Of a stretch of DNA of 64,000 nucleotides, positions 1 to 64,000 are shown piece after piece. The translations under genes and the position numbers were made by a program. The notes under the pieces were generated by a model. The model saw only the letters and a program-made list of their open reading frames with translations, was not told where the DNA came from and searched no databases. Every line of letters starts with the position of its first letter. Positions within the stretch are counted from its first letter, which is position 1. Source of the DNA: Vibrio sp. SCSIO 43136 (lineage in GTDB: Bacteria; Pseudomonadota; Gammaproteobacteria; Enterobacterales; Vibrionaceae); contig NZ_CP071848.1 in assembly GCF_023716565.1 (NCBI RefSeq), positions 682,001 to 746,000 on the forward strand, in the 5' to 3' direction.

Positions 1-40
1 TTTAAAAAGTAGTGACAGGGCATTGAAGGAAGAGAAACCT

Positions 41-104
41 CAGGCATACGCACGCACAACCCCACTACTGAGCAAGCCCAATAGTGTTGTTTTTCGCACT
101 GCCT
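41..104. other. large imperfect hairpin at the left edge
   Basis: CAGGCA near 41 can pair with TGCCTG near 100, and nested inside it ACAAC-CC-CACTA can pair with TAGTG-TTGT, followed by a T run on the plus strand. Read on the minus strand it lies downstream of the FMN riboswitch and would be part of the same leader. Read on the plus strand it could end a transcript entering from the left. The sequence cannot decide between these. Confidence 0.4.
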
Positions 105-105
105 G

Positions 106-132
106 AAAAAGAGCGCTTTAAAAAGCTCTCTT
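106..132 (-). terminator. intrinsic terminator of the FMN riboswitch leader
   Basis: On the minus strand, about ten bases after the aptamer, AGAGAGC and GCGCTCT form a stem with one mismatch around a T/A-rich loop, followed by TTTTT. The position fits an expression platform that stops transcription when FMN is bound. Confidence 0.5.
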
Positions 133-140
133 GTAACTTC

Positions 141-279
141 TTTCATCCGGACTATGACCGTCGGCTCAGGTATTTGACCTGATCTGCTAGACCCAAAGTA
201 ACAGTACTACCTTGGCGCTCGTGGGCTCTCATGTTCAAAGACATGACTACCACCGGTGAGGAATTCCACCTCGCCCTGA
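141..279 (-). ncRNA. FMN riboswitch (RFN element)
   Basis: The minus strand carries the conserved blocks of the RFN element in order: GGGCGAGGTGGAATTCC, CACCGGTGGTAGTC, GAGCCCACGAGCG, then AGCCGACGGTCATAGTCC and GGATGAAAGAAG. In vibrios this element normally precedes ribB (3,4-dihydroxy-2-butanone 4-phosphate synthase). Here it points to the left edge and no recognisable ribB start lies inside the window, so the controlled gene is outside. It is divergent from ribH on the right, so two parts of the riboflavin pathway appear to share this intergenic region. Confidence 0.92.
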
Positions 280-437
280 AGTTTTGTTCCAACAATTGAC
301 TCATTTCTTTGGAATGAGAAGTGAGAAATTGTCGGTAACTTGTTCACACTAAAATAATTAGAGTATTGATTCAAGTTTGAACAGGCTTTGTAGCGAAGGA
401 AGTGGGATATTTTTAATAGATATATGTCACAAACTTG

Positions 438-446
438 TGCTAGAAT
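438..446 (+). promoter_or_regulatory. extended -10 promoter for ribH
   Basis: TGC-TAGAAT fits the TGn extended -10 pattern. It would start a transcript near 453, giving a leader of about 35 nt before the ribH start codon. No good -35 box is seen, which extended -10 promoters tolerate. Confidence 0.4.
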
Positions 447-487
447 CCGCCAGTTCTCACTTGATGCAAATAGTTAAAGGAAGGCTT

Positions 488-958
488 ATGAAAGTGATCG
501 AGGGTGGTTTCCCGGCTCCAAATGCAAAAATTGCTATCGTTATTTCTCGTTTTAATAGTTTTATTAACGAAAGCCTGCTGTCGGGTGCAATCGATACTTT
601 GAAGCGTCACGGCCAGGTTAGCGAAGACAACATTACTGTTGTTCGTTGTCCAGGTGCTGTTGAATTACCACTAGTAGCGCAGCGCGTTGCTAAGACTGGT
701 AAATATGATGCGATTGTATCTCTAGGTACAGTTATCCGTGGTGGTACACCTCATTTTGACTATGTATGTAGTGAATGTAACAAGGGTCTAGCACAAGTTT
801 CTCTGGAATACTCTCTTCCAGTAGCATTTGGTGTGCTAACTGTTGATACGATTGACCAAGCTATCGAACGCGCAGGAACCAAGGCTGGTAATAAAGGTGC
901 AGAGGCTGCACTAAGCGCGCTAGAAATGATTAACGTTCTATCTGAAATTGATTCCTAA
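488..958 (+). CDS. ribH: 6,7-dimethyl-8-ribityllumazine synthase
   Basis: This is lumazine synthase, the penultimate step of riboflavin synthesis, which condenses the ribB product with the ribD-pathway pyrimidine. The 156-residue length is normal. The family motifs AIVISRFN near the N-terminus, CPGAVELP and [14 protein letters not shown] are intact. The ATG at 488 follows a strong AAAGGAAGG ribosome site. An upstream in-frame TTG at 377 is rejected because the added residues do not match the family. The stop overlaps the first ATG of nusB (TAATG), so the two are translationally coupled. No ribBA reading frame precedes it here. Confidence 0.97.
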
Positions 959-1425
959 TGGGGGCCAGTGTGAAACCAGCCGCACGTCGTAATGCACGTC
1001 AATTTGCCTTGCAAGCTATCTACTCTTGGCAGATTAGTAATGAAAATGTTGCTGTTATTGAAGAGCAATTCCTAAGTGGCGATAAGTATGATGAAGAAGA
1101 ACATCATGTAACTGAGCCAGCTCTGAAAGCACCAGAAACTGACGTAGCATACTTCCGTGATCTTCTAACGGGTGTCGTGCTAAGTCACACCGAGTTGGAC
1201 AGCAAACTGCGTCCATACCTATCTCGTCCAATGCAAGATTTGGATAAGATGGAACTGGCACTTCTACGCTTAGCGATGTACGAAATGACACGTCGCGAAG
1301 ACGTACCATACAAAGTGGTTATCAACGAAGCTATTGAGCTTGCGAAGTGTTTCGCAGCTGAAGAGAGCCACAAATTTGTTAACGGTGTGCTAGATAAAGC
1401 CGCACCGCACGTACGTAAAAAGTAA
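958..1425 (+). CDS. nusB: transcription antitermination factor NusB
   Basis: NusB binds boxA RNA together with ribosomal protein S10 and supports rRNA antitermination. The all-helical protein is recognised by KPAARR at the N-terminus and by [24 protein letters not shown] and [14 protein letters not shown] toward the C-terminus. The ATG at 958 overlaps the ribH stop. A GTG at 970, directly before KPAARR, corresponds to the start of the E. coli protein and is an alternative. It has 155 residues from 958. An intrinsic terminator follows. Confidence 0.96.
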
Positions 1426-1440
1426 GTCATACTTTTAAAT

Positions 1441-1470
1441 AAAGGCCAGCCATTGAGCTGGCCTTTTTGT
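1441..1470 (+). terminator. terminator after nusB
   Basis: AAAGGCCAGC and GCTGGCCTTT form a perfect stem with loop CATTGA, and the right arm runs into a T tract. It separates ribH-nusB from thiL. Confidence 0.85.
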
Positions 1471-1507
1471 ATAATTGACTCACCAAAATAAAAATTAAGA
1501 AAATACC

Positions 1508-2479
1508 ATGGCTGGTGAATTTAATTTAATAACACGCTACTTCGTCAATCGCCAGACGCAGCGTAAAGACGTTCAACTCTCATTAGGGGACGACAGTGCT
1601 CTAGTGACCGCTCCCGAAAATGTCCAGATAGCAATCAGTACCGATACCTTGGTGGAAGGGACGCACTTTATCCCAGGTGCTAATCCTGGTTGGGTTGCGC
1701 ACAAAGCATTAGCTTCTAACCTGAGTGATTTGGCTGCAATGGGCGCATCACCGGCTTGGGTCTCTCTTGCCCTTACCCTGCCGGAACCGGATGAACTATG
1801 GTTGGCCCCGTTTACCGAAGCATTTTTTGACCTTGCCAACTATTTCAATATCCAGCTGATTGGTGGAGATACCACCAAAGGGCCTCTGAGCATGAGCTTG
1901 ACCGTGCAAGGGTTCGTACCGCAAGGAGAAGCGCTGCGCCGCGATGGAGCACAAATGGGTGACTGGATCTATGTGACCGGAAATCTGGGTGATGCAGCGG
2001 CGGGTCTTGAAGTGATCTTAGATGAGAGCAAACGCAGCGCTCCCCACGCTGAAACGTTAGAGTATCGCCACTATCATGCGACCCCTAGGCTTTTGGCTGG
2101 TGCTGCGCTGCGCAAAGTTGCCAGCAGCTGCCTTGATATCAGTGATGGTTTGGTTTCCGATCTTGGCCACATACTCAAAGCGAGTGAGGTTGGGGCGATG
2201 ATTGATGTCGACTCACTTCCTATCTCCAATGAGTTATTAGAATTCTGTCATGGTGACAAAGATAAAGCGCTCCAGATGGCACTGACCAGCGGTGAAGAGT
2301 ACGAGTTATGCTTTACCATTCCTGAAGAGCACAAAGGTCAAATGGATACGCTACTCGCACCAACGGGGACTAAAGCAACTTGTATTGGGCAGATCCGAGG
2401 TACCAGTGAACTTTCCCTCCAACGTAATGAAAAATCGGTCGATTGGCAGTTGTCAGGTTATGACCACTTTAAGGTTTGA
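1508..2479 (+). CDS. thiL: thiamine-monophosphate kinase
   Basis: ThiL phosphorylates thiamine monophosphate to the active cofactor thiamine diphosphate, using ATP. The 323 residues show the AIR-synthase-like fold: GDDSALV near residue 27, the DTLVEGTHF motif near 46, LSDLAAMGA, GGDTTKG and the later DISDGL-SDLGH motif. The length matches the E. coli enzyme (about 325). It lies between nusB and pgpA as in E. coli, and its stop is 6 bp before pgpA. A terminator in front means it probably needs its own promoter or readthrough. It is the only thiamine-related gene in this cluster, but ThiI further on also serves thiazole synthesis. Confidence 0.96.
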   Translation: MAGEFNLITRYFVNRQTQRKDVQLSLGDDSALVTAPENVQIAISTDTLVEGTHFIPGANPGWVAHKALASNLSDLAAMGASPAWVSLALTLPEPDELWLAPFTEAFFDLANYFNIQLIGGDTTKGPLSMSLTVQGFVPQGEALRRDGAQMGDWIYVTGNLGDAAAGLEVILDESKRSAPHAETLEYRHYHATPRLLAGAALRKVASSCLDISDGLVSDLGHILKASEVGAMIDVDSLPISNELLEFCHGDKDKALQMALTSGEEYELCFTIPEEHKGQMDTLLAPTGTKATCIGQIRGTSELSLQRNEKSVDWQLSGYDHFKV

Positions 2480-2485
2480 TTGTAG

Positions 2486-2995
2486 ATGAGTAATCCTCTG
2501 AGTTTGATTAGTTTGAAAAATCCGTGGCACCTGCTTGCCACTGGATTTGGTAGTGGTTTATCGCCAATTATTCCGGGTACGATGGGCACACTTGCCGCCA
2601 TACCTTTGTATTTGATTTTGGTTCAAGCTCCGCTGTGGCTTTACATTGCAGTGACTCTAGTCTCATGTGTGATTGGTGTGAAGATTTGCCAAGTGACCTC
2701 GGACGACATGGGGGTTCACGATCACGGATCTATCGTGTGGGATGAGTTTGCTGGTTTTTGGATAACTATGGCAGTCGTACCACTGTTCAAGCTACCTGCG
2801 GATGACTGGAAGTGGCTTCTAACAGGTTTTGTCTTATTCCGATTCTTCGATATGGTAAAACCTTGGCCAATCGGTTGGTTAGACAAACGCGTTCATGGCG
2901 GGCTTGGGATCATGCTTGATGACATCGTTGCAGGCGTGATGGCGGGTGTGAGCCTATGGCTCGTGGGCCACTATGCTGGCTGGTTGCAAGGCTAA
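2486..2995 (+). CDS. pgpA: phosphatidylglycerophosphatase A
   Basis: PgpA removes the phosphate from phosphatidylglycerophosphate to yield phosphatidylglycerol at the inner membrane. The 169-residue protein has the N-terminal GFGSGLSPIIPGTMGTLAAIP motif region, the DDMGVHDHGSIVWDEFAGFW acidic active-site region and several hydrophobic segments. MVKPWPIGWLD and GGLGIMLDDIVAG near the end are typical of the family. It begins just after thiL, and a strong terminator follows, so thiL-pgpA form a unit. The order nusB-thiL-pgpA is the same as in E. coli. Confidence 0.95.
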   Translation: MSNPLSLISLKNPWHLLATGFGSGLSPIIPGTMGTLAAIPLYLILVQAPLWLYIAVTLVSCVIGVKICQVTSDDMGVHDHGSIVWDEFAGFWITMAVVPLFKLPADDWKWLLTGFVLFRFFDMVKPWPIGWLDKRVHGGLGIMLDDIVAGVMAGVSLWLVGHYAGWLQG

Positions 2996-3010
2996 CCGAA
3001 ATGATCGAAA

Positions 3011-3039
3011 AGAGGATGCGAAATGCATCCTCTTTTTTT
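3011..3039 (+). terminator. terminator after pgpA
   Basis: AGAGGATGC pairs perfectly with GCATCCTCT around a GAAAT loop, followed by seven T residues. Confidence 0.9.
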
Positions 3040-3047
3040 GTCTGGAG

Positions 3048-3254
3048 CTAGATTAATGTACCCAGTAGAGCCATAGGCACCACCAGTAGCAACATATCCA
3101 TTCCACGCATTTCTAGCTGGCGATATATATCCATACCGACGCTTTTTATCTGCTTCGTTTTAGAATTGATCTCCTTATCAATTACATGAAACATATGCGA
3201 ACTGGTGTTTAATGCACTTACTTTGTTATCGGTGTTGTTCACTACAGTGTTCAT
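3048..3254 (-). CDS. small hypothetical membrane-anchored protein
   Basis: I do not recognise a family. The 68 residues have a polar N-terminal part (about 1-48, Asn/Ser/Lys-rich) and one hydrophobic helix at the C-terminus (MDMLLLVVPMALLGTLI), which would make a tail-anchored protein. A good ribosome site (AAGGGG, seven bases before ATG) supports that it is real. It is divergent from the AraC-type gene at 3368, so the two may share control in the 113-bp gap. In E. coli this position, between pgpA and dxs, holds yajO. Confidence 0.55.
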   Translation of the reverse strand: MNTVVNNTDNKVSALNTSSHMFHVIDKEINSKTKQIKSVGMDIYRQLEMRGMDMLLLVVPMALLGTLI

Positions 3255-3367
3255 CGCTATCCCCTTTGTAATCGACTATGGTGGTTATTTTAGGGTTTAG
3301 GTCACACTAGTGACATGTCAGGTTTGGTATCTTTAATATGCTTACTGGTATTTATAAAAGATCACTT

Positions 3368-4255
3368 ATGAAGAACCAACACAAATTCAAAGCCAAGCGC
3401 TCAAATAATTGCGATGATGTTCGTCAGCTGGATGATTACCCAACCGAGCTTTCACTCAACTACTCTCGCACCATAGGCCAGTCTAAAAACTGGATTGGCA
3501 GTGGTTTTATTGTGAATCGTAAAGGTGCAAACGGTGATCATATTGAGGTGAAGTTCCCTTACTACTCACTGGTGTATGTTGTGGCGGGAAAAGGTACCTA
3601 TATCGATGAAAGAGGGCGGACGTTTGCTTTGGGGGCTGGATCGGTTTTCCAGCGCAAACCACGAGTTATACATTCCACAAAAATCGATCCAGATAGTGGA
3701 TGGAAGGAGTATTACCTCGATTGCAATGAAGAGCTCTATGAGCATCTAAGTGCAATGTCACTGGTGCGAAAGGAGGTATCGGTTTATAGCAGTCATCCAG
3801 ATACGACCATCAACAGCCAAATCGATGGCCTGATGGCACAGTTGCAGGGGGCTACCGAAGACCAAGTGCTGGATGCGTATATCCTCTATTTATCCATTCT
3901 GCGCTCACTGCTTACGTGGCAAGAGAGCGAATGCCACTCGAATGATATGATCCAACTGAGCTTGAGTGACTTTGAAACACGCTTTACTACTCGATTTGAT
4001 ATTAAGCACTACTGCCAAGAAAAAGGCTGGGGCTACGAGAAGTTTCGTAAGGATTTTAAAGCCCAGCTAGGGGTATCACCGCGAGATTATTTGATTCGTA
4101 AGCGAATGGATGAAGCGTGCCGCCTATTGCGTTCATCTACCTTGCCTATTTCTCAAATTGCCGCTCATCTTGGCTACGCCTCTCCGTATGAATTTTCCAA
4201 TCAGTTCTCGAAGACCTTTTCTCTAGCGCCAAAGCATTTCAGACAGGGGGTTTAG
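3368..4255 (+). CDS. AraC-family transcriptional regulator
   Basis: A DNA-binding regulator of about 295 residues. The N-terminal half resembles the AraC cupin sensor domain (PYYSLVYVVAGKGTYIDERG, then FALGAGSVFQRKPRVIHST). The C-terminal 100 residues carry the two helix-turn-helix units, ending LPISQIAAHLGYASPYEFSNQFSKTF. The ligand and targets are unknown. I chose the ATG at 3368, which has a weak AAAAG upstream. An in-frame ATG at 3338 would add ten residues. It is divergent from the small membrane protein and convergent with dxs. Confidence 0.85.
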   Translation: MKNQHKFKAKRSNNCDDVRQLDDYPTELSLNYSRTIGQSKNWIGSGFIVNRKGANGDHIEVKFPYYSLVYVVAGKGTYIDERGRTFALGAGSVFQRKPRVIHSTKIDPDSGWKEYYLDCNEELYEHLSAMSLVRKEVSVYSSHPDTTINSQIDGLMAQLQGATEDQVLDAYILYLSILRSLLTWQESECHSNDMIQLSLSDFETRFTTRFDIKHYCQEKGWGYEKFRKDFKAQLGVSPRDYLIRKRMDEACRLLRSSTLPISQIAAHLGYASPYEFSNQFSKTFSLAPKHFRQGV

Positions 4256-4274
4256 CAATAGCTTTGCTTAATAA

Positions 4275-4302
4275 TAAAAAAGGGTTGCCGAAGCAACCCT
4301 TA
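4275..4302 (-). terminator. terminator after dxs
   Basis: On the minus strand GGGTTGC-TTCG-GCAACCC forms a tetraloop hairpin followed by TTTTTTATT. It ends the xseB-ispA-dxs operon and may also slow transcripts from the AraC gene on the other strand. Confidence 0.88.
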
Positions 4303-4321
4303 GAAGTGCGAGGAGGTTGTA

Positions 4322-6181
4322 CTACACAATGTAGTTACGAATCGCTTTCTCAATGCCTTCAGCATCCAAGCCAAGCTCTGCATGCATCTCATCTTGAGTG
4401 CCTTGTGCGACAAACTTGTCCGGTAGACCTAGGTTAAGTACTGGCTTGATGAGTTTGTTCTTCATCATAAACTCCACCACACCACTACCTGCACCACCGG
4501 CAATCGCATTCTCTTCGATGGTAATGATCACATCATGAGTGTTTACCAATTCCGTGATAAGTGCTTCATCCAGCGGTTTAACAAATCGCATGTCAGCGAC
4601 GGTCGCATTGAGGCTTTCTGCTGCGGTTAGGGCATTAGATAGGAAAGTACCAAAGCTCAAGATAGCCACTTTTTCACCTTGGCGAACGATGCGGCCTTTA
4701 CCGATCTCAAGCTCGCTAAAAGCTTTGTCTACCTCGATGCCTGTACCAGAACCGCGAGGGTAACGTACTGCACTCGGGCCTTGGTGTTTATGACCAGTGT
4801 ATAGCATCTGACGACACTCGTTTTCATCACTTGGCGCCATGATCACCATGTTAGGAATACAGCGCATAAAGCTAAGATCGAACGCACCTTGGTGTGTTTG
4901 ACCGTCAGCGCCAACAAGGCCTGCACGGTCGATTGCAAACATCACTGGCAAGTCCATGATAGCAACGTCATGGATCAGTTGATCGTATCCACGCTGTAAG
5001 AAGGTCGAGTAAACCGCAACAATCGGCTGGTTGCCTGCGATAGCCATACCTGTTGCTAGCGTGACGGCATGCTGCTCTGCAATAGCAACATCAAAGTATT
5101 GCTGTGGGTATTCTTTAGAGAATCTAACCATGCCAGAGCCTTCACGCATGGCAGGTGTGATTGCCATCAGTTTCGGGTCTTGCGCTGCCATATCACAAAG
5201 GAAGTCGCCAAAAATGTTAGAAAAAGTCGGCTTACCTTTGCTCTTAGGCAGTTGGGTATGGCTTGGATCAAACTTAGGCACGCCATGGTAACCAATCGGA
5301 TCTTTTTCCGCAGGTTCATAGCCTTTGCCTTTTTTGGTCATGATGTGCAGGAACTGCGGGCCTTTGAGGTTACGCATGTTCTTAAGCGTTTTGACTAGCT
5401 CGTTAACATCGTGACCATCCACAGGGCCAATGTAGTTGAAACCAAGCTCTTCAAATAGAGTCCCTGGGATCACCATGCCCTTCAAATGCTCTTCAGTTCG
5501 TTTGACCAACTCTTTGATTGGTGGAAGACCTGAAAGTACCTTTTTGCCACCTTCACGGATGGAAGTGTAAAGGTTGCCTGATAGGATTTGAGCAAGGTGG
5601 TTGTTCAGTGCACCGACATTTTCTGAAATCGACATCTCATTGTCATTTAGAATGACTAGCATGTCAGAATGCACACCACCTGCGTGGTTCATGGCTTCAA
5701 AAGCCATGCCTGCGGTAATAGCGCCATCACCAATCACGCTGACAACTTTACGATCACGGCCTTCTTTCTCTGCAGAGATAGCCATGCCAAGTGCCGCACT
5801 GATCGATGTAGATGAGTGGCCGACAGATAAGGTGTCGTATTCACTCTCTTCACGCCATGGGAAAGGGTGAAGACCGTCTTTTTGACGTATGGTTGGCATC
5901 TGCTCACGGCGACCAGTTAGGATTTTATGTGGGTAAGCCTGATGGCCCACATCCCAGATCAGTTGGTCAAATGGGGTGTTATACACATAGTGTAGTGCCA
6001 CGGTCAGTTCTACCGTGCCCAAGCCTGAAGCTAAGTGTCCACTAGACTGACTCACGGAATTGAGAAGATAAGTACGCAGCTCATCACACAGGGAGGCTAA
6101 GCTCTCTTTTGGAAGCAGGCGCAGCTCATCTGGCGTATTTGCCAGTGCTAGCGTCGGATATTTCGAGATATCAAGAGTCAT
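4322..6181 (-). CDS. dxs: 1-deoxy-D-xylulose-5-phosphate synthase
   Basis: Dxs condenses pyruvate and glyceraldehyde 3-phosphate, with thiamine diphosphate, in the first step of the MEP isoprenoid pathway. The 619 residues match the E. coli length. The cofactor motif [18 protein letters not shown]...NDNEMSIS is clear near residues 151-185, [10 protein letters not shown] lies near 45, and the transketolase-type half has [15 protein letters not shown] and [18 protein letters not shown]. It is the last gene of the operon xseB-ispA-dxs. ispA is 19 bp upstream, so two successive parts of isoprenoid synthesis are co-transcribed. Dxr and UppS of the same pathway lie at 46.9 and 45.2 kb. Confidence 0.97.
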
Positions 6182-6200
6182 AAAATTCAGCGCTTATAGT

Positions 6201-7085
6201 TTAGTTTTTGCGCTCGACCACATAGCGGGCGAACTCTTCAAGTAATTGGGTATTGTAAGGGATAGCATCCAGCGCTAAAAGCGCCTCAGTTAACAGTTCT
6301 TGCGCTTTGCGCTGCGCACCCTCTAACCCTAACAAAGAAGGGTAGGTGCTTTTGTTTAATTCTTGGTCAGAACCTTGTGGTTTGCCAAGGGTTTCTGTGT
6401 CACTGGTGATGTCTAAGATGTCATCTTGCACTTGGAAGGCAAGGCCAATCAGGTCAGCATACTTTTCTAGTTGCGGCAGAACCTCTACCCCTTTATCACC
6501 TGCCGCTAGTGCGCCAAGTTGAATAGCACATTTCATTAGTGCGCCAGTTTTATTGCGATGGATGGTTTTCAATTCCTGAAGCGAAACCTGACGGTTCTCT
6601 GCCTCTAAATCTAAAGCTTGTCCAATGCACATGCCCTCGGCACCAGAGGCTTTGGCTAAGGTTGAGACCATCTTAATACGTTGGCTTTCGCCGCCCGACG
6701 ATAGCTTACCATCGGCCAAAATGGTGAATGCTAAGGTTTGCAACGCATCGCCCGTCAAAATGGCGGTTGCCTCATCGAACTCAATATGACAAGTTGGCTG
6801 GCCACGACGAAGTTCATCATCGTCCATCGCCGGTAAGTCATCATGGATCAAAGAATAGGCATGAATACATTCAATTGCAGCGGCGGGAGTATCTAGGTGC
6901 TCTAGCTCGCAGCCGAGCATTTGCCCAGTGATGTAGACTAAGTAAGGACGTGCGCGCTTACCGCCTAATAGTAGGCCATAATGCATCGCTTTCACCAAGC
7001 TTTGCTCTTGGTGAGGAATTTTATCTAACCAAGAGTTGAGCTGCGATATGTTGCGCTCTTGGTACTGAGTTAACTGGATGGTCAT
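6201..7085 (-). CDS. ispA: (2E,6E)-farnesyl diphosphate synthase
   Basis: IspA joins dimethylallyl and isopentenyl diphosphates to geranyl and then farnesyl diphosphate, the substrate for UppS and octaprenyl synthesis. The 294-residue protein carries the first aspartate-rich motif DDLPAMDDDELRRG (about residue 84) and the second DDILD near residue 225, plus GGKRARPYL and the KTGALMKCAI substrate segment. It sits 3 bp after xseB and 19 bp before dxs. The arrangement is the same as in E. coli. Confidence 0.96.
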   Translation of the reverse strand: MTIQLTQYQERNISQLNSWLDKIPHQEQSLVKAMHYGLLLGGKRARPYLVYITGQMLGCELEHLDTPAAAIECIHAYSLIHDDLPAMDDDELRRGQPTCHIEFDEATAILTGDALQTLAFTILADGKLSSGGESQRIKMVSTLAKASGAEGMCIGQALDLEAENRQVSLQELKTIHRNKTGALMKCAIQLGALAAGDKGVEVLPQLEKYADLIGLAFQVQDDILDITSDTETLGKPQGSDQELNKSTYPSLLGLEGAQRKAQELLTEALLALDAIPYNTQLLEEFARYVVERKN

Positions 7086-7088
7086 GAC

Positions 7089-7334
7089 TTAACTTTCTGA
7101 CTCCGGCTCAAAATCACTCAGTGGTGCTTGATCGTCTTGTTGCAGCAAGATAGCGACTCGTTGTTCCGCTTGAGTCAACTTCTCTTGGCCAGCGCGGGCA
7201 AGTCCAATGCCACGTTCAAATTTTTTCAGGGCTTCGTCTAACGCCAGATCACCGTTTTCCAGTTGTTCAACGATGGTATCAAGCTCTTCCAGAGCGGCTT
7301 CAAAACTCATATTTTCCGGTTTTTTGCTGGCCAT
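7089..7334 (-). CDS. xseB: exodeoxyribonuclease VII small subunit
   Basis: XseB is the small subunit of exonuclease VII, which degrades single-stranded DNA with XseA. The 81-residue protein shows the family pattern SFEAALEELDTIVEQLENGDLALDEALKKFERGIGLA, a helical hairpin, then an acidic tail. I took the ATG at 7334. A TTG two codons upstream (7340) is in frame and cannot be excluded. It is the first gene of the xseB-ispA-dxs operon. Confidence 0.93.
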   Translation of the reverse strand: MASKKPENMSFEAALEELDTIVEQLENGDLALDEALKKFERGIGLARAGQEKLTQAEQRVAILLQQDDQAPLSDFEPESES

Positions 7335-7647
7335 ATTCAATCTGCTATTACGAGGGTGCGGGAAACTTACCCTAGCCAGTAGGCAGGGTCAAACGCTTCG
7401 GGCGCAAATTTAATAAAAACGAAGTATATCAGTTTTTAACGAGTGTGTTGAATTTGACGACGAAGGATTATCGTGGGAGCAAAATCACATTAATTAAGTG
7501 CTACTTAGCTCAAATTTAACCGTGGGAATGTTTAATTAATCGATAGGTTGCTATTCTGATAGCAATAAAAGCTCTAAATATTAGTGGTTTTGTGCCGATA
7601 AAGTCCTTGAGCAGTAATTTAGTAATGATAAGCATGAGGAGTGCTTT
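7335..7647. promoter_or_regulatory. divergent promoter region xseB / pomA
   Basis: This 313-bp A/T-rich gap separates xseB (minus) from pomA (plus). On the minus strand TATACT at 7428-7423 is a plausible -10 box for xseB-ispA-dxs. On the pomA side there is an exact palindrome TTGCTAT-TCTG-ATAGCAA at 7548-7565, about 80 bp before pomA, and two TTAATTAA tracts (near 7489 and 7531). The palindrome could be an operator, but no known regulator's consensus is recognised. Confidence 0.35.
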
Positions 7648-8412
7648 GTGGATTTAGCAACGTTAATAGGCCTAATAGGTGCGTTTGCTTTCGTCGTTAT
7701 GGCGATGATTCTTGGTGGGGGTATCGGTATCTTTATCGATGTTCAGTCCATCTTGATCGTAGTCGGTGGTTCAACTTTCGTTGTATTGATGAAATTTACC
7801 ATGGGACAGTTTTTTGCAGCCCTCAAGATCGCAGTCAAAGCATTCATGTTTAAAGCCGATGAGCCAGAAGATCTGATTGCTAAAATTGTTGAGATGGCGG
7901 ATGCGGCGCGTAAAGGCGGCTTTCTGGCACTTGAAGAGATGGAAATTACCAACTCATTTATGCAAAAAGGTATCGATTTATTGGTGGATGGCCATGATGC
8001 TGACGTGGTTAAGGCCACGATGCAAAAAGATATCGCCCTAACCACCGAGCGACATGAATTTGGCTCGGCGTTCTATAAGGCATTTGGTGATGTAGCACCT
8101 GCGATGGGCATGATCGGTACGCTGATCGGTTTGGTAGCGATGCTTTCTAACATGGATGACCCGAAATCTATCGGTCCTGCGATGGCGGTTGCACTCTTGA
8201 CGACACTCTATGGTGCGATCATGTCGAACATGCTCTTTTTCCCTATCGCCGATAAGCTAGACTTAAGACGTGACCAAGAGCAGCTTAACCGCCGCCTGAT
8301 CATGGATGGTGTATTGGCAATTCAAGATGGCCAAAACCCGCGTGTAATCGACAGCTACCTGAAGAACTACCTAAATGAAGGTAAGCGTGCACTTGATGTG
8401 GATGCGGAGTAA
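7648..8412 (+). CDS. pomA: sodium-driven flagellar stator protein PomA
   Basis: PomA forms, with PomB, the sodium channel and torque-generating stator of the Vibrio polar flagellum. The 254 residues contain four membrane helices: about 5-22, 28-48, a third beginning at APAMGMIGTLIGLVAML and a fourth at VALLTTLYGAIMSNMLFF. A cytoplasmic loop between helices 2 and 3 has charged residues that contact the rotor (KAADEPEDLI... and RRDQEQLNRR in the tail). The start is GTG at 7648, preceded by GAGGAG. pomB follows after 6 bp, so the stator subunits are co-translated. Both pom genes sit between xseB and thiI, which are adjacent in E. coli. Confidence 0.97.
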   Translation: MDLATLIGLIGAFAFVVMAMILGGGIGIFIDVQSILIVVGGSTFVVLMKFTMGQFFAALKIAVKAFMFKADEPEDLIAKIVEMADAARKGGFLALEEMEITNSFMQKGIDLLVDGHDADVVKATMQKDIALTTERHEFGSAFYKAFGDVAPAMGMIGTLIGLVAMLSNMDDPKSIGPAMAVALLTTLYGAIMSNMLFFPIADKLDLRRDQEQLNRRLIMDGVLAIQDGQNPRVIDSYLKNYLNEGKRALDVDAE

Positions 8413-8418
8413 ACCCTT

Positions 8419-9375
8419 ATGAGTGATGAAGCAGATGATTGCAAATGTCCACCACCCGGTCTCCCGGCGTGGATGGGTACGTTTGCGGATTTGATGTCGC
8501 TGCTGATGTGTTTCTTCGTACTGCTGCTCTCTTTCTCAGAGATGGACGTGCTTAAGTTCAAACAGATTGCAGGCTCGATGAAATTTGCGTTTGGTGTCCA
8601 GAATCAACTGGAAGTGAAAGATATTCCAAAGGGCACCAGTGTGATTGCGCAGGAATTTCGTCCTGGTCGACCGGAACCTACACCTATTGATGTCATCATG
8701 CAGCAGACCATAGACATCACCCAACAGACGTTGGAGTTTCATGAAGGCGATTCTGATCGGGCAGGGGGAACCAAGCGTGAAGCGGGTAAGCTAACTGGGG
8801 GCAAGTCTCCAGAAACGTCAACGCAGCAGAACCAAAACACCGAATCAACGCAATCTGAAACTCAAGACTCGCAATCAGAATCTCAATCGGAAGAGATTGA
8901 AACCATTGTTGAGAGTATTAAAAAAGCGCTTGAGCGTGAGATGGATGAAGGCGCGTTGGAAGTTGAGAGTTTAGGCCAGCAGATCATTATCCGCATTCGT
9001 GAAAAAGGCGCTTTCCCTGAAGGCTCTGCTTATTTACAACCGAAATTCCGACCGTTGATCCGTCAGATCGCTGAATTGGTTAAAGACGTACCGGGCATTA
9101 TTCGAGTATCAGGCCACACAGATAACCGAGTGCTCGACTCCGAACTCTACCGAACCAACTGGGATTTAAGTGCGCAACGCGCTGTCTCAGTGGCGATTGA
9201 GATGGAAAAAGTGCGTGGATTCGACCATAACCGCCTACTTGTGAGAGGCATGGCAGACACCGAACCACGTGTACCTAATGATACTGAAGAGGGTCGTCGA
9301 GAGAATCGTCGGGTTGAGATCAATATCATGCAAGGCAAACCGCACCTTAGTGACGAGGTTTCTGCTCAGCAGTAA
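8419..9375 (+). CDS. pomB: sodium-driven flagellar stator protein PomB
   Basis: PomB is the ion-binding and peptidoglycan-anchoring half of the stator. The single membrane helix (about 20-40, TFADLMSLLMCFFVLLLSFS) carries Asp24, the residue known in Vibrio PomB to bind sodium. A segment just after the helix corresponds to the plug that keeps unassembled stators closed. Residues about 115-170 form a low-complexity Gln/Ser/Glu linker. The C-terminal OmpA-like domain has SGHTDNRVLDSELYRTNWDLSAQRA and RRENRRVEI for peptidoglycan binding. At 318 residues it is near the usual size (about 315). Confidence 0.96.
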   Translation: MSDEADDCKCPPPGLPAWMGTFADLMSLLMCFFVLLLSFSEMDVLKFKQIAGSMKFAFGVQNQLEVKDIPKGTSVIAQEFRPGRPEPTPIDVIMQQTIDITQQTLEFHEGDSDRAGGTKREAGKLTGGKSPETSTQQNQNTESTQSETQDSQSESQSEEIETIVESIKKALEREMDEGALEVESLGQQIIIRIREKGAFPEGSAYLQPKFRPLIRQIAELVKDVPGIIRVSGHTDNRVLDSELYRTNWDLSAQRAVSVAIEMEKVRGFDHNRLLVRGMADTEPRVPNDTEEGRRENRRVEINIMQGKPHLSDEVSAQQ

Positions 9376-9400
9376 TTTATTATCAAGATAAAGCATTGAT

Positions 9401-9429
9401 TAAAAGGTGAGCATTGTCTCGCCTTTTTT
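9401..9429 (+). terminator. terminator after pomB
   Basis: AAAAGGTGAG pairs with CTCGCCTTTT (one G-U pair) around CATTGT, and the right arm continues into a T run. Confidence 0.8.
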
Positions 9430-9446
9430 CTTGCCTCATGGTCGTG

Positions 9447-9452
9447 TATAAT
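9447..9452 (+). promoter_or_regulatory. -10 box for thiI
   Basis: A perfect TATAAT lies 45 bases before the thiI start and directly after the pomB terminator. The region where a -35 box should be falls in the terminator T run, so it is weak. Confidence 0.4.
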
Positions 9453-9497
9453 TCGCCGCCTTATGGCAGTGCCACCACCAATTTAGTGAAGTTTACT

Positions 9498-10946
9498 ATG
9501 AAATTTATTGTCAAACCGCATCCAGAAATCTTTGTAAAAAGTGAATCAGTGCGTAAGCGTTTTACGCGTATTCTGGAGTGTAACATTCGCATCATTATCC
9601 AAAAGCACACTGAGAATGTGGCGGTATTTAACCGTCGTGACCATATCGAAGTGACATCTGAAAGTGATGAGTTTTACCCACAGGTATTGGCAATTCTGAC
9701 CCAAACACCGGGTATTCACCATATCCTAGAAGTTCAGCAGTCTGAGTTTAAAGACTTGCACGACATCTATGAGCAAGTGCTAGAACTTAGCGGTAAGAAG
9801 ATCGAAGGCAAAACATTCGTCGTACGTGCTAAGCGTCGCGGTAAACATGACTTCACGTCTATCGAACTTGAGCGTTACGTAGGTGGCGGCCTGAACCAAG
9901 CGGTTGAGAGCGCAAGCGTTAAGCTAAACAAACCTGAAGTGACAGTTAAAGTAGAAGTTGCTGGTGACAAGCTAAATCAGATCCTTGCACGCCATAAAGG
10001 ACTTGGTGGTTTCCCTCTTGGTACGCAGGAAGATGTGCTCAGCTTAATCTCTGGTGGTTTCGATTCAGGTGTTTCAAGTTACTTGCATATTAAGCGTGGC
10101 TCGAAAACGCATTACTGCTTCTTCAACTTAGGTGGCCCTGCGCATGAAATTGGTGTTAAGCAAGTTGCGCACTACTTATGGGACAAATACGGCTCGTCGG
10201 CAAAAGTTAAGTTTATTTCCGTAGACTTTGAGCCAGTGGTTGCTGAAATCCTAGAGAACGTTGAAGACGGCCAAATGGGCGTTATCTTGAAGCGTATGTT
10301 TATGCGTGCTGGTGGCATGATTGCTGAGAAATTTGGCATTGAAGCACTGGTGACAGGTGAAGCACTGGGTCAGGTTTCTAGCCAAACCCTAACTAACCTT
10401 CGTCATATTGACGGTGTAACAGATACGTTGATCCTTCGTCCGCTAATTAACTGGGACAAAGAAGACATCATCGACCTTGCTCGTGACATTGGTACTGAAG
10501 ATTTCGCCAAGACCATGCCAGAATACTGTGGCGTGATTTCTCGCAAGCCGACAGTAAAAGCGGTGAAAGAGAAGCTTGAGAAAGAAGAAGCAAACTTCAA
10601 CTTCGAGATCTTAGAGCAAGTGGTTCGTGATGCACGTGTGATGGACATTCGTGACATCGCAAAAGAGAGCCAAGAGCAAGCGCCAGAAGTGGAGATGGTT
10701 GAAGCGGTTGAGCAACACGCAGTCGTTCTAGATATCCGTAGCGCTGAAGAAGAAGACGAGAGCCCGCTTGAGATCGACGGTGTTGAGATCGTGCATATCC
10801 CATTCTTCAAGCTTGCAACTAAGTTTGGTGACTTAGATCAGTCGAAGACTTACCTACTGTACTGTGACCGTGGCGTTATGAGCCGATTGCAGGCACTTTA
10901 CCTGCAAGAGCAGGGCTTTAACAACGTTAAGGTTTACCGTCCGTAG
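9498..10946 (+). CDS. thiI: tRNA 4-thiouridine synthase / thiazole sulfurtransferase ThiI
   Basis: ThiI adenylates U8 of tRNA and inserts sulfur taken from IscS, making 4-thiouridine, and also supplies sulfur for the thiamine thiazole. The 482 residues begin [12 protein letters not shown]. They comprise the ferredoxin-like/THUMP part (to about 165), the PP-loop ATPase with SGGFDSG near 182-188 and a C-terminal rhodanese domain. Cys344 ([11 protein letters not shown]) and the persulfide-carrying Cys456 ([14 protein letters not shown]) occupy the same positions as in E. coli. An upstream in-frame ATG at 9414 is rejected because it lies in the terminator and adds non-family sequence. Confidence 0.97.
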
Positions 10947-10980
10947 ACTTAAGGCTTTAAGTTAGCGAGATAGAATTAAG

Positions 10981-11015
10981 AAACGCTTGTTGGGAGACTG
11001 ACAAGCGTTTGTTTT
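10981..11015 (+). terminator. terminator after thiI
   Basis: AAACGCTTGT and ACAAGCGTTT form a perfect 10-bp stem followed by GTTTTATC. It ends the thiI transcript. Confidence 0.85.
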
Positions 11016-11020
11016 ATCAG

Positions 11021-11159
11021 GGTAAGCGGACGCTGACGCTAACGGACGCTTCGCTAAGGGAGGAAGGGTAAAAGACAAGAGAAGGGGGAGCGTTTTGTTC
11101 TATGCTCTTTCGTTTCCCGTTTCCCGTTAGCCGTTTCCCGAGGGCATCCGTTTACCGAA
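11021..11159. repeat. heptamer repeat cluster A (mixed units)
   Basis: The left part (11021-11059) has GGTAAGCGG and related GCTAACGG / GCTAAGGG words. The right part (11111-11140) is a tandem run of 7-bp units, CGTTTCC twice, then CGTTAGC, then CGTTTCC again, followed by a diverged copy CCGTTTACCG. The left words are inverted versions of the right units, so the block is roughly palindromic. It lies between the thiI terminator and the accessory genes at 11163-11743. The same family occurs near 25.4, 41.6 and 56.7 kb. Confidence 0.85.
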
Positions 11160-11162
11160 TTT

Positions 11163-11510
11163 TCAAGCACTTTTTGTATTGCGTCTTATAAAAAACATTG
11201 TAAGTGAGCAGACAAAGCAAAGTAATGAGGAGATATACCCAGATATTAAGTACATCCTACCCATTTCACTCTCAATTGAATCTTTGAAACTTGGATCTAA
11301 TGCCATATCAACGAAGCCGCTCACCAAAAAAAGGGACGCAAGGAGCCCGCCTACTAGGAATATGGATTTATAATAAGTTAGCCCCGAGAGTAAGACAGCC
11401 AATGTTACGCCTAATAGCCACATTGACTCATAGCTCGGTATTTTGTCTGCTATCTCTGCCATAGCAAGTGTTGGCAAGAAGTAGGTAGTGATGAGTAGGT
11501 TCCATTTCAT
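11163..11510 (-). CDS. hypothetical three-helix membrane protein (possible immunity partner)
   Basis: No family is recognised. The 115 residues have an N-terminal hydrophobic segment that could be a signal or helix (NLLITTYFLPTLAMA), a helix pair around 31-66 (SMWLLGVTLAVLLSG, SIFLVGGLLASLFLVSGF) and a last helix around 88-108. Its ATG overlaps the stop of the preceding gene as TAATG, which indicates translational coupling. Small membrane proteins directly after peptidoglycan-targeting effector genes are often their immunity proteins. That role is only inferred here. Confidence 0.6.
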   Translation of the reverse strand: MKWNLLITTYFLPTLAMAEIADKIPSYESMWLLGVTLAVLLSGLTYYKSIFLVGGLLASLFLVSGFVDMALDPSFKDSIESEMGRMYLISGYISSLLCFVCSLTMFFIRRNTKSA

Positions 11511-11743
11511 TATTCAATGACCTCTACAGGGATATTCACCTTTGAAGACGTGATTAGTTCCAAAAGTCGGTCTGTCAGCTGATTCCCCCAAACACCTCCT
11601 CCGATATCAATGCAACCTGCTGAACCATCCATATCTCCTCCATGAATAAAGAAGTTCTCTCTACCAAATGTTTTTGTGGTGGGATGTTTATGTAATCTGA
11701 TACGCCAGTCCCCTTGGGTACGCCGAACAATAATGCATTGCAA
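11510..11743 (-). pseudogene. C-terminal fragment of an L,D-transpeptidase/amidase-like (DUF2778-type) protein
   Basis: The 77-residue frame contains FFIHGGDMDGSAGCIDIGGG, the His...Ser-Ala-Gly-Cys catalytic signature seen in DUF2778/Tlde1-like cell-wall enzymes, which are often secreted toxins. The frame opens only with a TTG that has no ribosome site and follows a TAA codon directly, and it is clearly shorter than such proteins usually are (well over 100 residues). It is therefore probably a 5'-truncated remnant. A short functional protein is possible. It overlaps the downstream membrane-protein gene at TAATG. Confidence 0.55.
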
Positions 11744-11907
11744 TTAGCTTATTGTTTGTAATGTAATTGGATTCTGATTCGCTACATAACTCAGCGAATG
11801 GGAAACATGGCATATTGAAATCTATGTGAAAAACATCAATACAAGTATTGGGTAGAAAAGCGTGAATATTGCGAGCTATGTCTATGTAGGGGTGGGGATA
11901 GATACAT

Positions 11908-12116
11908 AAAAAAACACCGCCATCATGGCGGTGTTAAAAATTTGACAGACAGGTCAAAAATAATACAGGAAGTAGATGCCAGAGCATTAGATTCCTCTGA
12001 CATGGTGGTAGAAAAATCTACCCACTCGAATTTCGAGTTAATGCAAACACAACATTGCAACCTCTAAGCCAATTAATCACCGGAGGGTAATTAAGCCGTT
12101 CAGGCTTAGCGCTGCG
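11908..12116 (-). ncRNA. gcvB: GcvB small RNA
   Basis: GcvB is an Hfq-dependent sRNA that represses many amino-acid and peptide transporter mRNAs. The minus strand matches the known RNA in layout: a 5' hairpin (GCTAAGCC / GGCTTAATT), the seed region GCAATGTTGTGTTTGCAT corresponding to the G/U-rich R1 segment, a hairpin with GGTAGA / TCTACC, the 3' block ACTTCCTGTA...GACCTGTCTGTC, and the terminator AACACCGCC-ATGAT-GGCGGTGTT plus seven T. It is divergent from gcvA, its classical activator. The predicted length of about 209 nt is close to the 205 nt of E. coli. Confidence 0.93.
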
Positions 12117-12122
12117 GGATGA

Positions 12123-12151
12123 AATATAGAATTTCTATGGTCAGTCGGCAA
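12123..12151 (-). promoter_or_regulatory. gcvB promoter
   Basis: On the minus strand TTGCCG (12151-12146) and TATATT (12128-12123) are separated by exactly 17 bp and would start transcription near 12116. GcvA, encoded divergently, is the expected regulator. Confidence 0.6.
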
Positions 12152-12160
12152 TCGACAAAT

Positions 12161-12166
12161 TATAAT
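12161..12166 (+). promoter_or_regulatory. gcvA -10 box
   Basis: A perfect TATAAT on the plus strand would start the gcvA mRNA near 12172. It overlaps the upstream part of the gcvB promoter region, consistent with autoregulation by GcvA between the divergent promoters. Confidence 0.5.
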
Positions 12167-12208
12167 GTTTCGGATAAAAAAAACTAATGTATATGAGAAA
12201 GGGCCTCT

Positions 12209-13111
12209 ATGTCTCGAAGATTACCCCCGCTAAACTCACTGCGAGTGTTTGAAGCGGCTGCTCGACACCTAAGTTTTACTCGTGCCGCAGAAGAGTTATT
12301 TGTGACTCAAGCGGCGGTGAGCCACCAGATCAAAACGCTAGAAGATTTCCTTGGATTAAAGCTGTTTAGACGCCGCAATCGTTCATTGCTTTTGACCGAA
12401 GAAGGGCAGAGTTACTTTCTTGATATAAAAGATGTTTTTACATCTTTGTCAGAGGCGACAGACAAAGTATTGGAGCGCAGCGAGAAAGGTGCATTGACCA
12501 TCAGTTTGCCACCAAGTTTTGCGATTCAATGGCTGGTGCCTCGTCTGGCAGACTTCAACCAACAAGAGCCGGATATCGACGTTCGTATCAAAGCAGTGGA
12601 TATGGATGAAGGCTCCTTAACCGACGATGTTGACGTGGCGATCTATTACGGCCGAGGCAAGTGGCCGGGCTTGCGAGCTGATAAACTTTACCAAGAATAC
12701 CTAGTTCCTGTCTGTTCTCCTCAACTGTTATTGACAGATAAACCATTAGCTGAGCTAAAGGACCTTAATAACCACACTTTACTTCATGATACTTCTCGTA
12801 AAGATTGGAAGCAGTTCGTGAAGCAGCATGATATTGATGGGGTGAATGTCAACCACGGCCCGATTTTCAGCCACACAGCGATGGTGCTGCAAGCCGCTGC
12901 TCACGGCCAAGGGGTCGCGCTGGGTAATAACGTATTAGCTAAACCAGATATTGAGGCGGGTCGACTGGTATGCCCATTTGATGAGGTACTGGTGAGTAAG
13001 AATGCTTTTTACGTGGTTTGTCATGAGCAGCAGGCCGATACTGGACGAATTTCGACTTTCCGAGATTGGATGTTAAAAACCGCCAGTCGTGAGCAGCAGG
13101 AGCTACGCTAA
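12209..13111 (+). CDS. gcvA: glycine cleavage system regulator GcvA (LysR family)
   Basis: GcvA activates the glycine-cleavage operon and gcvB in response to glycine. The 300 residues have an N-terminal LysR helix-turn-helix (LPPLNSLRVFEAAARHLSFTRAAEELFVTQAAVSHQIK, about 5-42) and a periplasmic-binding-like effector domain. The sequence LSFTRAAEELFVTQAAVSHQIKTLE and the divergent GcvB gene identify it specifically. The stop overlaps the next ATG (TAATG), so it is coupled to the hydrolase gene. Confidence 0.93.
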   Translation: MSRRLPPLNSLRVFEAAARHLSFTRAAEELFVTQAAVSHQIKTLEDFLGLKLFRRRNRSLLLTEEGQSYFLDIKDVFTSLSEATDKVLERSEKGALTISLPPSFAIQWLVPRLADFNQQEPDIDVRIKAVDMDEGSLTDDVDVAIYYGRGKWPGLRADKLYQEYLVPVCSPQLLLTDKPLAELKDLNNHTLLHDTSRKDWKQFVKQHDIDGVNVNHGPIFSHTAMVLQAAAHGQGVALGNNVLAKPDIEAGRLVCPFDEVLVSKNAFYVVCHEQQADTGRISTFRDWMLKTASREQQELR

Positions 13112-13737
13112 TGGATAATGTAATCATTAATGGTGATGGCGACGTCACCTTTCTTTTTGCTCATGGTGCAGGCGCTGGAATTGATCATGCATTTATGCAG
13201 ACCCTAGCTGAGGGGATCGCCTCTCATGGGATAAAAGTGGTGCGCTTTAACTTTCCTTACATGATCAAGCGAGGAGAAGATGGCAAAAAGCGCCCACCCG
13301 ATCGAGCTCCCAAGCTTATAGAAGCATTCGAGCAAAAGATTGCAGAGTACAGCAAGCAAGGTAAGGTCTTCATTGGTGGTAAGTCGATGGGAGGGCGTAT
13401 GGCAAGCTTGTGTAGTGATAATGAAAACGTTGCTGCTGTTGTTTGTATGGGATTTCCATTCCACCCACCAGGTAAGCCTGAAAACTTCAAAGGCGAGCAC
13501 ATGGCCAGCTTAACTAAGCCATGCCTAATTGCTCAAGGGGATCGAGATCCATTTGGTACTCAAGAGGATATTGCTGGCTACAAGTTATCAGACCAAATAG
13601 AGCTGTGTTGGATTCCAGATGGTGAGCACAGTTTTAAACCTCGTAAGCGCTCGGGTTATACCGAAGAGGGTAACTTACAATTGGCTATAGATAAGGTGGC
13701 CGAGTTTATTCTTCGGGAGGCGAAACGTGCGCTCTAA
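13111..13737 (+). CDS. alpha/beta-family hydrolase (KANL3/Tex30-like)
   Basis: A cytoplasmic hydrolase of unknown substrate. The 208 residues show the alpha/beta-hydrolase pattern: the oxyanion segment FLFAHGAGAG (14-23), the nucleophile elbow GGKSMGGR with Ser92, an acidic residue in AQGDRDPFG and the histidine in DGEHSF. It matches the family often annotated as KANL3/Tex30 or COG3571. It is translationally coupled to gcvA through TAATG and overlaps the DUF423 gene by 11 bp, so gcvA, this gene, the DUF423 gene and rlmM form one operon. Confidence 0.85.
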   Translation: MDNVIINGDGDVTFLFAHGAGAGIDHAFMQTLAEGIASHGIKVVRFNFPYMIKRGEDGKKRPPDRAPKLIEAFEQKIAEYSKQGKVFIGGKSMGGRMASLCSDNENVAAVVCMGFPFHPPGKPENFKGEHMASLTKPCLIAQGDRDPFGTQEDIAGYKLSDQIELCWIPDGEHSFKPRKRSGYTEEGNLQLAIDKVAEFILREAKRAL

Positions 13738-14122
13738 TCATCTATTAACTTTGCTATCAGTGCTTGGCGCTGTCGCCGTGATGCTCGGAGCGTTTGCCGC
13801 TCACGGGCTAAAAGCCATGCTTAGCCCATATCACCTTGAAGTCTTTAATACAGGGGTGTTTTATCAGTTTATTCATGTGCTTGCCGCACTATTTTGCTGG
13901 TTACTGATGTTGCGTGCATCGGTCAAAACGCAAAAAACACTGCGATGGGCGATAAATTGCTTTATCATCGGCATCTTTTGTTTTAGTGGCAGCCTTTATG
14001 CTTTGGCAATCACTGGGATTAAATGGTTTGGACCGATAACACCAATGGGTGGTCTGCTGTTTATTGTCGGTTGGTTGATGCTAGCGGTATCGGCGTGGAA
14101 ATTTGAAGAGGTGACTCAGTGA
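13727..14122 (+). CDS. DUF423 inner-membrane protein (YgdD-like)
   Basis: A small integral membrane protein of 131 residues with four predicted helices. [16 protein letters not shown] and [17 protein letters not shown] are hallmarks of DUF423 / E. coli YgdD, whose function is unknown. The start is GTG at 13727 inside the end of the hydrolase gene, and its stop overlaps the rlmM start (GTGA). The gcvA-ygdD-rlmM order is the same as in E. coli, with the hydrolase added. Confidence 0.9.
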
Positions 14123-15210
14123 AACAGTTAATGCTTTACTGTCGACAAGGGTTTGAAAAAGAGTGCGCAGGTGAAATTCAAGACCGCGCAACTCAGTTGG
14201 AAGTGTACGGCTTTCCTCGTGTAGCAAAAAACTCGGGTTACGTACTTTTTGAGTGTTATCAAGATGGTGACGCTGCCAAGCTGGTAAAAGAACTGGACTT
14301 CCAATCGCTGATCTTTGCTCGTCAGATGTTTGCTGTCGCTGCTGAGTTTAGCGAGCTGCCAAGCGATGACCGTATCTCGCCGATTTTGTCAGAACTGGCA
14401 GAGCACGAAGAGTTGCCAATCTGTGGCGACTTACGTATCGAGACCCCTGATACTAACGAAGCGAAAGAGCTTTTGAAGTTCTGCCGCAAGTTTACCGTGC
14501 CGCTTCGCCAAGCGATGCGTGGCAAAGGTTTGTTGTATAAGAAAGACAACCCTAAAAAGCCGGTGATGCACCTTTGCTTTGTTGCGCCGGGCCACTGTTT
14601 TGCAGGTTTCTCTGTCGCAGGTAATAACTCTGCGTTCTTTATGGGCATTCCTCGTTTGAAGTTCCCAGCGGATGCGCCAAGCCGCTCAACCTTGAAGCTG
14701 GAAGAGGCATTTCATGTATTCATCCCTCGTGACGAGTGGGATGATCGACTGGCTTCAGGGATGTGGGGTGTAGATCTTGGTGCCTGTCCTGGAGGCTGGA
14801 CCTACCAATTGGTTAAGCGCTCGATGTTCGTTCACTCCATTGATAATGGCATGATGGCTGATAGCTTGATGGAAACTGGCCAGGTGAAACATCACCAAGA
14901 AGATGGCTTTAAGTTTGAGCCACCACGTAAGAATGTCACTTGGTTGGTTTGCGACATGATTGAGAAGCCAGCACGTGTGGCTCACCTCATGGGTGAGTGG
15001 ATCATCAAAGGTTGGGCTAAAGAAGCTATTTTTAACCTCAAGTTGCCGATGAAAGGCCGCTACGATGAAGTACTGCAAGATATCGAGAACTTGAAGCAGT
15101 TCCTAATTGAGAACAAGGTTAAATTCCGCATGCAGGCGAAACACCTTTATCATGACCGTGAAGAGATCACGGTGCATGTTCAGTGTTTGTCGAACATCTC
15201 GCCGCATTAA
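14119..15210 (+). CDS. rlmM: 23S rRNA (cytidine2498-2'-O)-methyltransferase
   Basis: RlmM methylates the 2'-O of C2498 in 23S rRNA using S-adenosylmethionine. The 363 residues (E. coli about 366) contain a THUMP-like N-terminal region ([15 protein letters not shown]) and a Rossmann methyltransferase core with [19 protein letters not shown] at about 214-232, followed by the catalytic region [12 protein letters not shown] and [11 protein letters not shown]. It starts with GTG overlapping the stop of the preceding gene. A bidirectional terminator follows. Confidence 0.95.
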
Positions 15211-15286
15211 TGGTTCGGTAACGGGGAAAGGGCCGCTATGCTTAGCGCAAAAGGGTGTTGGTCTTTTTACTCGATTGGAAGTTTAT

Positions 15287-15317
15287 AAGGGGAAGCTGGT
15301 GCTTCCCCTTTGTTTTT
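15287..15317. terminator. bidirectional terminator rlmM / xni
   Basis: AAGGGGAAGC and GCTTCCCCTT form a perfect stem around TGGT. On the plus strand it is followed by TGTTTTTG. On the minus strand it follows the end of xni. Confidence 0.75.
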
Positions 15318-15319
15318 GC

Positions 15320-16102
15320 TCAATTGGTTTGCGGGCCTTCAAAGCGCAGGTCTTGCAGGTTAAACCCAAGCTCCATGTCGGTTTTGAGTCCTGCGACTTG
15401 TTTGCACAAACGCGCAGACTCAATATGCTCATCCAATTTCTTGCGATATTTGCTCGGCAACTCTTCACTGGCAAAGGCCGCTTCAATATCTGGAAATTGA
15501 GTTAAGATCTCTTTAGCTGCTTTTGGTCCTACCCCAGGAACTCCCGGTACTTGGCTTGAACTGATCCCTGTTAGTCCCCAGTAGTCTGCAAGTTGCTCTG
15601 GTGTTACCCCAAACTCTTTTTCGATGAATGGTGCATCTAACCAGCGGTGCTGAAAATAGTCTCGAATCTGCAGTGTTGGCTGTAGCAATTGACAGTAACC
15701 TTTATCGGTCGAGATTATTGTTACTTTTTGCCCATGTCCTGCGACTTTAGTGGCGAGTGTTGCCACCAAATCATCCGCCTCATCACCATCAGAAAGCAGA
15801 GAATCAATCCCAAGCTCCCACCATGCTTGTTGAATGGTATCTAGGCCATTTAGCAAGGGTTCTGGCATCGGTTTACGATTCTGTTTGTAAGCGGGCAGTA
15901 CTTCTGCGCGCCAGCCTCTGTCCTGACCGTGATGGTCAAATACTGCGATCATGTGGGTCGGCTGGGATTCGTTGATGATTCGACGCAAGGTACGGCTAGT
16001 CGTCTCGATAGTACGGGCGATGTCGGTTGCATCTGGTTGGGCAGAGTGCACACGACGAATAAGGTTGAGTGCGTCGATAATAACTAGGTGGATTGCAGAC
16101 AT
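15320..16102 (-). CDS. xni: flap endonuclease Xni (ExoIX)
   Basis: Xni is a 5'-nuclease-family protein related to the DNA polymerase I 5' domain. It starts MSAIHLVIIDALNLIRRVH, with 260 residues. DxxG/acidic motifs include VIIDALN, AVFDHHG, SDGDEADDLVATLA and STDKGYCQLL. The helix-hairpin-helix region GISSSQVPGVPGVGPKAAKEIL is intact. An eight-codon longer start at 16126 is rejected because it falls in the terminator region and lacks conservation. The gene converges on rlmM. Confidence 0.93.
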   Translation of the reverse strand: MSAIHLVIIDALNLIRRVHSAQPDATDIARTIETTSRTLRRIINESQPTHMIAVFDHHGQDRGWRAEVLPAYKQNRKPMPEPLLNGLDTIQQAWWELGIDSLLSDGDEADDLVATLATKVAGHGQKVTIISTDKGYCQLLQPTLQIRDYFQHRWLDAPFIEKEFGVTPEQLADYWGLTGISSSQVPGVPGVGPKAAKEILTQFPDIEAAFASEELPSKYRKKLDEHIESARLCKQVAGLKTDMELGFNLQDLRFEGPQTN

Positions 16103-16111
16103 AAAAACAGT

Positions 16112-16135
16112 AAAAAAGGGGCTCAAGGCCCCTAG
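16112..16135 (-). terminator. terminator after ppnN
   Basis: On the minus strand AGGGGCC-TTGA-GGCCCCT-type pairing (GGGGCC with GGCCCC) is followed by six T residues. It separates ppnN from xni. Confidence 0.8.
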
Positions 16136-16159
16136 TGTAAAGGATTCAAGATCAAGCTG

Positions 16160-17521
16160 CTAATCCTTGCCCGCAATTTTATAGCAAGGTATGTATTCAG
16201 AGCCCGGAAGTTTCATTCTTTGCTGAGCAACAAAGTCTTTCAATAGGCGGTCCATCTTATCCATCAGTTCGCTATCACCATCGAGAATAAATGGGCCACG
16301 ACGTTTGATTTCTCGTATGCCTTCTGCTTTGACATTACCCGCCACAATGCCGGAAAACGCACGGCGCAGATTAGCAGCCAGCACTTCTGGCTTTTGGCTT
16401 AAGTGAAGGTCCAAATTAGCCATGTTTTCATGGGTTGGGTCAAAAGGCATTTGGAACTCAGGCTCAATCTTCAGTGACCAGTTGTAGCTAAATGCATCGC
16501 CGGTATCTTTACGATGCTCACGCACTGACTCCATTGATGATTTAATAATTCGCGCAGCTTTAGCGGGATCATCGACGACAATCTCATAGTGTTTTTGGGC
16601 TTGCTCGCCCAAGGTTTCACCAATAAAGGCATCGATTGAGCGGAAATAGACTTCGCTCTCTTTTGGTCCAGTTAATACGATAGGCAGTGGCTGGTCGATA
16701 TTGTCTGGATGCATCATGATGCCGAGAATGTATAACAGCTCTTCTGCGGTACCTGGGCCGCCTGGGAATATGACAATTCCGTGCGCCATACGAACAAAAG
16801 CCTCTAAGCGCTTTTCAATATCCGGCATGATGATGAGCTCATTCACAATCGGGTTTGGCGGCTCAGCTGCGATGATGGAAGGCTCGGTCAGGCCAATGTA
16901 GCGAGGGGCTTCGTAGCGCTGTTTAGCGTGACCAATTGCAGCGCCTTTCATTGGCCCTTCCATAGCCCCAGGGCCACAACCAGTACAGATGTTAAGCTCG
17001 CGTAACCCGAGCTCATGGCCAACTTCTCGTGTGTATTGGTATTCGATTGGGTTAATTGAATGTCCACCCCAGCACACCACTAGATTTGGGTCAAAACCGG
17101 GATAAAGCGCTCCGGCATTTCTCAAAATACCAAACACTAAGTTGGTGATGTGATCGGATCGAGTCAGGTTCAGGCGCTGGTTGTCAGCCAGATGAGAGTT
17201 TACATAGACGATATCGCGCAATACGGAAAATAGGTGCTCTTGGATACCTTTGATGATGGTGCCATCGACAAAAGCGTGTTCTGGCGGGTTATTGAGTTCG
17301 AGTTTGATACCACGTTCACGTCGTTTGACGCTCACGTCGAAGTTGAGGTATTTGTTGAGCAGTTCATCGGAGTTATCGGTATGGCTACCGGAATTCAATA
17401 CGGCGAGAGTACAGTTTCGATACAGTTGATATAGGTCGCTCGATGCAGTTTTCTTTAAGCGTTCAACTTCAATTTGGGAAAGCAGATCCATGCTGCCTGC
17501 AGGACTGATATGGGTGATCAT
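16160..17521 (-). CDS. ppnN: pyrimidine/purine nucleotide 5'-monophosphate nucleosidase PpnN
   Basis: PpnN (formerly YgdH) cleaves nucleoside monophosphates to ribose 5-phosphate and free base and, in E. coli, is stimulated by (p)ppGpp. The 453 residues follow the E. coli protein closely: [22 protein letters not shown] at the start, [17 protein letters not shown] and the LOG-type motif [15 protein letters not shown] in the middle. It was once called a lysine decarboxylase because of that motif. The ATG at 17521 is chosen over one four codons upstream because MITHISP matches the family start. Confidence 0.95.
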
Positions 17522-17640
17522 AGGCACCTCCATTGTTCTTGTTATGTCTTTTTACCTTATACGTGAATAACAAGATGTGCCACTAATTGGTGCAGAAAAC
17601 ATGGCTTAGGTAGGAGTATTACTCTTTTTATATTAATGGC

Positions 17641-19257
17641 TTATAGCCAGCTGATACGGTTGGTACCAGAGCGTTTTGATTGGCGAAGAGCGGTATTGAG
17701 ACGATCAAGCACTTCTTCTGGCGTGTCAGAGTCTTTAAATGCAGCAGAAGCGATCGAGACAGTGATTTGAATGTTTTGTTCACGAAATCTAAACGGTAGA
17801 TCGCCAATTTGCACCTGAATCTTCTCTAGCACTTCACGTGCTTTTTGATCTGAAGCTTCGGGCATAATGACCACAAACTCTTCGCCACTAAAGCGTGCGA
17901 CGATATCTTTTTCTGATAAAGACTTCTTGATTGTGCGAGCAATTATCTTCAGCGCTTTATCGCCAGCGGTGTAACCAAAGCTATCGTTAAGCACTTTAAA
18001 GTTATCGAGATCGAAGGTGGCAATTCGTAGCGAGTGTTGAGAGCGGATCCAGCGGCGATATTCTAGCTCCAACTTCTCCGACAGGGCGGAGCGGTTGTAT
18101 ACCTTGGTTAAAGGATCAAGCTGCATACGCTGCGCTTGCTCGAGCAGACGGCGGCGATAATTCTGGGTCTTCTCATGCAGAGTTTCGAGCTGATTGCGCT
18201 CATGTTGCCAGCGGTCAATAAGTTGTTTCTCACGCTTCTCTACATGCTCTAGACGTTCGGTTAGCGACCCAATTTGCTCAAGCAGTGGTGACATCGCTGC
18301 TTTCAGTGCCTCAAGCTCGGTCTCTGCACGTAGTGTCGCTTTGCTTTTATCGACCAGCTCGCCAAGCTCTTGGTGCATGCTCTGGCGATGCTCGGTGTAA
18401 GACTGGCTTTGTTTGAGGCTTTGGTCCGCGCTCTTTAACGTTGAGCTGAGAGATGAGTTAACTTCGTCGAGTAGCTTTTCCGAACTCTTACGTTCGTAAT
18501 GCGTCCCTTCAATCACCAACTTAAGGATCTTGAGGATAAGTTCAAACAGCTCATTGGGTTGAACACCAACCAACAGCTTGGCTCGAATATCCATTAAAGT
18601 TTCACCTGAATCGCCGTCGAAATCGATCTCGGTGATCAGGTTTTGCAGCTGATCGGTCAGCGTATCAAGCTGTTCTTGATCAAAAGGGGAGTTGAATGCG
18701 AGGTTGTTGCGAGAAGAGTTGGACGCCATGATTTTAGTGGCGCGCTCATACAAGCTCAGTAGTCGACCGGCTTGGTCAATCTCTTTGTTTAACTTTTCAT
18801 TAGGGAATTGCAGCAAGTTACGCAGCTCACGTTTGAGCTGTGCAGGTAGGCCGGGGATACGCTGTAGCGTTTCTCCGCTTTGACGAACTTTCTCACATAA
18901 GTGGTCTGATTGCCTTTCCATTCTCACTGTGTTCTGTTTCAGCATACGTTCCAACACCACCAGCTTTGGGATCAAGCGGGATAGGTCTTGCTGCTGTTCA
19001 ATGTCGGTTTTGAGAGAGCTAAGGCGATGGTCAAGTTCTCCATTTTGTCCAAGGCAAGCATCGGACAAATTGGTGATGATTCGCTTAAGGACACCTTGTT
19101 CACGCTTAAACTTGAACGTGCTGTCACGTTGAGATAGACGAGACTGATCCAACTTGTGGGTCAGACTTTGTATCTCTTTTTGCAGCTCCTGTTCAAGGGA
19201 GGTCAGTTCACTCATATATCGCGTTGCCAAGATGATCCGATGGCGAAATCCATTCAT
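17641..19257 (-). CDS. GGDEF-domain protein with altered signature (SGEEF), CdgG-like
   Basis: A 538-residue cytoplasmic protein with long coiled-coil segments (about 15-60 and 240-380) and a C-terminal GGDEF domain that starts at DPLTKVYNRSALSEKLE. The substrate motifs FDLDNFKVLNDSFGYTAGDKAL are preserved, but the active-site signature is SGEEF (457-461) instead of GGDEF/GGEEF. No inhibitory RxxD site is obvious. V. cholerae VC0900 (CdgG), in the same neighbourhood, is from memory a degenerate GGDEF protein affecting rugosity, so this is probably its ortholog. Enzyme activity is uncertain. A second in-frame ATG at 19215 is an alternative start. Confidence 0.85.
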   Translation of the reverse strand: MNGFRHRIILATRYMSELTSLEQELQKEIQSLTHKLDQSRLSQRDSTFKFKREQGVLKRIITNLSDACLGQNGELDHRLSSLKTDIEQQQDLSRLIPKLVVLERMLKQNTVRMERQSDHLCEKVRQSGETLQRIPGLPAQLKRELRNLLQFPNEKLNKEIDQAGRLLSLYERATKIMASNSSRNNLAFNSPFDQEQLDTLTDQLQNLITEIDFDGDSGETLMDIRAKLLVGVQPNELFELILKILKLVIEGTHYERKSSEKLLDEVNSSLSSTLKSADQSLKQSQSYTEHRQSMHQELGELVDKSKATLRAETELEALKAAMSPLLEQIGSLTERLEHVEKREKQLIDRWQHERNQLETLHEKTQNYRRRLLEQAQRMQLDPLTKVYNRSALSEKLELEYRRWIRSQHSLRIATFDLDNFKVLNDSFGYTAGDKALKIIARTIKKSLSEKDIVARFSGEEFVVIMPEASDQKAREVLEKIQVQIGDLPFRFREQNIQITVSIASAAFKDSDTPEEVLDRLNTALRQSKRSGTNRISWL

Positions 19258-19314
19258 CCGATAATAACAAAAAACGCAACAACGTCACTTTTTAAATGAC
19301 TAATCGATTATTAA

Positions 19315-21585
19315 TTAGTCACTAAGTGTCAATTTTTTGAGGTCTTCCTCATTTTGTGGCGCAGAATAGGCTTTGATCAGTCCTTGATTCATCGCTTGTT
19401 TACATGCCAAACGTATGTCGTCCGTAGCAAAACTCGCTGCAGGAGCACTCTCAATAGCACGTAAATATACCCATTGGCTCTCTTCTGAGTTTTGTCCTAA
19501 CTCAAGGCTACGCGCTAAATGTGTCGACATTAATAAAATGTCGATGAGCTCTTGATCATTTATCGCAGTGTAAGCTCTCGGCAGGAAAGGATAATCTGCC
19601 ATACCCACACGGACTTTGCTCGAAATTTTTCTTTCTGGCTCAAAATCTGAGATCCAGCTGCAAATTTTATCAAACATCGCTTGCGGCTTTGCTTCAGTGT
19701 CGGTGTTAGGCTCGACGTAAAGAAACATAGCATCTGAGAAATGATAAAGCCTTGCAGGCTCTTGGATGCGCGACTTAATGTAATCGCCAAACTCTTTCTC
19801 TAAGCTCAAACCGGCCTTGTAGCCTTGTTCTAGATAGGTATAGCGCAGCAGCGGCAGCTCAAACATGGCAAAGCGTAGGCGATCGCTAAAGGGTTCATTA
19901 ATTAGCTCACCAGTTTGCCACTGTTCAAAGGTGTCACTGCTTCGTTTCAACGACCCAGGTAGTTTGATGTTGAGCATTCTCAGGTTTTGCAGGCCTGAGC
20001 GGGTATGGGTGTAGAGATCTTGCGTCAAGCTTTTGACTTGTTTTTTGTATTTATCAACCACATAGCCGCGACGTAAGGTAATGAGGACAAACAACAATGA
20101 GACGGCAAATAGGGCAAGTGATGTCTTTTGAAACTTGCGCGCTCGTTGCTCTGATGATGTTAATTCTTCCTCAAGGCCTTTGTAGTGTAGCGACTGTTCT
20201 ATGATCTCTTTTTGTTGGCGCAATACATCTTCGTTGATCTGGTTGATTCGCTTTTCTTGCGTCGCTGCCAATATCGAGTGCTGCCTCATTGCCGCTAGTG
20301 CTTCTGAGAATCGGCTCTGTTTTTGAAAGGCGTTAGAAAGCACCAAATAGGCTTTGCGCATGATAGCGTTGCTCTCAAGCTCCATACCTACTTCGAGCGC
20401 TTGGTTGGCATTTTTTACCGCATTCTCAAGATGGTTTTGCTGAATGGCTAGCTCGGCGGTCAATAGCATGGCTCTTGCTTTGAGCGGCTTAAGCTCAGTG
20501 TAGGCAACCAGATTTTTCGCTTTATCTAAGTAGCGCTCAGCCAGTGGAAAGTTAAACAGTTGCATGTAGGTGTCAGCAATAGACAGTCTCAGGTCAATCA
20601 CATCATGCATGTCTCGCGAGAAATATTCGTGGTCAAGTACATTAAAGTAGTGGACCAAGGCAAGGTTGTATTTGCCTTGTTGGAAATAGATATCCGCCAT
20701 CTGTTTTAACACATCGGCAAGGATGCGTGATTGGTCAAACTTTCCGTAAAAGTCGGCTGCACCAATTAAGTGTTCAAGCGCTTTATCCAACACCTGTCTT
20801 TGCATAAATAGCTGAGCGAGTTGGTAGTTAGCCTGAGCGAGGTATAAGCCGGTTTCTTGTTCAACTGCTTTCCAGTAACTGGTAAGTAACTCGGTCAGCG
20901 CATTGTCGTAACTGCGATAGCGCAGGTAGTGTTGACCAACACTGAGGTGATACTGAATATCGGTCTCGACCGAGTTCATACTGACAAGGTAATCTGCGGC
21001 TACCATAAATTGGCGCTCGGCGTCATCACGGGCACCTTGGGTTGAATCGATTTCCCCTCTCAGCATCGCAAGCTCGTAGTACAAAGAGTTACCGAGTTGG
21101 GTGGCAGCAGGCAAATATTCCAGCTCGTCTTCTACTTGGTCGAGTAGCTTATCGGCTTTTTCCGGATCGTGGGTTTGACGCCATAAAAGCTCCGCTTTGA
21201 GGATATAGGTTTCTAAGCGGACAAACGGCAAGTTATGGCGGTCGGCAAGCTCAATAGCTGTGTCTATATGCCTCAACGCCAGTTTAGGTTTACCTTGAAG
21301 ATAATGAGACTCGGCCAAAATATGGTAGGCATCGATACTGCTGTTTGGCGAGCGCAAGGTGGTGTCGGTCTCTTCACGTGGGATTGCCGACGGGCCTTTT
21401 GCACTGTTTTCTGTCAGTTTGCGCTGCGACAAGTATTTCTCAGCAATTAGCTGCGCTTGCTTAGGGTTGATTTCAACCAGCTTGGCAGCTTCGCTCAGTA
21501 CCGGAGAGGTATAAAGCTTGGCTTGGGTGCTCGGTGCGAGCAATACCATAAGTAACAACAGCTGAATACGAGCAAGCCATTTCAT
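19315..21585 (-). CDS. TPR membrane protein with probable degenerate GGDEF domain
   Basis: The 756-residue protein has a signal peptide (about 1-22), about nine TPR-like helical repeats (roughly 85-420) predicted to lie in the periplasm, a coiled coil, one membrane helix (488-505) and a cytoplasmic C-terminal domain. That domain keeps the spacing of a GGDEF fold: LTQDLYTHTRSGLQNLR near the start, FSDAMF (616-621) where GGDEF should be, and VRVGMADYPFLPRA resembling the late SIGVA-YP motif. No catalytic residues remain, so a ligand-binding or partner role is more likely than synthesis of cyclic di-GMP. The gene lies 57 bp upstream of the GGDEF gene, in the same direction. Confidence 0.7.
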   Translation of the reverse strand: MKWLARIQLLLLMVLLAPSTQAKLYTSPVLSEAAKLVEINPKQAQLIAEKYLSQRKLTENSAKGPSAIPREETDTTLRSPNSSIDAYHILAESHYLQGKPKLALRHIDTAIELADRHNLPFVRLETYILKAELLWRQTHDPEKADKLLDQVEDELEYLPAATQLGNSLYYELAMLRGEIDSTQGARDDAERQFMVAADYLVSMNSVETDIQYHLSVGQHYLRYRSYDNALTELLTSYWKAVEQETGLYLAQANYQLAQLFMQRQVLDKALEHLIGAADFYGKFDQSRILADVLKQMADIYFQQGKYNLALVHYFNVLDHEYFSRDMHDVIDLRLSIADTYMQLFNFPLAERYLDKAKNLVAYTELKPLKARAMLLTAELAIQQNHLENAVKNANQALEVGMELESNAIMRKAYLVLSNAFQKQSRFSEALAAMRQHSILAATQEKRINQINEDVLRQQKEIIEQSLHYKGLEEELTSSEQRARKFQKTSLALFAVSLLFVLITLRRGYVVDKYKKQVKSLTQDLYTHTRSGLQNLRMLNIKLPGSLKRSSDTFEQWQTGELINEPFSDRLRFAMFELPLLRYTYLEQGYKAGLSLEKEFGDYIKSRIQEPARLYHFSDAMFLYVEPNTDTEAKPQAMFDKICSWISDFEPERKISSKVRVGMADYPFLPRAYTAINDQELIDILLMSTHLARSLELGQNSEESQWVYLRAIESAPAASFATDDIRLACKQAMNQGLIKAYSAPQNEEDLKKLTLSD

Positions 21586-21612
21586 GCGTTAAGGGTTCTC
21601 CGGTTTTTCTTA

Positions 21613-22458
21613 TTACTGACGTGCTAAACGACGGTTGTGCGTTGGCATTTGTGCGCTGCTACTGCGAAATGGATTGATATCCAGTCCACCACGGCGTGTG
21701 TAACGAGCATACACATTCAGTGACTGTGGTTGACAGTATTTCATGATGTCAGTGTAGATGCGTTCGACGCACTGTTCATGAAACTCATTGTGCTCACGGA
21801 ACGACACTAAATAGCGCAGCAATGCTTCTTGGTCGATTTTGTTGCCAGTATATTCGATTCTGACACTGCCCCAATCCGGTTGGTTAGTAATTAGGCAGTT
21901 TGATTTAAGCAGGTCACTATATAGGGTTTCAGTGACTATGTTTTGACCTGACTCAGTTTTGAGTAGTTTGTCATCGAATTCGTAACTTTCGATTTCGATA
22001 TCTTGCTCATCGATGCAGGTGCCTTCAAAGCAATCCACTGGCTCGGCGGAGAACTTACTTAGTTTATCAATGCGCACTTCCACTTGCTCACCAGCACACG
22101 CAGAGAGATCTTTGGTTAACGCCGCCTCGACATCTTGCCATTGGGCAAACTTGGTTTGGTTAAAACTGTTTAGGTACAGCTTGAACGACTTTGATTCCAC
22201 CAAATTTGGGCTGGTGGCAGGCAGTCTCACTTCACCAATCGCCACTTGTGGCAAACCTTTATCGTTTAGCCAAGATAGCTCATACAAGGTCCAGATGTCG
22301 GTGCCATAGAAAGGCAGTTCATCCCCTAAGTCCAGATCGTCTCGATTGAGACTACGAGGCACAGGTTGAAGTAGGCTTGGGTCGTATTGGCTGCTGTACT
22401 CAGTTTTTTGTCCGAGCGTTAATCCAGCGAGCTCTTTTGCATCAGAATATTTACTCAT
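21613..22458 (-). CDS. queF: NADPH-dependent 7-cyano-7-deazaguanine reductase
   Basis: QueF reduces preQ0 to preQ1, the last step before insertion of the queuosine precursor into tRNA. The 281-residue, two-domain (unimodular-duplicated) type is typical of gammaproteobacteria. The catalytic cysteine lies in [16 protein letters not shown], and the [13 protein letters not shown] and [13 protein letters not shown] motifs are intact, ending in [12 protein letters not shown]. It is divergent from syd, as in E. coli. Confidence 0.96.
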
Positions 22459-22549
22459 ACTTAGCTCAAAGATCGATTAGAATGGCGCAAAGTTTACCGA
22501 TTACCACTTAACAGTAAAGTCAAAGTGGTACAGATTTGAGGATATTTCC

Positions 22550-23098
22550 ATGTCACACCCGGTGGCCAAAGCGCTGTTTGACTTTTCTACACGTTTTATC
22601 GAGCAATACCAGGCGCAAAATGGCACCTTGCCACGTAATGAAGAGTTGATGGGCATTCCATCACCTTGCATCGAGCGAACACTCGATGACAGCGTAGAAT
22701 GGCAAGCCCAAAAAAATACCACTCCGTTAGATTTTTCCAATGTAGAGCAAGCTATTGAGCTGACGCTGCATGAAGACATTAAGGCGTTTTATGGCAGCCA
22801 ACTTAGCGCAGACATGGAAGCTGAGTGGGATGGTAAGCCACTGACCTTACTGCAAGTATGGAGTGAAGAAGATTTCACTCGACTTCAAGAAAACATGTTA
22901 GGTCACTTGGTGACTCAGCGCCGTTTAAAGCTTAAGCCGACCATGTTTATTGGTGTGACGGACGCTGAATTGGACGTAGTGTCTATTTGCAACATTAGCG
23001 GTGAAGTGATTTTCGAACGTCTAGGCACGGATAAGCGAGATGTACTAGCGCCAAATGTTGCTGACTTCATTACCAAACTGACGCCAGTGGTGGCTTAA
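22550..23098 (+). CDS. syd: SecY-interacting protein Syd
   Basis: Syd is a small, acidic, peripheral inner-membrane protein that binds SecY and is thought to check translocon assembly. The 182 residues match the family from [17 protein letters not shown] through [10 protein letters not shown] to [17 protein letters not shown] near the end. A GAGGA ribosome site lies about ten bases before the ATG. The downstream DUF2310 gene begins immediately after the stop. Confidence 0.93.
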
Positions 23099-23099
23099 G

Positions 23100-23873
23100 A
23101 TGTACATTACTGAAATCAGTTTTGAGCTTTATCGTGATACCTCTATGGGGGAGGTAGAAAAAAGCATTAACTACCTGCTTGATTGCTTACGCTACAACGG
23201 CCAAGTGATCGGGCGTGAGCTGCCGGTTGCAATGGAAGATGGCAGTTTTACCGCTCGTGTCGTGTGCCCTGAAGCGGATAGTTTGCACCCGCAGTTTTTT
23301 AGCCCTCAAGTCAAACATGCCATCAATCAGCTTGCTGACGCAGGTTTATTGCAACCTAAAGTGCGAGTAGTGGGGCAGGACATGAACTCTGACCCAAGTG
23401 ATGAGCCTCATACGCCAAGCTGGCAGGTGCTATACACCAGTTATCTGCACACCTGTTCACCGATTCGCTGTGGTGACCATTTCCAACCAGTTCCACTCTA
23501 TCGTTTGCCTGCCGTTGCCAATGGTGATCAGAAGCAGATTATCAAGTGGCAAGAAGATTGGAGTGCCTGTGATCAACTGCAAATGAACGGTTCGGTGGTT
23601 GAGCATCCGTCGCTGCATGAGATCTCTTCAAGTAAAAGTTTGCTATTTAAGCGTGGCTGGGATTTATGTCGCCGCATGAAAGTCGTCAGCGGTATTCCTA
23701 CCTATCTTTATATCTACCGTGTGGGTGGGGTCAGTAAAGAGGAAGAGCAAGCTCGAGTGTGCCCTGTATGTGGTGGTGAGTGGGCGCTAGAGTCTCCAAT
23801 CCATGGCGTATTTGATTTTAAGTGTGATGAATGCATGCTGGTCAGTAACTTATCTTGGGATTTCAAAGATTGA
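23100..23873 (+). CDS. DUF2310 Zn-ribbon protein
   Basis: A 257-residue protein of the DUF2310 family, described as Zn-ribbon-containing and possibly nucleic-acid binding. The C-terminal zinc ribbon is clear, CPVCGGEW (near 221) paired with CDECML (near 241). The N-terminal part has no known fold that I can name. It starts two bases after the syd stop, so it is co-translated with syd. Its function is unknown. Confidence 0.85.
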   Translation: MYITEISFELYRDTSMGEVEKSINYLLDCLRYNGQVIGRELPVAMEDGSFTARVVCPEADSLHPQFFSPQVKHAINQLADAGLLQPKVRVVGQDMNSDPSDEPHTPSWQVLYTSYLHTCSPIRCGDHFQPVPLYRLPAVANGDQKQIIKWQEDWSACDQLQMNGSVVEHPSLHEISSSKSLLFKRGWDLCRRMKVVSGIPTYLYIYRVGGVSKEEEQARVCPVCGGEWALESPIHGVFDFKCDECMLVSNLSWDFKD

Positions 23874-23993
23874 TTGAGTCTCTCAAGTGAGCCCCGCAGC
23901 GGTTTACAACCACGGATGGTTTTAATAATCTGTTTTAGCCTTGATGGTATTTAGGCGTAATTTGATCATGTAGTGCAAAAGGATTTGTGTCGT

Positions 23994-24407
23994 ATGGTAT
24001 TGACTGAGCAAGAGTTGCAGCGGATTCAGGCGAACTATGCCTTGATAGAGCAGGATTCAGCGGCGTTTAGCCAAATTTTCTATCAAAAGCTGTTTGCTCT
24101 CGACCCAAGTTTGCGAAGTTTATTTCGCAACGATATCAAGATCCAGGGCCGTAAATTGATGGCGATGCTTGAGTTGGCAGTGCGTGATCACCAAGATATG
24201 GCGATGCTGGTGCCAATGCTGCATCAATTGGCTGAACGCCACAATGATTACCAAGTAAAGAAAAGCCACTTCAAACACCTTAACACCGCGGTTCAAGCGG
24301 CGTTAAGTGAGTATCTCGGGGAACGACTAACCGAGCAAGATGCCAAAGCGTGGCGCACATTGTTTCAGTTTCTTGCCGATACTATGACGCCGCATCTGCA
24401 TCACTAG
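23994..24407 (+). CDS. single-domain globin
   Basis: A 137-residue haem globin. The candidate proximal histidine is His83 in LAERHNDYQV, which matches the (R/K)H-x-x-(Y/F)-x-V pattern of the flavohaemoglobin/Vgb lineage, and Phe44 (SLFRNDI) occupies the CD1 position. No reductase domain follows, so it would need separate reduction. The role could be oxygen or NO binding. I chose the ATG at 23994 with AAAAGGA upstream. A GTG at 23973 is in frame but less likely. Its stop overlaps the end of the convergent gene by 4 bp. Confidence 0.8.
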   Translation: MVLTEQELQRIQANYALIEQDSAAFSQIFYQKLFALDPSLRSLFRNDIKIQGRKLMAMLELAVRDHQDMAMLVPMLHQLAERHNDYQVKKSHFKHLNTAVQAALSEYLGERLTEQDAKAWRTLFQFLADTMTPHLHH

Positions 24408-24688
24408 GCGTTCTTTTCGAGTGCTTCAATGCGCTGTGTTAGCGCTTTAACTTGAGATTCTAATTCAGCGATACGCTGCTCAGGCGATTGCGCTGCCGCT
24501 TGGGTGGCGATTTCCACTTTTGGCACTCTGGCGCTACTTTTCCAACTTTTTAATACCGAGATAATAGCCGGCATTGGTACATTTGAAGTCAGCCGAGCAC
24601 GGATCAAAGCAATAGAAGGCTCTTTACCCTGAGCGGAAATCGATTCGATAGCATTAGTGATCTCCTCGGTAACATCTTTGGTTAACAT
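24404..24688 (-). CDS. small KfrA_N-like coiled-coil protein
   Basis: The 94 residues begin with a short helical domain (VTEEITNAIESISAQGKEPSIALIRARLTSNVPMPAIISVLKSWK) resembling the DNA-binding N-terminus of KfrA proteins, followed by an Ala/Gln-rich linker and a C-terminal leucine coiled coil (AELESQVKALTQRIEALEKNA). A nucleic-acid-binding role is inferred from that likeness only. It is convergent with the globin, and the last 4 bp of the two overlap. A good AGGAGAG site precedes the start. Confidence 0.7.
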   Translation of the reverse strand: MLTKDVTEEITNAIESISAQGKEPSIALIRARLTSNVPMPAIISVLKSWKSSARVPKVEIATQAAAQSPEQRIAELESQVKALTQRIEALEKNA

Positions 24689-24834
24689 AAAAATCTCTCC
24701 TTTTTGAACTTCCTAAAAGTACCACAATCGACTCGTCGGTGTGTTTTTAAAATCATTCATTAGCTCGGTTTGAGCTTCATCACACTTATTATTTGAGTCT
24801 AAAACGGCTGTTATGGACGATTTGCTATTGGTTT

Positions 24835-24852
24835 TGTAAGAGATCTCTTACA
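24835..24852. promoter_or_regulatory. GacA/VarA-type response-regulator box upstream of csrB
   Basis: TGTAAG-AGATCT-CTTACA is a perfect palindrome and matches the GacA upstream activating sequence (TGTAAG-N6-CTTACA) known from gammaproteobacterial Csr/Rsm sRNA genes. It lies about 130 bp before the predicted csrB start. In Vibrio the regulator would be VarA of the VarS/VarA system. Confidence 0.85.
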
Positions 24853-24947
24853 AGGAATGTAGGAGATTACGCTTTGTTGATATGGGTAAATGTAGCTGAT
24901 GTTTTTTAAGTTATTGAAAAAATAGAGTTTGTTATCTTTTTTCTCAA

Positions 24948-24976
24948 TTGATAAGGAAAAAATCTCGATATAGTCT
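24948..24976 (+). promoter_or_regulatory. csrB promoter
   Basis: TTGATA (24948-24953) and either TATAGT (24969-24974, 15-bp spacing) or TAGTCT (24971-24976, 17-bp spacing) form a sigma-70-like promoter with a start near 24981. Confidence 0.5.
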
Positions 24977-24980
24977 ATTG

Positions 24981-25430
24981 TCCGAATTCTGTCAGAGGGT
25001 AATCTTAACCCTGTCGGAAGGATGCTGACACGGAACAGGAAACAGCCAAGGATTTGGTTATCTTCAGGATGAAGATTTGGTTATACAGGATGTGTGACCA
25101 GCATGGAGCGAAACGGACATTGAATGGACGCAATAGTTACTAGGATGGTAACTACTATGGAAAGACAATGGACACCTCTAGGATTGAGGCAAGGAACGAA
25201 CATCAGGATGATGTAAGGGACACCGCTCAGGGAACAAGTGAAGTGCGCTAACGAGGATTGTTAGCAGATCAGGATAAGATCATACGGACACCGCTAGGAA
25301 GGCGACGAAAGGACTAAGCTGACGGAATCAGCACACTATCATGGATTAGATGCATGGAGCACCTATAGTAGCTGGATTGCTGCGAGTAAGACTAATGCCC
25401 CGGTACGCAAGTGCCGGGGCTTTTCTTTTT
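24981..25430 (+). ncRNA. csrB: CsrB-family sRNA
   Basis: CsrB RNAs sequester the RNA-binding regulator CsrA by presenting many GGA-containing hairpin loops. I count about 27 GGA triplets in 24981-25390, mostly as AGGA, CGGA or TGGA, many in short inverted-repeat contexts such as GTTACTAGGATGGTAAC and GCTAACGAGGATTGTTAGC. No protein reading frame fills the region. A strong terminator ends it. The position between syd and yqcC is that of csrB in E. coli, and the upstream VarA-type box fits. Vibrios usually carry several Csr sRNAs, so this could be CsrB, CsrC or CsrD in local naming. Confidence 0.93.
25397..25430 (+). terminator. csrB terminator
   Basis: GCCCCGGTAC and GTGCCGGGGC pair (one wobble) around a GCAA tetraloop and are followed by TTTTCTTTTTT. 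Confidence 0.9.
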
Positions 25431-25434
25431 TGGT

Positions 25435-25545
25435 CGGTAAGCGGTAAGCGGGCGCATTCGCTTACGGGAATCGGTGTTAGCCTTGATATAAAGATTCTCT
25501 ACGGACCAAAGTAGCCGTTTCCCGTTTCCCGTTTCCCGTTTCCCG
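25435..25545. repeat. heptamer repeat cluster B
   Basis: The left arm has GGTAAGC twice in tandem followed by GGGCGC and, after a spacer, CGCTTACGGG. The right arm is a run of GTTTCCC units (25514-25545, four copies). It sits directly after the csrB terminator and before the end of the DUF3301 gene, and resembles the cluster after thiI. Confidence 0.85.
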
Positions 25546-25548
25546 CTC

Positions 25549-25848
25549 TTAAACTCTATAAGCCGGCAAATTAAACCAAGTCGGCGCAAATCCCACCATC
25601 ACCAGCTCCCCTTGATAGCAATCATCCCCCAGCGATGAGAACTCAAACTGATACAGTGTATGCCAGCCCAAACGGCCGTCTTTGTGGCGCATTTTATGGC
25701 CTTTGAATGCCACTGAGAGCAGTTGTAGCTCCAGTTTTTTGCATCGATGGGCAATGGCGGCTTTGGCCAATTCTGACTGCCTGCGCTGCTGCCAGAACAG
25801 AGCGCAAAACAGAACCAATCCGAGAATTGCAAATAAATCGCCTATCAT
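25549..25848 (-). CDS. DUF3301 membrane-anchored protein
   Basis: The 99-residue protein has one N-terminal membrane helix (LFAILGLVLFCALFWQQRR) followed by a soluble domain with the DUF3301 pattern LLSVAFKGHKMRHKDGRLGWHTLYQFEFSS. The function is unknown. It overlaps the end of the DUF3549 gene by 4 bp (ATGA type), so the two are expressed together. In Vibrio both genes are conserved near yqcC-truC. Confidence 0.85.
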   Translation of the reverse strand: MIGDLFAILGLVLFCALFWQQRRQSELAKAAIAHRCKKLELQLLSVAFKGHKMRHKDGRLGWHTLYQFEFSSLGDDCYQGELVMVGFAPTWFNLPAYRV

Positions 25849-26888
25849 GCTTGGCCCTTAGCATTTTGCTGTAAGTTCAGCAGTGCTTGAGCAAGCTCTG
25901 GGCTTGGTGCACCATGAAGCAGAGGCAGGAACACCATACGAAGCTCTGGGATCATCACCAAGTCGGCAAATAGCTGATTGAACAGATCTTGATTGTTGGT
26001 CTGAGCAAGACGCAACAAGAATAGCTCGGCACTCTTTGGCTGCTTGAGAGCGCTCCAACAACGGCCAGCAAGGGCAATCAGTACTTCTTGGTGACTCAAA
26101 CGGGCAGATTGCAATATGGTTTGGGTTAAGCTGGCTAGCTGCTCTGGGTTTGACCCAGAAAGGGCTCGAGCCAGTGCTGCCAGTAGGTAAAGATCTGGGT
26201 TGTCGGCGCTGCACTCGTTGGTGGCAAGTTCATTAAGGCGCTGAGCAAGTTTTGCAGGCAATTCAATATGTTCAAGAGCACCTAACAGAGCATAGAGCGG
26301 TTGAGCGGGCAAATGGTTAAGAGATTTACGCACTGCCACCCCGTTTTGGTTGTCGCTTAGGCGAGCGGCAATATCCGTGATGCCTTGCAGACCGACGGTT
26401 TGCCACTTATCCCAACCAAGTCCGCCGCCAAAGTAGTGCTGAGCATGCTCATAGTATTGGCTGGCAGGCAGTTTCATTTTCGCCCGCAATACACTGTGAT
26501 AAACCGCCAATTTATCTTCGGCGGGCTTAAAGGTGTATGGGTTGTTGGAGAGCTTCTCTTGCTGCTCTTCACTGAGCTCTCCGCTGATGCGGGTGCCCAT
26601 CGCTTCTAAAACATACTTGATGAAGTTGCCGATATCGGCTTGCTTAAAAAGCCCGCGTTCATCAAGAGGAAACTTCAAAAACCAAATCCAAGGTTGCGGC
26701 TGTTCATTCCAGTAGGCAATAGCAATATGAGCATGCCTCTGGATAGGGAATGGGTAGGGTTGTTGAGCCTGTTCAACGCTTTCAAACAGCTTATTGTCGA
26801 CCAGCGACACTTTTCGGCTTAGATCATAAATAAGGTATTGGTTACCACTTTGACTAAGCAGCTGACTAAGGGTGTGAAAGGTTTCCAT
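25845..26888 (-). CDS. DUF3549 protein
   Basis: A 347-residue soluble protein matching DUF3549 through the N-terminal METFHTLSQLLSQSGNQYLIYDLSRKV and the WIWFLKFPLDERGLFKQA segment. The C-terminal two thirds are Ala/Leu-rich helices, like helical-repeat proteins. The function is unknown. It precedes DUF3301 in one operon and is divergent from yqcC across an 87-bp gap. Confidence 0.85.
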   Translation of the reverse strand: METFHTLSQLLSQSGNQYLIYDLSRKVSLVDNKLFESVEQAQQPYPFPIQRHAHIAIAYWNEQPQPWIWFLKFPLDERGLFKQADIGNFIKYVLEAMGTRISGELSEEQQEKLSNNPYTFKPAEDKLAVYHSVLRAKMKLPASQYYEHAQHYFGGGLGWDKWQTVGLQGITDIAARLSDNQNGVAVRKSLNHLPAQPLYALLGALEHIELPAKLAQRLNELATNECSADNPDLYLLAALARALSGSNPEQLASLTQTILQSARLSHQEVLIALAGRCWSALKQPKSAELFLLRLAQTNNQDLFNQLFADLVMIPELRMVFLPLLHGAPSPELAQALLNLQQNAKGQA

Positions 26889-26975
26889 GGAAATGTGATT
26901 CCTATTTGTCTTTTTTTAATAAATGGTATTCTATGGCGATTTTTCAAGTCCACTTAACGGATATCCGAGCGGATT

Positions 26976-27299
26976 ATGAACCAAAGTACTCAAATTAATG
27001 CCTTGCTTGACCAACTTTGTGAGCAGATGCAAGCCTGCCATCTTTGGCAAAGCACGCCACCATCTCCTGAGCAGTTGGCAAGTACCCAGCCTTTTGGCCT
27101 CGATACGCTTGAGCCTGCACAGTGGTTGCAGTGGGTGTTTGTCGCCAGATTCCGAGCTTTGATTGAAGCGGGTCAACCTTTGCCAACCGGCTTTGAAATC
27201 GCACCATACTTTGAAGAGGTATGGAAAGAGCAGCCAGAATATCGCAAGGTACTAGATGTTATCGTCAATATTGATCGACAGGCAAAATCATCATGTTAG
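26976..27299 (+). CDS. yqcC: YqcC-family protein (DUF446)
   Basis: A 107-residue all-helical protein. INALLDQLCEQMQACHLWQ and MQACHLW...PFGLDTLEPAQWLQWVFVARFRALIEAG are the DUF446/YqcC signature. The molecular role is not established. As in E. coli it is directly upstream of truC, here overlapping it by 7 bp. Confidence 0.9.
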   Translation: MNQSTQINALLDQLCEQMQACHLWQSTPPSPEQLASTQPFGLDTLEPAQWLQWVFVARFRALIEAGQPLPTGFEIAPYFEEVWKEQPEYRKVLDVIVNIDRQAKSSC

Positions 27300-28015
27300 A
27301 AATTGTTTATCAAGACGAGTATTTGGTTGCGGTGAATAAGCCTGCGGGCATGTTGGTGCACCGCTCATGGCTGGACAAACACGAAACTCAGTTTGTGATG
27401 CAAACCCTGCGAGATCAACTTGGCCAGCACGTCTTTCCTTTGCATCGATTAGACCGCCCAACCTCAGGTGTATTGGTGTTTGCATTATCGAGTGAAGTCG
27501 CTTCTGAAGTGATGCCGATGTTTGCAAACCACGAGATGGAAAAAACCTATCACGCCATTGTACGTGGTTGGATAGAAGAGGGTGGTGTACTCGACTATGC
27601 GCTGAAAGTTGAGCTGGATAAAATTGCCGATAAGCATGCCAGCCAAGAGAAAGAAGCTCAGGAAGCCGTGACGGCGTATCAACCGCTAGCCAAAGTGGAA
27701 GTGCCATACTCTACAGGTAAGTTTCCTACCACACGTTATTGTCTAATGGAGATGAAGCCTAAAACAGGACGTAAACACCAATTGCGTCGCCACATGGCTC
27801 ACCTTCGCCACCCAATCGTTGGTGATACAACGCATGGTGATGGTAAGCACAACCGCCTATATCGAGAAGAGTTTGACGCTCATCGTTTGATGCTTCATGC
27901 GTCGGAGTTAGCCTTTATTCACCCTTATACCAAAGAGCCAGTAGTGATCAAAGCTAAGTTAGATGAAACTTGGCTGCAGTTGCTGGAGCGTTTTGGGTGG
28001 GATGTTCCTGAGTAA
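27293..28015 (+). CDS. truC: tRNA pseudouridine(65) synthase
   Basis: TruC converts U65 of tRNA-Ile and tRNA-Asp to pseudouridine. The 240-residue protein belongs to the RluA family, and the catalytic Asp lies in HRLDRPTSGVL (near residue 54). KPAGMLVH near the start and the KTGRKHQLRRHMAHL segment are intact. It overlaps yqcC and is followed by a palindromic intergenic element. Confidence 0.94.
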   Translation: MLEIVYQDEYLVAVNKPAGMLVHRSWLDKHETQFVMQTLRDQLGQHVFPLHRLDRPTSGVLVFALSSEVASEVMPMFANHEMEKTYHAIVRGWIEEGGVLDYALKVELDKIADKHASQEKEAQEAVTAYQPLAKVEVPYSTGKFPTTRYCLMEMKPKTGRKHQLRRHMAHLRHPIVGDTTHGDGKHNRLYREEFDAHRLMLHASELAFIHPYTKEPVVIKAKLDETWLQLLERFGWDVPE

Positions 28016-28033
28016 CAACGGGTGTTGGACGAA

Positions 28034-28070
28034 CCTCCCCCTTTTCAAGCGGCCATCGCTCTGGGGGAGG
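28034..28070. repeat. REP-like G/C palindrome between truC and DUF3461
   Basis: CCTCCCCC (28034-28041) and GGGGGAGG (28063-28070) are exact inverted repeats around a 21-nt loop containing TTTTCAAGCGGCC. A copy of the same element occurs near 34322-34358. It may also act as a terminator for the convergent genes. Confidence 0.75.
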
Positions 28071-28079
28071 GCTTATTTA

Positions 28080-28505
28080 CTACTTCAACTTCTCCAAATC
28101 CGCCTCTATCTCATGAATCTTACTAGAGACGACTTTCTCTAGATGGCGAAGGTCATTCAATATCTTCTGTTTAACATCAACCTCAGCCAATTTTTCTGGG
28201 CGGGTGATGGTGTTGAGCTCGTCAATTACCAAGGTCAAATTGCGGTTAATTTCAGTTACTTCTTTGTACTGATGACTACCACTGTCGACCAACACGTTTT
28301 TGTGTTGTCTTGGATACTTGAACTTAACGCTTTTTGCAAAGAACTCGCCTTTTTGTTTATGAAAATAGATTTTTAAGACGTCTTTGTGAGCTTCCTGACG
28401 AAGAGAGTAGCGTTCGATTTGGGTTGGATCTTGGATGCCTAATCCAGTTAGGTTTGGATACATATAGGTCCTCACTACATTGACTGATTTATTGGGACTA
28501 GCCAT
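28080..28505 (-). CDS. DUF3461 protein
   Basis: The 141-residue protein matches DUF3461: [37 protein letters not shown] and [10 protein letters not shown] are characteristic. The C-terminal third is a helical coiled coil. The function is unknown. It follows glnD in the same direction, with a G/C hairpin between them. Confidence 0.88.
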
Positions 28506-28555
28506 AACAATGTAGCAGTCAAACCCACTAGTTTCAGATCAAGAAATAGAGAGTT

Positions 28556-28581
28556 GTGGGCAAGATCGCGCTCTTGCCCAC
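28556..28581 (-). terminator. hairpin after glnD
   Basis: GTGGGCAAGA pairs exactly with TCTTGCCCAC around a six-base loop, but there is no T run on the minus strand, so it is a weak terminator or an mRNA stabilising hairpin. Confidence 0.4.
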
Positions 28582-28592
28582 GATTTGGAGTT

Positions 28593-31217
28593 TTATTCTG
28601 GCAGTAGCTCGGAGACTCGTTCTACTAACTGATCTCTAAGGATTTCTTGCTCCTGAGCGGATAAAGGTCCTCCATCAGGTGAGGTCAGAATAAACAAATC
28701 TTCCGCTCGCTCACCGATAGTGGTGATCTTTGCAGCATGTAAGTTGATTTTTAACTTAGCGAAAGTCGCTCCCACCTTGGCCAGCAGTCCAGGTGTATCA
28801 AGCGCAACGAACTCCATTAAGGTGCGTTTTTTGGTTCGGGTTGGAATAAAGTCAACCCGAGTACGCACGTTAAAGTGGCGCAGTTTGTTCGGTGTTCGGC
28901 GCACCTTGATAGTGGTGGATTTGCCGCCTTCGAGCACGCTGAGCAGGTGTTTTATCACGTTGCGATGGCGCATCTCTTCAATCGGGTCGCCATTTTGATC
29001 AAGCACCATAAAGGTATCGAGCACAAAACCATCTTTGCTGGTCATGATTTGGGCATCATGCACGTTGAAGTTGCGTCTATCGAGTTCAGCCACCACAGTT
29101 GCAAATAGGCTCGGAAACTCTTTGGAGTAAATGAACACTTCAGTACCCCCACGGGTGGCACGTTTGCTTACCAAGACCAAAGGTTGCTCTGGTGATTCTT
29201 GATTCAGAATGTGTTCACAATGCCAAGCGATTTGCTGGTGGGTATGACGAAGGAAATAGTCGGCTTTGAAACGCTGCCATAGTCGCTCGATATCTCGGTC
29301 AACAAAGCCTTGCTTACGCAGTTGCGCCATGGCCATTTGTTGATTGTGGCGAATGCGATCACGTACATCGACAGGGTTTTCTAGACCTCGGCGCAGCGCT
29401 CTTTGGGTCGAGTGGAAAAGTTCAGCAAGTAGAGTACGTTTCCAACTGTTCCACAGCTCTGGGTTGGTCGCACAGATATCTGCGACCGTGAGGCACACCA
29501 GATATTCTAAATACTCTTCATCACGCACTTTCTTGGCAAACTCTGTCACCACATCGGGATCATAAATATCTCGACGCTGAGCGGTGACTGACATCAACAG
29601 GTGATGGCGCACCAGCCAAGAAACCAGCTTAGCTTCAGGTTTCGACAGGCCGTGCTCGATACAGAAATCGTACGCTTCAACTTCGCCAATCTCCGAGTGA
29701 TCACCCCCACGTCCTTTACCGATATCATGGAAAATAGCCGCTAGAATAAGTAGCTCTTTTTTCTGAATTCTTGGGTACACTTCGCAGCAGATAGGGTGCT
29801 TATCCCGATTTTTTGCGTAGCTGAAGCCGTGAATGTGTTTAAGCAGGCGCATGCTATGCTCATCAACCGTGTAAACATGGAATAGGTCAAATTGCATCTG
29901 GCCTACGATCTGGCTCCACTGCGGCAGATAGGCAGCCATTACTCCCAATTTGTGCATCAGAGGGAACGCTCTCAACAGTGCATTGGGATGACGTACCAGC
30001 TCCATAAACTTGTCACGGGCTTCTGGGATGGTGTGCAAAAACTTGTTTAAGCGGCGGCGAGCGGTACGTAACTGACGTAGCGTTGCCGGGGCGACACTTT
30101 CTATGGTGGAGTCATTGGCGATATGCAGGAACATATCCAAAATGGTTTCTGGACGCGCTTGAAAAAGAGCAGGTTTCCTTGCTTCGATGAAAGGTCCACA
30201 GCGCTGAAAATCGTCGTCAATGATTTGAGTTACCACCACTTCTTCGTGAGGCACGATGGCATGATCAAAGAGTTTGATCAGCATTTTATTGAGTTCCGCA
30301 ACTCGACGCAGCGTGCGGTAGAATTCTTTCATCATCATTTCGATAGGTTTGTTGCCTTCGCCAACAAAGCCTAAATGATTGGCGACTTGCAGCTGATGAG
30401 CAAAAGTAATGCGGTTATCGTAGCGCTTTAGCTCCATGTGCAGAGCAAAGCGCACTCGCCACAAAAAGTCCTGACACTCTTGCAGTTCACGATATTCCGC
30501 ATCGGTTAAAAATCCATGGCGGCTCATTTCAAACAGTGACGTTGCACCGAAATGGCGGCGAGCAATCCAACTTAAAGTATGAATGTCGCGCAGACCACCA
30601 GGGCTGGACTTGAGATCCGGCTCTAGGTTGTAAGTGGTGTCGTGGTAGCGGGCATGGCGTGTTTTCTGTTCGTCTACTTTAGCTTTGAAGAATTCAATGC
30701 TTGGCCAGAAAGTCTCGGAGTGAATTCGTTCAAGCAGTGTGTCGTAGTGGGCTTTGTCTCCACAGATAAAACGCGCTTCTTGCAGGTTGGTTGCCACGGT
30801 GAGATCTTGCTGACCCACCTCAAAGCACTCATCAATAGTGCGCACACTGTGGCCAACTTCAAGGCGTAAATCCCAAAGCAGGGTGATGAACTCACTCACT
30901 TTCTCTTCATCTGCTTTGCAAAGAGGCTGTTTTGAAAGGATCAGGATATCAATGTCAGATAGTGGGTGAAGCTCCCCACGACCATAGCCCCCTACCGCCA
31001 CCAGTGTGATGCCTGTTGGCTGGGTAAATTGGTAGTGTTGCCACAATCGCGTCAGTAGCAAATCCATGTACTCAGAGCGTCCGAGCACGAGGTCGGTCAC
31101 CGGATGGTGCTGAAGAAACTCTTCTTTTTGATAGTCAGTAAATTTTGCCAGCAGCTCGCGTAGCGATTCGGATGAAAGTTGTGACTCATCCAAAGTTAAA
31201 GGTGATTGAATTGGCAT
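28593..31217 (-). CDS. glnD: bifunctional uridylyltransferase/uridylyl-removing enzyme GlnD
   Basis: GlnD senses glutamine and adds or removes UMP on PII proteins such as GlnB, whose gene begins at the right edge of this window. The 874 residues have a nucleotidyltransferase domain with GGYGRGELHPLSDIDILI near 75, an HD hydrolase domain with AAIFHDIGKGRGGDHSEIG near 478, and two C-terminal ACT domains (about 690-780 and 800-874) that bind glutamine. Length and domains are normal. In E. coli map lies directly upstream of it. Here about 9 kb of other genes intervenes. Confidence 0.97.
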   Translation of the reverse strand: MPIQSPLTLDESQLSSESLRELLAKFTDYQKEEFLQHHPVTDLVLGRSEYMDLLLTRLWQHYQFTQPTGITLVAVGGYGRGELHPLSDIDILILSKQPLCKADEEKVSEFITLLWDLRLEVGHSVRTIDECFEVGQQDLTVATNLQEARFICGDKAHYDTLLERIHSETFWPSIEFFKAKVDEQKTRHARYHDTTYNLEPDLKSSPGGLRDIHTLSWIARRHFGATSLFEMSRHGFLTDAEYRELQECQDFLWRVRFALHMELKRYDNRITFAHQLQVANHLGFVGEGNKPIEMMMKEFYRTLRRVAELNKMLIKLFDHAIVPHEEVVVTQIIDDDFQRCGPFIEARKPALFQARPETILDMFLHIANDSTIESVAPATLRQLRTARRRLNKFLHTIPEARDKFMELVRHPNALLRAFPLMHKLGVMAAYLPQWSQIVGQMQFDLFHVYTVDEHSMRLLKHIHGFSYAKNRDKHPICCEVYPRIQKKELLILAAIFHDIGKGRGGDHSEIGEVEAYDFCIEHGLSKPEAKLVSWLVRHHLLMSVTAQRRDIYDPDVVTEFAKKVRDEEYLEYLVCLTVADICATNPELWNSWKRTLLAELFHSTQRALRRGLENPVDVRDRIRHNQQMAMAQLRKQGFVDRDIERLWQRFKADYFLRHTHQQIAWHCEHILNQESPEQPLVLVSKRATRGGTEVFIYSKEFPSLFATVVAELDRRNFNVHDAQIMTSKDGFVLDTFMVLDQNGDPIEEMRHRNVIKHLLSVLEGGKSTTIKVRRTPNKLRHFNVRTRVDFIPTRTKKRTLMEFVALDTPGLLAKVGATFAKLKINLHAAKITTIGERAEDLFILTSPDGGPLSAQEQEILRDQLVERVSELLPE

Positions 31218-31301
31218 AGTTTGCGTTCCGTGCAGCCTAATAGTTATGCTCTCTAATGTATCAGGCTGATGACTGTTTTGCGAAATTTGCTTGTGATTGA
31301 A

Positions 31302-32192
31302 TTAGGTGGCGAGCTCAGAAAGCTGATCAATCAATAGTTTTAGTGGTTCTGACAGAGGATTTGACGCTTGCCAGATGGCATCGGCCGACCATCGATATTG
31401 ACCTTCTTTCTCAACACCAAATTCTATCAGCTCGCCACTTTCGAATAGATGTTCGCAATGCTTGCGTGGCAAGTTCCCCCAGCCGAGACCGTTGCGAATA
31501 AGGTCTAGCGCACAAGGTAGGCTATTGACTTGGTAACAATGGTGGCTAGCGGTTTGCAGTTTACTGTGGCCCATACTCGATATAGAGCGCAATGTGATTT
31601 GACGCATCTGGCGACGTACCTGCTGGGTGATTTCTGCCCCTGTGGTTATATCAAACATGGCGGCATACTCAGGGCTTGCGACAGTAGCGAAAGGAAATGA
31701 TTTTAGCTTCAATTGAGCGAAGTCCATGCCGTACAGCTCAACCGATAGCACGATGGCGATGTCTACTTCACCACTTCTTGCCTTCTCAATGCACTCAGAG
31801 GTGTCACCCTCAATAAATACCAAATCTAACGCAGGATATTGTCGACTCACTTGAGTAATTGCGGTGGTGAACTGTAAACCCAAGATAGAACTATCGATAG
31901 CAATGGTGATTTTGGTCGGCAGTTCTTGCAGCACGCTGAGGGTTCGATAGTTGAACTGCTCAATTTCAAATTCGATGGCTTTTGCGTGCTGATAAAGCTC
32001 TTCTGCTTTTTGGTTTGGCGTCAAAAAACTAGCGTGACGCTCGAACAATTCAAAACCGAGATCGAGCTCAAGGTTGCTGATGCGCTTACTCAGGGTGGAA
32101 GCGTGCTTTTTTTCCTTTCTAGCTGCGAGAGCGAAGCTACCATTCTCATACACCGCAATAAAGGCGGAAATTTGTTCGATACTAGGGTTCAT
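31302..32192 (-). CDS. LysR-family regulator
   Basis: The 296-residue protein has an N-terminal LysR helix-turn-helix (EQISAFIAVYENGSFALAARKEKKHASTLSKRISNLE) and a substrate-binding domain. The recognition helix is unusually Lys/His-rich. It is divergent from the exported amidohydrolase across a 174-bp gap with a T-N11-A palindrome, the usual arrangement for a LysR activator and its target. It is the first gene of the insertion between glnD and map. Confidence 0.85.
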   Translation of the reverse strand: MNPSIEQISAFIAVYENGSFALAARKEKKHASTLSKRISNLELDLGFELFERHASFLTPNQKAEELYQHAKAIEFEIEQFNYRTLSVLQELPTKITIAIDSSILGLQFTTAITQVSRQYPALDLVFIEGDTSECIEKARSGEVDIAIVLSVELYGMDFAQLKLKSFPFATVASPEYAAMFDITTGAEITQQVRRQMRQITLRSISSMGHSKLQTASHHCYQVNSLPCALDLIRNGLGWGNLPRKHCEHLFESGELIEFGVEKEGQYRWSADAIWQASNPLSEPLKLLIDQLSELAT

Positions 32193-32245
32193 TATTGCCG
32201 TCCTAAATAGAGTGTTGATTGATATTCATTATTATTGGCTGTTAA

Positions 32246-32264
32246 GCATGAAGAATGTTCATGC
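32246..32264. promoter_or_regulatory. candidate LysR operator
   Basis: GCATGAA-GAATG-TTCATGC is a perfect inverted repeat containing the T-N11-A core (TGAA-N5-TTCA) typical of LysR sites. It lies 54 bp from the LysR start and about 100 bp before the amidohydrolase. Confidence 0.5.
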
Positions 32265-32337
32265 TGAGCGTGACAATTATAGTCATGCCCAGCGAGTTTG
32301 TGAATGGGGTAAAGCGTGAATAATGGCAATGGTTTAA

Positions 32338-32343
32338 TATAAT
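32338..32343 (+). promoter_or_regulatory. -10 box for the amidohydrolase gene
   Basis: TATAAT lies 24 bp before the start codon with no good -35 box, consistent with an activator-dependent promoter. Confidence 0.4.
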
Positions 32344-32366
32344 ATCTAAATGCATTGGAGCAGATT

Positions 32367-34097
32367 GTGAAAACTAAATCATACTTGCTTTCTTCACTAG
32401 CGATGTCGCTAGTGCTGGCAGCAGGCACAGCAGTGGCAGGTGAAAACGCAGATACGGTGTACATCAATGGACAAGTGTACACAGTGAACGAAAGCCAAGC
32501 GTGGGCGGAAGCCTTTGCGGTAAAAGACGGTGATATCGTTAAAGTTGGTAGCAGCAAAGAAATCACTAACTTTAAAGATTCAGATACTGAAGTTGTTGAC
32601 CTAAAAGGCCAGTTTGTACTTCCGGGCTTTGTGGATGCGCACACCCATCCGGTTCGAGTAGCCATGATGGAAAACGTGTTCTTTAGCCATAGCGCTTTCG
32701 ATATGGTGACACCAGATGAATTTGGTAAGCTGCTTCAAGAGTATGTAAAAGGTAAAGGTGCTAACAAAGAGTGGGTTTACGGCAAAGCGTTCTCTTGGAC
32801 CTTTTTCCACAATACTGGTGTAGAAATGGATCGCCATTTCCTAGATAAGTACGTGCCTGATCGCCCGGTTGCGATTGAAGATGATGGTGGTCACGTTGTT
32901 GTGGTGAACACTAAAGCGCTTGAAGCGGCGGGCATCACGAAAGATACAGTAGCACCAGAAGGTGGCAAATACGGTAAAGATGAGAATGGCGAACTGAATG
33001 GCCACCTGATTGCAGGTCCGGCGATTCAATCGGTGCTCATTCATCACCCGCCTCACCTACAGCAAGATGTAACCCAAGCGGCGTTTGAATCAATGCAAAC
33101 CAACAACCGCTTTGGTATCACGGGCATGAAAGTTGTAGAAGGTGATCGTGAGCAAATGCAGGCTTACCATGACCTTGATGCTGACGGTCGCTTAACTGCA
33201 GACGTGAACATGCACCCATATTTGAAAGAGTTCTTCTTCGGTACTGATATTACGCCAGCATTGAATGAGAAAGAGAAATATGAGACTGAGCGCTTCCGTA
33301 TCGATGGTGTTAAAGCGTTTATTGACTCCTCTTTCTTTGGCCGTGCGGCTGCAATGCATAAGCCTTACAAAAACTCAGATGACTACGGCAAGCTATACAC
33401 ACCGTACGAAGAGTTCAAAGATATCATGATCAAATACAATGGCATGGGAATGTCAGTAACTACTCACTCAGTGGGTGATCGTGGTACCTCATTAGTGCTT
33501 AAGGCGATGGAAGAGTCTGCAAAGGTTAACGGTATTGAAAAGGTTCGAGCACTGCGTAACCACATCGCACACTGTTTCATGGTTCAAGAGCAAGATTTCG
33601 GCCGCGCTAAGAATCTAGATGTTTCTCTAGAATTCTCGCCAGGCTTCTGGACTCCACTACCACTTTACAAAGTGCTTGAGCAAGAGATGGAAGTTGAAGA
33701 CATCATGAATTTCTTCCCAATCAAGCAAGCAGCTGAGCACGGTAACACTTATATTGCCGCAGCTGACTGGAGCCAAAGTGAGATTGATCCACTGGTTCAC
33801 ATCGAGACCCTAACGACTCGTCGTTTTGCGGGCCAACCGGAAACTGCTGAGACCCTAAACTCTGACATGCAGATCCCTCTGGAAACAGCTATTCGTGCCT
33901 ACACCATCAACCCGGCGTATGCGATGAAGCTGGAAGACAAAGTGGGCTCTTTGGAAGTAGGTAAGAAAGCAAACTTCCAGATCATGACGGCTAACTTGTT
34001 TGAAGTACCGCAAAATCAGGTTCACGCACAGTACGCAACTCAGGTGTACTTCGAGGGTAAACTGATTGTGGAAAACAGCCAAAAGCCAGTTGAATAA
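32367..34097 (+). CDS. exported amidohydrolase (YtcJ-like, amidohydrolase_3)
   Basis: A 576-residue metal-dependent hydrolase of the COG1574 / YtcJ type. The first 25 residues form a signal peptide (LLSSLAMSLVLAAGTAVAG), so it should act in the periplasm. Metal-site motifs are VDAHTHP (His92, His94), VTTHSVGDRG, RNHIAHC and AAADWSQSEIDP. The substrate cannot be read from sequence; relatives act on N-substituted formamides and similar amides. The GTG at 32367 follows GGAG at good spacing and is preferred over the TTG at 32355. A strong terminator follows. Confidence 0.85.
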   Translation: MKTKSYLLSSLAMSLVLAAGTAVAGENADTVYINGQVYTVNESQAWAEAFAVKDGDIVKVGSSKEITNFKDSDTEVVDLKGQFVLPGFVDAHTHPVRVAMMENVFFSHSAFDMVTPDEFGKLLQEYVKGKGANKEWVYGKAFSWTFFHNTGVEMDRHFLDKYVPDRPVAIEDDGGHVVVVNTKALEAAGITKDTVAPEGGKYGKDENGELNGHLIAGPAIQSVLIHHPPHLQQDVTQAAFESMQTNNRFGITGMKVVEGDREQMQAYHDLDADGRLTADVNMHPYLKEFFFGTDITPALNEKEKYETERFRIDGVKAFIDSSFFGRAAAMHKPYKNSDDYGKLYTPYEEFKDIMIKYNGMGMSVTTHSVGDRGTSLVLKAMEESAKVNGIEKVRALRNHIAHCFMVQEQDFGRAKNLDVSLEFSPGFWTPLPLYKVLEQEMEVEDIMNFFPIKQAAEHGNTYIAAADWSQSEIDPLVHIETLTTRRFAGQPETAETLNSDMQIPLETAIRAYTINPAYAMKLEDKVGSLEVGKKANFQIMTANLFEVPQNQVHAQYATQVYFEGKLIVENSQKPVE

Positions 34098-34129
34098 TCT
34101 CGGCTTGCTAATTCGTTAGCTTGGAAAGT

Positions 34130-34187
34130 ATGGGCTGCCACAGGACTTGGCATTGTCGAGTCTGATGGCAGCCCATTTTTGTTTTTT
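34130..34187 (+). terminator. terminator after the amidohydrolase
   Basis: ATGGGCTGCCA and TGGCAGCCCAT pair over 11 bp around a 25-nt loop and are followed by TTTTGTTTTTT. Confidence 0.8.
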
Positions 34188-34224
34188 GTCTTTTAGGCAT
34201 AAGTGCTGGCTTTAAAAATGAGCT

Positions 34225-34360
34225 TTTCCCCTTTTCATGGGGGAGATGGAGGGGGTTATATCTACGATGCTATTTATTGAGGTTTTCTTAAATACATCCG
34301 TTAATTTTTAACCCCTCCCAGCCTCCCCCGGAACGCCGACCGCTTGAAAGGGGAGGGGCT
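34225..34360. repeat. pair of inverted REP-like G/C elements
   Basis: GGGGGAGATGGAGGGGGTTA near 34240 and TAACCCCTCCCAGCCTCCCCC near 34309 are imperfect inverted copies about 50 bp apart. The outer right part (34322-34358, CCTCCCCC...CCGCTTGAAAGGGGAGGGG) is a copy of the element at 28034-28070 in reverse. The block occupies most of the gap before the CDF-SPFH gene, and apart from the terminator I see nothing else in 34098-34410. Confidence 0.75.
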
Positions 34361-34410
34361 AAAAAGCAAAGCATTTAAGCCTAAGAGGTACTCCACCTTC
34401 ACAGGTACAT

Positions 34411-36300
34411 ATGATGTTTTCAGACCGAAGAATAAGAACATCCGCAACTGCCTTAGTGATTGATCTGATCCTGACAGGGTTTCGGATCTTTTTGGCTTGG
34501 CTAACCGCCAGCGTAGCACTGACCGCCGACGCTCTGCATTCGTTTACTGACATGCTGGTCTCTTTTGCACTGCTGCTCAGCATGATCTACCGTTTCCGTC
34601 AGGAGAAATCTGGCTGCGAGAGGCGGATTCAGCGTGCGATCAAACTCGAAGCCATTGCCGTCATTTTGGTATCACTTCTTATCCTTGCGGTGCCATTTGA
34701 AATCTACCAACAGACTCAGAGTATGCAGTTCACCAATATCCAGAATGTTTGGTGGGGGGTGGCAGGCATCGGTGTGGTGATGTTGGTCCTGCTATTTATC
34801 GCTAAGCTCAAGATGCTGGTGGGCATAGAAACGGACTCAGAAGCACTCAAAGCCGATAGTCAGCATACAAAAGTCGACTTGATGACTTCTGCAGCGGTGA
34901 TGCTCTCACTGGTGGGTTCGCTGGTGGGGATTAATATCGATGAATATGTCGCACTCTTGATTGCTGTGATGATCATGGCGGCAGGTGCTGAGCTTCTGAT
35001 AAGCGGCATTCGCTCTCTAACTGGTCATGACAGTAGTGAGGTTTCATTATGGGATTGGTGCTACCGTCGCCTCATCGTTGCGCTTCCTCGCATCCCACTC
35101 AAGGCGATTATTGATGGCATGTTTGGCGTTATCGGTAAGGTGTGGAAGCCTACAATTACCGTGCTATTTCTGGTCTACCTTAGCTCTGGCATTACTACGG
35201 TACCTCAAGGCTTTGTTGGGGTTCAGAGCCGCTTTGGCAAAATCATAGAGCAAGATATCGAGCCGGGTTTAGTGTTAGCGTTGCCTGCACCAATAGAAAA
35301 GGTGGAGCTGGTGCCATCAGGACGACTTTACTCGCTCCGCATTGGCGGCAAGAATTCGTTTTTGCGTCCAGCTTATGGTTCAAAGTTATGGCACTCGGTT
35401 AAGCAGAGCCAACTTAGCCGCGAAGATGCCGACTATTTGCTGACGGGCGATGAAAAACTGATGTTCTTAACTGCTGATGTGCAGTACCGAATCAGTGAGC
35501 CAAGTGCTGAACTGACACGCTTTAGCAGCATTGAAAACCTTCTTAGCAATCTAGCTAACGCAGTATTGATCAGTAGCAGTACCAAACAGGGTTTTAACCA
35601 ACTGCAAGAGTATGGATTTAACCGCTATGCCGAAGCGCTTGAACTCAGCATTGCGAAAGAAGTTCAACTGTTTGATCTTCCAGTAGATATTGTCTCAGTC
35701 AATGTTCAGCAAATTGAGCCGCCTGCCTACCTTGTTGCTCAATACCGTGATGCGCTCGATGCGTTTCAAGAGAGCCACACTCTGGTTAATCAAGCCAATG
35801 CTTGGAGCTTGACGGAAATCCCTAAGGCGCGAGCGGAGCACTTCCAAGTCAAGGCTGATGCCAAGGCTCAAGCGAGCAAGCGCATTTACTCGGTAGAGGG
35901 CGAAACAGGCCGCTTTCAACAGGTAGGAAAGATCTACAAAAGATCACCTGAGGCGTACCGCTTCAATCAACAGGTTGAGATTGCCGAGAACGCCTTAAGC
36001 GGTAAGCCATTTACTGTGGTAGACCCGGCGTTCAGCAGCTTAGATTTCCGCATCTGGGGCAACAATCTAGCAATGCCTGCGCTTACCACCGTGGAATCAG
36101 GTTCTTCGAGCACAGAAAGTGAGGCGTTACTTTCAGGCTTTGAGCAGAGCATACCTGTGACCACAAGCCAAAACCGCACAGAAACAACCACCGCTTCCGG
36201 TTATAGCCCTTACGAGGGGCTGAGTGAAGGGGAGCGCAGCTTAGATGCTGAGCAGCGTGATTTGTTAAATAAACTACGAGTATTTAGTTCAGGTCGATAA
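34411..36300 (+). CDS. fusion of a CDF metal-transporter domain and an HflK-like SPFH domain
   Basis: The 629-residue protein begins with six membrane helices (about 13-31, 34-58, 80-98, 114-134, 157-174, 177-198) of the cation-diffusion-facilitator type. The metal-site ligands are present as HxxxD in helix 2 (His43, Asp47; DALHSFTD) and HxxxD in helix 5 (His152, Asp156; ADSQHTKVD). The CDF C-terminal cytoplasmic domain is absent. Instead a seventh helix (about 247-264) leads into an SPFH/band-7 domain of HflK type (GITTVPQGFVGVQSRFGKIIEQDIEPGL) with the later HflK-like region IEPPAYLVAQYRDALDAFQ. The tail is Ser/Thr-rich. Two further SPFH genes follow immediately. A metal-transport role is inferred from the ligands only. 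Confidence 0.85.
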   Translation: MMFSDRRIRTSATALVIDLILTGFRIFLAWLTASVALTADALHSFTDMLVSFALLLSMIYRFRQEKSGCERRIQRAIKLEAIAVILVSLLILAVPFEIYQQTQSMQFTNIQNVWWGVAGIGVVMLVLLFIAKLKMLVGIETDSEALKADSQHTKVDLMTSAAVMLSLVGSLVGINIDEYVALLIAVMIMAAGAELLISGIRSLTGHDSSEVSLWDWCYRRLIVALPRIPLKAIIDGMFGVIGKVWKPTITVLFLVYLSSGITTVPQGFVGVQSRFGKIIEQDIEPGLVLALPAPIEKVELVPSGRLYSLRIGGKNSFLRPAYGSKLWHSVKQSQLSREDADYLLTGDEKLMFLTADVQYRISEPSAELTRFSSIENLLSNLANAVLISSSTKQGFNQLQEYGFNRYAEALELSIAKEVQLFDLPVDIVSVNVQQIEPPAYLVAQYRDALDAFQESHTLVNQANAWSLTEIPKARAEHFQVKADAKAQASKRIYSVEGETGRFQQVGKIYKRSPEAYRFNQQVEIAENALSGKPFTVVDPAFSSLDFRIWGNNLAMPALTTVESGSSSTESEALLSGFEQSIPVTTSQNRTETTTASGYSPYEGLSEGERSLDAEQRDLLNKLRVFSSGR

Positions 36301-36302
36301 CC

Positions 36303-37220
36303 ATGAAGAATCAAGCACAGAAGTTCAAAATTTGGTGGGTAGTCGCTGCACTGCTCTCTATTTATGTTGCAGTGACCTGCTTTGTGTCAGTCAAAGAGTC
36401 TGAGTTTGCGGTGATCACCCAGTTTGGTAAGCCGGTAAAAACGGTTTCTGAGGCGGGCGCAGTGGTTAAACTGCCAAATCCAGTACAGGCAGTCACTCGT
36501 CTTGAAAAGCGTGTACAGATGCTGAGCTTAGAGCCTGCGGAATACAGCACTCGCGACCGTCGTAATGTGGTGGTCGATAACTATGTGGTGTGGCGTATTG
36601 TTGAGCCTATCACCTACCTAACCAGTGTGCGTACAACCGAGATCGCTGAGCAGCGTCTCAACACCATTACTAACTCAGAGATTGGTTCTATGCTGGCTTC
36701 TTACCAACTCGGGCAAATCCTAAACGTCGACAGTGAAGAGAACCATCTCGACCAACTGTTTAAGCAAGTATCAGAAAATGTCAATCAAGTCAGCCAGAAA
36801 GAGCTAGGGATTGAAGTGCTTGCCGTCCGTGCGGTCAAGTTTGGTTACTCGCCACGCAACCTTAAATCTATCTATGACCGCATGAGTTCAGAGTGGGAGC
36901 GCCTGTCGAAGAAGTACCGTGCTGAGGGACGAGAGCAAGCCGAGAAGATCCGTGCTCAAACTGAGCAAGAAATCGTTGAGCTTAAATCACAAGCGTACCG
37001 CGATAGCCAGATCATCAAGGGCAAAAGTGAAGCTAAGGCGGCGCAGCTATATAGCCAAGCGTTTGAGTCGAATCGAGAGTTCTTTGAATTTGTGCGAACC
37101 ATGGAAGCGTATAAGGCCGTATTTGGCAACAACACTCAGTTGATCCTGCCATCAGACTCTAGTCTGTTTAAGATGCTGGTCGAGCCAGAGTTTGAATCAA
37201 ACCGTGGTGAGGGCGAGTAA
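36303..37220 (+). CDS. HflC-like SPFH protein
   Basis: A 305-residue SPFH/band-7 protein with an N-terminal membrane helix (WWVVAALLSIYVAVTCFVSV) and a band-7 domain starting KESEFAVITQFGKPVKTV. A long charged helix ends in LKSQAYRDSQIIKGKSEAKAAQLYSQAFESNREFFEFVRTMEAYK, which follows HflC closely, including the C-terminal LILPSDSSLFKML. E. coli HflC has 334 residues. It starts two bases after the CDF-SPFH stop and its stop overlaps the next start (TAATG), so the three genes are strictly coupled. In E. coli HflK and HflC form a cage around the FtsH protease, and a similar hetero-oligomer is inferred here. Confidence 0.88.
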   Translation: MKNQAQKFKIWWVVAALLSIYVAVTCFVSVKESEFAVITQFGKPVKTVSEAGAVVKLPNPVQAVTRLEKRVQMLSLEPAEYSTRDRRNVVVDNYVVWRIVEPITYLTSVRTTEIAEQRLNTITNSEIGSMLASYQLGQILNVDSEENHLDQLFKQVSENVNQVSQKELGIEVLAVRAVKFGYSPRNLKSIYDRMSSEWERLSKKYRAEGREQAEKIRAQTEQEIVELKSQAYRDSQIIKGKSEAKAAQLYSQAFESNREFFEFVRTMEAYKAVFGNNTQLILPSDSSLFKMLVEPEFESNRGEGE

Positions 37221-38113
37221 TGAGCTGGTGGAATGATGTTCAGCGAGTTAGCTTGCAGATATTTGTCCGTTTGCGCTGGCTGATGTTAATCGCTGTAATC
37301 GCTTTGTATGCCGTCAGCGGGTTTTACTCGGTTGATTCCGATCAGCGTGCAGTCGTGAGTCGTTTTGGCAAGGTAACCGATCATAATGTGCTACCGGGCA
37401 TGCACTATCGCCTACCTTGGCCGTTTGAGAGTGTGGAGACACTTTCAGCAGTCGAGCTGCGCTCGGTAAATATCGACTTCTCTAAAGAAATGGATAGCTC
37501 CATTGTTGGCCGTGAGCTAACCACAGGGAAAGGGGACTTGATAGAGCTGGCGTTACAGGTGCAATACAGTATCCCGAGCCCTGGCAAATTCTTGACGCAA
37601 TCTATGGATGCGGAGTCTATCTTACGCAATATCGCTAAGGCGCAAGCGGTGACTTATGTTAGCCAGCGAGAGTTAGACAGCTTACTCACCACAGGAAGAA
37701 CGAACTTTCAGCGTTGGATGAAGCAAGCCTTGCAGCAAGAGCTGGACTTATTTGATTCAGGGATCTTGGTAACCAATGTGATGCTGAATCGCCTTGAAAC
37801 TCCCAAGGTGATCAAAAAGGCCTACGATGACGTTCAAATGGCTCCGGCAGTGAAAGAAAAGCTAATCCAAGATGCCTTGGGTGAGCGTGAAATCAAGTTG
37901 GCGCAGGCACGCAGTGAGGTGGTTAAAAGTACTAAACGGGTTGAGGCTGAGGCCAAGGCTCGTGTAACCAATACTGAGGGGGAGGTAGAGCGCCTTAATA
38001 CTCTAATTGCGAGTCTCGAGAGTGAGCCGGAACTGACTAAGAAGCGCTTGTATCTAGAGACACTTAAAGAGGTTTTGGAGAAAGCTCAGGTGCGATTTGT
38101 GAATCAGGATTAG
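37220..38113 (+). CDS. HflK-like SPFH protein
   Basis: The 297-residue protein has an N-terminal helix (about 19-35), then the HflK-type SPFH domain (YSVDSDQRAVVSRFGKVTDHNVLPGMHYRLPWPFESVE). The downstream helix contains TPKVIKKAYDDVQMAPAVKEKLIQDALGEREIKLAQARSEVV and ends KKRLYLETLKEVLEKAQ, as in HflK. It lacks the Gly-rich N-terminal tail of E. coli HflK. It is the third and last gene of the SPFH operon, starting on the stop of the HflC-like gene (TAATG). These are paralogues of, not replacements for, the canonical hflK-hflC, which in gammaproteobacteria sit beside hflX. Confidence 0.87.
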   Translation: MSWWNDVQRVSLQIFVRLRWLMLIAVIALYAVSGFYSVDSDQRAVVSRFGKVTDHNVLPGMHYRLPWPFESVETLSAVELRSVNIDFSKEMDSSIVGRELTTGKGDLIELALQVQYSIPSPGKFLTQSMDAESILRNIAKAQAVTYVSQRELDSLLTTGRTNFQRWMKQALQQELDLFDSGILVTNVMLNRLETPKVIKKAYDDVQMAPAVKEKLIQDALGEREIKLAQARSEVVKSTKRVEAEAKARVTNTEGEVERLNTLIASLESEPELTKKRLYLETLKEVLEKAQVRFVNQD

Positions 38114-38174
38114 TCGTTAATACAAATACTATAGGGCATCTCACTAGTTTTAATTGCTGTGCATTGATTGTCGA

Positions 38175-38204
38175 TTGAACATGTAGGTAGTCATGATTTA
38201 TAAA
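38175..38204 (+). promoter_or_regulatory. promoter for the coiled-coil/zinc-finger gene
   Basis: TTGAAC and TATAAA with an 18-bp spacer lie 65 bp before the start codon, so this gene can be transcribed apart from the SPFH operon. No terminator is seen between them. Confidence 0.5.
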
Positions 38205-38268
38205 TAATATATGGTACCATGTCGTATCTTTACTCAAGCAAATGTTACAACAAATTTAGGTTCTCTTT

Positions 38269-39189
38269 ATGCAAGATATAGAATTTTTGGTCATAAGCAT
38301 TCTTTCGATAGTTACTATTTTTTCTTTGATTAAGCTAAAAGGTGCTTCTAGAAAGGCTAAAGATATAAACGAAAAGTACAATATTTTACTTAACTCGACT
38401 GACAGCTTGAGTAAAGATCTGACGAAATGCAATAAGCAGTTCGAAGTATACGAGAAAAGAGTATTAAAGCTAAGCGAAGAGCTGCAAAGCCAAAAAGAGA
38501 ACGCTAGAGTTATATTGAATAGCGAAGCTGAGCTAAAGTCTTATTATGAGGAACAGATACACCAACTTAGTGATAAAGTTAGACGTAATGAGAATCGAGT
38601 CAAGAATGCAGTTCGATGTTACGAAGATCTAAAGCAGCTAATAGATAACGCAAGATTTCGCCTGATGAGTAGAGGCGCATTTGGTGTAGAGCTATCTAGT
38701 ACTTTTGAACGTCGTTTCATTTGTTATTGTTGTGGTGGAAGCGGGGTCGTATCTTTAATTGCTGGTGGCTCAAACAAAATCGATAAGAATCTTATGTGCG
38801 AACATTGTAATGGTTCAGGGGTTGAACCTACGGCTTCAATTGCAGTTCCAAGCACTGGTGAGAGAGTAGCTATTCAGGATGTCTATAAAGGATTTTTATC
38901 TCGGGGCATGACCGACAACTTCAATACCATGGGTTTGGGTAGCCGCGGTTACGAATGGGCATTATTTGGTATTGTCGTTAAGTATGTAGCGGAGAAGAAC
39001 AAGTTTACTTTTTACAACTCAATGGGAGATTCAATATCTATTGCCATTCCAGAGCAGGATGATTGCCCCCACCAAAGTATCAGCAATTATTTGGGGCGGT
39101 ATATAGACTATGTAAGGCATACTTCAGGAGAGTATGAAGAGCTCAATAGTCAATACTGTGTCCTTGATATCAGAGTATCACAATTATAG
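38269..39189 (+). CDS. membrane-anchored coiled-coil protein with CxxCxGxG zinc finger
   Basis: No family is recognised. The 306 residues have one N-terminal membrane helix (about 5-21), a coiled coil (about 25-125) and a zinc-finger unit of two DnaJ-like CxxCxGxG motifs (CYCCGGSG near 152 and CEHCNGSG near 177). A C-terminal domain of about 120 residues follows with no motif I can name. DnaJ proteins have four such motifs and a J domain, and neither is complete here. The gene is visibly more A/T-rich than its neighbours, with codons such as ATA and TTA common, which suggests horizontal origin. Confidence 0.65.
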   Translation: MQDIEFLVISILSIVTIFSLIKLKGASRKAKDINEKYNILLNSTDSLSKDLTKCNKQFEVYEKRVLKLSEELQSQKENARVILNSEAELKSYYEEQIHQLSDKVRRNENRVKNAVRCYEDLKQLIDNARFRLMSRGAFGVELSSTFERRFICYCCGGSGVVSLIAGGSNKIDKNLMCEHCNGSGVEPTASIAVPSTGERVAIQDVYKGFLSRGMTDNFNTMGLGSRGYEWALFGIVVKYVAEKNKFTFYNSMGDSISIAIPEQDDCPHQSISNYLGRYIDYVRHTSGEYEELNSQYCVLDIRVSQL

Positions 39190-39307
39190 TTTACCGATCC
39201 TCAAACACTAAAGTGTTGAGTAACAAAGCTATTTCGAACTTTTGTATTAAAAAATAGACGACCTATTCTTACAGTAAGCACAGACCAATTAACTTAATGC
39301 TATCTCA

Positions 39308-39340
39308 AAGCGCTAGACAGAAATTCAGTCTAGCGCTTTT
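39308..39340. terminator. bidirectional terminator
   Basis: AAAGCGCTAGAC and GTCTAGCGCTTT form a perfect stem around AGAAATTCA, serving the zinc-finger gene on the plus strand and the HxlR gene on the minus strand. Confidence 0.75.
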
Positions 39341-39362
39341 GGGTTCGAGTCAGGGATAGCTA

Positions 39363-39743
39363 CTAGCTTCTCGCATCATAGGCTTGGCGAGCGTGCTCAA
39401 TATCTTGTCTGTGATTATCAGCCCATTGGACTAACTGAAACAGGGGCTTAACCAGATCTTGTCCCATCTCTGTTAGGCAATACTCCACTTTTACCGGCAC
39501 TTCTGCGTAAACGGTTCGATTAACGTAACCTTCTCGCTCCAAATCTCTTAAGGTTTGGGTCAGCATCCGCTGTGAAATTCCTTCGATACGAGATTTAAGT
39601 GAGTTAAATCGGTCGGCACCATCAACCAGTGCAAACAAGATCAGCAATGACCACTTGTCACCAATTTGTGAGACCACGTTGCGAACGGCGCAGCCTTCGT
39701 TATTGTGAAATACTCTTCTTTCCATATTCGCTTGTGCAGTCAT
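39363..39743 (-). CDS. HxlR-family transcriptional regulator
   Basis: A 126-residue winged-helix regulator of the HxlR/MarR-like type: KWSLLILFALVDGADRFNSLKSRIEGISQRMLTQTLRDLEREGYVNR. A cysteine near the N-terminus (NEGCAVRNVVSQIGDKW) is typical and is used for redox or aldehyde sensing in several relatives. It is divergent from the secreted NTF2-like gene, its probable target. Confidence 0.9.
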   Translation of the reverse strand: MTAQANMERRVFHNNEGCAVRNVVSQIGDKWSLLILFALVDGADRFNSLKSRIEGISQRMLTQTLRDLEREGYVNRTVYAEVPVKVEYCLTEMGQDLVKPLFQLVQWADNHRQDIEHARQAYDARS

Positions 39744-39798
39744 TTAGCACACCTTCTCAATGTTATTAGCACGACTTTCTTCATCTTTTTACCATGCA

Positions 39799-39887
39799 TA
39801 GGTTACCAAAATGTGCCTAGCGCAGACAAAAGTGCCTTCTTGTTATGTAGGTTACTATTAATTACCATGGTTATCAATGTATACCTA
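39799..39887. promoter_or_regulatory. repeat motifs in the HxlR / NTF2-like divergent region
   Basis: TAGGTTAC occurs at 39799-39806 and 39848-39855, and the near-inverse GTATACCTA lies at 39879-39887. They may be HxlR binding half-sites between the divergent genes. Confidence 0.35.
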
Positions 39888-39915
39888 AATAGATAAAGTG
39901 AACTAGGAGATACCC

Positions 39916-40458
39916 ATGTTAAAACAAATGACCACAATGATTTTTTTGCTCGTGAGCACAATCACTTATGCGACCGCATCAGACAAGCTTGTGATTGATT
40001 TGGAGAATTTACAGAAACCAAACTGGAGTGAGCAAGAGCGTCAAAACGCAGTGATAATCACCGATTTTGTGCAAAACCTCATGAATAACCATAATTTCGA
40101 TTATGTACTGGAACATTACAACGATAGTGCATATGTACAGCACAACCGTAACTTGCCAGATCAAGTGACAGGTTTGGTGGGATTCTTACGTGAGTTTGTC
40201 GAAGAGTATCCAGATTACACTTACGATGTTAAGCATATCTATGTGGATGGCGATTACGTGATTTTCCATTCGCACGCAACACTCGAGAAAGAAGATCGAG
40301 GCAATGACCAAAAAGGGATGAACATTATTGATAAGTGGCGTGTAGAAGATGGCCGCATCGTTGAGCACTGGGACTCAATTCAAGCACTGGATTTTTCGAT
40401 GCGTGTGTACTCTTTGATCAGTGGTGGTGACATTCAAAACGCAAATGGGGTGTTCTAA
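39916..40458 (+). CDS. secreted NTF2/SnoaL-like protein
   Basis: The 180 residues start with a signal peptide (MTTMIFLLVSTITYATA), then a SnoaL/NTF2-like fold: NFDYVLEHYNDSAYVQHNRNLPDQVTGLVGFLREF, YVDGDYVIFHSHATL and NIIDKWRVEDGRIVEHWDSIQ. Such predicted polyketide-cyclase-like proteins are often paired with HxlR regulators and quinone or aldehyde stress. The exact reaction is unknown. A good TAGGAGA ribosome site precedes the ATG. Confidence 0.8.
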   Translation: MLKQMTTMIFLLVSTITYATASDKLVIDLENLQKPNWSEQERQNAVIITDFVQNLMNNHNFDYVLEHYNDSAYVQHNRNLPDQVTGLVGFLREFVEEYPDYTYDVKHIYVDGDYVIFHSHATLEKEDRGNDQKGMNIIDKWRVEDGRIVEHWDSIQALDFSMRVYSLISGGDIQNANGVF

Positions 40459-40474
40459 CGCCACAGAATCCACA

Positions 40475-40512
40475 AAAAACGCCTGATAGCTAGGCTATCA
40501 GGCGTTTTTTAT
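40475..40512. terminator. bidirectional terminator before map
   Basis: AAACGCCTGATAG and CTATCAGGCGTTT form a perfect stem with a CTAGG-like loop flanked by A and T runs, serving both the NTF2-like gene and map. Confidence 0.85.
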
Positions 40513-40538
40513 TCGGTGTTTTTTAGCGCTTTAATAAA

Positions 40539-41414
40539 TTAGTTCTTCATTAAGCGCGGAATGCTTTCTTCAGAGCGATGAGTCAGCACTTCACAACCAT
40601 CTTTCGTTACTAGAATGGTGTGCTCCCACTGAGCCGAGTTTTTACCGTCACCAGTGTAAACAGTCCAGTCATCTTCTGTGTCGATGGCACAGCCAAACTT
40701 ACCTGCATTGATCATCGGTTCGATAGTGAAGATCATGCCTTCAGCCAACTTACGCTTGTCCATGTTTTTGTAATGAACAACTTGTGGTTCTTCATGGAAC
40801 TCATATCCGATACCGTGGCCACAGAAGTCCTTCACGATTGAGTACTTCATGCGAGGATTTTTCTTGTTGTTGTCCTTGATGAATTTATCGATGGCAGTAC
40901 CGATGTCACCCACGGTTGCACCAGGCTTCACTTTACGCATGCCTACGTATAGTGCTTCTTGAGTGACGGTAGCAAGGCGTTTATCTGCTGGGCTAACTTC
41001 ACCCACGTAGAACATTTTAGAGGTATCACCGTGATAGCCTTTTGGACGAACACTTAGGTCGGCATCCTTGTCATCAGGAATGATTACCGTGATATCGATG
41101 TTCACCATGTCGCCATCTTTAAGTACCGCTGGCTTGATCTGGCCTGCTGTACCCATCTTATCTTCTGTATCTGGTATACCGTGACAAACTATATGGTTGA
41201 TAGAAGTACAGATAGATTTCGGGAAACCGTGGTAATCAAGAGGTGCTGGGTAAGCGCCGTGTTCGGTGATGTATTCGTGACAGATACGGTCTAGCTCTTC
41301 CGTTGTCACACCCGCTTTCACGTGTGCGCCGATCATATCTAGCACGTCAGCAGCCAATTTGCCTGCAACACGCATCTTTTCAATTTCTGCAGCGTTTTTG
41401 ATTTTGATAGACAT
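40539..41414 (-). CDS. map: methionine aminopeptidase, type I
   Basis: Map removes the initiator methionine from new proteins. The metal ligands are in VNIDITV, YHGDTSKMF, CGHGIGYEFHEEPQV, TIEPMIN and QWEHTILV. At 291 residues it is about 27 longer than the E. coli enzyme (264). Extra residues lie in two loops before the first metal ligands (EDKMGTAGQIKPAV and IPDDKDADLSVRPKG). The gene is divergent from rpsB, as in E. coli. In E. coli glnD follows it directly, but here an insertion intervenes. Confidence 0.96.
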   Translation of the reverse strand: MSIKIKNAAEIEKMRVAGKLAADVLDMIGAHVKAGVTTEELDRICHEYITEHGAYPAPLDYHGFPKSICTSINHIVCHGIPDTEDKMGTAGQIKPAVLKDGDMVNIDITVIIPDDKDADLSVRPKGYHGDTSKMFYVGEVSPADKRLATVTQEALYVGMRKVKPGATVGDIGTAIDKFIKDNNKKNPRMKYSIVKDFCGHGIGYEFHEEPQVVHYKNMDKRKLAEGMIFTIEPMINAGKFGCAIDTEDDWTVYTGDGKNSAQWEHTILVTKDGCEVLTHRSEESIPRLMKN

Positions 41415-41494
41415 TTACTTTCTCAGTCTCTTGATAGTTAGCGGGGTATTTTATCAGTGAGGGTGCAATAGCGCAAAGGGAAGGGGAGGATAGG

Positions 41495-41681
41495 CGGTAA
41501 ACGGCTCGCTTGCGCTTACGGACGTTGAACTAACGGCCGCTTTGCTTAACGGAAGAATGCTCGTATCTTGACAATCGCTATTCCGAGGCCATGATGCTTA
41601 GCCGTTAGCCGTTAGCCGTTAGCCGTTAGCCGTTAGCCGTTAGCCGTTAGCCGTTAGCCGTTAGCCGTTAGCCGTCAGCCG
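41495..41681. repeat. heptamer repeat cluster C upstream of rpsB
   Basis: The left part (41495-41552) has GGTAAACGG, CGCTTACGG and GCTTAACGG. The right part (41598-41681) is an 84-bp tandem array with eleven perfect TTAGCCG units and a final TCAGCCG. The array ends about 40 bp before the -10 box of rpsB. Confidence 0.95.
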
Positions 41682-41719
41682 TTCACTGTAAATTTCCCTA
41701 GCCAAACCCACCCATTTCA

Positions 41720-41735
41720 TGGTATAAAGCGCGCC
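41720..41735 (+). promoter_or_regulatory. rpsB promoter (extended -10, stringent-type discriminator)
   Basis: TGG-TATAAA followed directly by GCGCGCC resembles ribosomal-protein promoters with a G/C-rich discriminator that respond to ppGpp. A transcript would start near 41736. Confidence 0.55.
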
Positions 41736-41907
41736 GTAATCAAGTTCCGTTCTCTCCAATTGGCGATGCGGTGTTTGCATTACACTTACTTAATTTTAAA
41801 TCCACACACATACCGACACATGATCCGGGGTGCTCGCTTACTTCAGTGAAGAGGCAGAGTCGGACGCATGGGGTATGTGGAGGCCTAACCCCATAGAGGA
41901 ATCTATC
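41736..41907 (+). ncRNA. rpsB leader (S2 autoregulatory element)
   Basis: The roughly 170-nt leader ends with GGGTATGTGG...CCTAACCCCATAGAGGA just before the ATG. That layout, with GGATGTGG and CCCCACAGAGGA-like blocks, is the same as in the E. coli rpsB leader, which binds protein S2 for autogenous control of rpsB-tsf. Confidence 0.6.
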
Positions 41908-42639
41908 ATGGCAACTGTATCAATGCGCGATATGCTAAAAGCTGGTGTACACTTCGGTCACCAGACTCGTTACTGGAACCCAAAAATGAAGCCATTCATC
42001 TTTGGTGCTCGTAACAAAGTACATATCATCAACCTAGAAAAAACTGTACCAATGTTCAACGACGCTCTAGCTGAACTAGCTAAAGTTGGCGAGAAGAAAG
42101 GTAAAGTTCTTTTTGTTGGTACTAAGCGCGCTGCATCTGAAGCTGTTAAAGAAGCTGCTGTTGCAAGCAACCAGTTCTACGTAAACAACCGCTGGTTGGG
42201 CGGTATGCTGACTAACTACAAAACTGTACGTCAGTCAATCAAGCGTCTGAAAGATCTTGAAGCACAAGCTCAAGACGGTACTTTCGACAAGCTGACTAAG
42301 AAAGAAGCTCTAATGCGCACTCGCGAAATGGAGAAACTTGAGAAGTCTCTTGGCGGTATCAAAGATATGGGCGGCCTACCAGACGCTCTATTCGTAATCG
42401 ACGCTGATCACGAGCACATCGCTGTACGTGAAGCTAACAACCTAGGTATCCCAGTTTACGCTGTAGTTGATACTAACTCTGACCCAGACGGCGTTGACTT
42501 CGTTATCCCAGGTAACGATGACGCAATCCGTGCTGTACAGCTTTACCTAAACGCTGCTGCTGACGCAGTAAAAGAAGGTCGTAACCAAGACGTAGCTGCT
42601 GCAGCTGCTGAAAAAGACGGCTTTGTTGAGGAAGCTTAA
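41908..42639 (+). CDS. rpsB: 30S ribosomal protein S2
   Basis: S2 binds late to the 30S subunit. The 243 residues start [27 protein letters not shown] and contain [12 protein letters not shown] and [15 protein letters not shown]. The ATG at 41908 has AGAGGA upstream. An in-frame start at 41830 lies inside the regulatory leader and is rejected. Codon use is strongly biased to the preferred set, as expected for a highly expressed gene. Confidence 0.98.
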
Positions 42640-42707
42640 TAAGCGACTCTGAGTCAAACTTCAGATTATATGCACATAAGTGAAATATGATCTAAGTTAT
42701 AGTTACC

Positions 42708-42737
42708 ATCAGGGGCCGTCATTGTGCCCCTGATTTT
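42708..42737 (+). terminator. attenuator between rpsB and tsf
   Basis: ATCAGGGGC and GCCCCTGAT form a stem followed by TTTTT. It probably lowers readthrough from rpsB into tsf. Confidence 0.75.
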
Positions 42738-42769
42738 TACCTAATTCAGAACAAACCGAGGAATAGAGA

Positions 42770-43612
42770 ATGGCTGTAACTGCTGCTCTAGTTAAAGAAC
42801 TGCGCGAACGTACTGGCGCAGGTATGATGGAATGTAAGAAAGCACTTGTTGAAACTAATGGTGACATCGAAGTAGCTATCGAAAACATGCGTAAGTCTGG
42901 TGCTGCTAAAGCTGCTAAGAAAGCAGGTAACGTAGCTGCTGAAGGCGCAATCATCATCAAAGAAGGTGAAGGTGTTGCAGTTCTTCTTGAAGTTAACTGT
43001 CAGACTGACTTCGTTGCTAAAGACGGCAACTTCACTGCTTTCGCTGAAAAAGTAGCTGAAGACGCTCTAGCTTCTAAAGCAACTGCTGAAGAACTTGCTG
43101 CTAAGTTCGAAGAAGAGCGTGTTGCTCTTGTTGCTAAAATCGGTGAAAACATCAACATCCGTCGCGTACAATACGTTGAAGGTACTGCAATCGCTTCTTA
43201 CCGTCACGGTGAGAAAATCGGTGTTGTTGTTGCTGGTGAAGGCGACGCAGAAACTCTTAAGCACGTTTGTATGCACGTTGCTGCATCTCGTCCTGAGTTC
43301 GTTAACCCAGAAGACGTACCAGCAGACGTAGTTGAAAAAGAGAAAGCTGTTCAAGTTGAAATCGCGATGAACGAAGGCAAGCCAGCTGAAATCGCAGAGA
43401 AGATGGTTATCGGCCGCATGAAGAAATTCACTGGCGAAATCTCTCTAACTGGTCAAGCGTTCGTTATGGAACCTAAGAAAACTGTTGGCGAAATCCTTAA
43501 AGAAAAAGGCGCTGCAGTATCTAACTTCGTACGTCTAGAAGTTGGTGAAGGTATCGAGAAAGCTGAAGAAATGAGCTTCGCTGAAGAAGTAGCAGCTGCA
43601 CAGAAAGGTTAA
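42770..43612 (+). CDS. tsf: elongation factor Ts
   Basis: EF-Ts is the nucleotide exchange factor for EF-Tu. The 280 residues begin with the UBA-like domain ([28 protein letters not shown]), followed by the core with [16 protein letters not shown], which contacts EF-Tu. Codon use is highly biased, as in rpsB. It follows rpsB with an attenuator between, as in E. coli. Confidence 0.98.
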
Positions 43613-43631
43613 TCCTGAGTGTAATTGTTTA

Positions 43632-43664
43632 GAAAGGACCGTGGCATCTGCTGCGGTCTTTTTA
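43632..43664 (+). terminator. terminator after tsf
   Basis: AAAGGACCG and CGGTCTTT pair (with one bulge) around a loop and run into TTTTT. Confidence 0.65.
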
Positions 43665-43768
43665 TGACTAGTGAATAATATTGATCAATTCATACATGCG
43701 CTTTCAGCACGAATTTTGGTGTGAATTGATGACTGTTAATCAAAAACTATCTTGTAAAGGTAAAGTCC

Positions 43769-44494
43769 ATGACTACGAACCCTAAGCCAGCATATCAACG
43801 TATTCTATTAAAACTCAGTGGTGAAGCTCTTCAAGGCGAAGAAGGCTTCGGTATTGACCCAACGATTCTTGAGCGTATGGCTCAAGAAGTTAAAGAGCTA
43901 GTAGAGCTTGGTGTTCAAGTAGGTGTCGTTATCGGTGGTGGTAACCTATTCCGTGGTGCAGGTCTTGCTAAAGCGGGTATGAACCGCGTTGTTGGTGATC
44001 ACATGGGTATGCTTGCAACCGTAATGAATGGTCTTGCAATGCGTGATGCGCTGCACCGTGCATACGTGAATGCTCGTGTTATGTCAGCAATCCCACTGCA
44101 AGGTGTTTGTGATGACTACAACTGGGCAGATGCTATCCGTGAGCTTCGCCAAGGTCGTGTAGTGATCTTCTCAGCAGGTACAGGTAATCCATTCTTTACT
44201 ACTGATTCAGCGGCATGTCTGCGCGGTATTGAGATCGAAGCTGATCTAGTTCTAAAAGCGACAAAAGTAGACGGCGTATTTAGTGCTGACCCAGTAGCAA
44301 ACCCAGACGCTGAGCTGTATGATAAGCTAACTTACACAGACGTTCTGGATAAAGAACTGAAAGTTATGGACCTAGCTGCGTTCACTCTAGCCCGTGACCA
44401 CGGTATGCCTATCCGCGTATTTAACATGAACAAGCCTGGTGCGCTTCGTCGTGTTGTTATGGGTGAGCCAGAAGGTACTCTAATCACTGAGTAA
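43769..44494 (+). CDS. pyrH: uridylate kinase
   Basis: PyrH phosphorylates UMP to UDP in pyrimidine synthesis. The 241 residues include [53 protein letters not shown] and [29 protein letters not shown], as in hexameric bacterial UMP kinases. It is followed by frr after 60 bp. Confidence 0.97.
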
Positions 44495-44554
44495 TCAGTC
44501 GTTATAGCCAACTTTCTAACTAACGTCAGAATAGATAATAATTAAGGTGATATT

Positions 44555-45112
44555 GTGATTAACGAAATCAAACAAGACGCACAAGAACGCATGGAAAAAA
44601 GCGTTGAAGCTCTTAAAAACAACCTGACAAAAATCCGTACAGGTCGTGCACACCCAAGCCTACTAGCGGGTATCATGGTTGAGTACTACGGTGCACCAAC
44701 GCCTCTAAACCAAGTTGGTAACGTTGTTGCTGAAGATGCGCGCACACTAGCAATCACTGTATTCGACAAAGAGCTAACGCCAAAAGTTGAAAAAGCGATC
44801 ATGCAATCTGACCTTGGCCTAAACCCAATGTCTGCGGGTACGGTTATCCGTGTTCCACTTCCACCGCTAACGGAAGAGCGTCGTAAAGACCTAGTGAAGA
44901 TTGTTCGTGGTGAAGCAGAAGGTGGTCGTGTTGCTATTCGTAACATCCGTCGTGATGCTAACGGTGACCTTAAAGCACTTCTGAAAGACAAAGAAATCTC
45001 AGAAGACGAAGATCGTAAAGCACAAGACGAAATCCAAAAGCTAACTGATGCAGCAGTTAAGAGCGTGGACGAAGTTCTTGCAGCGAAAGAAAAAGAATTG
45101 ATGGAAGTATAA
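44555..45112 (+). CDS. frr: ribosome recycling factor
   Basis: RRF splits post-termination ribosomes together with EF-G. The 185 residues match the family ([50 protein letters not shown]). It starts with GTG at 44555 preceded by AAGGTGA. A strong terminator follows, ending the pyrH-frr unit. Confidence 0.97.
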
Positions 45113-45132
45113 TCGATTCGTCGCTTTTCTTA

Positions 45133-45168
45133 GAAACGCTGTGCAATCTGATTGCACAGCGTTTTCTT
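45133..45168 (+). terminator. terminator after frr
   Basis: AAACGCTGTGCAAT and ATTGCACAGCGTTT form a long perfect stem followed by TCTTTT. Confidence 0.9.
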
Positions 45169-45212
45169 TTATGTGCTATTATCGGCACCCTGTTTAATAC
45201 TCAAGATTCACT

Positions 45213-45962
45213 ATGCTGGATACTCAAGTCTCCTCAGACGCCTTACCAAAACATATCGCCGTAATTATGGATGGCAATGGCCGCTGGGCTAAGTCTCAGG
45301 GTAAACCACGTGTCTTTGGCCACAAAGCTGGTGTTGCTTCAGTTCGTAAAACTATCTCAGCAGCATCTCGTTTAGGCATTAAAGCCGTCACACTATTTGC
45401 ATTCAGTAGTGAAAACTGGCGTCGTCCCGAAGAAGAAGTTAGCTTATTGATGGAACTGTTTATGATGGTTCTTTCAAAAGAAGTAAAGCGCATGCACAAA
45501 AATGGTCTTCGACTTCGTATCATTGGTGATACCAGTCGCTTTAACCAGCGCTTACAAGACAAAATTCGTGAAGCAGAGCAACTTACGGCTTCTAACAGCG
45601 GCATGGTAGTTAATGTTGCTGCAAACTATGGTGGCAAGTGGGACATCACCCAAGCTATCCAAAAAATCGCCTCTCAAGCGCAAAAAGGAGAGATCCTGCC
45701 TGATGAGATCGGCGAAGAGCTGGTCGCTGAACATCTTAGTATGTCAGACCTGCCAGAAGTAGATCTAATGATCAGAACCAGTGGTGAATGTCGAATCAGT
45801 AACTTCGTACTGTGGCAAATGGCCTATGCCGAAATGTACTTTACTGAGCAGCACTGGCCTGAGTTTGATGAACAAAGCTTAGCCGATGCGGTAGCTTGGT
45901 TTATTAATCGCGAACGTCGTTTTGGATGTACCGGCGAACAAATCAAAGATTTGATGAAATAA
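45213..45962 (+). CDS. uppS: undecaprenyl diphosphate synthase
   Basis: UppS (IspU) adds eight isopentenyl units to farnesyl diphosphate, making the carrier lipid for cell wall and O-antigen. The 249 residues include [17 protein letters not shown] (catalytic Asp and P-loop-like site), [11 protein letters not shown] and the distal [27 protein letters not shown]. It uses the product of ispA at 6.2-7.1 kb. cdsA follows after 22 bp. Confidence 0.97.
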
Positions 45963-45984
45963 AATACAATAAGGATTCGTTGGC

Positions 45985-46827
45985 TTGAAACAAAGAATTA
46001 TTACTGCGCTCATTTTGGCGCCATTGGTGGTACTGGGCATTTTCTATCTTCCTACCCCAATGTTTATTGCGGCTGTCGCTGCAATTACAATGATCGGTTT
46101 TTGGGAATGGACACAATTTGTTAAGCCGAGCTCTCGCCCGGTTGCTCTAATCCCATCCATTGCAGCACTAGGGGCTGTGTTTGCCCTACTTCCTTTTGAC
46201 CTTGAAGGTCTGCTCGCCGTTGAAGGCGCACACTACCCATTATTAGCCGTTGCTGGTGCTTGGTGGCTGATTGCCAGTGGTCTTGCGGTGACTTTTCCCA
46301 AGTCAGCACAAAGCTGGAAAGAGTCAAAGCCGCTACTGCATATCTTTGGCTGGTTAACGCTGATCCCATTTTTTACCAGCATCGTACTACTGCGTAGTGT
46401 TGATGTGGATGTAGACAGTTTTTATGGCGCTAAACTGGTTCTGTTCGTTTGTTTCTTGGTGTGGTCTGCCGATAGCGGTGCTTACTTTGCGGGCAAAAGC
46501 TTTGGTAAAACCAAGATGGCACCACACGTAAGCCCAAACAAGACCATTGAAGGTTTGGTGGGCGGTATCATCGCTGCCTTTGTCGTTGGTATTGCGGCGG
46601 CAAACTGGTTTGAACTTCAATTTAGTTCTTGGTGGCAATTTGGTGTCATCACCTTAGCTACCGTAATTATCTCGGTGCTGGGCGACTTGGTTGAGAGTAT
46701 GTTCAAACGTGTTGCTGGCATCAAAGACAGTAGCAATATTATTCCCGGCCATGGCGGGGTGCTCGACCGAGTCGACAGCCTAACTGCAGCCTTTCCCGTC
46801 TTTGCACTGCTTTACTTCACTTTCTAA
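45985..46827 (+). CDS. cdsA: phosphatidate cytidylyltransferase
   Basis: CdsA makes CDP-diacylglycerol, the precursor of all phospholipids, in the inner membrane. The 280 residues have about eight hydrophobic helices and the signature SMFKRVAGIKDSSNIIPGHGGVLDRVDSL near the C-terminus. It starts with TTG at 45985, after AAGGA at wide spacing. A hairpin terminator lies between it and dxr. Confidence 0.95.
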   Translation: MKQRIITALILAPLVVLGIFYLPTPMFIAAVAAITMIGFWEWTQFVKPSSRPVALIPSIAALGAVFALLPFDLEGLLAVEGAHYPLLAVAGAWWLIASGLAVTFPKSAQSWKESKPLLHIFGWLTLIPFFTSIVLLRSVDVDVDSFYGAKLVLFVCFLVWSADSGAYFAGKSFGKTKMAPHVSPNKTIEGLVGGIIAAFVVGIAAANWFELQFSSWWQFGVITLATVIISVLGDLVESMFKRVAGIKDSSNIIPGHGGVLDRVDSLTAAFPVFALLYFTF

Positions 46828-46834
46828 ACTTATC

Positions 46835-46870
46835 AAAAGACAAAAAGACAAGCTTGCTTGTCTTTTTGTC
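46835..46870 (+). terminator. terminator between cdsA and dxr
   Basis: AAAAAGACAAGC and GCTTGTCTTTTT pair perfectly with a short loop, ending in T residues. Confidence 0.8.
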
Positions 46871-46893
46871 ACCTGCTTCAACGGTTGATTGAG

Positions 46894-48102
46894 ATGAAAA
46901 AAATTTCCATTCTGGGCGCCACAGGTTCTATTGGTGCGAGTACTTTAAAAGTGATGGCACAAAACTGTCACCAGTATGAAGTTTTTGCCCTCGCAGCCAG
47001 CACCAATGTCGACAAAATGCTGACGTTATGCCAGCAGTGGCAACCAAGTTATGCGGTCATGGCTGATCAAGACGCAGCGATGCGTCTACAAAATGCTTTG
47101 CCATCAGTATCTCCTAAAACCAAGGTGCTTGCTGGGGAAACGGGTCTATGCTTTATCGCCTCTGCGCCAGAAGTAGATATGGTAATGGCAGCCATTGTTG
47201 GTGCTGCAGGCCTTGTCTCAACCATGGAAGCGGTCAAAGCTGGTAAGCGCATACTACTGGCAAATAAAGAAGCACTGGTGATGTCTGGTCAACTGTTTGT
47301 TGATGAAGTAAAGCGTAGCGGCGCTGAATTACTGCCTGTCGATAGCGAACACAATGCGATTTTTCAGTGTCTGCCCCAAGAGGTTCAAACTAACCTTGGT
47401 CATTGCGACCTTGAAACATCAGGGGTTTCTTCGATTCTATTGACGGGATCTGGCGGTCCATTTCGTTACACTGACGTCTGTGAGCTTTCAGCGGTGACTC
47501 CAGCACAAGCGATTGCCCACCCAAACTGGTCGATGGGACCGAAAATTTCTGTAGATTCAGCCACCATGATGAACAAAGGGCTGGAGTATATTGAAGCACG
47601 CTGGCTATTTAACACCCGTCGTGAACAGCTGAAAGTGATTATCCATCCTCAATCAGTGATCCATTCGATGGTGCAGTATCGTGATGGCTCTGTGTTGGCA
47701 CAAATGGGCGAACCTGATATGGCGACACCTATTGCCCTGACCATGTCTTACCCAGAGCGCATTGATGCAGGTGTTGCGCCACTAGATTTCACTAAGGTAG
47801 GCGAGTTGACCTTCCTAGAGCCTGATTACAATCGCTACCCATGCCTGAAACTTGCGATTGATGCCTGCTATGAGGGACAGCACGCAACCACAACACTCAA
47901 CGCTGCCAACGAGATTGCTGTCGCTGCGTTTTTAGATAATAAGATTCGATTTACCGAAATTGCCGCAGTAAACGAGCATGTTTTGTCCAAGCTATGCGGG
48001 CAGCAACAAAACCTAGTGTTGGATAACTTGGAAAGCCTGCTTGAGGTCGATAGAATGGCACGCAACTATGCAATAGAAACCGTAAGTGAGCGTTTGCTAT
48101 GA
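46894..48102 (+). CDS. dxr: 1-deoxy-D-xylulose 5-phosphate reductoisomerase
   Basis: Dxr (IspC) converts the Dxs product to methylerythritol phosphate. The 402 residues begin [20 protein letters not shown] (NADPH-binding) and include [28 protein letters not shown] and the acidic metal site. The ATG at 46894 corresponds to the E. coli start. A longer start at 46858 lies in the terminator and is rejected. It overlaps rseP by 4 bp. Dxs lies about 40 kb away, at 4.3-6.2 kb. Confidence 0.97.
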
Positions 48103-49457
48103 GTGGAATAATTTGGAACTTTGCCTCGTTCGTTGTTGCCTTGAGTGTGTTGGTAGCAGTACACGAGTTTGGGCACTTTTGGGTTGCCCGCCGATGTGGG
48201 GTAAAAGTTCATAAGTTCTCTATCGGTTTTGGTCGCTCTATTTGGAACAAAATCGGTAAAGATGGTACTGAATATAGCTTATCTATGATCCCTCTTGGCG
48301 GCTACGTTAAGATGCTCGACGGTCGAGTAGACGAGCTAGCGCCAGGTGAAGAGAGTCAAGCGTTTAACCACAAGCCACTTTGGCAACGCAGTGCCATCGT
48401 TGCCGCAGGCCCGATGTTTAATTTCATTTTCGCCTTCTTTGCCTACTGGGCCGTGTTTATGATTGGCGTGCCTGCGGTAAAACCTGTGATTGGTGACGTA
48501 ACGCCAAACTCTATCGTTGCCGAAGCGGGAATTACTCCGGGAATGGAACTTAAAGAAGTTTCTGGAATCAAAACCGCAGATTGGGATTCCGTCAACATGC
48601 AGCTTATCGCCCATATTGGCGATGAAGAAATGACATTCAAGGTCGTTGATGCAAAAGAGACGGGTGTTGAACAGACATTTCGTCTAGACATCTCTTCATG
48701 GCGCTTTAACCCTGAAACTGAATCACCAATGCGTACCCTTGGCTTTACGCCATATCGTCCAGAGGTGACCACAACTCTGAGCCATATCGGTGAAGGCAGT
48801 GCAGGTGAGCGAGCGGGCCTAATGGCTGGTGACAGGTTACAAATGCTGAACGGTCAGCTAATCGACAACTGGCAGCAAGTGGTTGATGAGATTCAAGCGT
48901 CAGCGGGTGAAAGTATTAACGTTACCGTTGAACGTGCGGGTGTATTGGTTCAGCTTACGCTGGATCCGGATAGCAAAACCTTAGCTGATGGAAAAACCAT
49001 CGGTTTTGCAGGAATCGCTCCCGAGGTCTCAGAATGGCCGCAAAATTATCGCTTTGAGCTTCAATATGGTGTATTTGAATCGGTTGGTAAAGCAATTGAG
49101 AAGACCGGTCAAATAGTATCATTGACCTTCACCATGATTAAAAAACTGGTGGTAGGTGATGTTGGCATTGAAAACTTAAGCGGACCGATTTCTATTGCCA
49201 AAGGGGCAGGAACCACAGCCGATTACGGGTTGGTGTATTTCCTAAGCTTTTTGGCACTAATTAGTGTGAATTTGGGCATTATCAATTTATTGCCTCTTCC
49301 TGTATTGGATGGCGGACATTTACTGTTTTTTGCCATCGAAGGGATCACTCGTCGTCCTGTGCCTGAAGCGGTGCAAGACATTGGCTACCGTATTGGTGGC
49401 GCACTCATCATGGCGATGATGGTAGTAGCACTATTTAACGATTTTACTCGCCTGTGA
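48099..49457 (+). CDS. rseP: RIP metalloprotease RseP (site-2 protease)
   Basis: RseP cuts RseA within the membrane, releasing the envelope-stress sigma factor E. The 452 residues have [11 protein letters not shown] (HExxH zinc site) in the first helix and two PDZ domains (about 115-200 and 205-300). The last helices hold [15 protein letters not shown] with the third zinc ligand. It overlaps dxr by 4 bp and precedes bamA by 62 bp, so the protease controlling the sigma E response sits next to sigma E target genes. Confidence 0.97.
48545..48573 (+). promoter_or_regulatory. candidate sigma E promoter inside rseP
   Basis: GGAACTT at 48545, followed after exactly 16 bp by TCAAAA, matches the sigma E pattern GGAACTT-N16-TCNAA. 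It is about 970 bp upstream of bamA. In E. coli the bamA-skp-lpxD block is known to be sigma E-driven from promoters in this region. Confidence 0.35.
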
Positions 49458-49519
49458 TATCAACTGATTGATAGAACAAATTGGCATAGAAGAAGTAGCA
49501 AGGAATAATCAGAACAGAT

Positions 49520-51937
49520 ATGGCGATCAAACATTTACTCCTCACCTCTCTCTTAGTGACTAGCAGTGCGGTAAGTGGGGCAGAAAAATTTGTCGTACAG
49601 GACATCAAAATTGACGGTTTACAACGCGTTGCCCTAGGTGCCGCCTTGCTAAAAATGCCGATTCGAATTGGTGATACTGTCGATCAGCAAGATGTTTCTA
49701 AGATCATCAAAGCACTATATGACTCAGGTAACTTTGAAGACATTCAAGTGCTACGAGATGGTGATGTGTTGGTGGTCGAAGTTAAAGAGCGCCCAACTAT
49801 TGCGAGCGTCTCTTTTTCAGGTAACAAAGCGATCAAAGATGAGCAGCTCACTCAAAACTTGGATGCATCTGGTATTCGAGTAGGTGAAGCGCTGGATCGC
49901 ACTAGTCTAAGTAACATTGAAAAAGGGCTAGAAGACTTTTACTACAGCGTGGGTAAATACAACGCAGAAGTAAAAGCGGTCGTGACGCCATTGCCACGTA
50001 ACCGTAGTGACCTGAAATTTGTCTTCACTGAAGGTGTCTCGGCGATCATTCAACAGATCAACTTCATTGGCAACACTGTCTTTACCGATGAAGAGTTACG
50101 CTCTCGCTTTAACCTTAAAGTGGATGTGCCTTGGTGGAACTTCCTAGCCAATGAAAAGTACCAAAAACAGGTACTGGCAGGTGATATCGAAGCATTAAGA
50201 ACTTTCTACCTAGACCAAGGTTACTTGAAGTTTCAGGTGACCAATACTCAGGTAAGTATCTCACCAGATAAGAAGGGCGTATATATCGCTCTAACCATCG
50301 ATGAAGGTCTTCCATACGCGGTGAAAGACGTTAAGTTCCGTGGTGAACTTATCGGCAAAGAAGCCGAATTTAATCAGATGGTTAGGTTCGAAGAAGGCGA
50401 TACGTACGATGGATCTGCGGTGACATCACTTGAAGAGAACGTCAAGCGTGTGCTTGGTGAGGCGGGTTATGCCTATCCTCAAGTTCGTACTATTCCAGAG
50501 TTTGACGATGAGAACCAACAGGTTTCTTTAACGGTGAACGTAGAGGCGGGTAAGCGCATTTATGTTCGTGATATCCGTTTTGTCGGCAACAACTCAACCA
50601 AAGATGAAGTACTTCGTCGTGAAATGCGTCAGATGGAAGGCTCATGGTTGAACTCGAAGTCGATTGAAACCAGTAAAAACCGTCTAAACCGCCTAGGTTT
50701 CTTCGAAACTGTAGACGTGCAAACGGTGCGTGTCCCAGGCTCTGAAGATCAGGTCGATCTTGTCTACAACGTTAAAGAGGCCAACTCAGGCAGCATTAAC
50801 TTTGGCGTTGGTTACGGCACTGAGTCGGGTATCAGTTTCCAGGTGGGTCTGCAACAGGATAACTTCTTAGGTTCAGGTAATAAGGTCGGTATCAGTGCCT
50901 CGACCAACAAATACCGTAAAAACGTAAGCCTAGAGTACCGCGACCCGTACTGGAACCTTGATGGTGTGAGTTTGGGCGGTAAGATTTTCTACAACCAATT
51001 TGAAGCGTCAGAAGCGGGTATCGTTGACTATACCAATGAAAGTTATGGTACTCGTCTCACTTGGGGTTTCCCATTTGATGAACTGAACTTCTTAGAATTT
51101 GGTGTGGGTTATACCCATAACAAGATCTCGAACATTGACCCATACGTTCAGATTGAGCAATTCTTGGCGAGCCAAAGTGGCTGGGATGATTCTGAGAACA
51201 CCTTGAAGGTGGATGACTTTGACTTCACTCTGTCGTGGACTCGAAATAACCTCAACAAAGGTTACTTCCCAACAGCGGGTAACCACCAGTCAGCGTTCTA
51301 CAAGATGACGGTGCCGGGCTCGGACGTTCAGTACTTTAAAATGCAGTATGATGCACGTCAGTACTTCCCGATCACACAAGACCATGACTTCACGTTATTA
51401 CTACGTGGCCGTCTAGGTTACGGTAACGGTTACGGCAAGAATGGCGACAACGATAACTTGTTCCCATTCTATGAAAACTACTACGCAGGCGGTTTCACCA
51501 CGCTACGTGGCTTCCGCTCAAATAGCGCTGGCCCGAAAGCGGTGTACAACGAAGGTGTGGGTAATAACCCGAACTACCGTGTGACTGATAGCTCTGTAGG
51601 TGGTAACGCCGTAGCGCTTGCGAGTATGGAAATGATCTTCCCAACGCCATTTGCATCCGATGAAGCGAAGAGCCAGATCCGTACCAGCTTGTTTGTGGAT
51701 GTGGCGAGTGTTTGGGATACCGAGTTTAACTATCTAGACCCAGATACTGGTGTGGATTCAGGCGCAAGTTACTACTATGACTACTCTGATCCATTTAACT
51801 ACCGAGCATCGGTAGGTACCGCACTACAATGGATGTCACCGATGGGGCCGCTGGTCTTCTCATTGGCGACACCGATTAAGAAATTTGAAGGGGATAAGAC
51901 GGAAGTCTTTACCTTTACTATTGGACAAACTTTCTAA
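49520..51937 (+). CDS. bamA: outer membrane protein assembly factor BamA
   Basis: BamA is the core of the BAM machine that folds beta-barrels into the outer membrane. The 805 residues have a signal peptide (about 1-20), five POTRA domains (about 22-420; the first FVVQDIKIDGLQRV) and a 16-strand barrel (about 425-805). The conserved loop-6 motif lies in FTTLRGFRSNSAGP, and the C-terminal strand ends ...FTFTIGQTF with the terminal Phe recognised by BAM itself. The gene precedes skp. Confidence 0.98.
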   Translation: MAIKHLLLTSLLVTSSAVSGAEKFVVQDIKIDGLQRVALGAALLKMPIRIGDTVDQQDVSKIIKALYDSGNFEDIQVLRDGDVLVVEVKERPTIASVSFSGNKAIKDEQLTQNLDASGIRVGEALDRTSLSNIEKGLEDFYYSVGKYNAEVKAVVTPLPRNRSDLKFVFTEGVSAIIQQINFIGNTVFTDEELRSRFNLKVDVPWWNFLANEKYQKQVLAGDIEALRTFYLDQGYLKFQVTNTQVSISPDKKGVYIALTIDEGLPYAVKDVKFRGELIGKEAEFNQMVRFEEGDTYDGSAVTSLEENVKRVLGEAGYAYPQVRTIPEFDDENQQVSLTVNVEAGKRIYVRDIRFVGNNSTKDEVLRREMRQMEGSWLNSKSIETSKNRLNRLGFFETVDVQTVRVPGSEDQVDLVYNVKEANSGSINFGVGYGTESGISFQVGLQQDNFLGSGNKVGISASTNKYRKNVSLEYRDPYWNLDGVSLGGKIFYNQFEASEAGIVDYTNESYGTRLTWGFPFDELNFLEFGVGYTHNKISNIDPYVQIEQFLASQSGWDDSENTLKVDDFDFTLSWTRNNLNKGYFPTAGNHQSAFYKMTVPGSDVQYFKMQYDARQYFPITQDHDFTLLLRGRLGYGNGYGKNGDNDNLFPFYENYYAGGFTTLRGFRSNSAGPKAVYNEGVGNNPNYRVTDSSVGGNAVALASMEMIFPTPFASDEAKSQIRTSLFVDVASVWDTEFNYLDPDTGVDSGASYYYDYSDPFNYRASVGTALQWMSPMGPLVFSLATPIKKFEGDKTEVFTFTIGQTF

Positions 51938-51968
51938 AATTAGAAGCATATTTAGCTAGGAGAGAATT

Positions 51969-52478
51969 TTGAAAACTCTATTTAAAGCAGCCGGCCTAAG
52001 CCTTATCGTATTAAGCAGCTCATTTTTTGCAAACGCAGCAGAAGCGGCTTCAAAAGTCGGTTACGTGAACACAGCGCAGATCTTCCAAGCGCTGCCTCAA
52101 CGTGAGCAAGTGGCTAAAAAGCTTCAAGCAGAATTCAAAGATGATGAAGCAGAGCTGCAAAGCATCGAAGCGAAAATCAAAACCAATGCAGAGAAAGCTC
52201 GCCGTGACGGTGAACTGCTTGGTGACGAAGGTATGCGTAACCTACAGATCGAAATCGCTCAACTGCAAGCGGAATTTAAGGTAAAGGCGCAAGCTCTTGA
52301 GAAAAAAGCCGCTCAGCGTGAAGGTCAAGAGAAGCAAAAGCTATTTAAAGTGATCCAAGAAGCGATCGCTAAGATTGCTGAAAAAGAAGGCTATGACATG
52401 ATCGTTGATGCAAGTGCACTTCAATACGCAAAGCCTGAGCTGAACCTTTCTGAGAAAGTGATCAACGAGCTGAAGTAA
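51969..52478 (+). CDS. skp: periplasmic chaperone Skp (OmpH)
   Basis: Skp carries unfolded outer membrane proteins across the periplasm. The 169 residues have a signal peptide (to about residue 26, ending FFANAAEA), KVGYVNTAQIFQALPQREQVAKKL, then the long charged coiled-coil tentacles and YDMIVDASALQYAKPELNLSEKV. It starts with TTG at 51969, preceded by AGGAGAG. lpxD starts three bases after its stop. Confidence 0.96.
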   Translation: MKTLFKAAGLSLIVLSSSFFANAAEAASKVGYVNTAQIFQALPQREQVAKKLQAEFKDDEAELQSIEAKIKTNAEKARRDGELLGDEGMRNLQIEIAQLQAEFKVKAQALEKKAAQREGQEKQKLFKVIQEAIAKIAEKEGYDMIVDASALQYAKPELNLSEKVINELK

Positions 52479-52481
52479 TTT

Positions 52482-53507
52482 ATGACCACCTTGACACTCG
52501 CACAAGTTGCAGAAATTGCCGAGGGTACCTTAGTAGGAGATGGTGAAGTGACCATCTCTTGCTTTGCTGCTATGGACAAAGCAACCGCTGGCCAATTAAC
52601 GTTTCTATCAAATCCTAAGTATCGTAAGCAATTGCCCGAATGTCAGGCAAGTGCGGTACTGGTAAAAGAGTCTGAGCAAGCGCTGTGTCCGCACAATGCC
52701 ATTGTTGTTGCCGACCCTTACGTTGCGTATGCGAAAATAGCTCAGGTGTTGGACACCACGCCAGCGCCGGCCAAAGATATCGCACCGAGTGCCGTCATTG
52801 CACCTGACGCAACGCTAGGGCAAAACGTCTCTGTCGGTGCTAACGCCGTGATTGAGTCAGGTGTTACTCTTGCAGATGATGTTGTCATTGGCGCAGGCTG
52901 TTTTGTTGGTAAAAATGCATCGATTGGTAAAGCGACACGTCTTTGGTCTAACGTAAGTGTCTATCACGACGTTGAGATCGGTGAACGTTGCTTAGTTCAA
53001 GCGAATGCTGTTATCGGCTCTGACGGTTTTGGTAATGCGAATGAGCAAGGTGAGTGGATTAAGATCCCACAAGTTGGGTCAGTGCGTGTAGGCAATCGTG
53101 TGGAAATCGGTGCATGTACCACTATCGACCGAGGCACCCTCGATGATACCGTCATCGAAGACAATGTCGTGCTCGATAACCAATTGCAGATCGCTCACAA
53201 CGTGCACATCGGATATGGTACCGCAATTGCAGGTGCTACTATCATCGCCGGCAGTACCAACATCGGCAAATATGTAGTTATTGGTGGTGGTGCGGTGATC
53301 AATGGCCATACCAATGTGGCTGATGGTGCAATGATTACTGGCATGACTATGGTAATGCGAGATATTACCGAAAAAGGGGTATACTCCTCCGGCGTGCCTG
53401 CACAGCCCAACAAAGAGTGGCGTAAAATGGTTCCACGCGTACAGCGTATCTCAGATATGGAACGCCGCTTAAAAGCTTGTGAGAAAAAACTCTCGGACGA
53501 TGAGTAA
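52482..53507 (+). CDS. lpxD: UDP-3-O-(3-hydroxyacyl)glucosamine N-acyltransferase
   Basis: LpxD adds the second acyl chain in lipid A synthesis. The 341 residues have the N-terminal uridine-binding domain ([12 protein letters not shown]) and a left-handed beta-helix of hexapeptide repeats (about 100-310) with the catalytic His in [13 protein letters not shown]. The C-terminal helix is [20 protein letters not shown]. It follows skp by three bases. A G/C hairpin (53533-53551) without a T run lies before fabZ. Confidence 0.97.
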
Positions 53508-53619
53508 CCCAGTCTCTCAAGTGATATGAAATGGCCTGCTATATGCAGGCCGAAATTGTTTTAATTACCCTTGTGCAAACTGATGCCACGAGGGGCTGCA
53601 GAAATATAGGAATAAGACG

Positions 53620-54072
53620 TTGACTACTGAAACAAAAACAATGGATATCACTGAAATCCAAGAACTTCTTCCACACCGCTACCCGTTCCTAATGATCGAT
53701 CGCGTAAAAGATTATGAAGAAGGTAAATACCTAGTCGGCCTAAAGAATGTTTCTGTAAATGAACCACAATTTACTGGTCACTTTCCTAAGATGCCAGTAT
53801 TCCCGGGCGTATTGATTTTGGAAGCGATGGCGCAAGCAACGGGCCTATTGGCGTTTAAAACTTTTGGCGCTCCGGCGGAAAATGAGCTGTACTACTTTGC
53901 AAGTATTGATAAAGCTAAGTTCCGCAAGCCTGTCTCTCCTGGTGACCAACTGGTTGTTGAAGTTGAGTTCATCAAAGACCGCCGTGGCATCGCACTGTTT
54001 AATGGTGTTGCTAAAGTAGACGGTGACGTGGTTTGTTCTGCTGAACTTAAGTGTGCACGTCGAGAGTTTTAA
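53620..54072 (+). CDS. fabZ: 3-hydroxyacyl-ACP dehydratase FabZ
   Basis: FabZ dehydrates 3-hydroxyacyl-ACP in fatty-acid synthesis and competes with LpxA and LpxD for hydroxymyristoyl-ACP. The 150-residue hot-dog-fold protein has the catalytic [19 protein letters not shown]. It starts with TTG at 53620, as E. coli fabZ does, after AGGAATAAG. An ATG at 53641 is an in-frame alternative. lpxA starts one base after the stop. Confidence 0.96.
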
Positions 54073-54073
54073 T

Positions 54074-54862
54074 ATGATCCACGAATCTGCTCAAATCCAT
54101 CCAACGGCGGTTATTGAAGGTAACGTCCGTATTGGGGCGGGTACTACGGTTGGCCCGTTCACCTATATCTCTGGTGATGTAGAGATCGGTGAAAACAACG
54201 AAATCATGTCACACGTTGTGATCAAAGGTCCAAGCAAGTTTGGTAACGACAACCAAGTTTACTCATTTGCTGTGCTGGGTGAAGCGTGCCAAGACAAGAA
54301 GTATGCAGGTGAAGACACCTCGCTTGTTGTTGGCGATCGTAACGTTATTCGTGAAAGCGTACAGATGCACCGTGGTACGGTTCAAGATAAAGGCACCACC
54401 ATCGTCGGTAGTGATAACCTGTTTTGTGTCAACGCACATATTGCACACGACTGTGTTATCGGTGACAACTGTATTCTTGGCAACAATGCCACCTTGGCAG
54501 GCCACGTAAAAGTCGAAGACTTCGTTATCCTAACGGCGCTATCTCCTGTGCATCAGTTCTGTACTTTAGGTGCGCACTGTTTTGTTGGTGGTGGTTCCAT
54601 TGTGGTTCAAGACGTGCCTCCATTTGTTATGGCGCAGGGTAACCACTGTAAGCCGTTTGGCATCAATATCGAAGGTCTTAAGCGCCGTGGCTTTAGTAAG
54701 GATGACATCCGAGCAATCCGCCGTGCTTACAAAACACTTTACCGCTCAGGATTGACCTTTGAAGAAGCTAAGCAAGAGATTGCTAAAGAAGCGAGCGAGT
54801 TTGCCGTTGTGCAGCAGTTCCTAGACTTCTTGGGTAAGACTCAACGAGGCGTAATTCGTTAA
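54074..54862 (+). CDS. lpxA: UDP-N-acetylglucosamine O-acyltransferase
   Basis: LpxA makes the first acylation of UDP-GlcNAc in lipid A synthesis. The 262 residues (equal to E. coli) consist of a hexapeptide beta-helix (IHPTAVIEGNVRIGAGTTVGPF...) with the catalytic His in CVNAHIAHDCVIG and a helical C-terminus (GLKRRGFSKDDIRAIRRAYKTLY). The ATG at 54074 is the family start; an upstream start at 54023 inside fabZ is rejected. Confidence 0.97.
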   Translation: MIHESAQIHPTAVIEGNVRIGAGTTVGPFTYISGDVEIGENNEIMSHVVIKGPSKFGNDNQVYSFAVLGEACQDKKYAGEDTSLVVGDRNVIRESVQMHRGTVQDKGTTIVGSDNLFCVNAHIAHDCVIGDNCILGNNATLAGHVKVEDFVILTALSPVHQFCTLGAHCFVGGGSIVVQDVPPFVMAQGNHCKPFGINIEGLKRRGFSKDDIRAIRRAYKTLYRSGLTFEEAKQEIAKEASEFAVVQQFLDFLGKTQRGVIR

Positions 54863-54888
54863 TACCGTAATTTGGTAGACGAACTCTA

Positions 54889-54920
54889 AAGATCGCCCTT
54901 GAATCGGCGATCTTTTTCTG
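54889..54920 (+). terminator. terminator between lpxA and lpxB
   Basis: AAAGATCGCC and GGCGATCTTT pair with loop CTTGAATC and run into TTTTTC. Confidence 0.8.
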
Positions 54921-54937
54921 TTTATGGAGCATGATCT

Positions 54938-56074
54938 GTGGCACTAAAAATCGGCATTGTGGTAGGTGAACTCTCTGGGGATACACTGGGTGAAGGCTTC
55001 ATGAAGGCTATTCAACAGCGCTACCCTGACGCAGAGTTTGTAGGTATCGGCGGCCCGAAAATGAAAGCACTCGGCTGCAAATCGCTGTTTGATATGGAAG
55101 AGTTGGCAGTGATGGGCTTGGTTGAAGTGCTCGGTAGGTTGCCAAGGTTACTCAAAGTAAAGGCAGAACTGGTTAAGCATTTTAAAGCTGATCCACCGGA
55201 TGTGTTTATCGGGATAGATGCACCTGACTTTAACCTAAGACTTGAGAAAACGCTCAAGGATGCAGGCATCAAGACCGTGCACTATGTCAGCCCATCAGTA
55301 TGGGCTTGGCGGCCAAAACGCATCTTCAAAATTGATGCGGCGACAGACCTAGTGCTGGCATTTTTGCCATTTGAAAAAGCCTTCTACGATAAGTATCAAG
55401 TGGCCTGTGAGTTTGTTGGACATACTCTTGCTGACGCTATTCCTATGATCTCAGATAAGATGGTCGCTCGTCAGATGTTAGCGCTTGAACCAAATAAGCA
55501 CTGGCTGGCGGTGTTGCCGGGCAGTCGTGGTGGTGAAGTAGGGCTTATCTCGCAACCTTTTATCGAGACTTGCCGCCAGCTTAAAGCCAAACACCCCGAT
55601 GTAGGCTTCGTTGTTGCTGCAGTGAATAGTAAGCGACGTGAACAGTTTGAGCAAATTTGGCAACAAATGGCACCTGAACTTGAGTTTACTATCGTAGAAG
55701 ACACCGCACGCCAAGTGATCACAGCATCTGATGCGGTATTACTTGCTTCTGGTACCGTGTCATTGGAGTGCATGTTGATCAAGCGCCCTATGGTGATTGG
55801 TTATAAAGTAAATGCCTTCACTGGTTGGCTGGTGCAAAAGCTAGCGATTACCAAGTATGTGGGTTTGCCAAATATTTTAGCGGGTGAAGAGCTAGTCAAA
55901 GAGTTCATCCTTGACCAATGTGAACCTGAAAACCTACTACCTGCTGTCGAAAAAGCGCTATTTGATGATAATAGTGAGCTTATCGAAAGGTTTAGCGAGA
56001 TGCATCGCTGGATCAAGAAAGACGCCGACCAACAGGCGGCAAATGCTGTATTGAAACTAATTGGAAAAGAGTAA
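54938..56074 (+). CDS. lpxB: lipid-A-disaccharide synthase
   Basis: LpxB joins UDP-diacylglucosamine with lipid X to form the lipid A disaccharide. The 378 residues (GT19 family) include [19 protein letters not shown] at the start, [13 protein letters not shown], the [15 protein letters not shown] motif, [10 protein letters not shown], and [20 protein letters not shown] in the nucleotide half. It starts with GTG at 54938. The stop overlaps the rnhB start (TAATG). Confidence 0.97.
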
Positions 56075-56694
56075 TGGCAAAAGCACCTGCAAAAGAACTT
56101 CCACCCTTTGAATATCCGGCAGGATTTAGCTGCTTTGCGGGTGTCGATGAAGTAGGTCGTGGCCCATTGGTTGGGGATGTGGTGACCGCCGCGGTTATCC
56201 TTGACCCTAATAACCCGATAGAAGGGTTATCGGATTCGAAGAAGCTATCTGAGAAAAAGCGTTTGGCACTATTCCCTGAGATTAAAGAGAAAGCTCTTGC
56301 TTGGGCTATCGGTCGCTGCTCACCAGCAGAGATTGATGAGCTCAACATCCTTCAGGCGACTATGGTGGCGATGCAACGTGCCGTTGCTGGCCTTGGCGTC
56401 ACTCCAGATTATGTGCTAATCGATGGTAACCGTGTTCCAGAGCTGCCAATGGCAGGGGAAGCGGTAGTTAAAGGTGATTTACGTGTGGCTGAGATCAGCG
56501 CTGCATCTATCTTGGCAAAAGTCGTGCGTGACCATGAGATGGAGGAGCTGGATAAACAGCACCCAGAGTTTGGATTTGCAAAACACAAAGGTTACCCAAC
56601 CAAGGCACATTTTGAAGCTATTGAGCAACATGGCGTCATCGCTGAGCACAGAAAGAGCTTTAAGCCCGTGAAACGTGCTTTGGGTATTGAGTAG
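56074..56694 (+). CDS. rnhB: ribonuclease HII
   Basis: RNase HII removes single ribonucleotides and RNA primers from DNA. The 206 residues have the catalytic motif [16 protein letters not shown], the second acidic residue in [11 protein letters not shown], and [12 protein letters not shown]. It is coupled to lpxB by TAATG. A 126-bp gap with a heptamer array separates it from dnaE. Confidence 0.97.
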
Positions 56695-56714
56695 CACAGT
56701 AAAGCTCGTATCAT

Positions 56715-56793
<79 letters not shown>

Positions 56794-56820
56794 TTTTAAT
56801 CAGGATTTCAGGACCCAATA

Positions 56821-59800
56821 ATGTCTGACCCTAGATTTATCCATCTACGAGTACATAGTGATTTCTCTATGGTAGATGGACTGTCAAAAGTCCCACCGTT
56901 AGTTAAAAAAGCTGCTGAGCTGGGCATGCCAGCGATGGCGCTGACCGACTTTACCAACCTATGTGGTTTGGTGAAGTTCTATAACACTGCCACCGGATGC
57001 GGTGTGAAGCCGATCATCGGTGCAGATTTTGCCTTGCAGTCAGAGCAGTTTAGTGACGAGCTGACCAAGGTGACAGTGCTAGCGGCAGACAACAAAGGTT
57101 ATAACAACCTGACGTTATTGATCTCTGAAGCTTACCTGCGTGGTCACGTGCAGCATCAACCTGTGGTGGATAAGGAGTGGCTAGCCAAGCACAACGAAGG
57201 TCTGATTATCCTTTCTGGTGGTCGCCGTGGTGAGATTGGTCAGGCACTACTGAAAGGCAACCAAGGGCTAGCACTAGAGTGTGCGGATTTCTATCAGCAG
57301 CACTTCCCAGATCGCTTTTATCTAGAGCTAACCCGCACAGGCCGTGCTGACGAAGAGAGCTACTTGCACTTTGCGCTTGATTTTGCTGAGCAATGCGAGC
57401 TGCCAGTAGTTGCCACTAATGAGGTGGTGCTGCTTGATGAAGATCAGTTCGACGCTCACGAAATCCGTGTAGCAATCCATGACGGTTACACCTTAGAAGA
57501 CCCTCGTCGACCAAAAAACTATAGTAATCAGCAGTATCTGCGCACTGAAGAAGAGATGTGTGAGCTATTTGCCGACATCCCAGAAGCGCTAGAGAACAGT
57601 GTCGAGATCGCCAAGCGTTGTAACGTGACGGTGCGTCTTAACGAATACTTCCTGCCTGCCTTCCCAACCGAAGGTATGGAAGAGACTGACTTCTTGGTTA
57701 AGAAATCGGAAGAAGGTCTGGAGGAGCGTCTAGAGTTCCTATTCCCTGACGAAAAAGAGCGCCTAGAGCGTCGTCCAGAGTATGATGAACGCCTCAAGGT
57801 TGAGCTGGAAGTAATCAATAACATGGGATTCCCAGGTTACTTCTTGATCGTAATGGAGTTCATCCAATGGTCAAAAGATAACGATATTCCTGTAGGTCCG
57901 GGACGTGGTTCGGGTGCAGGTTCGCTAGTGGCGTATGCACTCAAGATCACCGATCTTGATCCACTAGAATACGATCTGCTCTTCGAACGTTTCCTTAACC
58001 CAGAACGTGTCTCCATGCCCGATTTCGATGTCGATTTCTGTATGGATAAACGTGATCAGGTAATCGATCACGTCGCTGAGATGTACGGTCGTGATGCGGT
58101 ATCGCAGATCATCACCTTTGGTACCATGGCGGCGAAAGCGGTTATCCGTGATGTAGGCCGTGTGCTAGGTCACCCTTATGGCTTTGTTGATCGTATTTCT
58201 AAGCTAGTACCGCCAGATCCGGGCATGACGCTGGACAAAGCGTTTAAAGCTGAGCCTCAGCTGCCAGAGCTCTACGACTCCAACGAGGAAGTCAAAGAGT
58301 TGATCGACATGTGTCGTATCTTGGAAGGCTGTACCCGTAACGCCGGTAAACACGCCGGTGGTGTTGTTATCTCACCAACCACCATTACCGACTTTGCGCC
58401 GATCTACGCCGATGCCGAGGGTAACTTCCCGGTAACTCAGTTTGATAAGAACGATGTTGAAACCGCAGGTCTAGTTAAGTTCGACTTCTTGGGTCTACGT
58501 ACCCTGACCATCATCGACTGGGCACTAGGTCTGATTAACCCTCGCCTTGAGAAAGAGGGCAAAGCGCCAGTGCGTATCGAGTCAATTCCACTCGATGATG
58601 ATGCCTCGTTCCGATTACTACAGAACTCAGAAACCACTGCGGTATTCCAGCTCGAATCACGTGGTATGAAGGAGCTTATCAAACGTCTGCAACCTGACTG
58701 TTTTGAAGATATTATCGCACTGGTAGCCCTGTTCCGTCCGGGCCCGCTGCAATCGGGTATGGTAGATAACTTTATCGACCGTAAGCACGGCCGTGAAGCG
58801 GTATCTTATCCAGATGAACAGTGGCAGCACGAATCACTCAAAGAGATCCTTGAACCTACTTACGGCATTATCCTCTATCAGGAGCAGGTAATGCAGATCG
58901 CACAGGTACTGTCAGGCTACACCCTAGGTGGAGCGGATATGTTACGTCGTGCGATGGGTAAGAAGAAGCCAGAAGAGATGGCCAAACAGCGTGCGACGTT
59001 CGAAGAAGGGGCCGTAAATAACGGCGTCGATGGCGAGCTGGCTATGAAGATCTTCGACCTAGTAGAGAAGTTCGCAGGTTACGGCTTTAACAAATCTCAC
59101 TCAGCCGCTTATGCACTGGTTTCTTACCAGACGCTATGGCTGAAGATGCACTACCCAGCTGAGTTCATGGCAGCGGTAATGACCGCCGATATGGACAACA
59201 CCGAGAAGGTGGTTGGTCTGGTGGATGAGTGTATCCGCATGAAACTTACAGTGCTTCCGCCGGATATCAACTCAGGGCTGTACCGATTCAACGTTGATGA
59301 AGATGGTGCGATTGTCTACGGTATCGGTGCGATCAAAGGGGTAGGTGAAGGCCCAATCGAAGCGATCATCGAAGCACGCAATAAAGATGGCTACTTTAAA
59401 GATCTATTCGACTTCTGTGCACGAATCGACCTGAAGAAGGTCAATAAGCGTGTTATCGAAAAGCTTATCCTAGCGGGGGCATTGGATCGCCTTGGCCCGC
59501 ACCGAGCGGCAATGATGGCATCACTCGATGATGCTGTAAAAGCGGCAAGTCAGTACCACCAAGCTGAAGCCTTTGGTCAGGCGGATATGTTTGGGGTGTT
59601 GACCGAAGCACCTGAAGAAGTTGAACAAAAGTATATCCAAGTACCTGCGTGGCCTGAGAAAGTTTGGCTGGAAGGGGAGCGTGAAACCCTAGGCCTTTAT
59701 TTGACCGGGCACCCAATTAATGAATATCTTAAGGAACTTGGTAAGTATACCAATTGTCGACTTAAGGACGCTCAGCCGACAAGGCGCGATCAATCGGTCA

Positions 59801-60300
59801 CTGTGGCTGGCCTTGTTATCGCCGCAAGAGTGATGACCACTAAACGCGGCACTCGTATCGGTCTCATGACACTGGATGACCGTTCGGGGCGTATGGAGGT
59901 GATGCTGTTCTCAGATGCGTTAGAAAAGTATGCGGAACTGCTCGAAACCGATAAAATTGTTACAGTTTCTGGACAGGTCAGCTTTGATGACTTCAACGGT
60001 GGCCTTAAAATGTCGGCTCGCGAAGTTATGGACCTTGGCAGTGCACGTGAGAAATATGCACGCAGCTTATCGGTCACCATCCGCCAAGAGCAGATCGGTC
60101 AAGACTTCTTTGACCAATTTAGCCGAATTTTAGAACCTCATCGGGCAGGTACTGTGCCGGTGAACGTTTATTATCAGCGCAATGATGCGCGAGCGAAGAT
60201 CGCACTGGGGACCGAATGGCGTGTTACCCCAGCGGATAAATTGCTAGACGAATTAAAGCAGTTGCTTGGTAAAGGCCAAGTTGAACTCGAATTTAACTAA
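56821..60300 (+). CDS. dnaE: DNA polymerase III subunit alpha
   Basis: DnaE is the replicative polymerase subunit. The 1159 residues have the N-terminal PHP domain ([16 protein letters not shown]...), the catalytic aspartates Asp401 and Asp403 in PDFDVDF and Asp555 in [10 protein letters not shown], exactly as numbered in E. coli. The helix-hairpin-helix, beta-clamp-binding region (near GQADMFGVL) and OB-fold region ([22 protein letters not shown]) follow. The length is equal or close to E. coli's 1160. It has accA downstream after 42 bp. Confidence 0.98.
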
Positions 60301-60342
60301 TACTGTTGCCTTGTTGGCGCAACAGCGAAGAAAAGGATTCAC

Positions 60343-61296
60343 ATGAACTTTCTTGAATTTGAAAAGCCAATCGCAGAGCTGGAAGCAAAAATTGAAGCAC
60401 TACGTGACGTTTCTCGTCACGGCGGTGAAACTGCGGTGGATCTTGATAAAGAAATCGAGCAGCTAGAAAACAAAAGCCTAGAACTTAAAAAGAAAATCTT
60501 TAGTGACCTAGGTGCTTGGCAAGTGGCGCAGTTAGCGCGTCATCCTCAACGTCCTTATACGCTAGATTACATCGAACATGTCTTTACAGAGTTTGATGAG
60601 CTAGCAGGTGATCGCCACTACGCAGATGATAAAGCGATCGTTGGTGGTATGGCACGTCTTGATGGTCGTCCAGTGATGGTTATTGGTCATCAAAAAGGTC
60701 GTGAGACCAAAGAGAAAGTGATTCGTAACTTTGGTATGCCAAAGCCAGAAGGCTACCGTAAAGCCCTGCGCCTAATGGAAATGGCAGAGCGTTTTAACAT
60801 GCCAATCATAACTTTCATCGATACCGCAGGTGCATACCCAGGTGTTGGCGCAGAAGAGCGTGGCCAGTCTGAAGCCATTGCACAAAACCTAAAAGTAATG
60901 GCAGGTCTTAAAGTGCCAGTTATCTGTAACGTTGTCGGTGAAGGCGGTTCTGGTGGTGCTCTGGCGATTGGTGTGGGTGACTACGTGAACATGCTTCAGT
61001 ACTCGACTTACTCGGTGATCTCACCGGAAGGTTGTGCTTCTATCCTATGGCGTGATTCAGATAAAGCGCCACAGGCGGCAGAAGCGATGGGTCTGATTGC
61101 CCCACGTCTTAAAGAACTAGAGCTGATTGACCAAATCATTGAAGAGCCACTGGGCGGTGCACATCGTGACCCAATTCAGATGGCAGCAAACATGAAAGCA
61201 ACGCTATTGGCACAGCTTGATGAGCTTGCGCCTCTTGATAACGAGACGCTGCTAGAGCGCCGTTACCAACGCCTAATGAGCTATGGTTACTGCTGA
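60343..61296 (+). CDS. accA: acetyl-CoA carboxylase carboxyltransferase subunit alpha
   Basis: AccA with AccD transfers the carboxyl group from biotin to acetyl-CoA, the first committed step of fatty-acid synthesis. The 317 residues match the family: [21 protein letters not shown] at the start, [42 protein letters not shown] and [18 protein letters not shown] glycine-rich sequence (here [19 protein letters not shown]). It follows dnaE and ends at a terminator. Confidence 0.98.
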
Positions 61297-61337
61297 TAAG
61301 CTAAAGTAGGTGTTTACAGCGAAAGTTAGTTAGAATA

Positions 61338-61362
61338 AGCGAGCGTAATGCTCGCTTTTTTT
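61338..61362 (+). terminator. terminator after accA
   Basis: AGCGAGC and GCTCGCT form a stem around GTAAT-type loop bases and are followed by TTTTTTT. Confidence 0.85.
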
Positions 61363-61381
61363 GTATTTATTTGAGGTGTTT

Positions 61382-62698
61382 GTGCTATTTGACCATTTTT
61401 GCCAGCAGGTATTAACCCATCGCCAACCAGAGAGTCGTATTGTATTAGCGCTCAGTGGCGGTGTTGACTCCCGAGTCTTGCTTGATTTGCTGGCTAGGTT
61501 TCGTGAAGCGCATCCGCAGCAGAAGGTGAGCGCTGTCCATGTGCACCATGGTTTGAGTGTTAACGCAGATATTTGGCTAGAAAAGTGTCGTGAATGGTGC
61601 TCAGAAGCCAACATCGATTTTGCTTGTCATCGTGTTAGCTTGGATCTTCAAGGGGATAGCGTTGAGCAAGCGGCAAGAGAGGCTCGGTACAGCGTTTTGA
61701 AACAGCACCTTGCTGAGGGTGATTTGCTAATGACGGGACAGCACAGTGGTGATCAACTAGAAACCGTGTTGCTTGCGCTCAAGCGAGGTAGCGGCCCTAA
61801 AGGATTATCAGCCATGGCTGAAATGATGCCGCTTGAACAAGGCTATCTTTTCCGCCCACTGCTATCAGTCAGCCGAGAAAACATCGAGTCTTATGCCAAG
61901 CAACACGCTCTTGAGTGGGTAGAAGATGAGAGCAATAAAGACACTCGTTACGATAGGAATTTCTTACGTCAGCAAATTGTGCCGACACTAAAAGCACGCT
62001 GGCCTTCGATTGAAAATACAATCGCTCGGAGTGCCCTACTATGCGCTCAGCAAGAGCAGCTTTTGTCAGAACTGTTAGCTGACAAGTTAGAGCAGTGCGT
62101 CGCCCAAGACTCAAGTTTGATTATTGATGCCTTGATACCACTGTCTGAAAACATGCGTCTTCAACTGATCCGTTTATGGCTAGATAAGCTTGGGGTACGC
62201 ATGCCATCTTCTCGCCAGTTAGCTTTGGTCTGGCCTCAGGTCGCCATGGCTCAGCAAGATGCTAATCCGTGTCTTAATCTCAATCAAGGTGAACTAAGGC
62301 GCTTTGAGCAGCGTATATACTATATCGGTGCGTGGCAGGATGTCAGTCAATGGCAAGCGCAGCTAAGCTTAGACACCCCATTGTTATTACCTGACGGTTT
62401 AGGACGCTTGTCATTGGAGCGTTGCAGTGAGGTGAGTTCACTGGGGCTAATGTTACCGACCGATGGGCAACCCATAACCGTGCATTTTGAGCCGCAAGGT
62501 TTGAGCGCCACACCTTTAGAGCGTGCGCATAGTCGTAAACTCAAGAAGCTGTTTCAAGAGTATGGCGTACCAAGTTGGCAGAGAAGACGTTTGCCAATTG
62601 TGATGTATGGCGACCAAGTGGCTGCAATCGCAGGTCTATTTGTCTCAAAAAAATTTAGCGGCCGAGAATGTGAGCTTATTTGGGTTAAAAATTATTAA
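61382..62698 (+). CDS. tilS: tRNA(Ile)-lysidine synthetase
   Basis: TilS attaches lysine to C34 of tRNA-Ile(CAU), so that it reads AUA. The 438 residues include the PP-loop motif VLALSGGVDSRVLLDLL near residue 25, AVHVHHGLSVNADIW, GDQLETVLLALKRGSGPKGL and the C-terminal domain with QGLSATPLERAHSRKLKKLFQEYGVPSWQRRRLPIV. I use the GTG at 61382 with GAGGTG upstream. An in-frame start at 61361 would begin inside the terminator. Confidence 0.95.
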   Translation: MLFDHFCQQVLTHRQPESRIVLALSGGVDSRVLLDLLARFREAHPQQKVSAVHVHHGLSVNADIWLEKCREWCSEANIDFACHRVSLDLQGDSVEQAAREARYSVLKQHLAEGDLLMTGQHSGDQLETVLLALKRGSGPKGLSAMAEMMPLEQGYLFRPLLSVSRENIESYAKQHALEWVEDESNKDTRYDRNFLRQQIVPTLKARWPSIENTIARSALLCAQQEQLLSELLADKLEQCVAQDSSLIIDALIPLSENMRLQLIRLWLDKLGVRMPSSRQLALVWPQVAMAQQDANPCLNLNQGELRRFEQRIYYIGAWQDVSQWQAQLSLDTPLLLPDGLGRLSLERCSEVSSLGLMLPTDGQPITVHFEPQGLSATPLERAHSRKLKKLFQEYGVPSWQRRRLPIVMYGDQVAAIAGLFVSKKFSGRECELIWVKNY

Positions 62699-62749
62699 CT
62701 TATGCCAAAATTATTCTGAACAATAATAATTTAAGGAAGAAGTGACAGT

Positions 62750-63061
62750 ATGAAGAAGCTATTAGTGAGTGCAATGACGGTGTTAGCGTGTTTTAGTGGT
62801 ACAGCCATGGCGGGTGATGTTGCCGCTGGCAAGGCAAAAGCAGGTGTGTGTGCGGCGTGTCATGGCCCTGCGGGTATCGCCATGATAGACGGGTACCCGA
62901 ACCTTGCTGGTCAAAATGAAAAATACCTTGTCGAGTCAATGAAAGCGTACAAGAACAAGCAGCGCAATGGAGGCTTAGCTGTCGTGATGCAAGCGCAAGC
63001 CGCAGCATTGAGCGATCAAGACATCGAAAACCTTGCGGCTTACTTTGCTAGCCTTAAGTAA
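62750..63061 (+). CDS. periplasmic cytochrome c (class I)
   Basis: A 103-residue monohaem cytochrome. The signal peptide ends about residue 21 (TAMA-GD), the haem site is CAACH (Cys34, Cys37, His38), and Met80 in [13 protein letters not shown] is the likely sixth ligand. It is of the small c5/c553 type that shuttles electrons to oxidases in the periplasm. Ribosome site GGAAGAAG precedes it. A terminator follows. Confidence 0.9.
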
Positions 63062-63135
63062 CCCGAACGCTTCGAAATAGTAGATTGAAAGTGAGAGGCT
63101 AGTTCCTTTTCTCGGAACTTGGTTTCCCGAACATG

Positions 63136-63176
63136 ATACGCCCGATGGATTCTTTGCCATCTGGCGTATTTTTATT
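63136..63176 (+). terminator. terminator after the cytochrome c gene
   Basis: ATACGCC-CGATGG pairs with CCATC-TGGCGTAT with one mismatch and is followed by TTTTTATTTT. Confidence 0.8.
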
Positions 63177-63271
63177 TTGAACTCTGTTCACAAAGGAGTA
63201 ATACTAACCCTGTAGAGCGATAGGATTTCGCCCTGCTTACCTTTCATTCAGACCCAACATGGAGAGTGGCT

Positions 63272-63649
63272 ATGAATGCATATCTATCGTTATTAAGGCG
63301 ATTTCCCCTTGAGCGACCAATGGCGTTTGTCGTCGCTGGGTATTTGCTCGCCTTTATGCCTAACTTTCTCTACACCTTGTCTTTAACCAGCTTAAGGCTC
63401 ATTCCCGCTATCGTGATGGCAGGTATTTTCTGTAGTGGTTTAGCAGCATTGGTCGGATTATGGAAACGTGAGGCATGGGGCTACTTGCCAGTGCTATTTT
63501 TTATTCCAGCCTTGACTCTGTTTTCAGATGTTCTTAACTTTTCAGCAGTAGGCACGGAGCTTATCAAAAATATCTCACTTCTAAGCATCAACAGCAGCGT
63601 ATTTATGTTATCTGCTTGGTGTTTAATGCAAAAAATGGACGCCGCCTGA
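63272..63649 (+). CDS. hypothetical four-helix membrane protein
   Basis: No family is recognised. The 125 residues contain four hydrophobic segments (about 17-32, 40-62, 68-86, 97-118), with positive charges (RRFPLER) before the first. The ATG at 63272 has GGAGAG at good spacing; a GTG two codons upstream is less likely. It lies 61 bp before glnB in the same direction and may be co-transcribed with it. Confidence 0.65.
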   Translation: MNAYLSLLRRFPLERPMAFVVAGYLLAFMPNFLYTLSLTSLRLIPAIVMAGIFCSGLAALVGLWKREAWGYLPVLFFIPALTLFSDVLNFSAVGTELIKNISLLSINSSVFMLSAWCLMQKMDAA

Positions 63650-63692
63650 TTGGCTAACGCGTTGGAATCAGTAATAATGCTGGCATAGATAA

Positions 63693-64000
<308 letters not shown>

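Follow-up and report, generated by a model that had tools for sequence, protein, structure and literature searches.

The genome of Vibrio sp. SCSIO 43136 encodes a 629-residue protein that joins a cation diffusion facilitator (CDF) metal transporter to an HflK-type SPFH domain in a single reading frame, and this fusion is conserved from Vibrio to Myxococcota. The gene lies in the window (the whole 64,000-nucleotide stretch analyzed here, positions 682,001 to 746,000 of contig NZ_CP071848.1), where it heads an operon of SPFH genes. Its best explanation, which has about an even chance of being correct, is a periplasmic SPFH assembly that is fed with metal, probably zinc, and metallates exported hydrolases.

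Domain architecture of the CDF-SPFH fusion

The fusion gene and its parts are located as follows.

34411 to 36300, + strand: CDF-SPFH fusion gene, 629 aa, an open reading frame; the start is probably the second Met, at 34414, which is the start in most relatives of the fusion
34450 to 35019, + strand: CDF transmembrane domain, residues 14-203, with ligands H43, D47, H152, and D156
35098 to 35184, + strand: predicted seventh transmembrane helix, equivalent to the HflK anchor and spanning model residues 230-258 (hydropathy, AF2, profile alignment)
35197 to 35799, + strand: SPFH/Band_7 domain, residues 263-463; as in HflK, a long helix comes next

A Pfam domain search recovers both domains above their cut-offs in the one frame, in agreement with an earlier sequence-only reading of this DNA. 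Cation_efflux (PF01545) matches residues 14-203 (E 1.6e-19; 70.9 bits, cut-off 26.6), within the stretch of residues 1-205 on which that reading had staked the fusion, and Band_7 (PF01145) matches residues 263-463 (E 9e-8; 32.8 bits, cut-off 23.6). The best NCBIfam match is hflK (TIGR01933, 84.5 bits, under the equivalog cut-off of 159.4) and the second is the CDF model (68.7 bits, under its cut-off of 82.35); in these scores the protein differs from canonical HflK and from the YiiP/FieF and ZnT CDFs, respectively. A literature search, which left most subscription journals and preprints outside its reach, found no described protein joining CDF or cation efflux to HflK or SPFH, in line with the earlier statement that the architecture has no characterized example.

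All four ligands that had been called intact, His43, Asp47, His152, and Asp156, are kept in 28 of 28 aligned fused proteins. The metal site of the FieF-like standalone CDF of this genome aligns as DDHD, a comparison that uses this row and leaves out three other standalone rows as poorly aligned. The HD-HD pattern is linked to zinc, so the metal of the fusion is probably Zn2+. An alignment of 22 fused proteins contains a near-invariant N-terminal DRRIRTS stretch. Residues 555-629 (36073-36297) form a C-terminal extension found only in the Vibrio and Endozoicomonas proteins among these 22, and its end is conserved and preceded by a low-confidence stretch.

Most CDF members, although not all, have a C-terminal cytoplasmic dimerization domain. 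Here, no further Pfam family is found in the 629 residues at E <= 0.001, neither ZT_dimer nor any other cytoplasmic domain. The earlier claim that the dimerization domain is missing therefore holds in the Pfam search, whereas its second half, that the SPFH domain takes that place, conflicts with the predicted topology. Residues 230-258 are hydrophobic and preceded by a loop containing K/R, and the AF2 model shows a helix at this stretch. The profile of the fusion family matches HflK chains (E 2.8e-42) in an alignment that runs through the HflK anchor, while the short anchor stretch alone scores E 0.005. Structure comparison aligns 7vhq_E from model residue 243 and assigns the YiiP fold to the CDF part of the predicted model, a single-chain AF2 model of moderate confidence (pLDDT 69.8, pTM 0.43). 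Because the seventh helix aligns with the HflK anchor, the SPFH part should lie in the periplasm, on the side where exported metal leaves the pump, rather than in the position of a cytoplasmic domain. Unlike YiiP/FieF and ZnT CDFs, the fusion thus combines the lack of a detected ZT_dimer with an appended seventh helix and SPFH part.

The operon in Vibrio sp. SCSIO 43136

The fusion gene is flanked by the following features.

31302 to 32192, - strand: divergent LysR-type regulator (Pfam)
32355 to 34097, + strand: amidohydrolase (Amidohydro_3), 580 aa, putative metal client (Pfam; HTH and NHIAH motifs)
34132 to 34174, + strand: terminator-like inverted repeat GGGCTGCCA...TGGCAGCCC, then a T-rich run (read in the sequence)
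36303 to 37220, + strand: HflC-like SPFH gene, 305 aa (PF01145 4.5e-19; TIGR01932 hflC 174.9 bits, above the cut-off of 134.4)
37220 to 38113, + strand: HflK-like SPFH gene, 297 aa (PF01145 1.5e-18; TIGR01933 156.8 bits, just under the cut-off of 159.4)

The fusion and HflC-like genes are separated by 2 bases, and the HflC-like and HflK-like genes overlap by 1 base. The operon thus consists of three consecutive SPFH genes with the HflC type in the middle. The N-terminus of the amidohydrolase is signal-peptide-like when read by eye, and at E <= 1e-180 this protein is found in two genomes of the 196 sampled from the genus, the ones that hold this fusion type. The terminator-like repeat, which sits between the amidohydrolase and the fusion and was unflagged by a hairpin scan with a loop limit of 8, counts against the best explanation, and a similar repeat precedes a second copy of the fusion on chromosome 2. 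A dispersed repeat with 19 other (partial) genome matches occupies 34195-34365, between the terminator-like palindrome and the fusion; the chromosome 2 copy lacks it and has the terminator-like repeat close to its start codon. Rfam reports nothing at the gathering score in 30000-40000 of the window. Directly 3′ of the operon, a 306-aa ORF (38269-39189) has a coiled-coil-like stretch and, by eye, a DnaJ-like cysteine pattern. This ORF matches no Pfam or NCBIfam family above cut-off and has no counterpart among the ORFs listed after the chromosome 2 copy.

The genome comprises two contigs of 3.17 and 1.81 Mb. The second fusion, at C2:1374449-1376335, is about 68-69% identical to the window copy and is likewise preceded by a LysR gene and an amidohydrolase and followed by HflC-like and HflK-like genes. 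Identity between the two copies is 81% for the amidohydrolase, 81% for the HflC-like protein, 75% for the HflK-like protein, and 54% for LysR; a LysR gene also adjoins the Vibrio hannami locus. Chance joining or sequencing error as the origin of the fusion is ruled out by this second copy and by relatives with the same two-domain frame. Four further Cation_efflux matches are present in the genome.

The fusion shares with HflK and HflC, the modulators of FtsH, an anchor helix, an SPFH domain, and a long helix, and it adjoins HflC-like and HflK-like partner genes. It differs from them in having a metal pump ahead of the anchor, in belonging to an operon of three SPFH proteins rather than two, and in having no FtsH beside that operon. 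A metal-sensing SPFH regulator of FtsH, in which the CDF part senses or moves metal and an HflKC-like cage gates membrane proteolysis accordingly, would suit SPFH parts that are closest to HflK and HflC, and HflKC-FtsH structures exist. This explanation is nevertheless quite unlikely: the only M41 (FtsH-type) match in the genome is on C1, far from the operon, and canonical HflK and HflC are also encoded (L004). Moreover, the FtsH sequence motif is absent from the CDF-SPFH loci scanned (L007-L019, L057, L058, and L068) and present in two other HflKC loci, L062 and L067.

Distribution of the fusion and its partner genes

Relatives of the fusion occur in Vibrio hannami (73% identity), Endozoicomonas (65%), Marinimicrobium, Aliagarivorans (2 species), Marinibactrum, Agaribacter, Thiothrix, Teredinibacter, Neptunomonas, a Cellvibrionaceae bin, three Myxococcota bins, a deltaproteobacterial bin, and the alphaproteobacterium Aquibium, in which the gene is plasmid-borne. 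The two-domain frame recurs in 13 loci in a scan of genome contigs. Added fusions come from G104 and G221 (one family, same class), G493 (same genus), and G1265 and G1122 (order of Marinibactrum). The match table recorded one TAA inside the G493 gene; a broken gene is ruled out by an intact 559-codon ORF that is followed by HflC-like and HflK-like partners.

This survey of other genomes, which had been proposed as a check, shows that the fusion recurs and is rare outside these relatives. Among the matches listed, those that span both domains come from 3 genomes in a class sample of 369, 3 in a genus sample of 196, 1 in a phylum sample of 398, and 3 in a sample of 390 from the order of Marinibactrum; the genome on which each sample was centered is counted. 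The class listing extends to about 1e-34. The other matches listed in the class and phylum samples begin at profile position 206 or later and cover the SPFH part only. Protein searches for relatives scored about 8,000 candidates each and set no limit on the size of the family.

In 20 of 21 loci, the fusion is followed by HflC-like and HflK-like genes. These loci are both copies here, 12 of the 13 scan loci, G104, G221, G493, Aquibium, G1265, and G1122, the partners in the last two being assigned by position, length, and N-terminus. In the remaining locus, that of the Myxococcota bin L017, the fusion has no HflC- or HflK-like gene in the 21.7 kb by tblastn, a point against the metal-loading assembly; the Myxococcota bin L015 has both partners.

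Neighboring metallohydrolases

A metallohydrolase lies within about four genes of the fusion in 14 of 20 testable loci, with G1265 counted and G104 left out of the neighbor counts for its short contigs. An amidohydrolase is upstream in V. hannami and in both copies of the present genome. A PhoX-like protein is encoded upstream together with a lipoprotein of about 560 aa in Agaribacter, Teredinibacter, and the Cellvibrionaceae bin, and the two lie downstream on the opposite strand in Marinibactrum and Neptunomonas; two of these lipoproteins were read as having two CxxCH motifs. In both Aliagarivorans species, an alkaline phosphatase gene immediately follows the fusion cluster, and in G221 the only PF00245 match of the assembly is divergent from the fusion. 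In G493, a metallophosphoesterase gene lies downstream, its product bearing a lipoprotein-like signal, and a DUF3413/sulfatase protein is encoded upstream, past a tRNA-Ser. In the deltaproteobacterial bin (L018), an M19 dipeptidase gene and the start of the fusion share 4 bases. Within three genes upstream of its fusion, G1265 encodes a PhoX-like protein (PF05787, 1.6e-19) and a two-CxxCH lipoprotein.

The divergent PhoX-like protein and the uncharacterized lipoprotein, of about 560-610 aa, form a recurrent exported pair at six loci. Four of the six PhoX-like proteins contain a collagen-like stretch, and the lipoproteins have two CxxCH motifs in 3 of 3 checked, with weak Cytochrome_P460 matches in some.

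L016:6203-9915, PhoX-like/lipoprotein pair
L011:6153-9909, PhoX-like/lipoprotein pair
L013:2457-6266, PhoX-like/lipoprotein pair
L010:15698-19474, PhoX-like/lipoprotein pair
L014:14954-18661, PhoX-like/lipoprotein pair
L100:12009-15675, PhoX-like/lipoprotein pair

A gene of the PhoA or PhoX families lies within about four genes of the fusion in 8 of 15 genomes, against 0.05 expected at 900 genes per Mb, with copy numbers taken by hand and split matches merged. This count omits G104, G493, Aquibium, G1265, and G1122, and its genomes are partly related. The phosphatase category and the Pho motif described below were picked after the first cases had been seen; this does not apply to G1265 and G1122. 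The lineages are not independent of one another.

Loci with no such hydrolase among the scanned ORFs count against the metal-loading explanation. These are Thiothrix, which has HupE/UreJ neighbors; Aquibium, which has Nramp, PCu(A)C, SCO, and P-type ATPase genes; G1122, which has no phosphatase and a cytochrome c′ downstream; and the Myxococcota bins L015, L017, and L019, where few ORFs were scanned. A Thiothrix PhoX gene was ruled out as a neighbor, as it is on a 158,084-base contig and the fusion on an 80,533-base one.

Promoter motifs and the efflux alternative

Upstream regions were scored for PhoB boxes with half-sites phased at 11 bases and compared with 300 shuffles; 23 regions were scored and one more was too short. 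Four of the 23 (both Aliagarivorans species, Neptunomonas, and G493) carry PhoB-box-like arrays that none of the 300 shuffles equals, all in the sense direction and beginning 86-96 bases ahead of the fusion gene. For the other 19 regions, 6 to 300 of 300 shuffles are as good. Near the Thiothrix fusion, two half-sites match with 2 mismatches (0 of 60 shuffles in one test, 26 of 300 by array score). Of the two loci fetched after the patterns had been noted, both follow the promoter pattern and one follows the phosphatase pattern: the G1265 array is equaled by 1 of 300 shuffles, and G1122 has two perfect half-sites, CTGTCATTTCACTGTCAT, that begin 111 bases ahead of the ORF and are equaled by none of 300. 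Two results stand against the metal-loading explanation. The window copy has neither a Pho-type array (293 of 300 shuffles as good before the operon, 298 for the other window region) nor an adjoining phosphatase, and in Aliagarivorans the alkaline phosphatase gene itself lacks an array (equaled by 300 of 300 shuffles). No convincing Fur motif was found ahead of the window genes.

CDF proteins are mostly efflux pumps. The fusion could accordingly be a detoxification pump whose SPFH cage only stabilizes, clusters, or protects the CDF dimer, oligomerizing on the other side of the membrane in lieu of the missing dimerization domain. SPFH proteins do oligomerize, ZT_dimer is absent, and the Aquibium copy is on a plasmid typed as conjugative, within a metal island (Nramp, PCu(A)C, P-type ATPase). 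However, the regulators that Pfam recognizes by the window operon are LysR and HxlR, with no metal-responsive one, the PhoB-box-like promoters of relatives do not fit metal stress, and exported hydrolases are frequent neighbors, all of which make a detoxification pump unlikely.

Comparison with hmtA-type loci

The hmtA locus of Pseudomonas aeruginosa (PA2434-PA2439) also places three SPFH genes by a metal transporter. In a znuA mutant, PA2437, PA2438, and PA2439 (HflC, HflC, and HflK families) are up 9- to 14-fold, and the importer HmtA rises with them (PMC4542158). PMC8531726 describes Zur binding to the PA2439 promoter and hmtA mRNA that is itself unresponsive to added zinc, and PMC11761036 describes hmtA-locus proteins as more abundant under zinc depletion, significantly for some. 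A three-SPFH operon is also described in PA14, in a text from which the word transporter is absent (PMC13086221); its PaFlo5-6-7 probably correspond to the hmtA locus.

Plasmid relatives of this locus in Paraburkholderia, Burkholderia, Klebsiella, and Rhizobium have the order long HflK, HflC, SPFH, and P-type ATPase. A His-rich stretch stands at the N-terminus of the HflC-like protein in five of six read, all but Klebsiella, and several of the linked P-type ATPases also have strongly His-rich N-termini.

L070:8923-9987, His-rich HflC-like protein of an hmtA-type cluster
L071:8941-9960, His-rich HflC-like protein of an hmtA-type cluster
L086:5905-6942, His-rich HflC-like protein of an hmtA-type cluster
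L088:5914-6924, His-rich HflC-like protein of an hmtA-type cluster
L089:5869-6864, His-rich HflC-like protein of an hmtA-type cluster

As an hmtA-like system for zinc scarcity, the complex would concentrate or salvage metal at the membrane, with the CDF part working with or replacing the P-type ATPase importer. The hmtA-type clusters have the same order, beginning with a long HflK that carries an N-terminal membrane domain, and the P. aeruginosa locus is linked to zinc as described above. Yet CDF proteins export, and no P-type ATPase DKTGT motif occurs in any frame of the window. The Zur-box-like site ahead of the fusion gene is no better than shuffles (49 and 28 of 60), and the match upstream of the amidohydrolase is weak (1 and 3 of 60 shuffles, in a consensus search with many comparisons). 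A hidden CDF in the long HflK was rejected, since hhalign gives its membrane domain a probability of 0.3% against 100% for the SPFH parts, and two long HflK proteins scanned have no Cation_efflux match at E <= 1.

Trees of HflC do not bring the two kinds of three-SPFH locus together reliably. A first tree nested the hmtA-type HflC in the CDF-cluster HflC group (joint group 100/88). More sequences changed the arrangement (p-AU 0.045 for a clade of CDF-cluster HflC alone), and support drops to 47/63, with a long-branch warning, once the row B_Delta is left out. A common origin is not claimed from such unstable support. Together, these results make a zinc-scarcity role very unlikely. The hmtA locus is a functional parallel rather than a shared family, with a separate P-type ATPase as its transporter and, in the plasmid relatives, a membrane domain unrelated to CDF by profile.

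Accessory hflK-hflC pairs provide a further link between SPFH proteins and ion transport. They are followed by cation:proton antiporter or NhaA genes (Methylophaga and Vibrio parahaemolyticus plasmids) or by an FtsH-like gene (L062). At L061:2866-10044 (genome G332), a 1162-aa ORF that is Cas9-like by eye, with small ORFs after it, lies just before an accessory hflK-hflC pair.

L073:7970-11154, accessory hflK-hflC pair
L074:7919-11306, accessory hflK-hflC pair
L062:7997-12312, accessory hflK-hflC pair

Proposed function

In the metal-loading explanation, the CDF part, with its six helices and HD-HD site, would move metal, most likely Zn2+, from the cytoplasm to the periplasm. The chain would then cross the membrane by the seventh helix, and the SPFH part would stand in the periplasm and form an HflKC-type cage together with the HflC-like and HflK-like partners. 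Metal would emerge into or beside the chamber, not the bulk periplasm, and would metallate the exported hydrolases encoded beside the operon. The putative clients are the amidohydrolase in this genome and alkaline phosphatase, PhoX-like, or calcineurin-like enzymes in other lineages.

We know of no precedent for an amidohydrolase as such a client, which weighs against this explanation, as does the nature of the linked PhoX-like proteins, a divergent subgroup paired with the two-CxxCH lipoprotein. PhoX uses iron and calcium, not zinc. One metal for all clients therefore cannot be assumed.

To our knowledge, no SPFH part belongs to zinc loading by ZnT5-ZnT6 and ZnT7. These mammalian CDF transporters load zinc enzymes such as alkaline phosphatase (PMC3799634). 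The fusion would resemble them as a CDF pump proposed to feed exported phosphatases, and it differs in compartment, the periplasm rather than an organelle of the animal secretory pathway. In bacteria, P. aeruginosa YiiP supplies periplasmic Zn2+ through PmcY (PMC13231896). The complex of stomatin with aquaporin 1 (9zd2) is likewise an SPFH protein bound to a membrane channel, although its components are separate proteins and human.

The fusion is built of known parts. A bolder reading, which we consider unlikely, is that of a compartment: a cage on the periplasmic face, with a built-in metal pump, would provide exported enzymes with metal apart from the bulk periplasm, and in several lineages the phosphatases served would tie it to phosphate starvation. 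This reading would be novel if shown. The pump-cage fusion ties together two questions, the metal choice of exported periplasmic metalloenzymes and the role of most SPFH cages. If the proposed function is true, it would be a bacterial counterpart of alkaline phosphatase loading by ZnT proteins.
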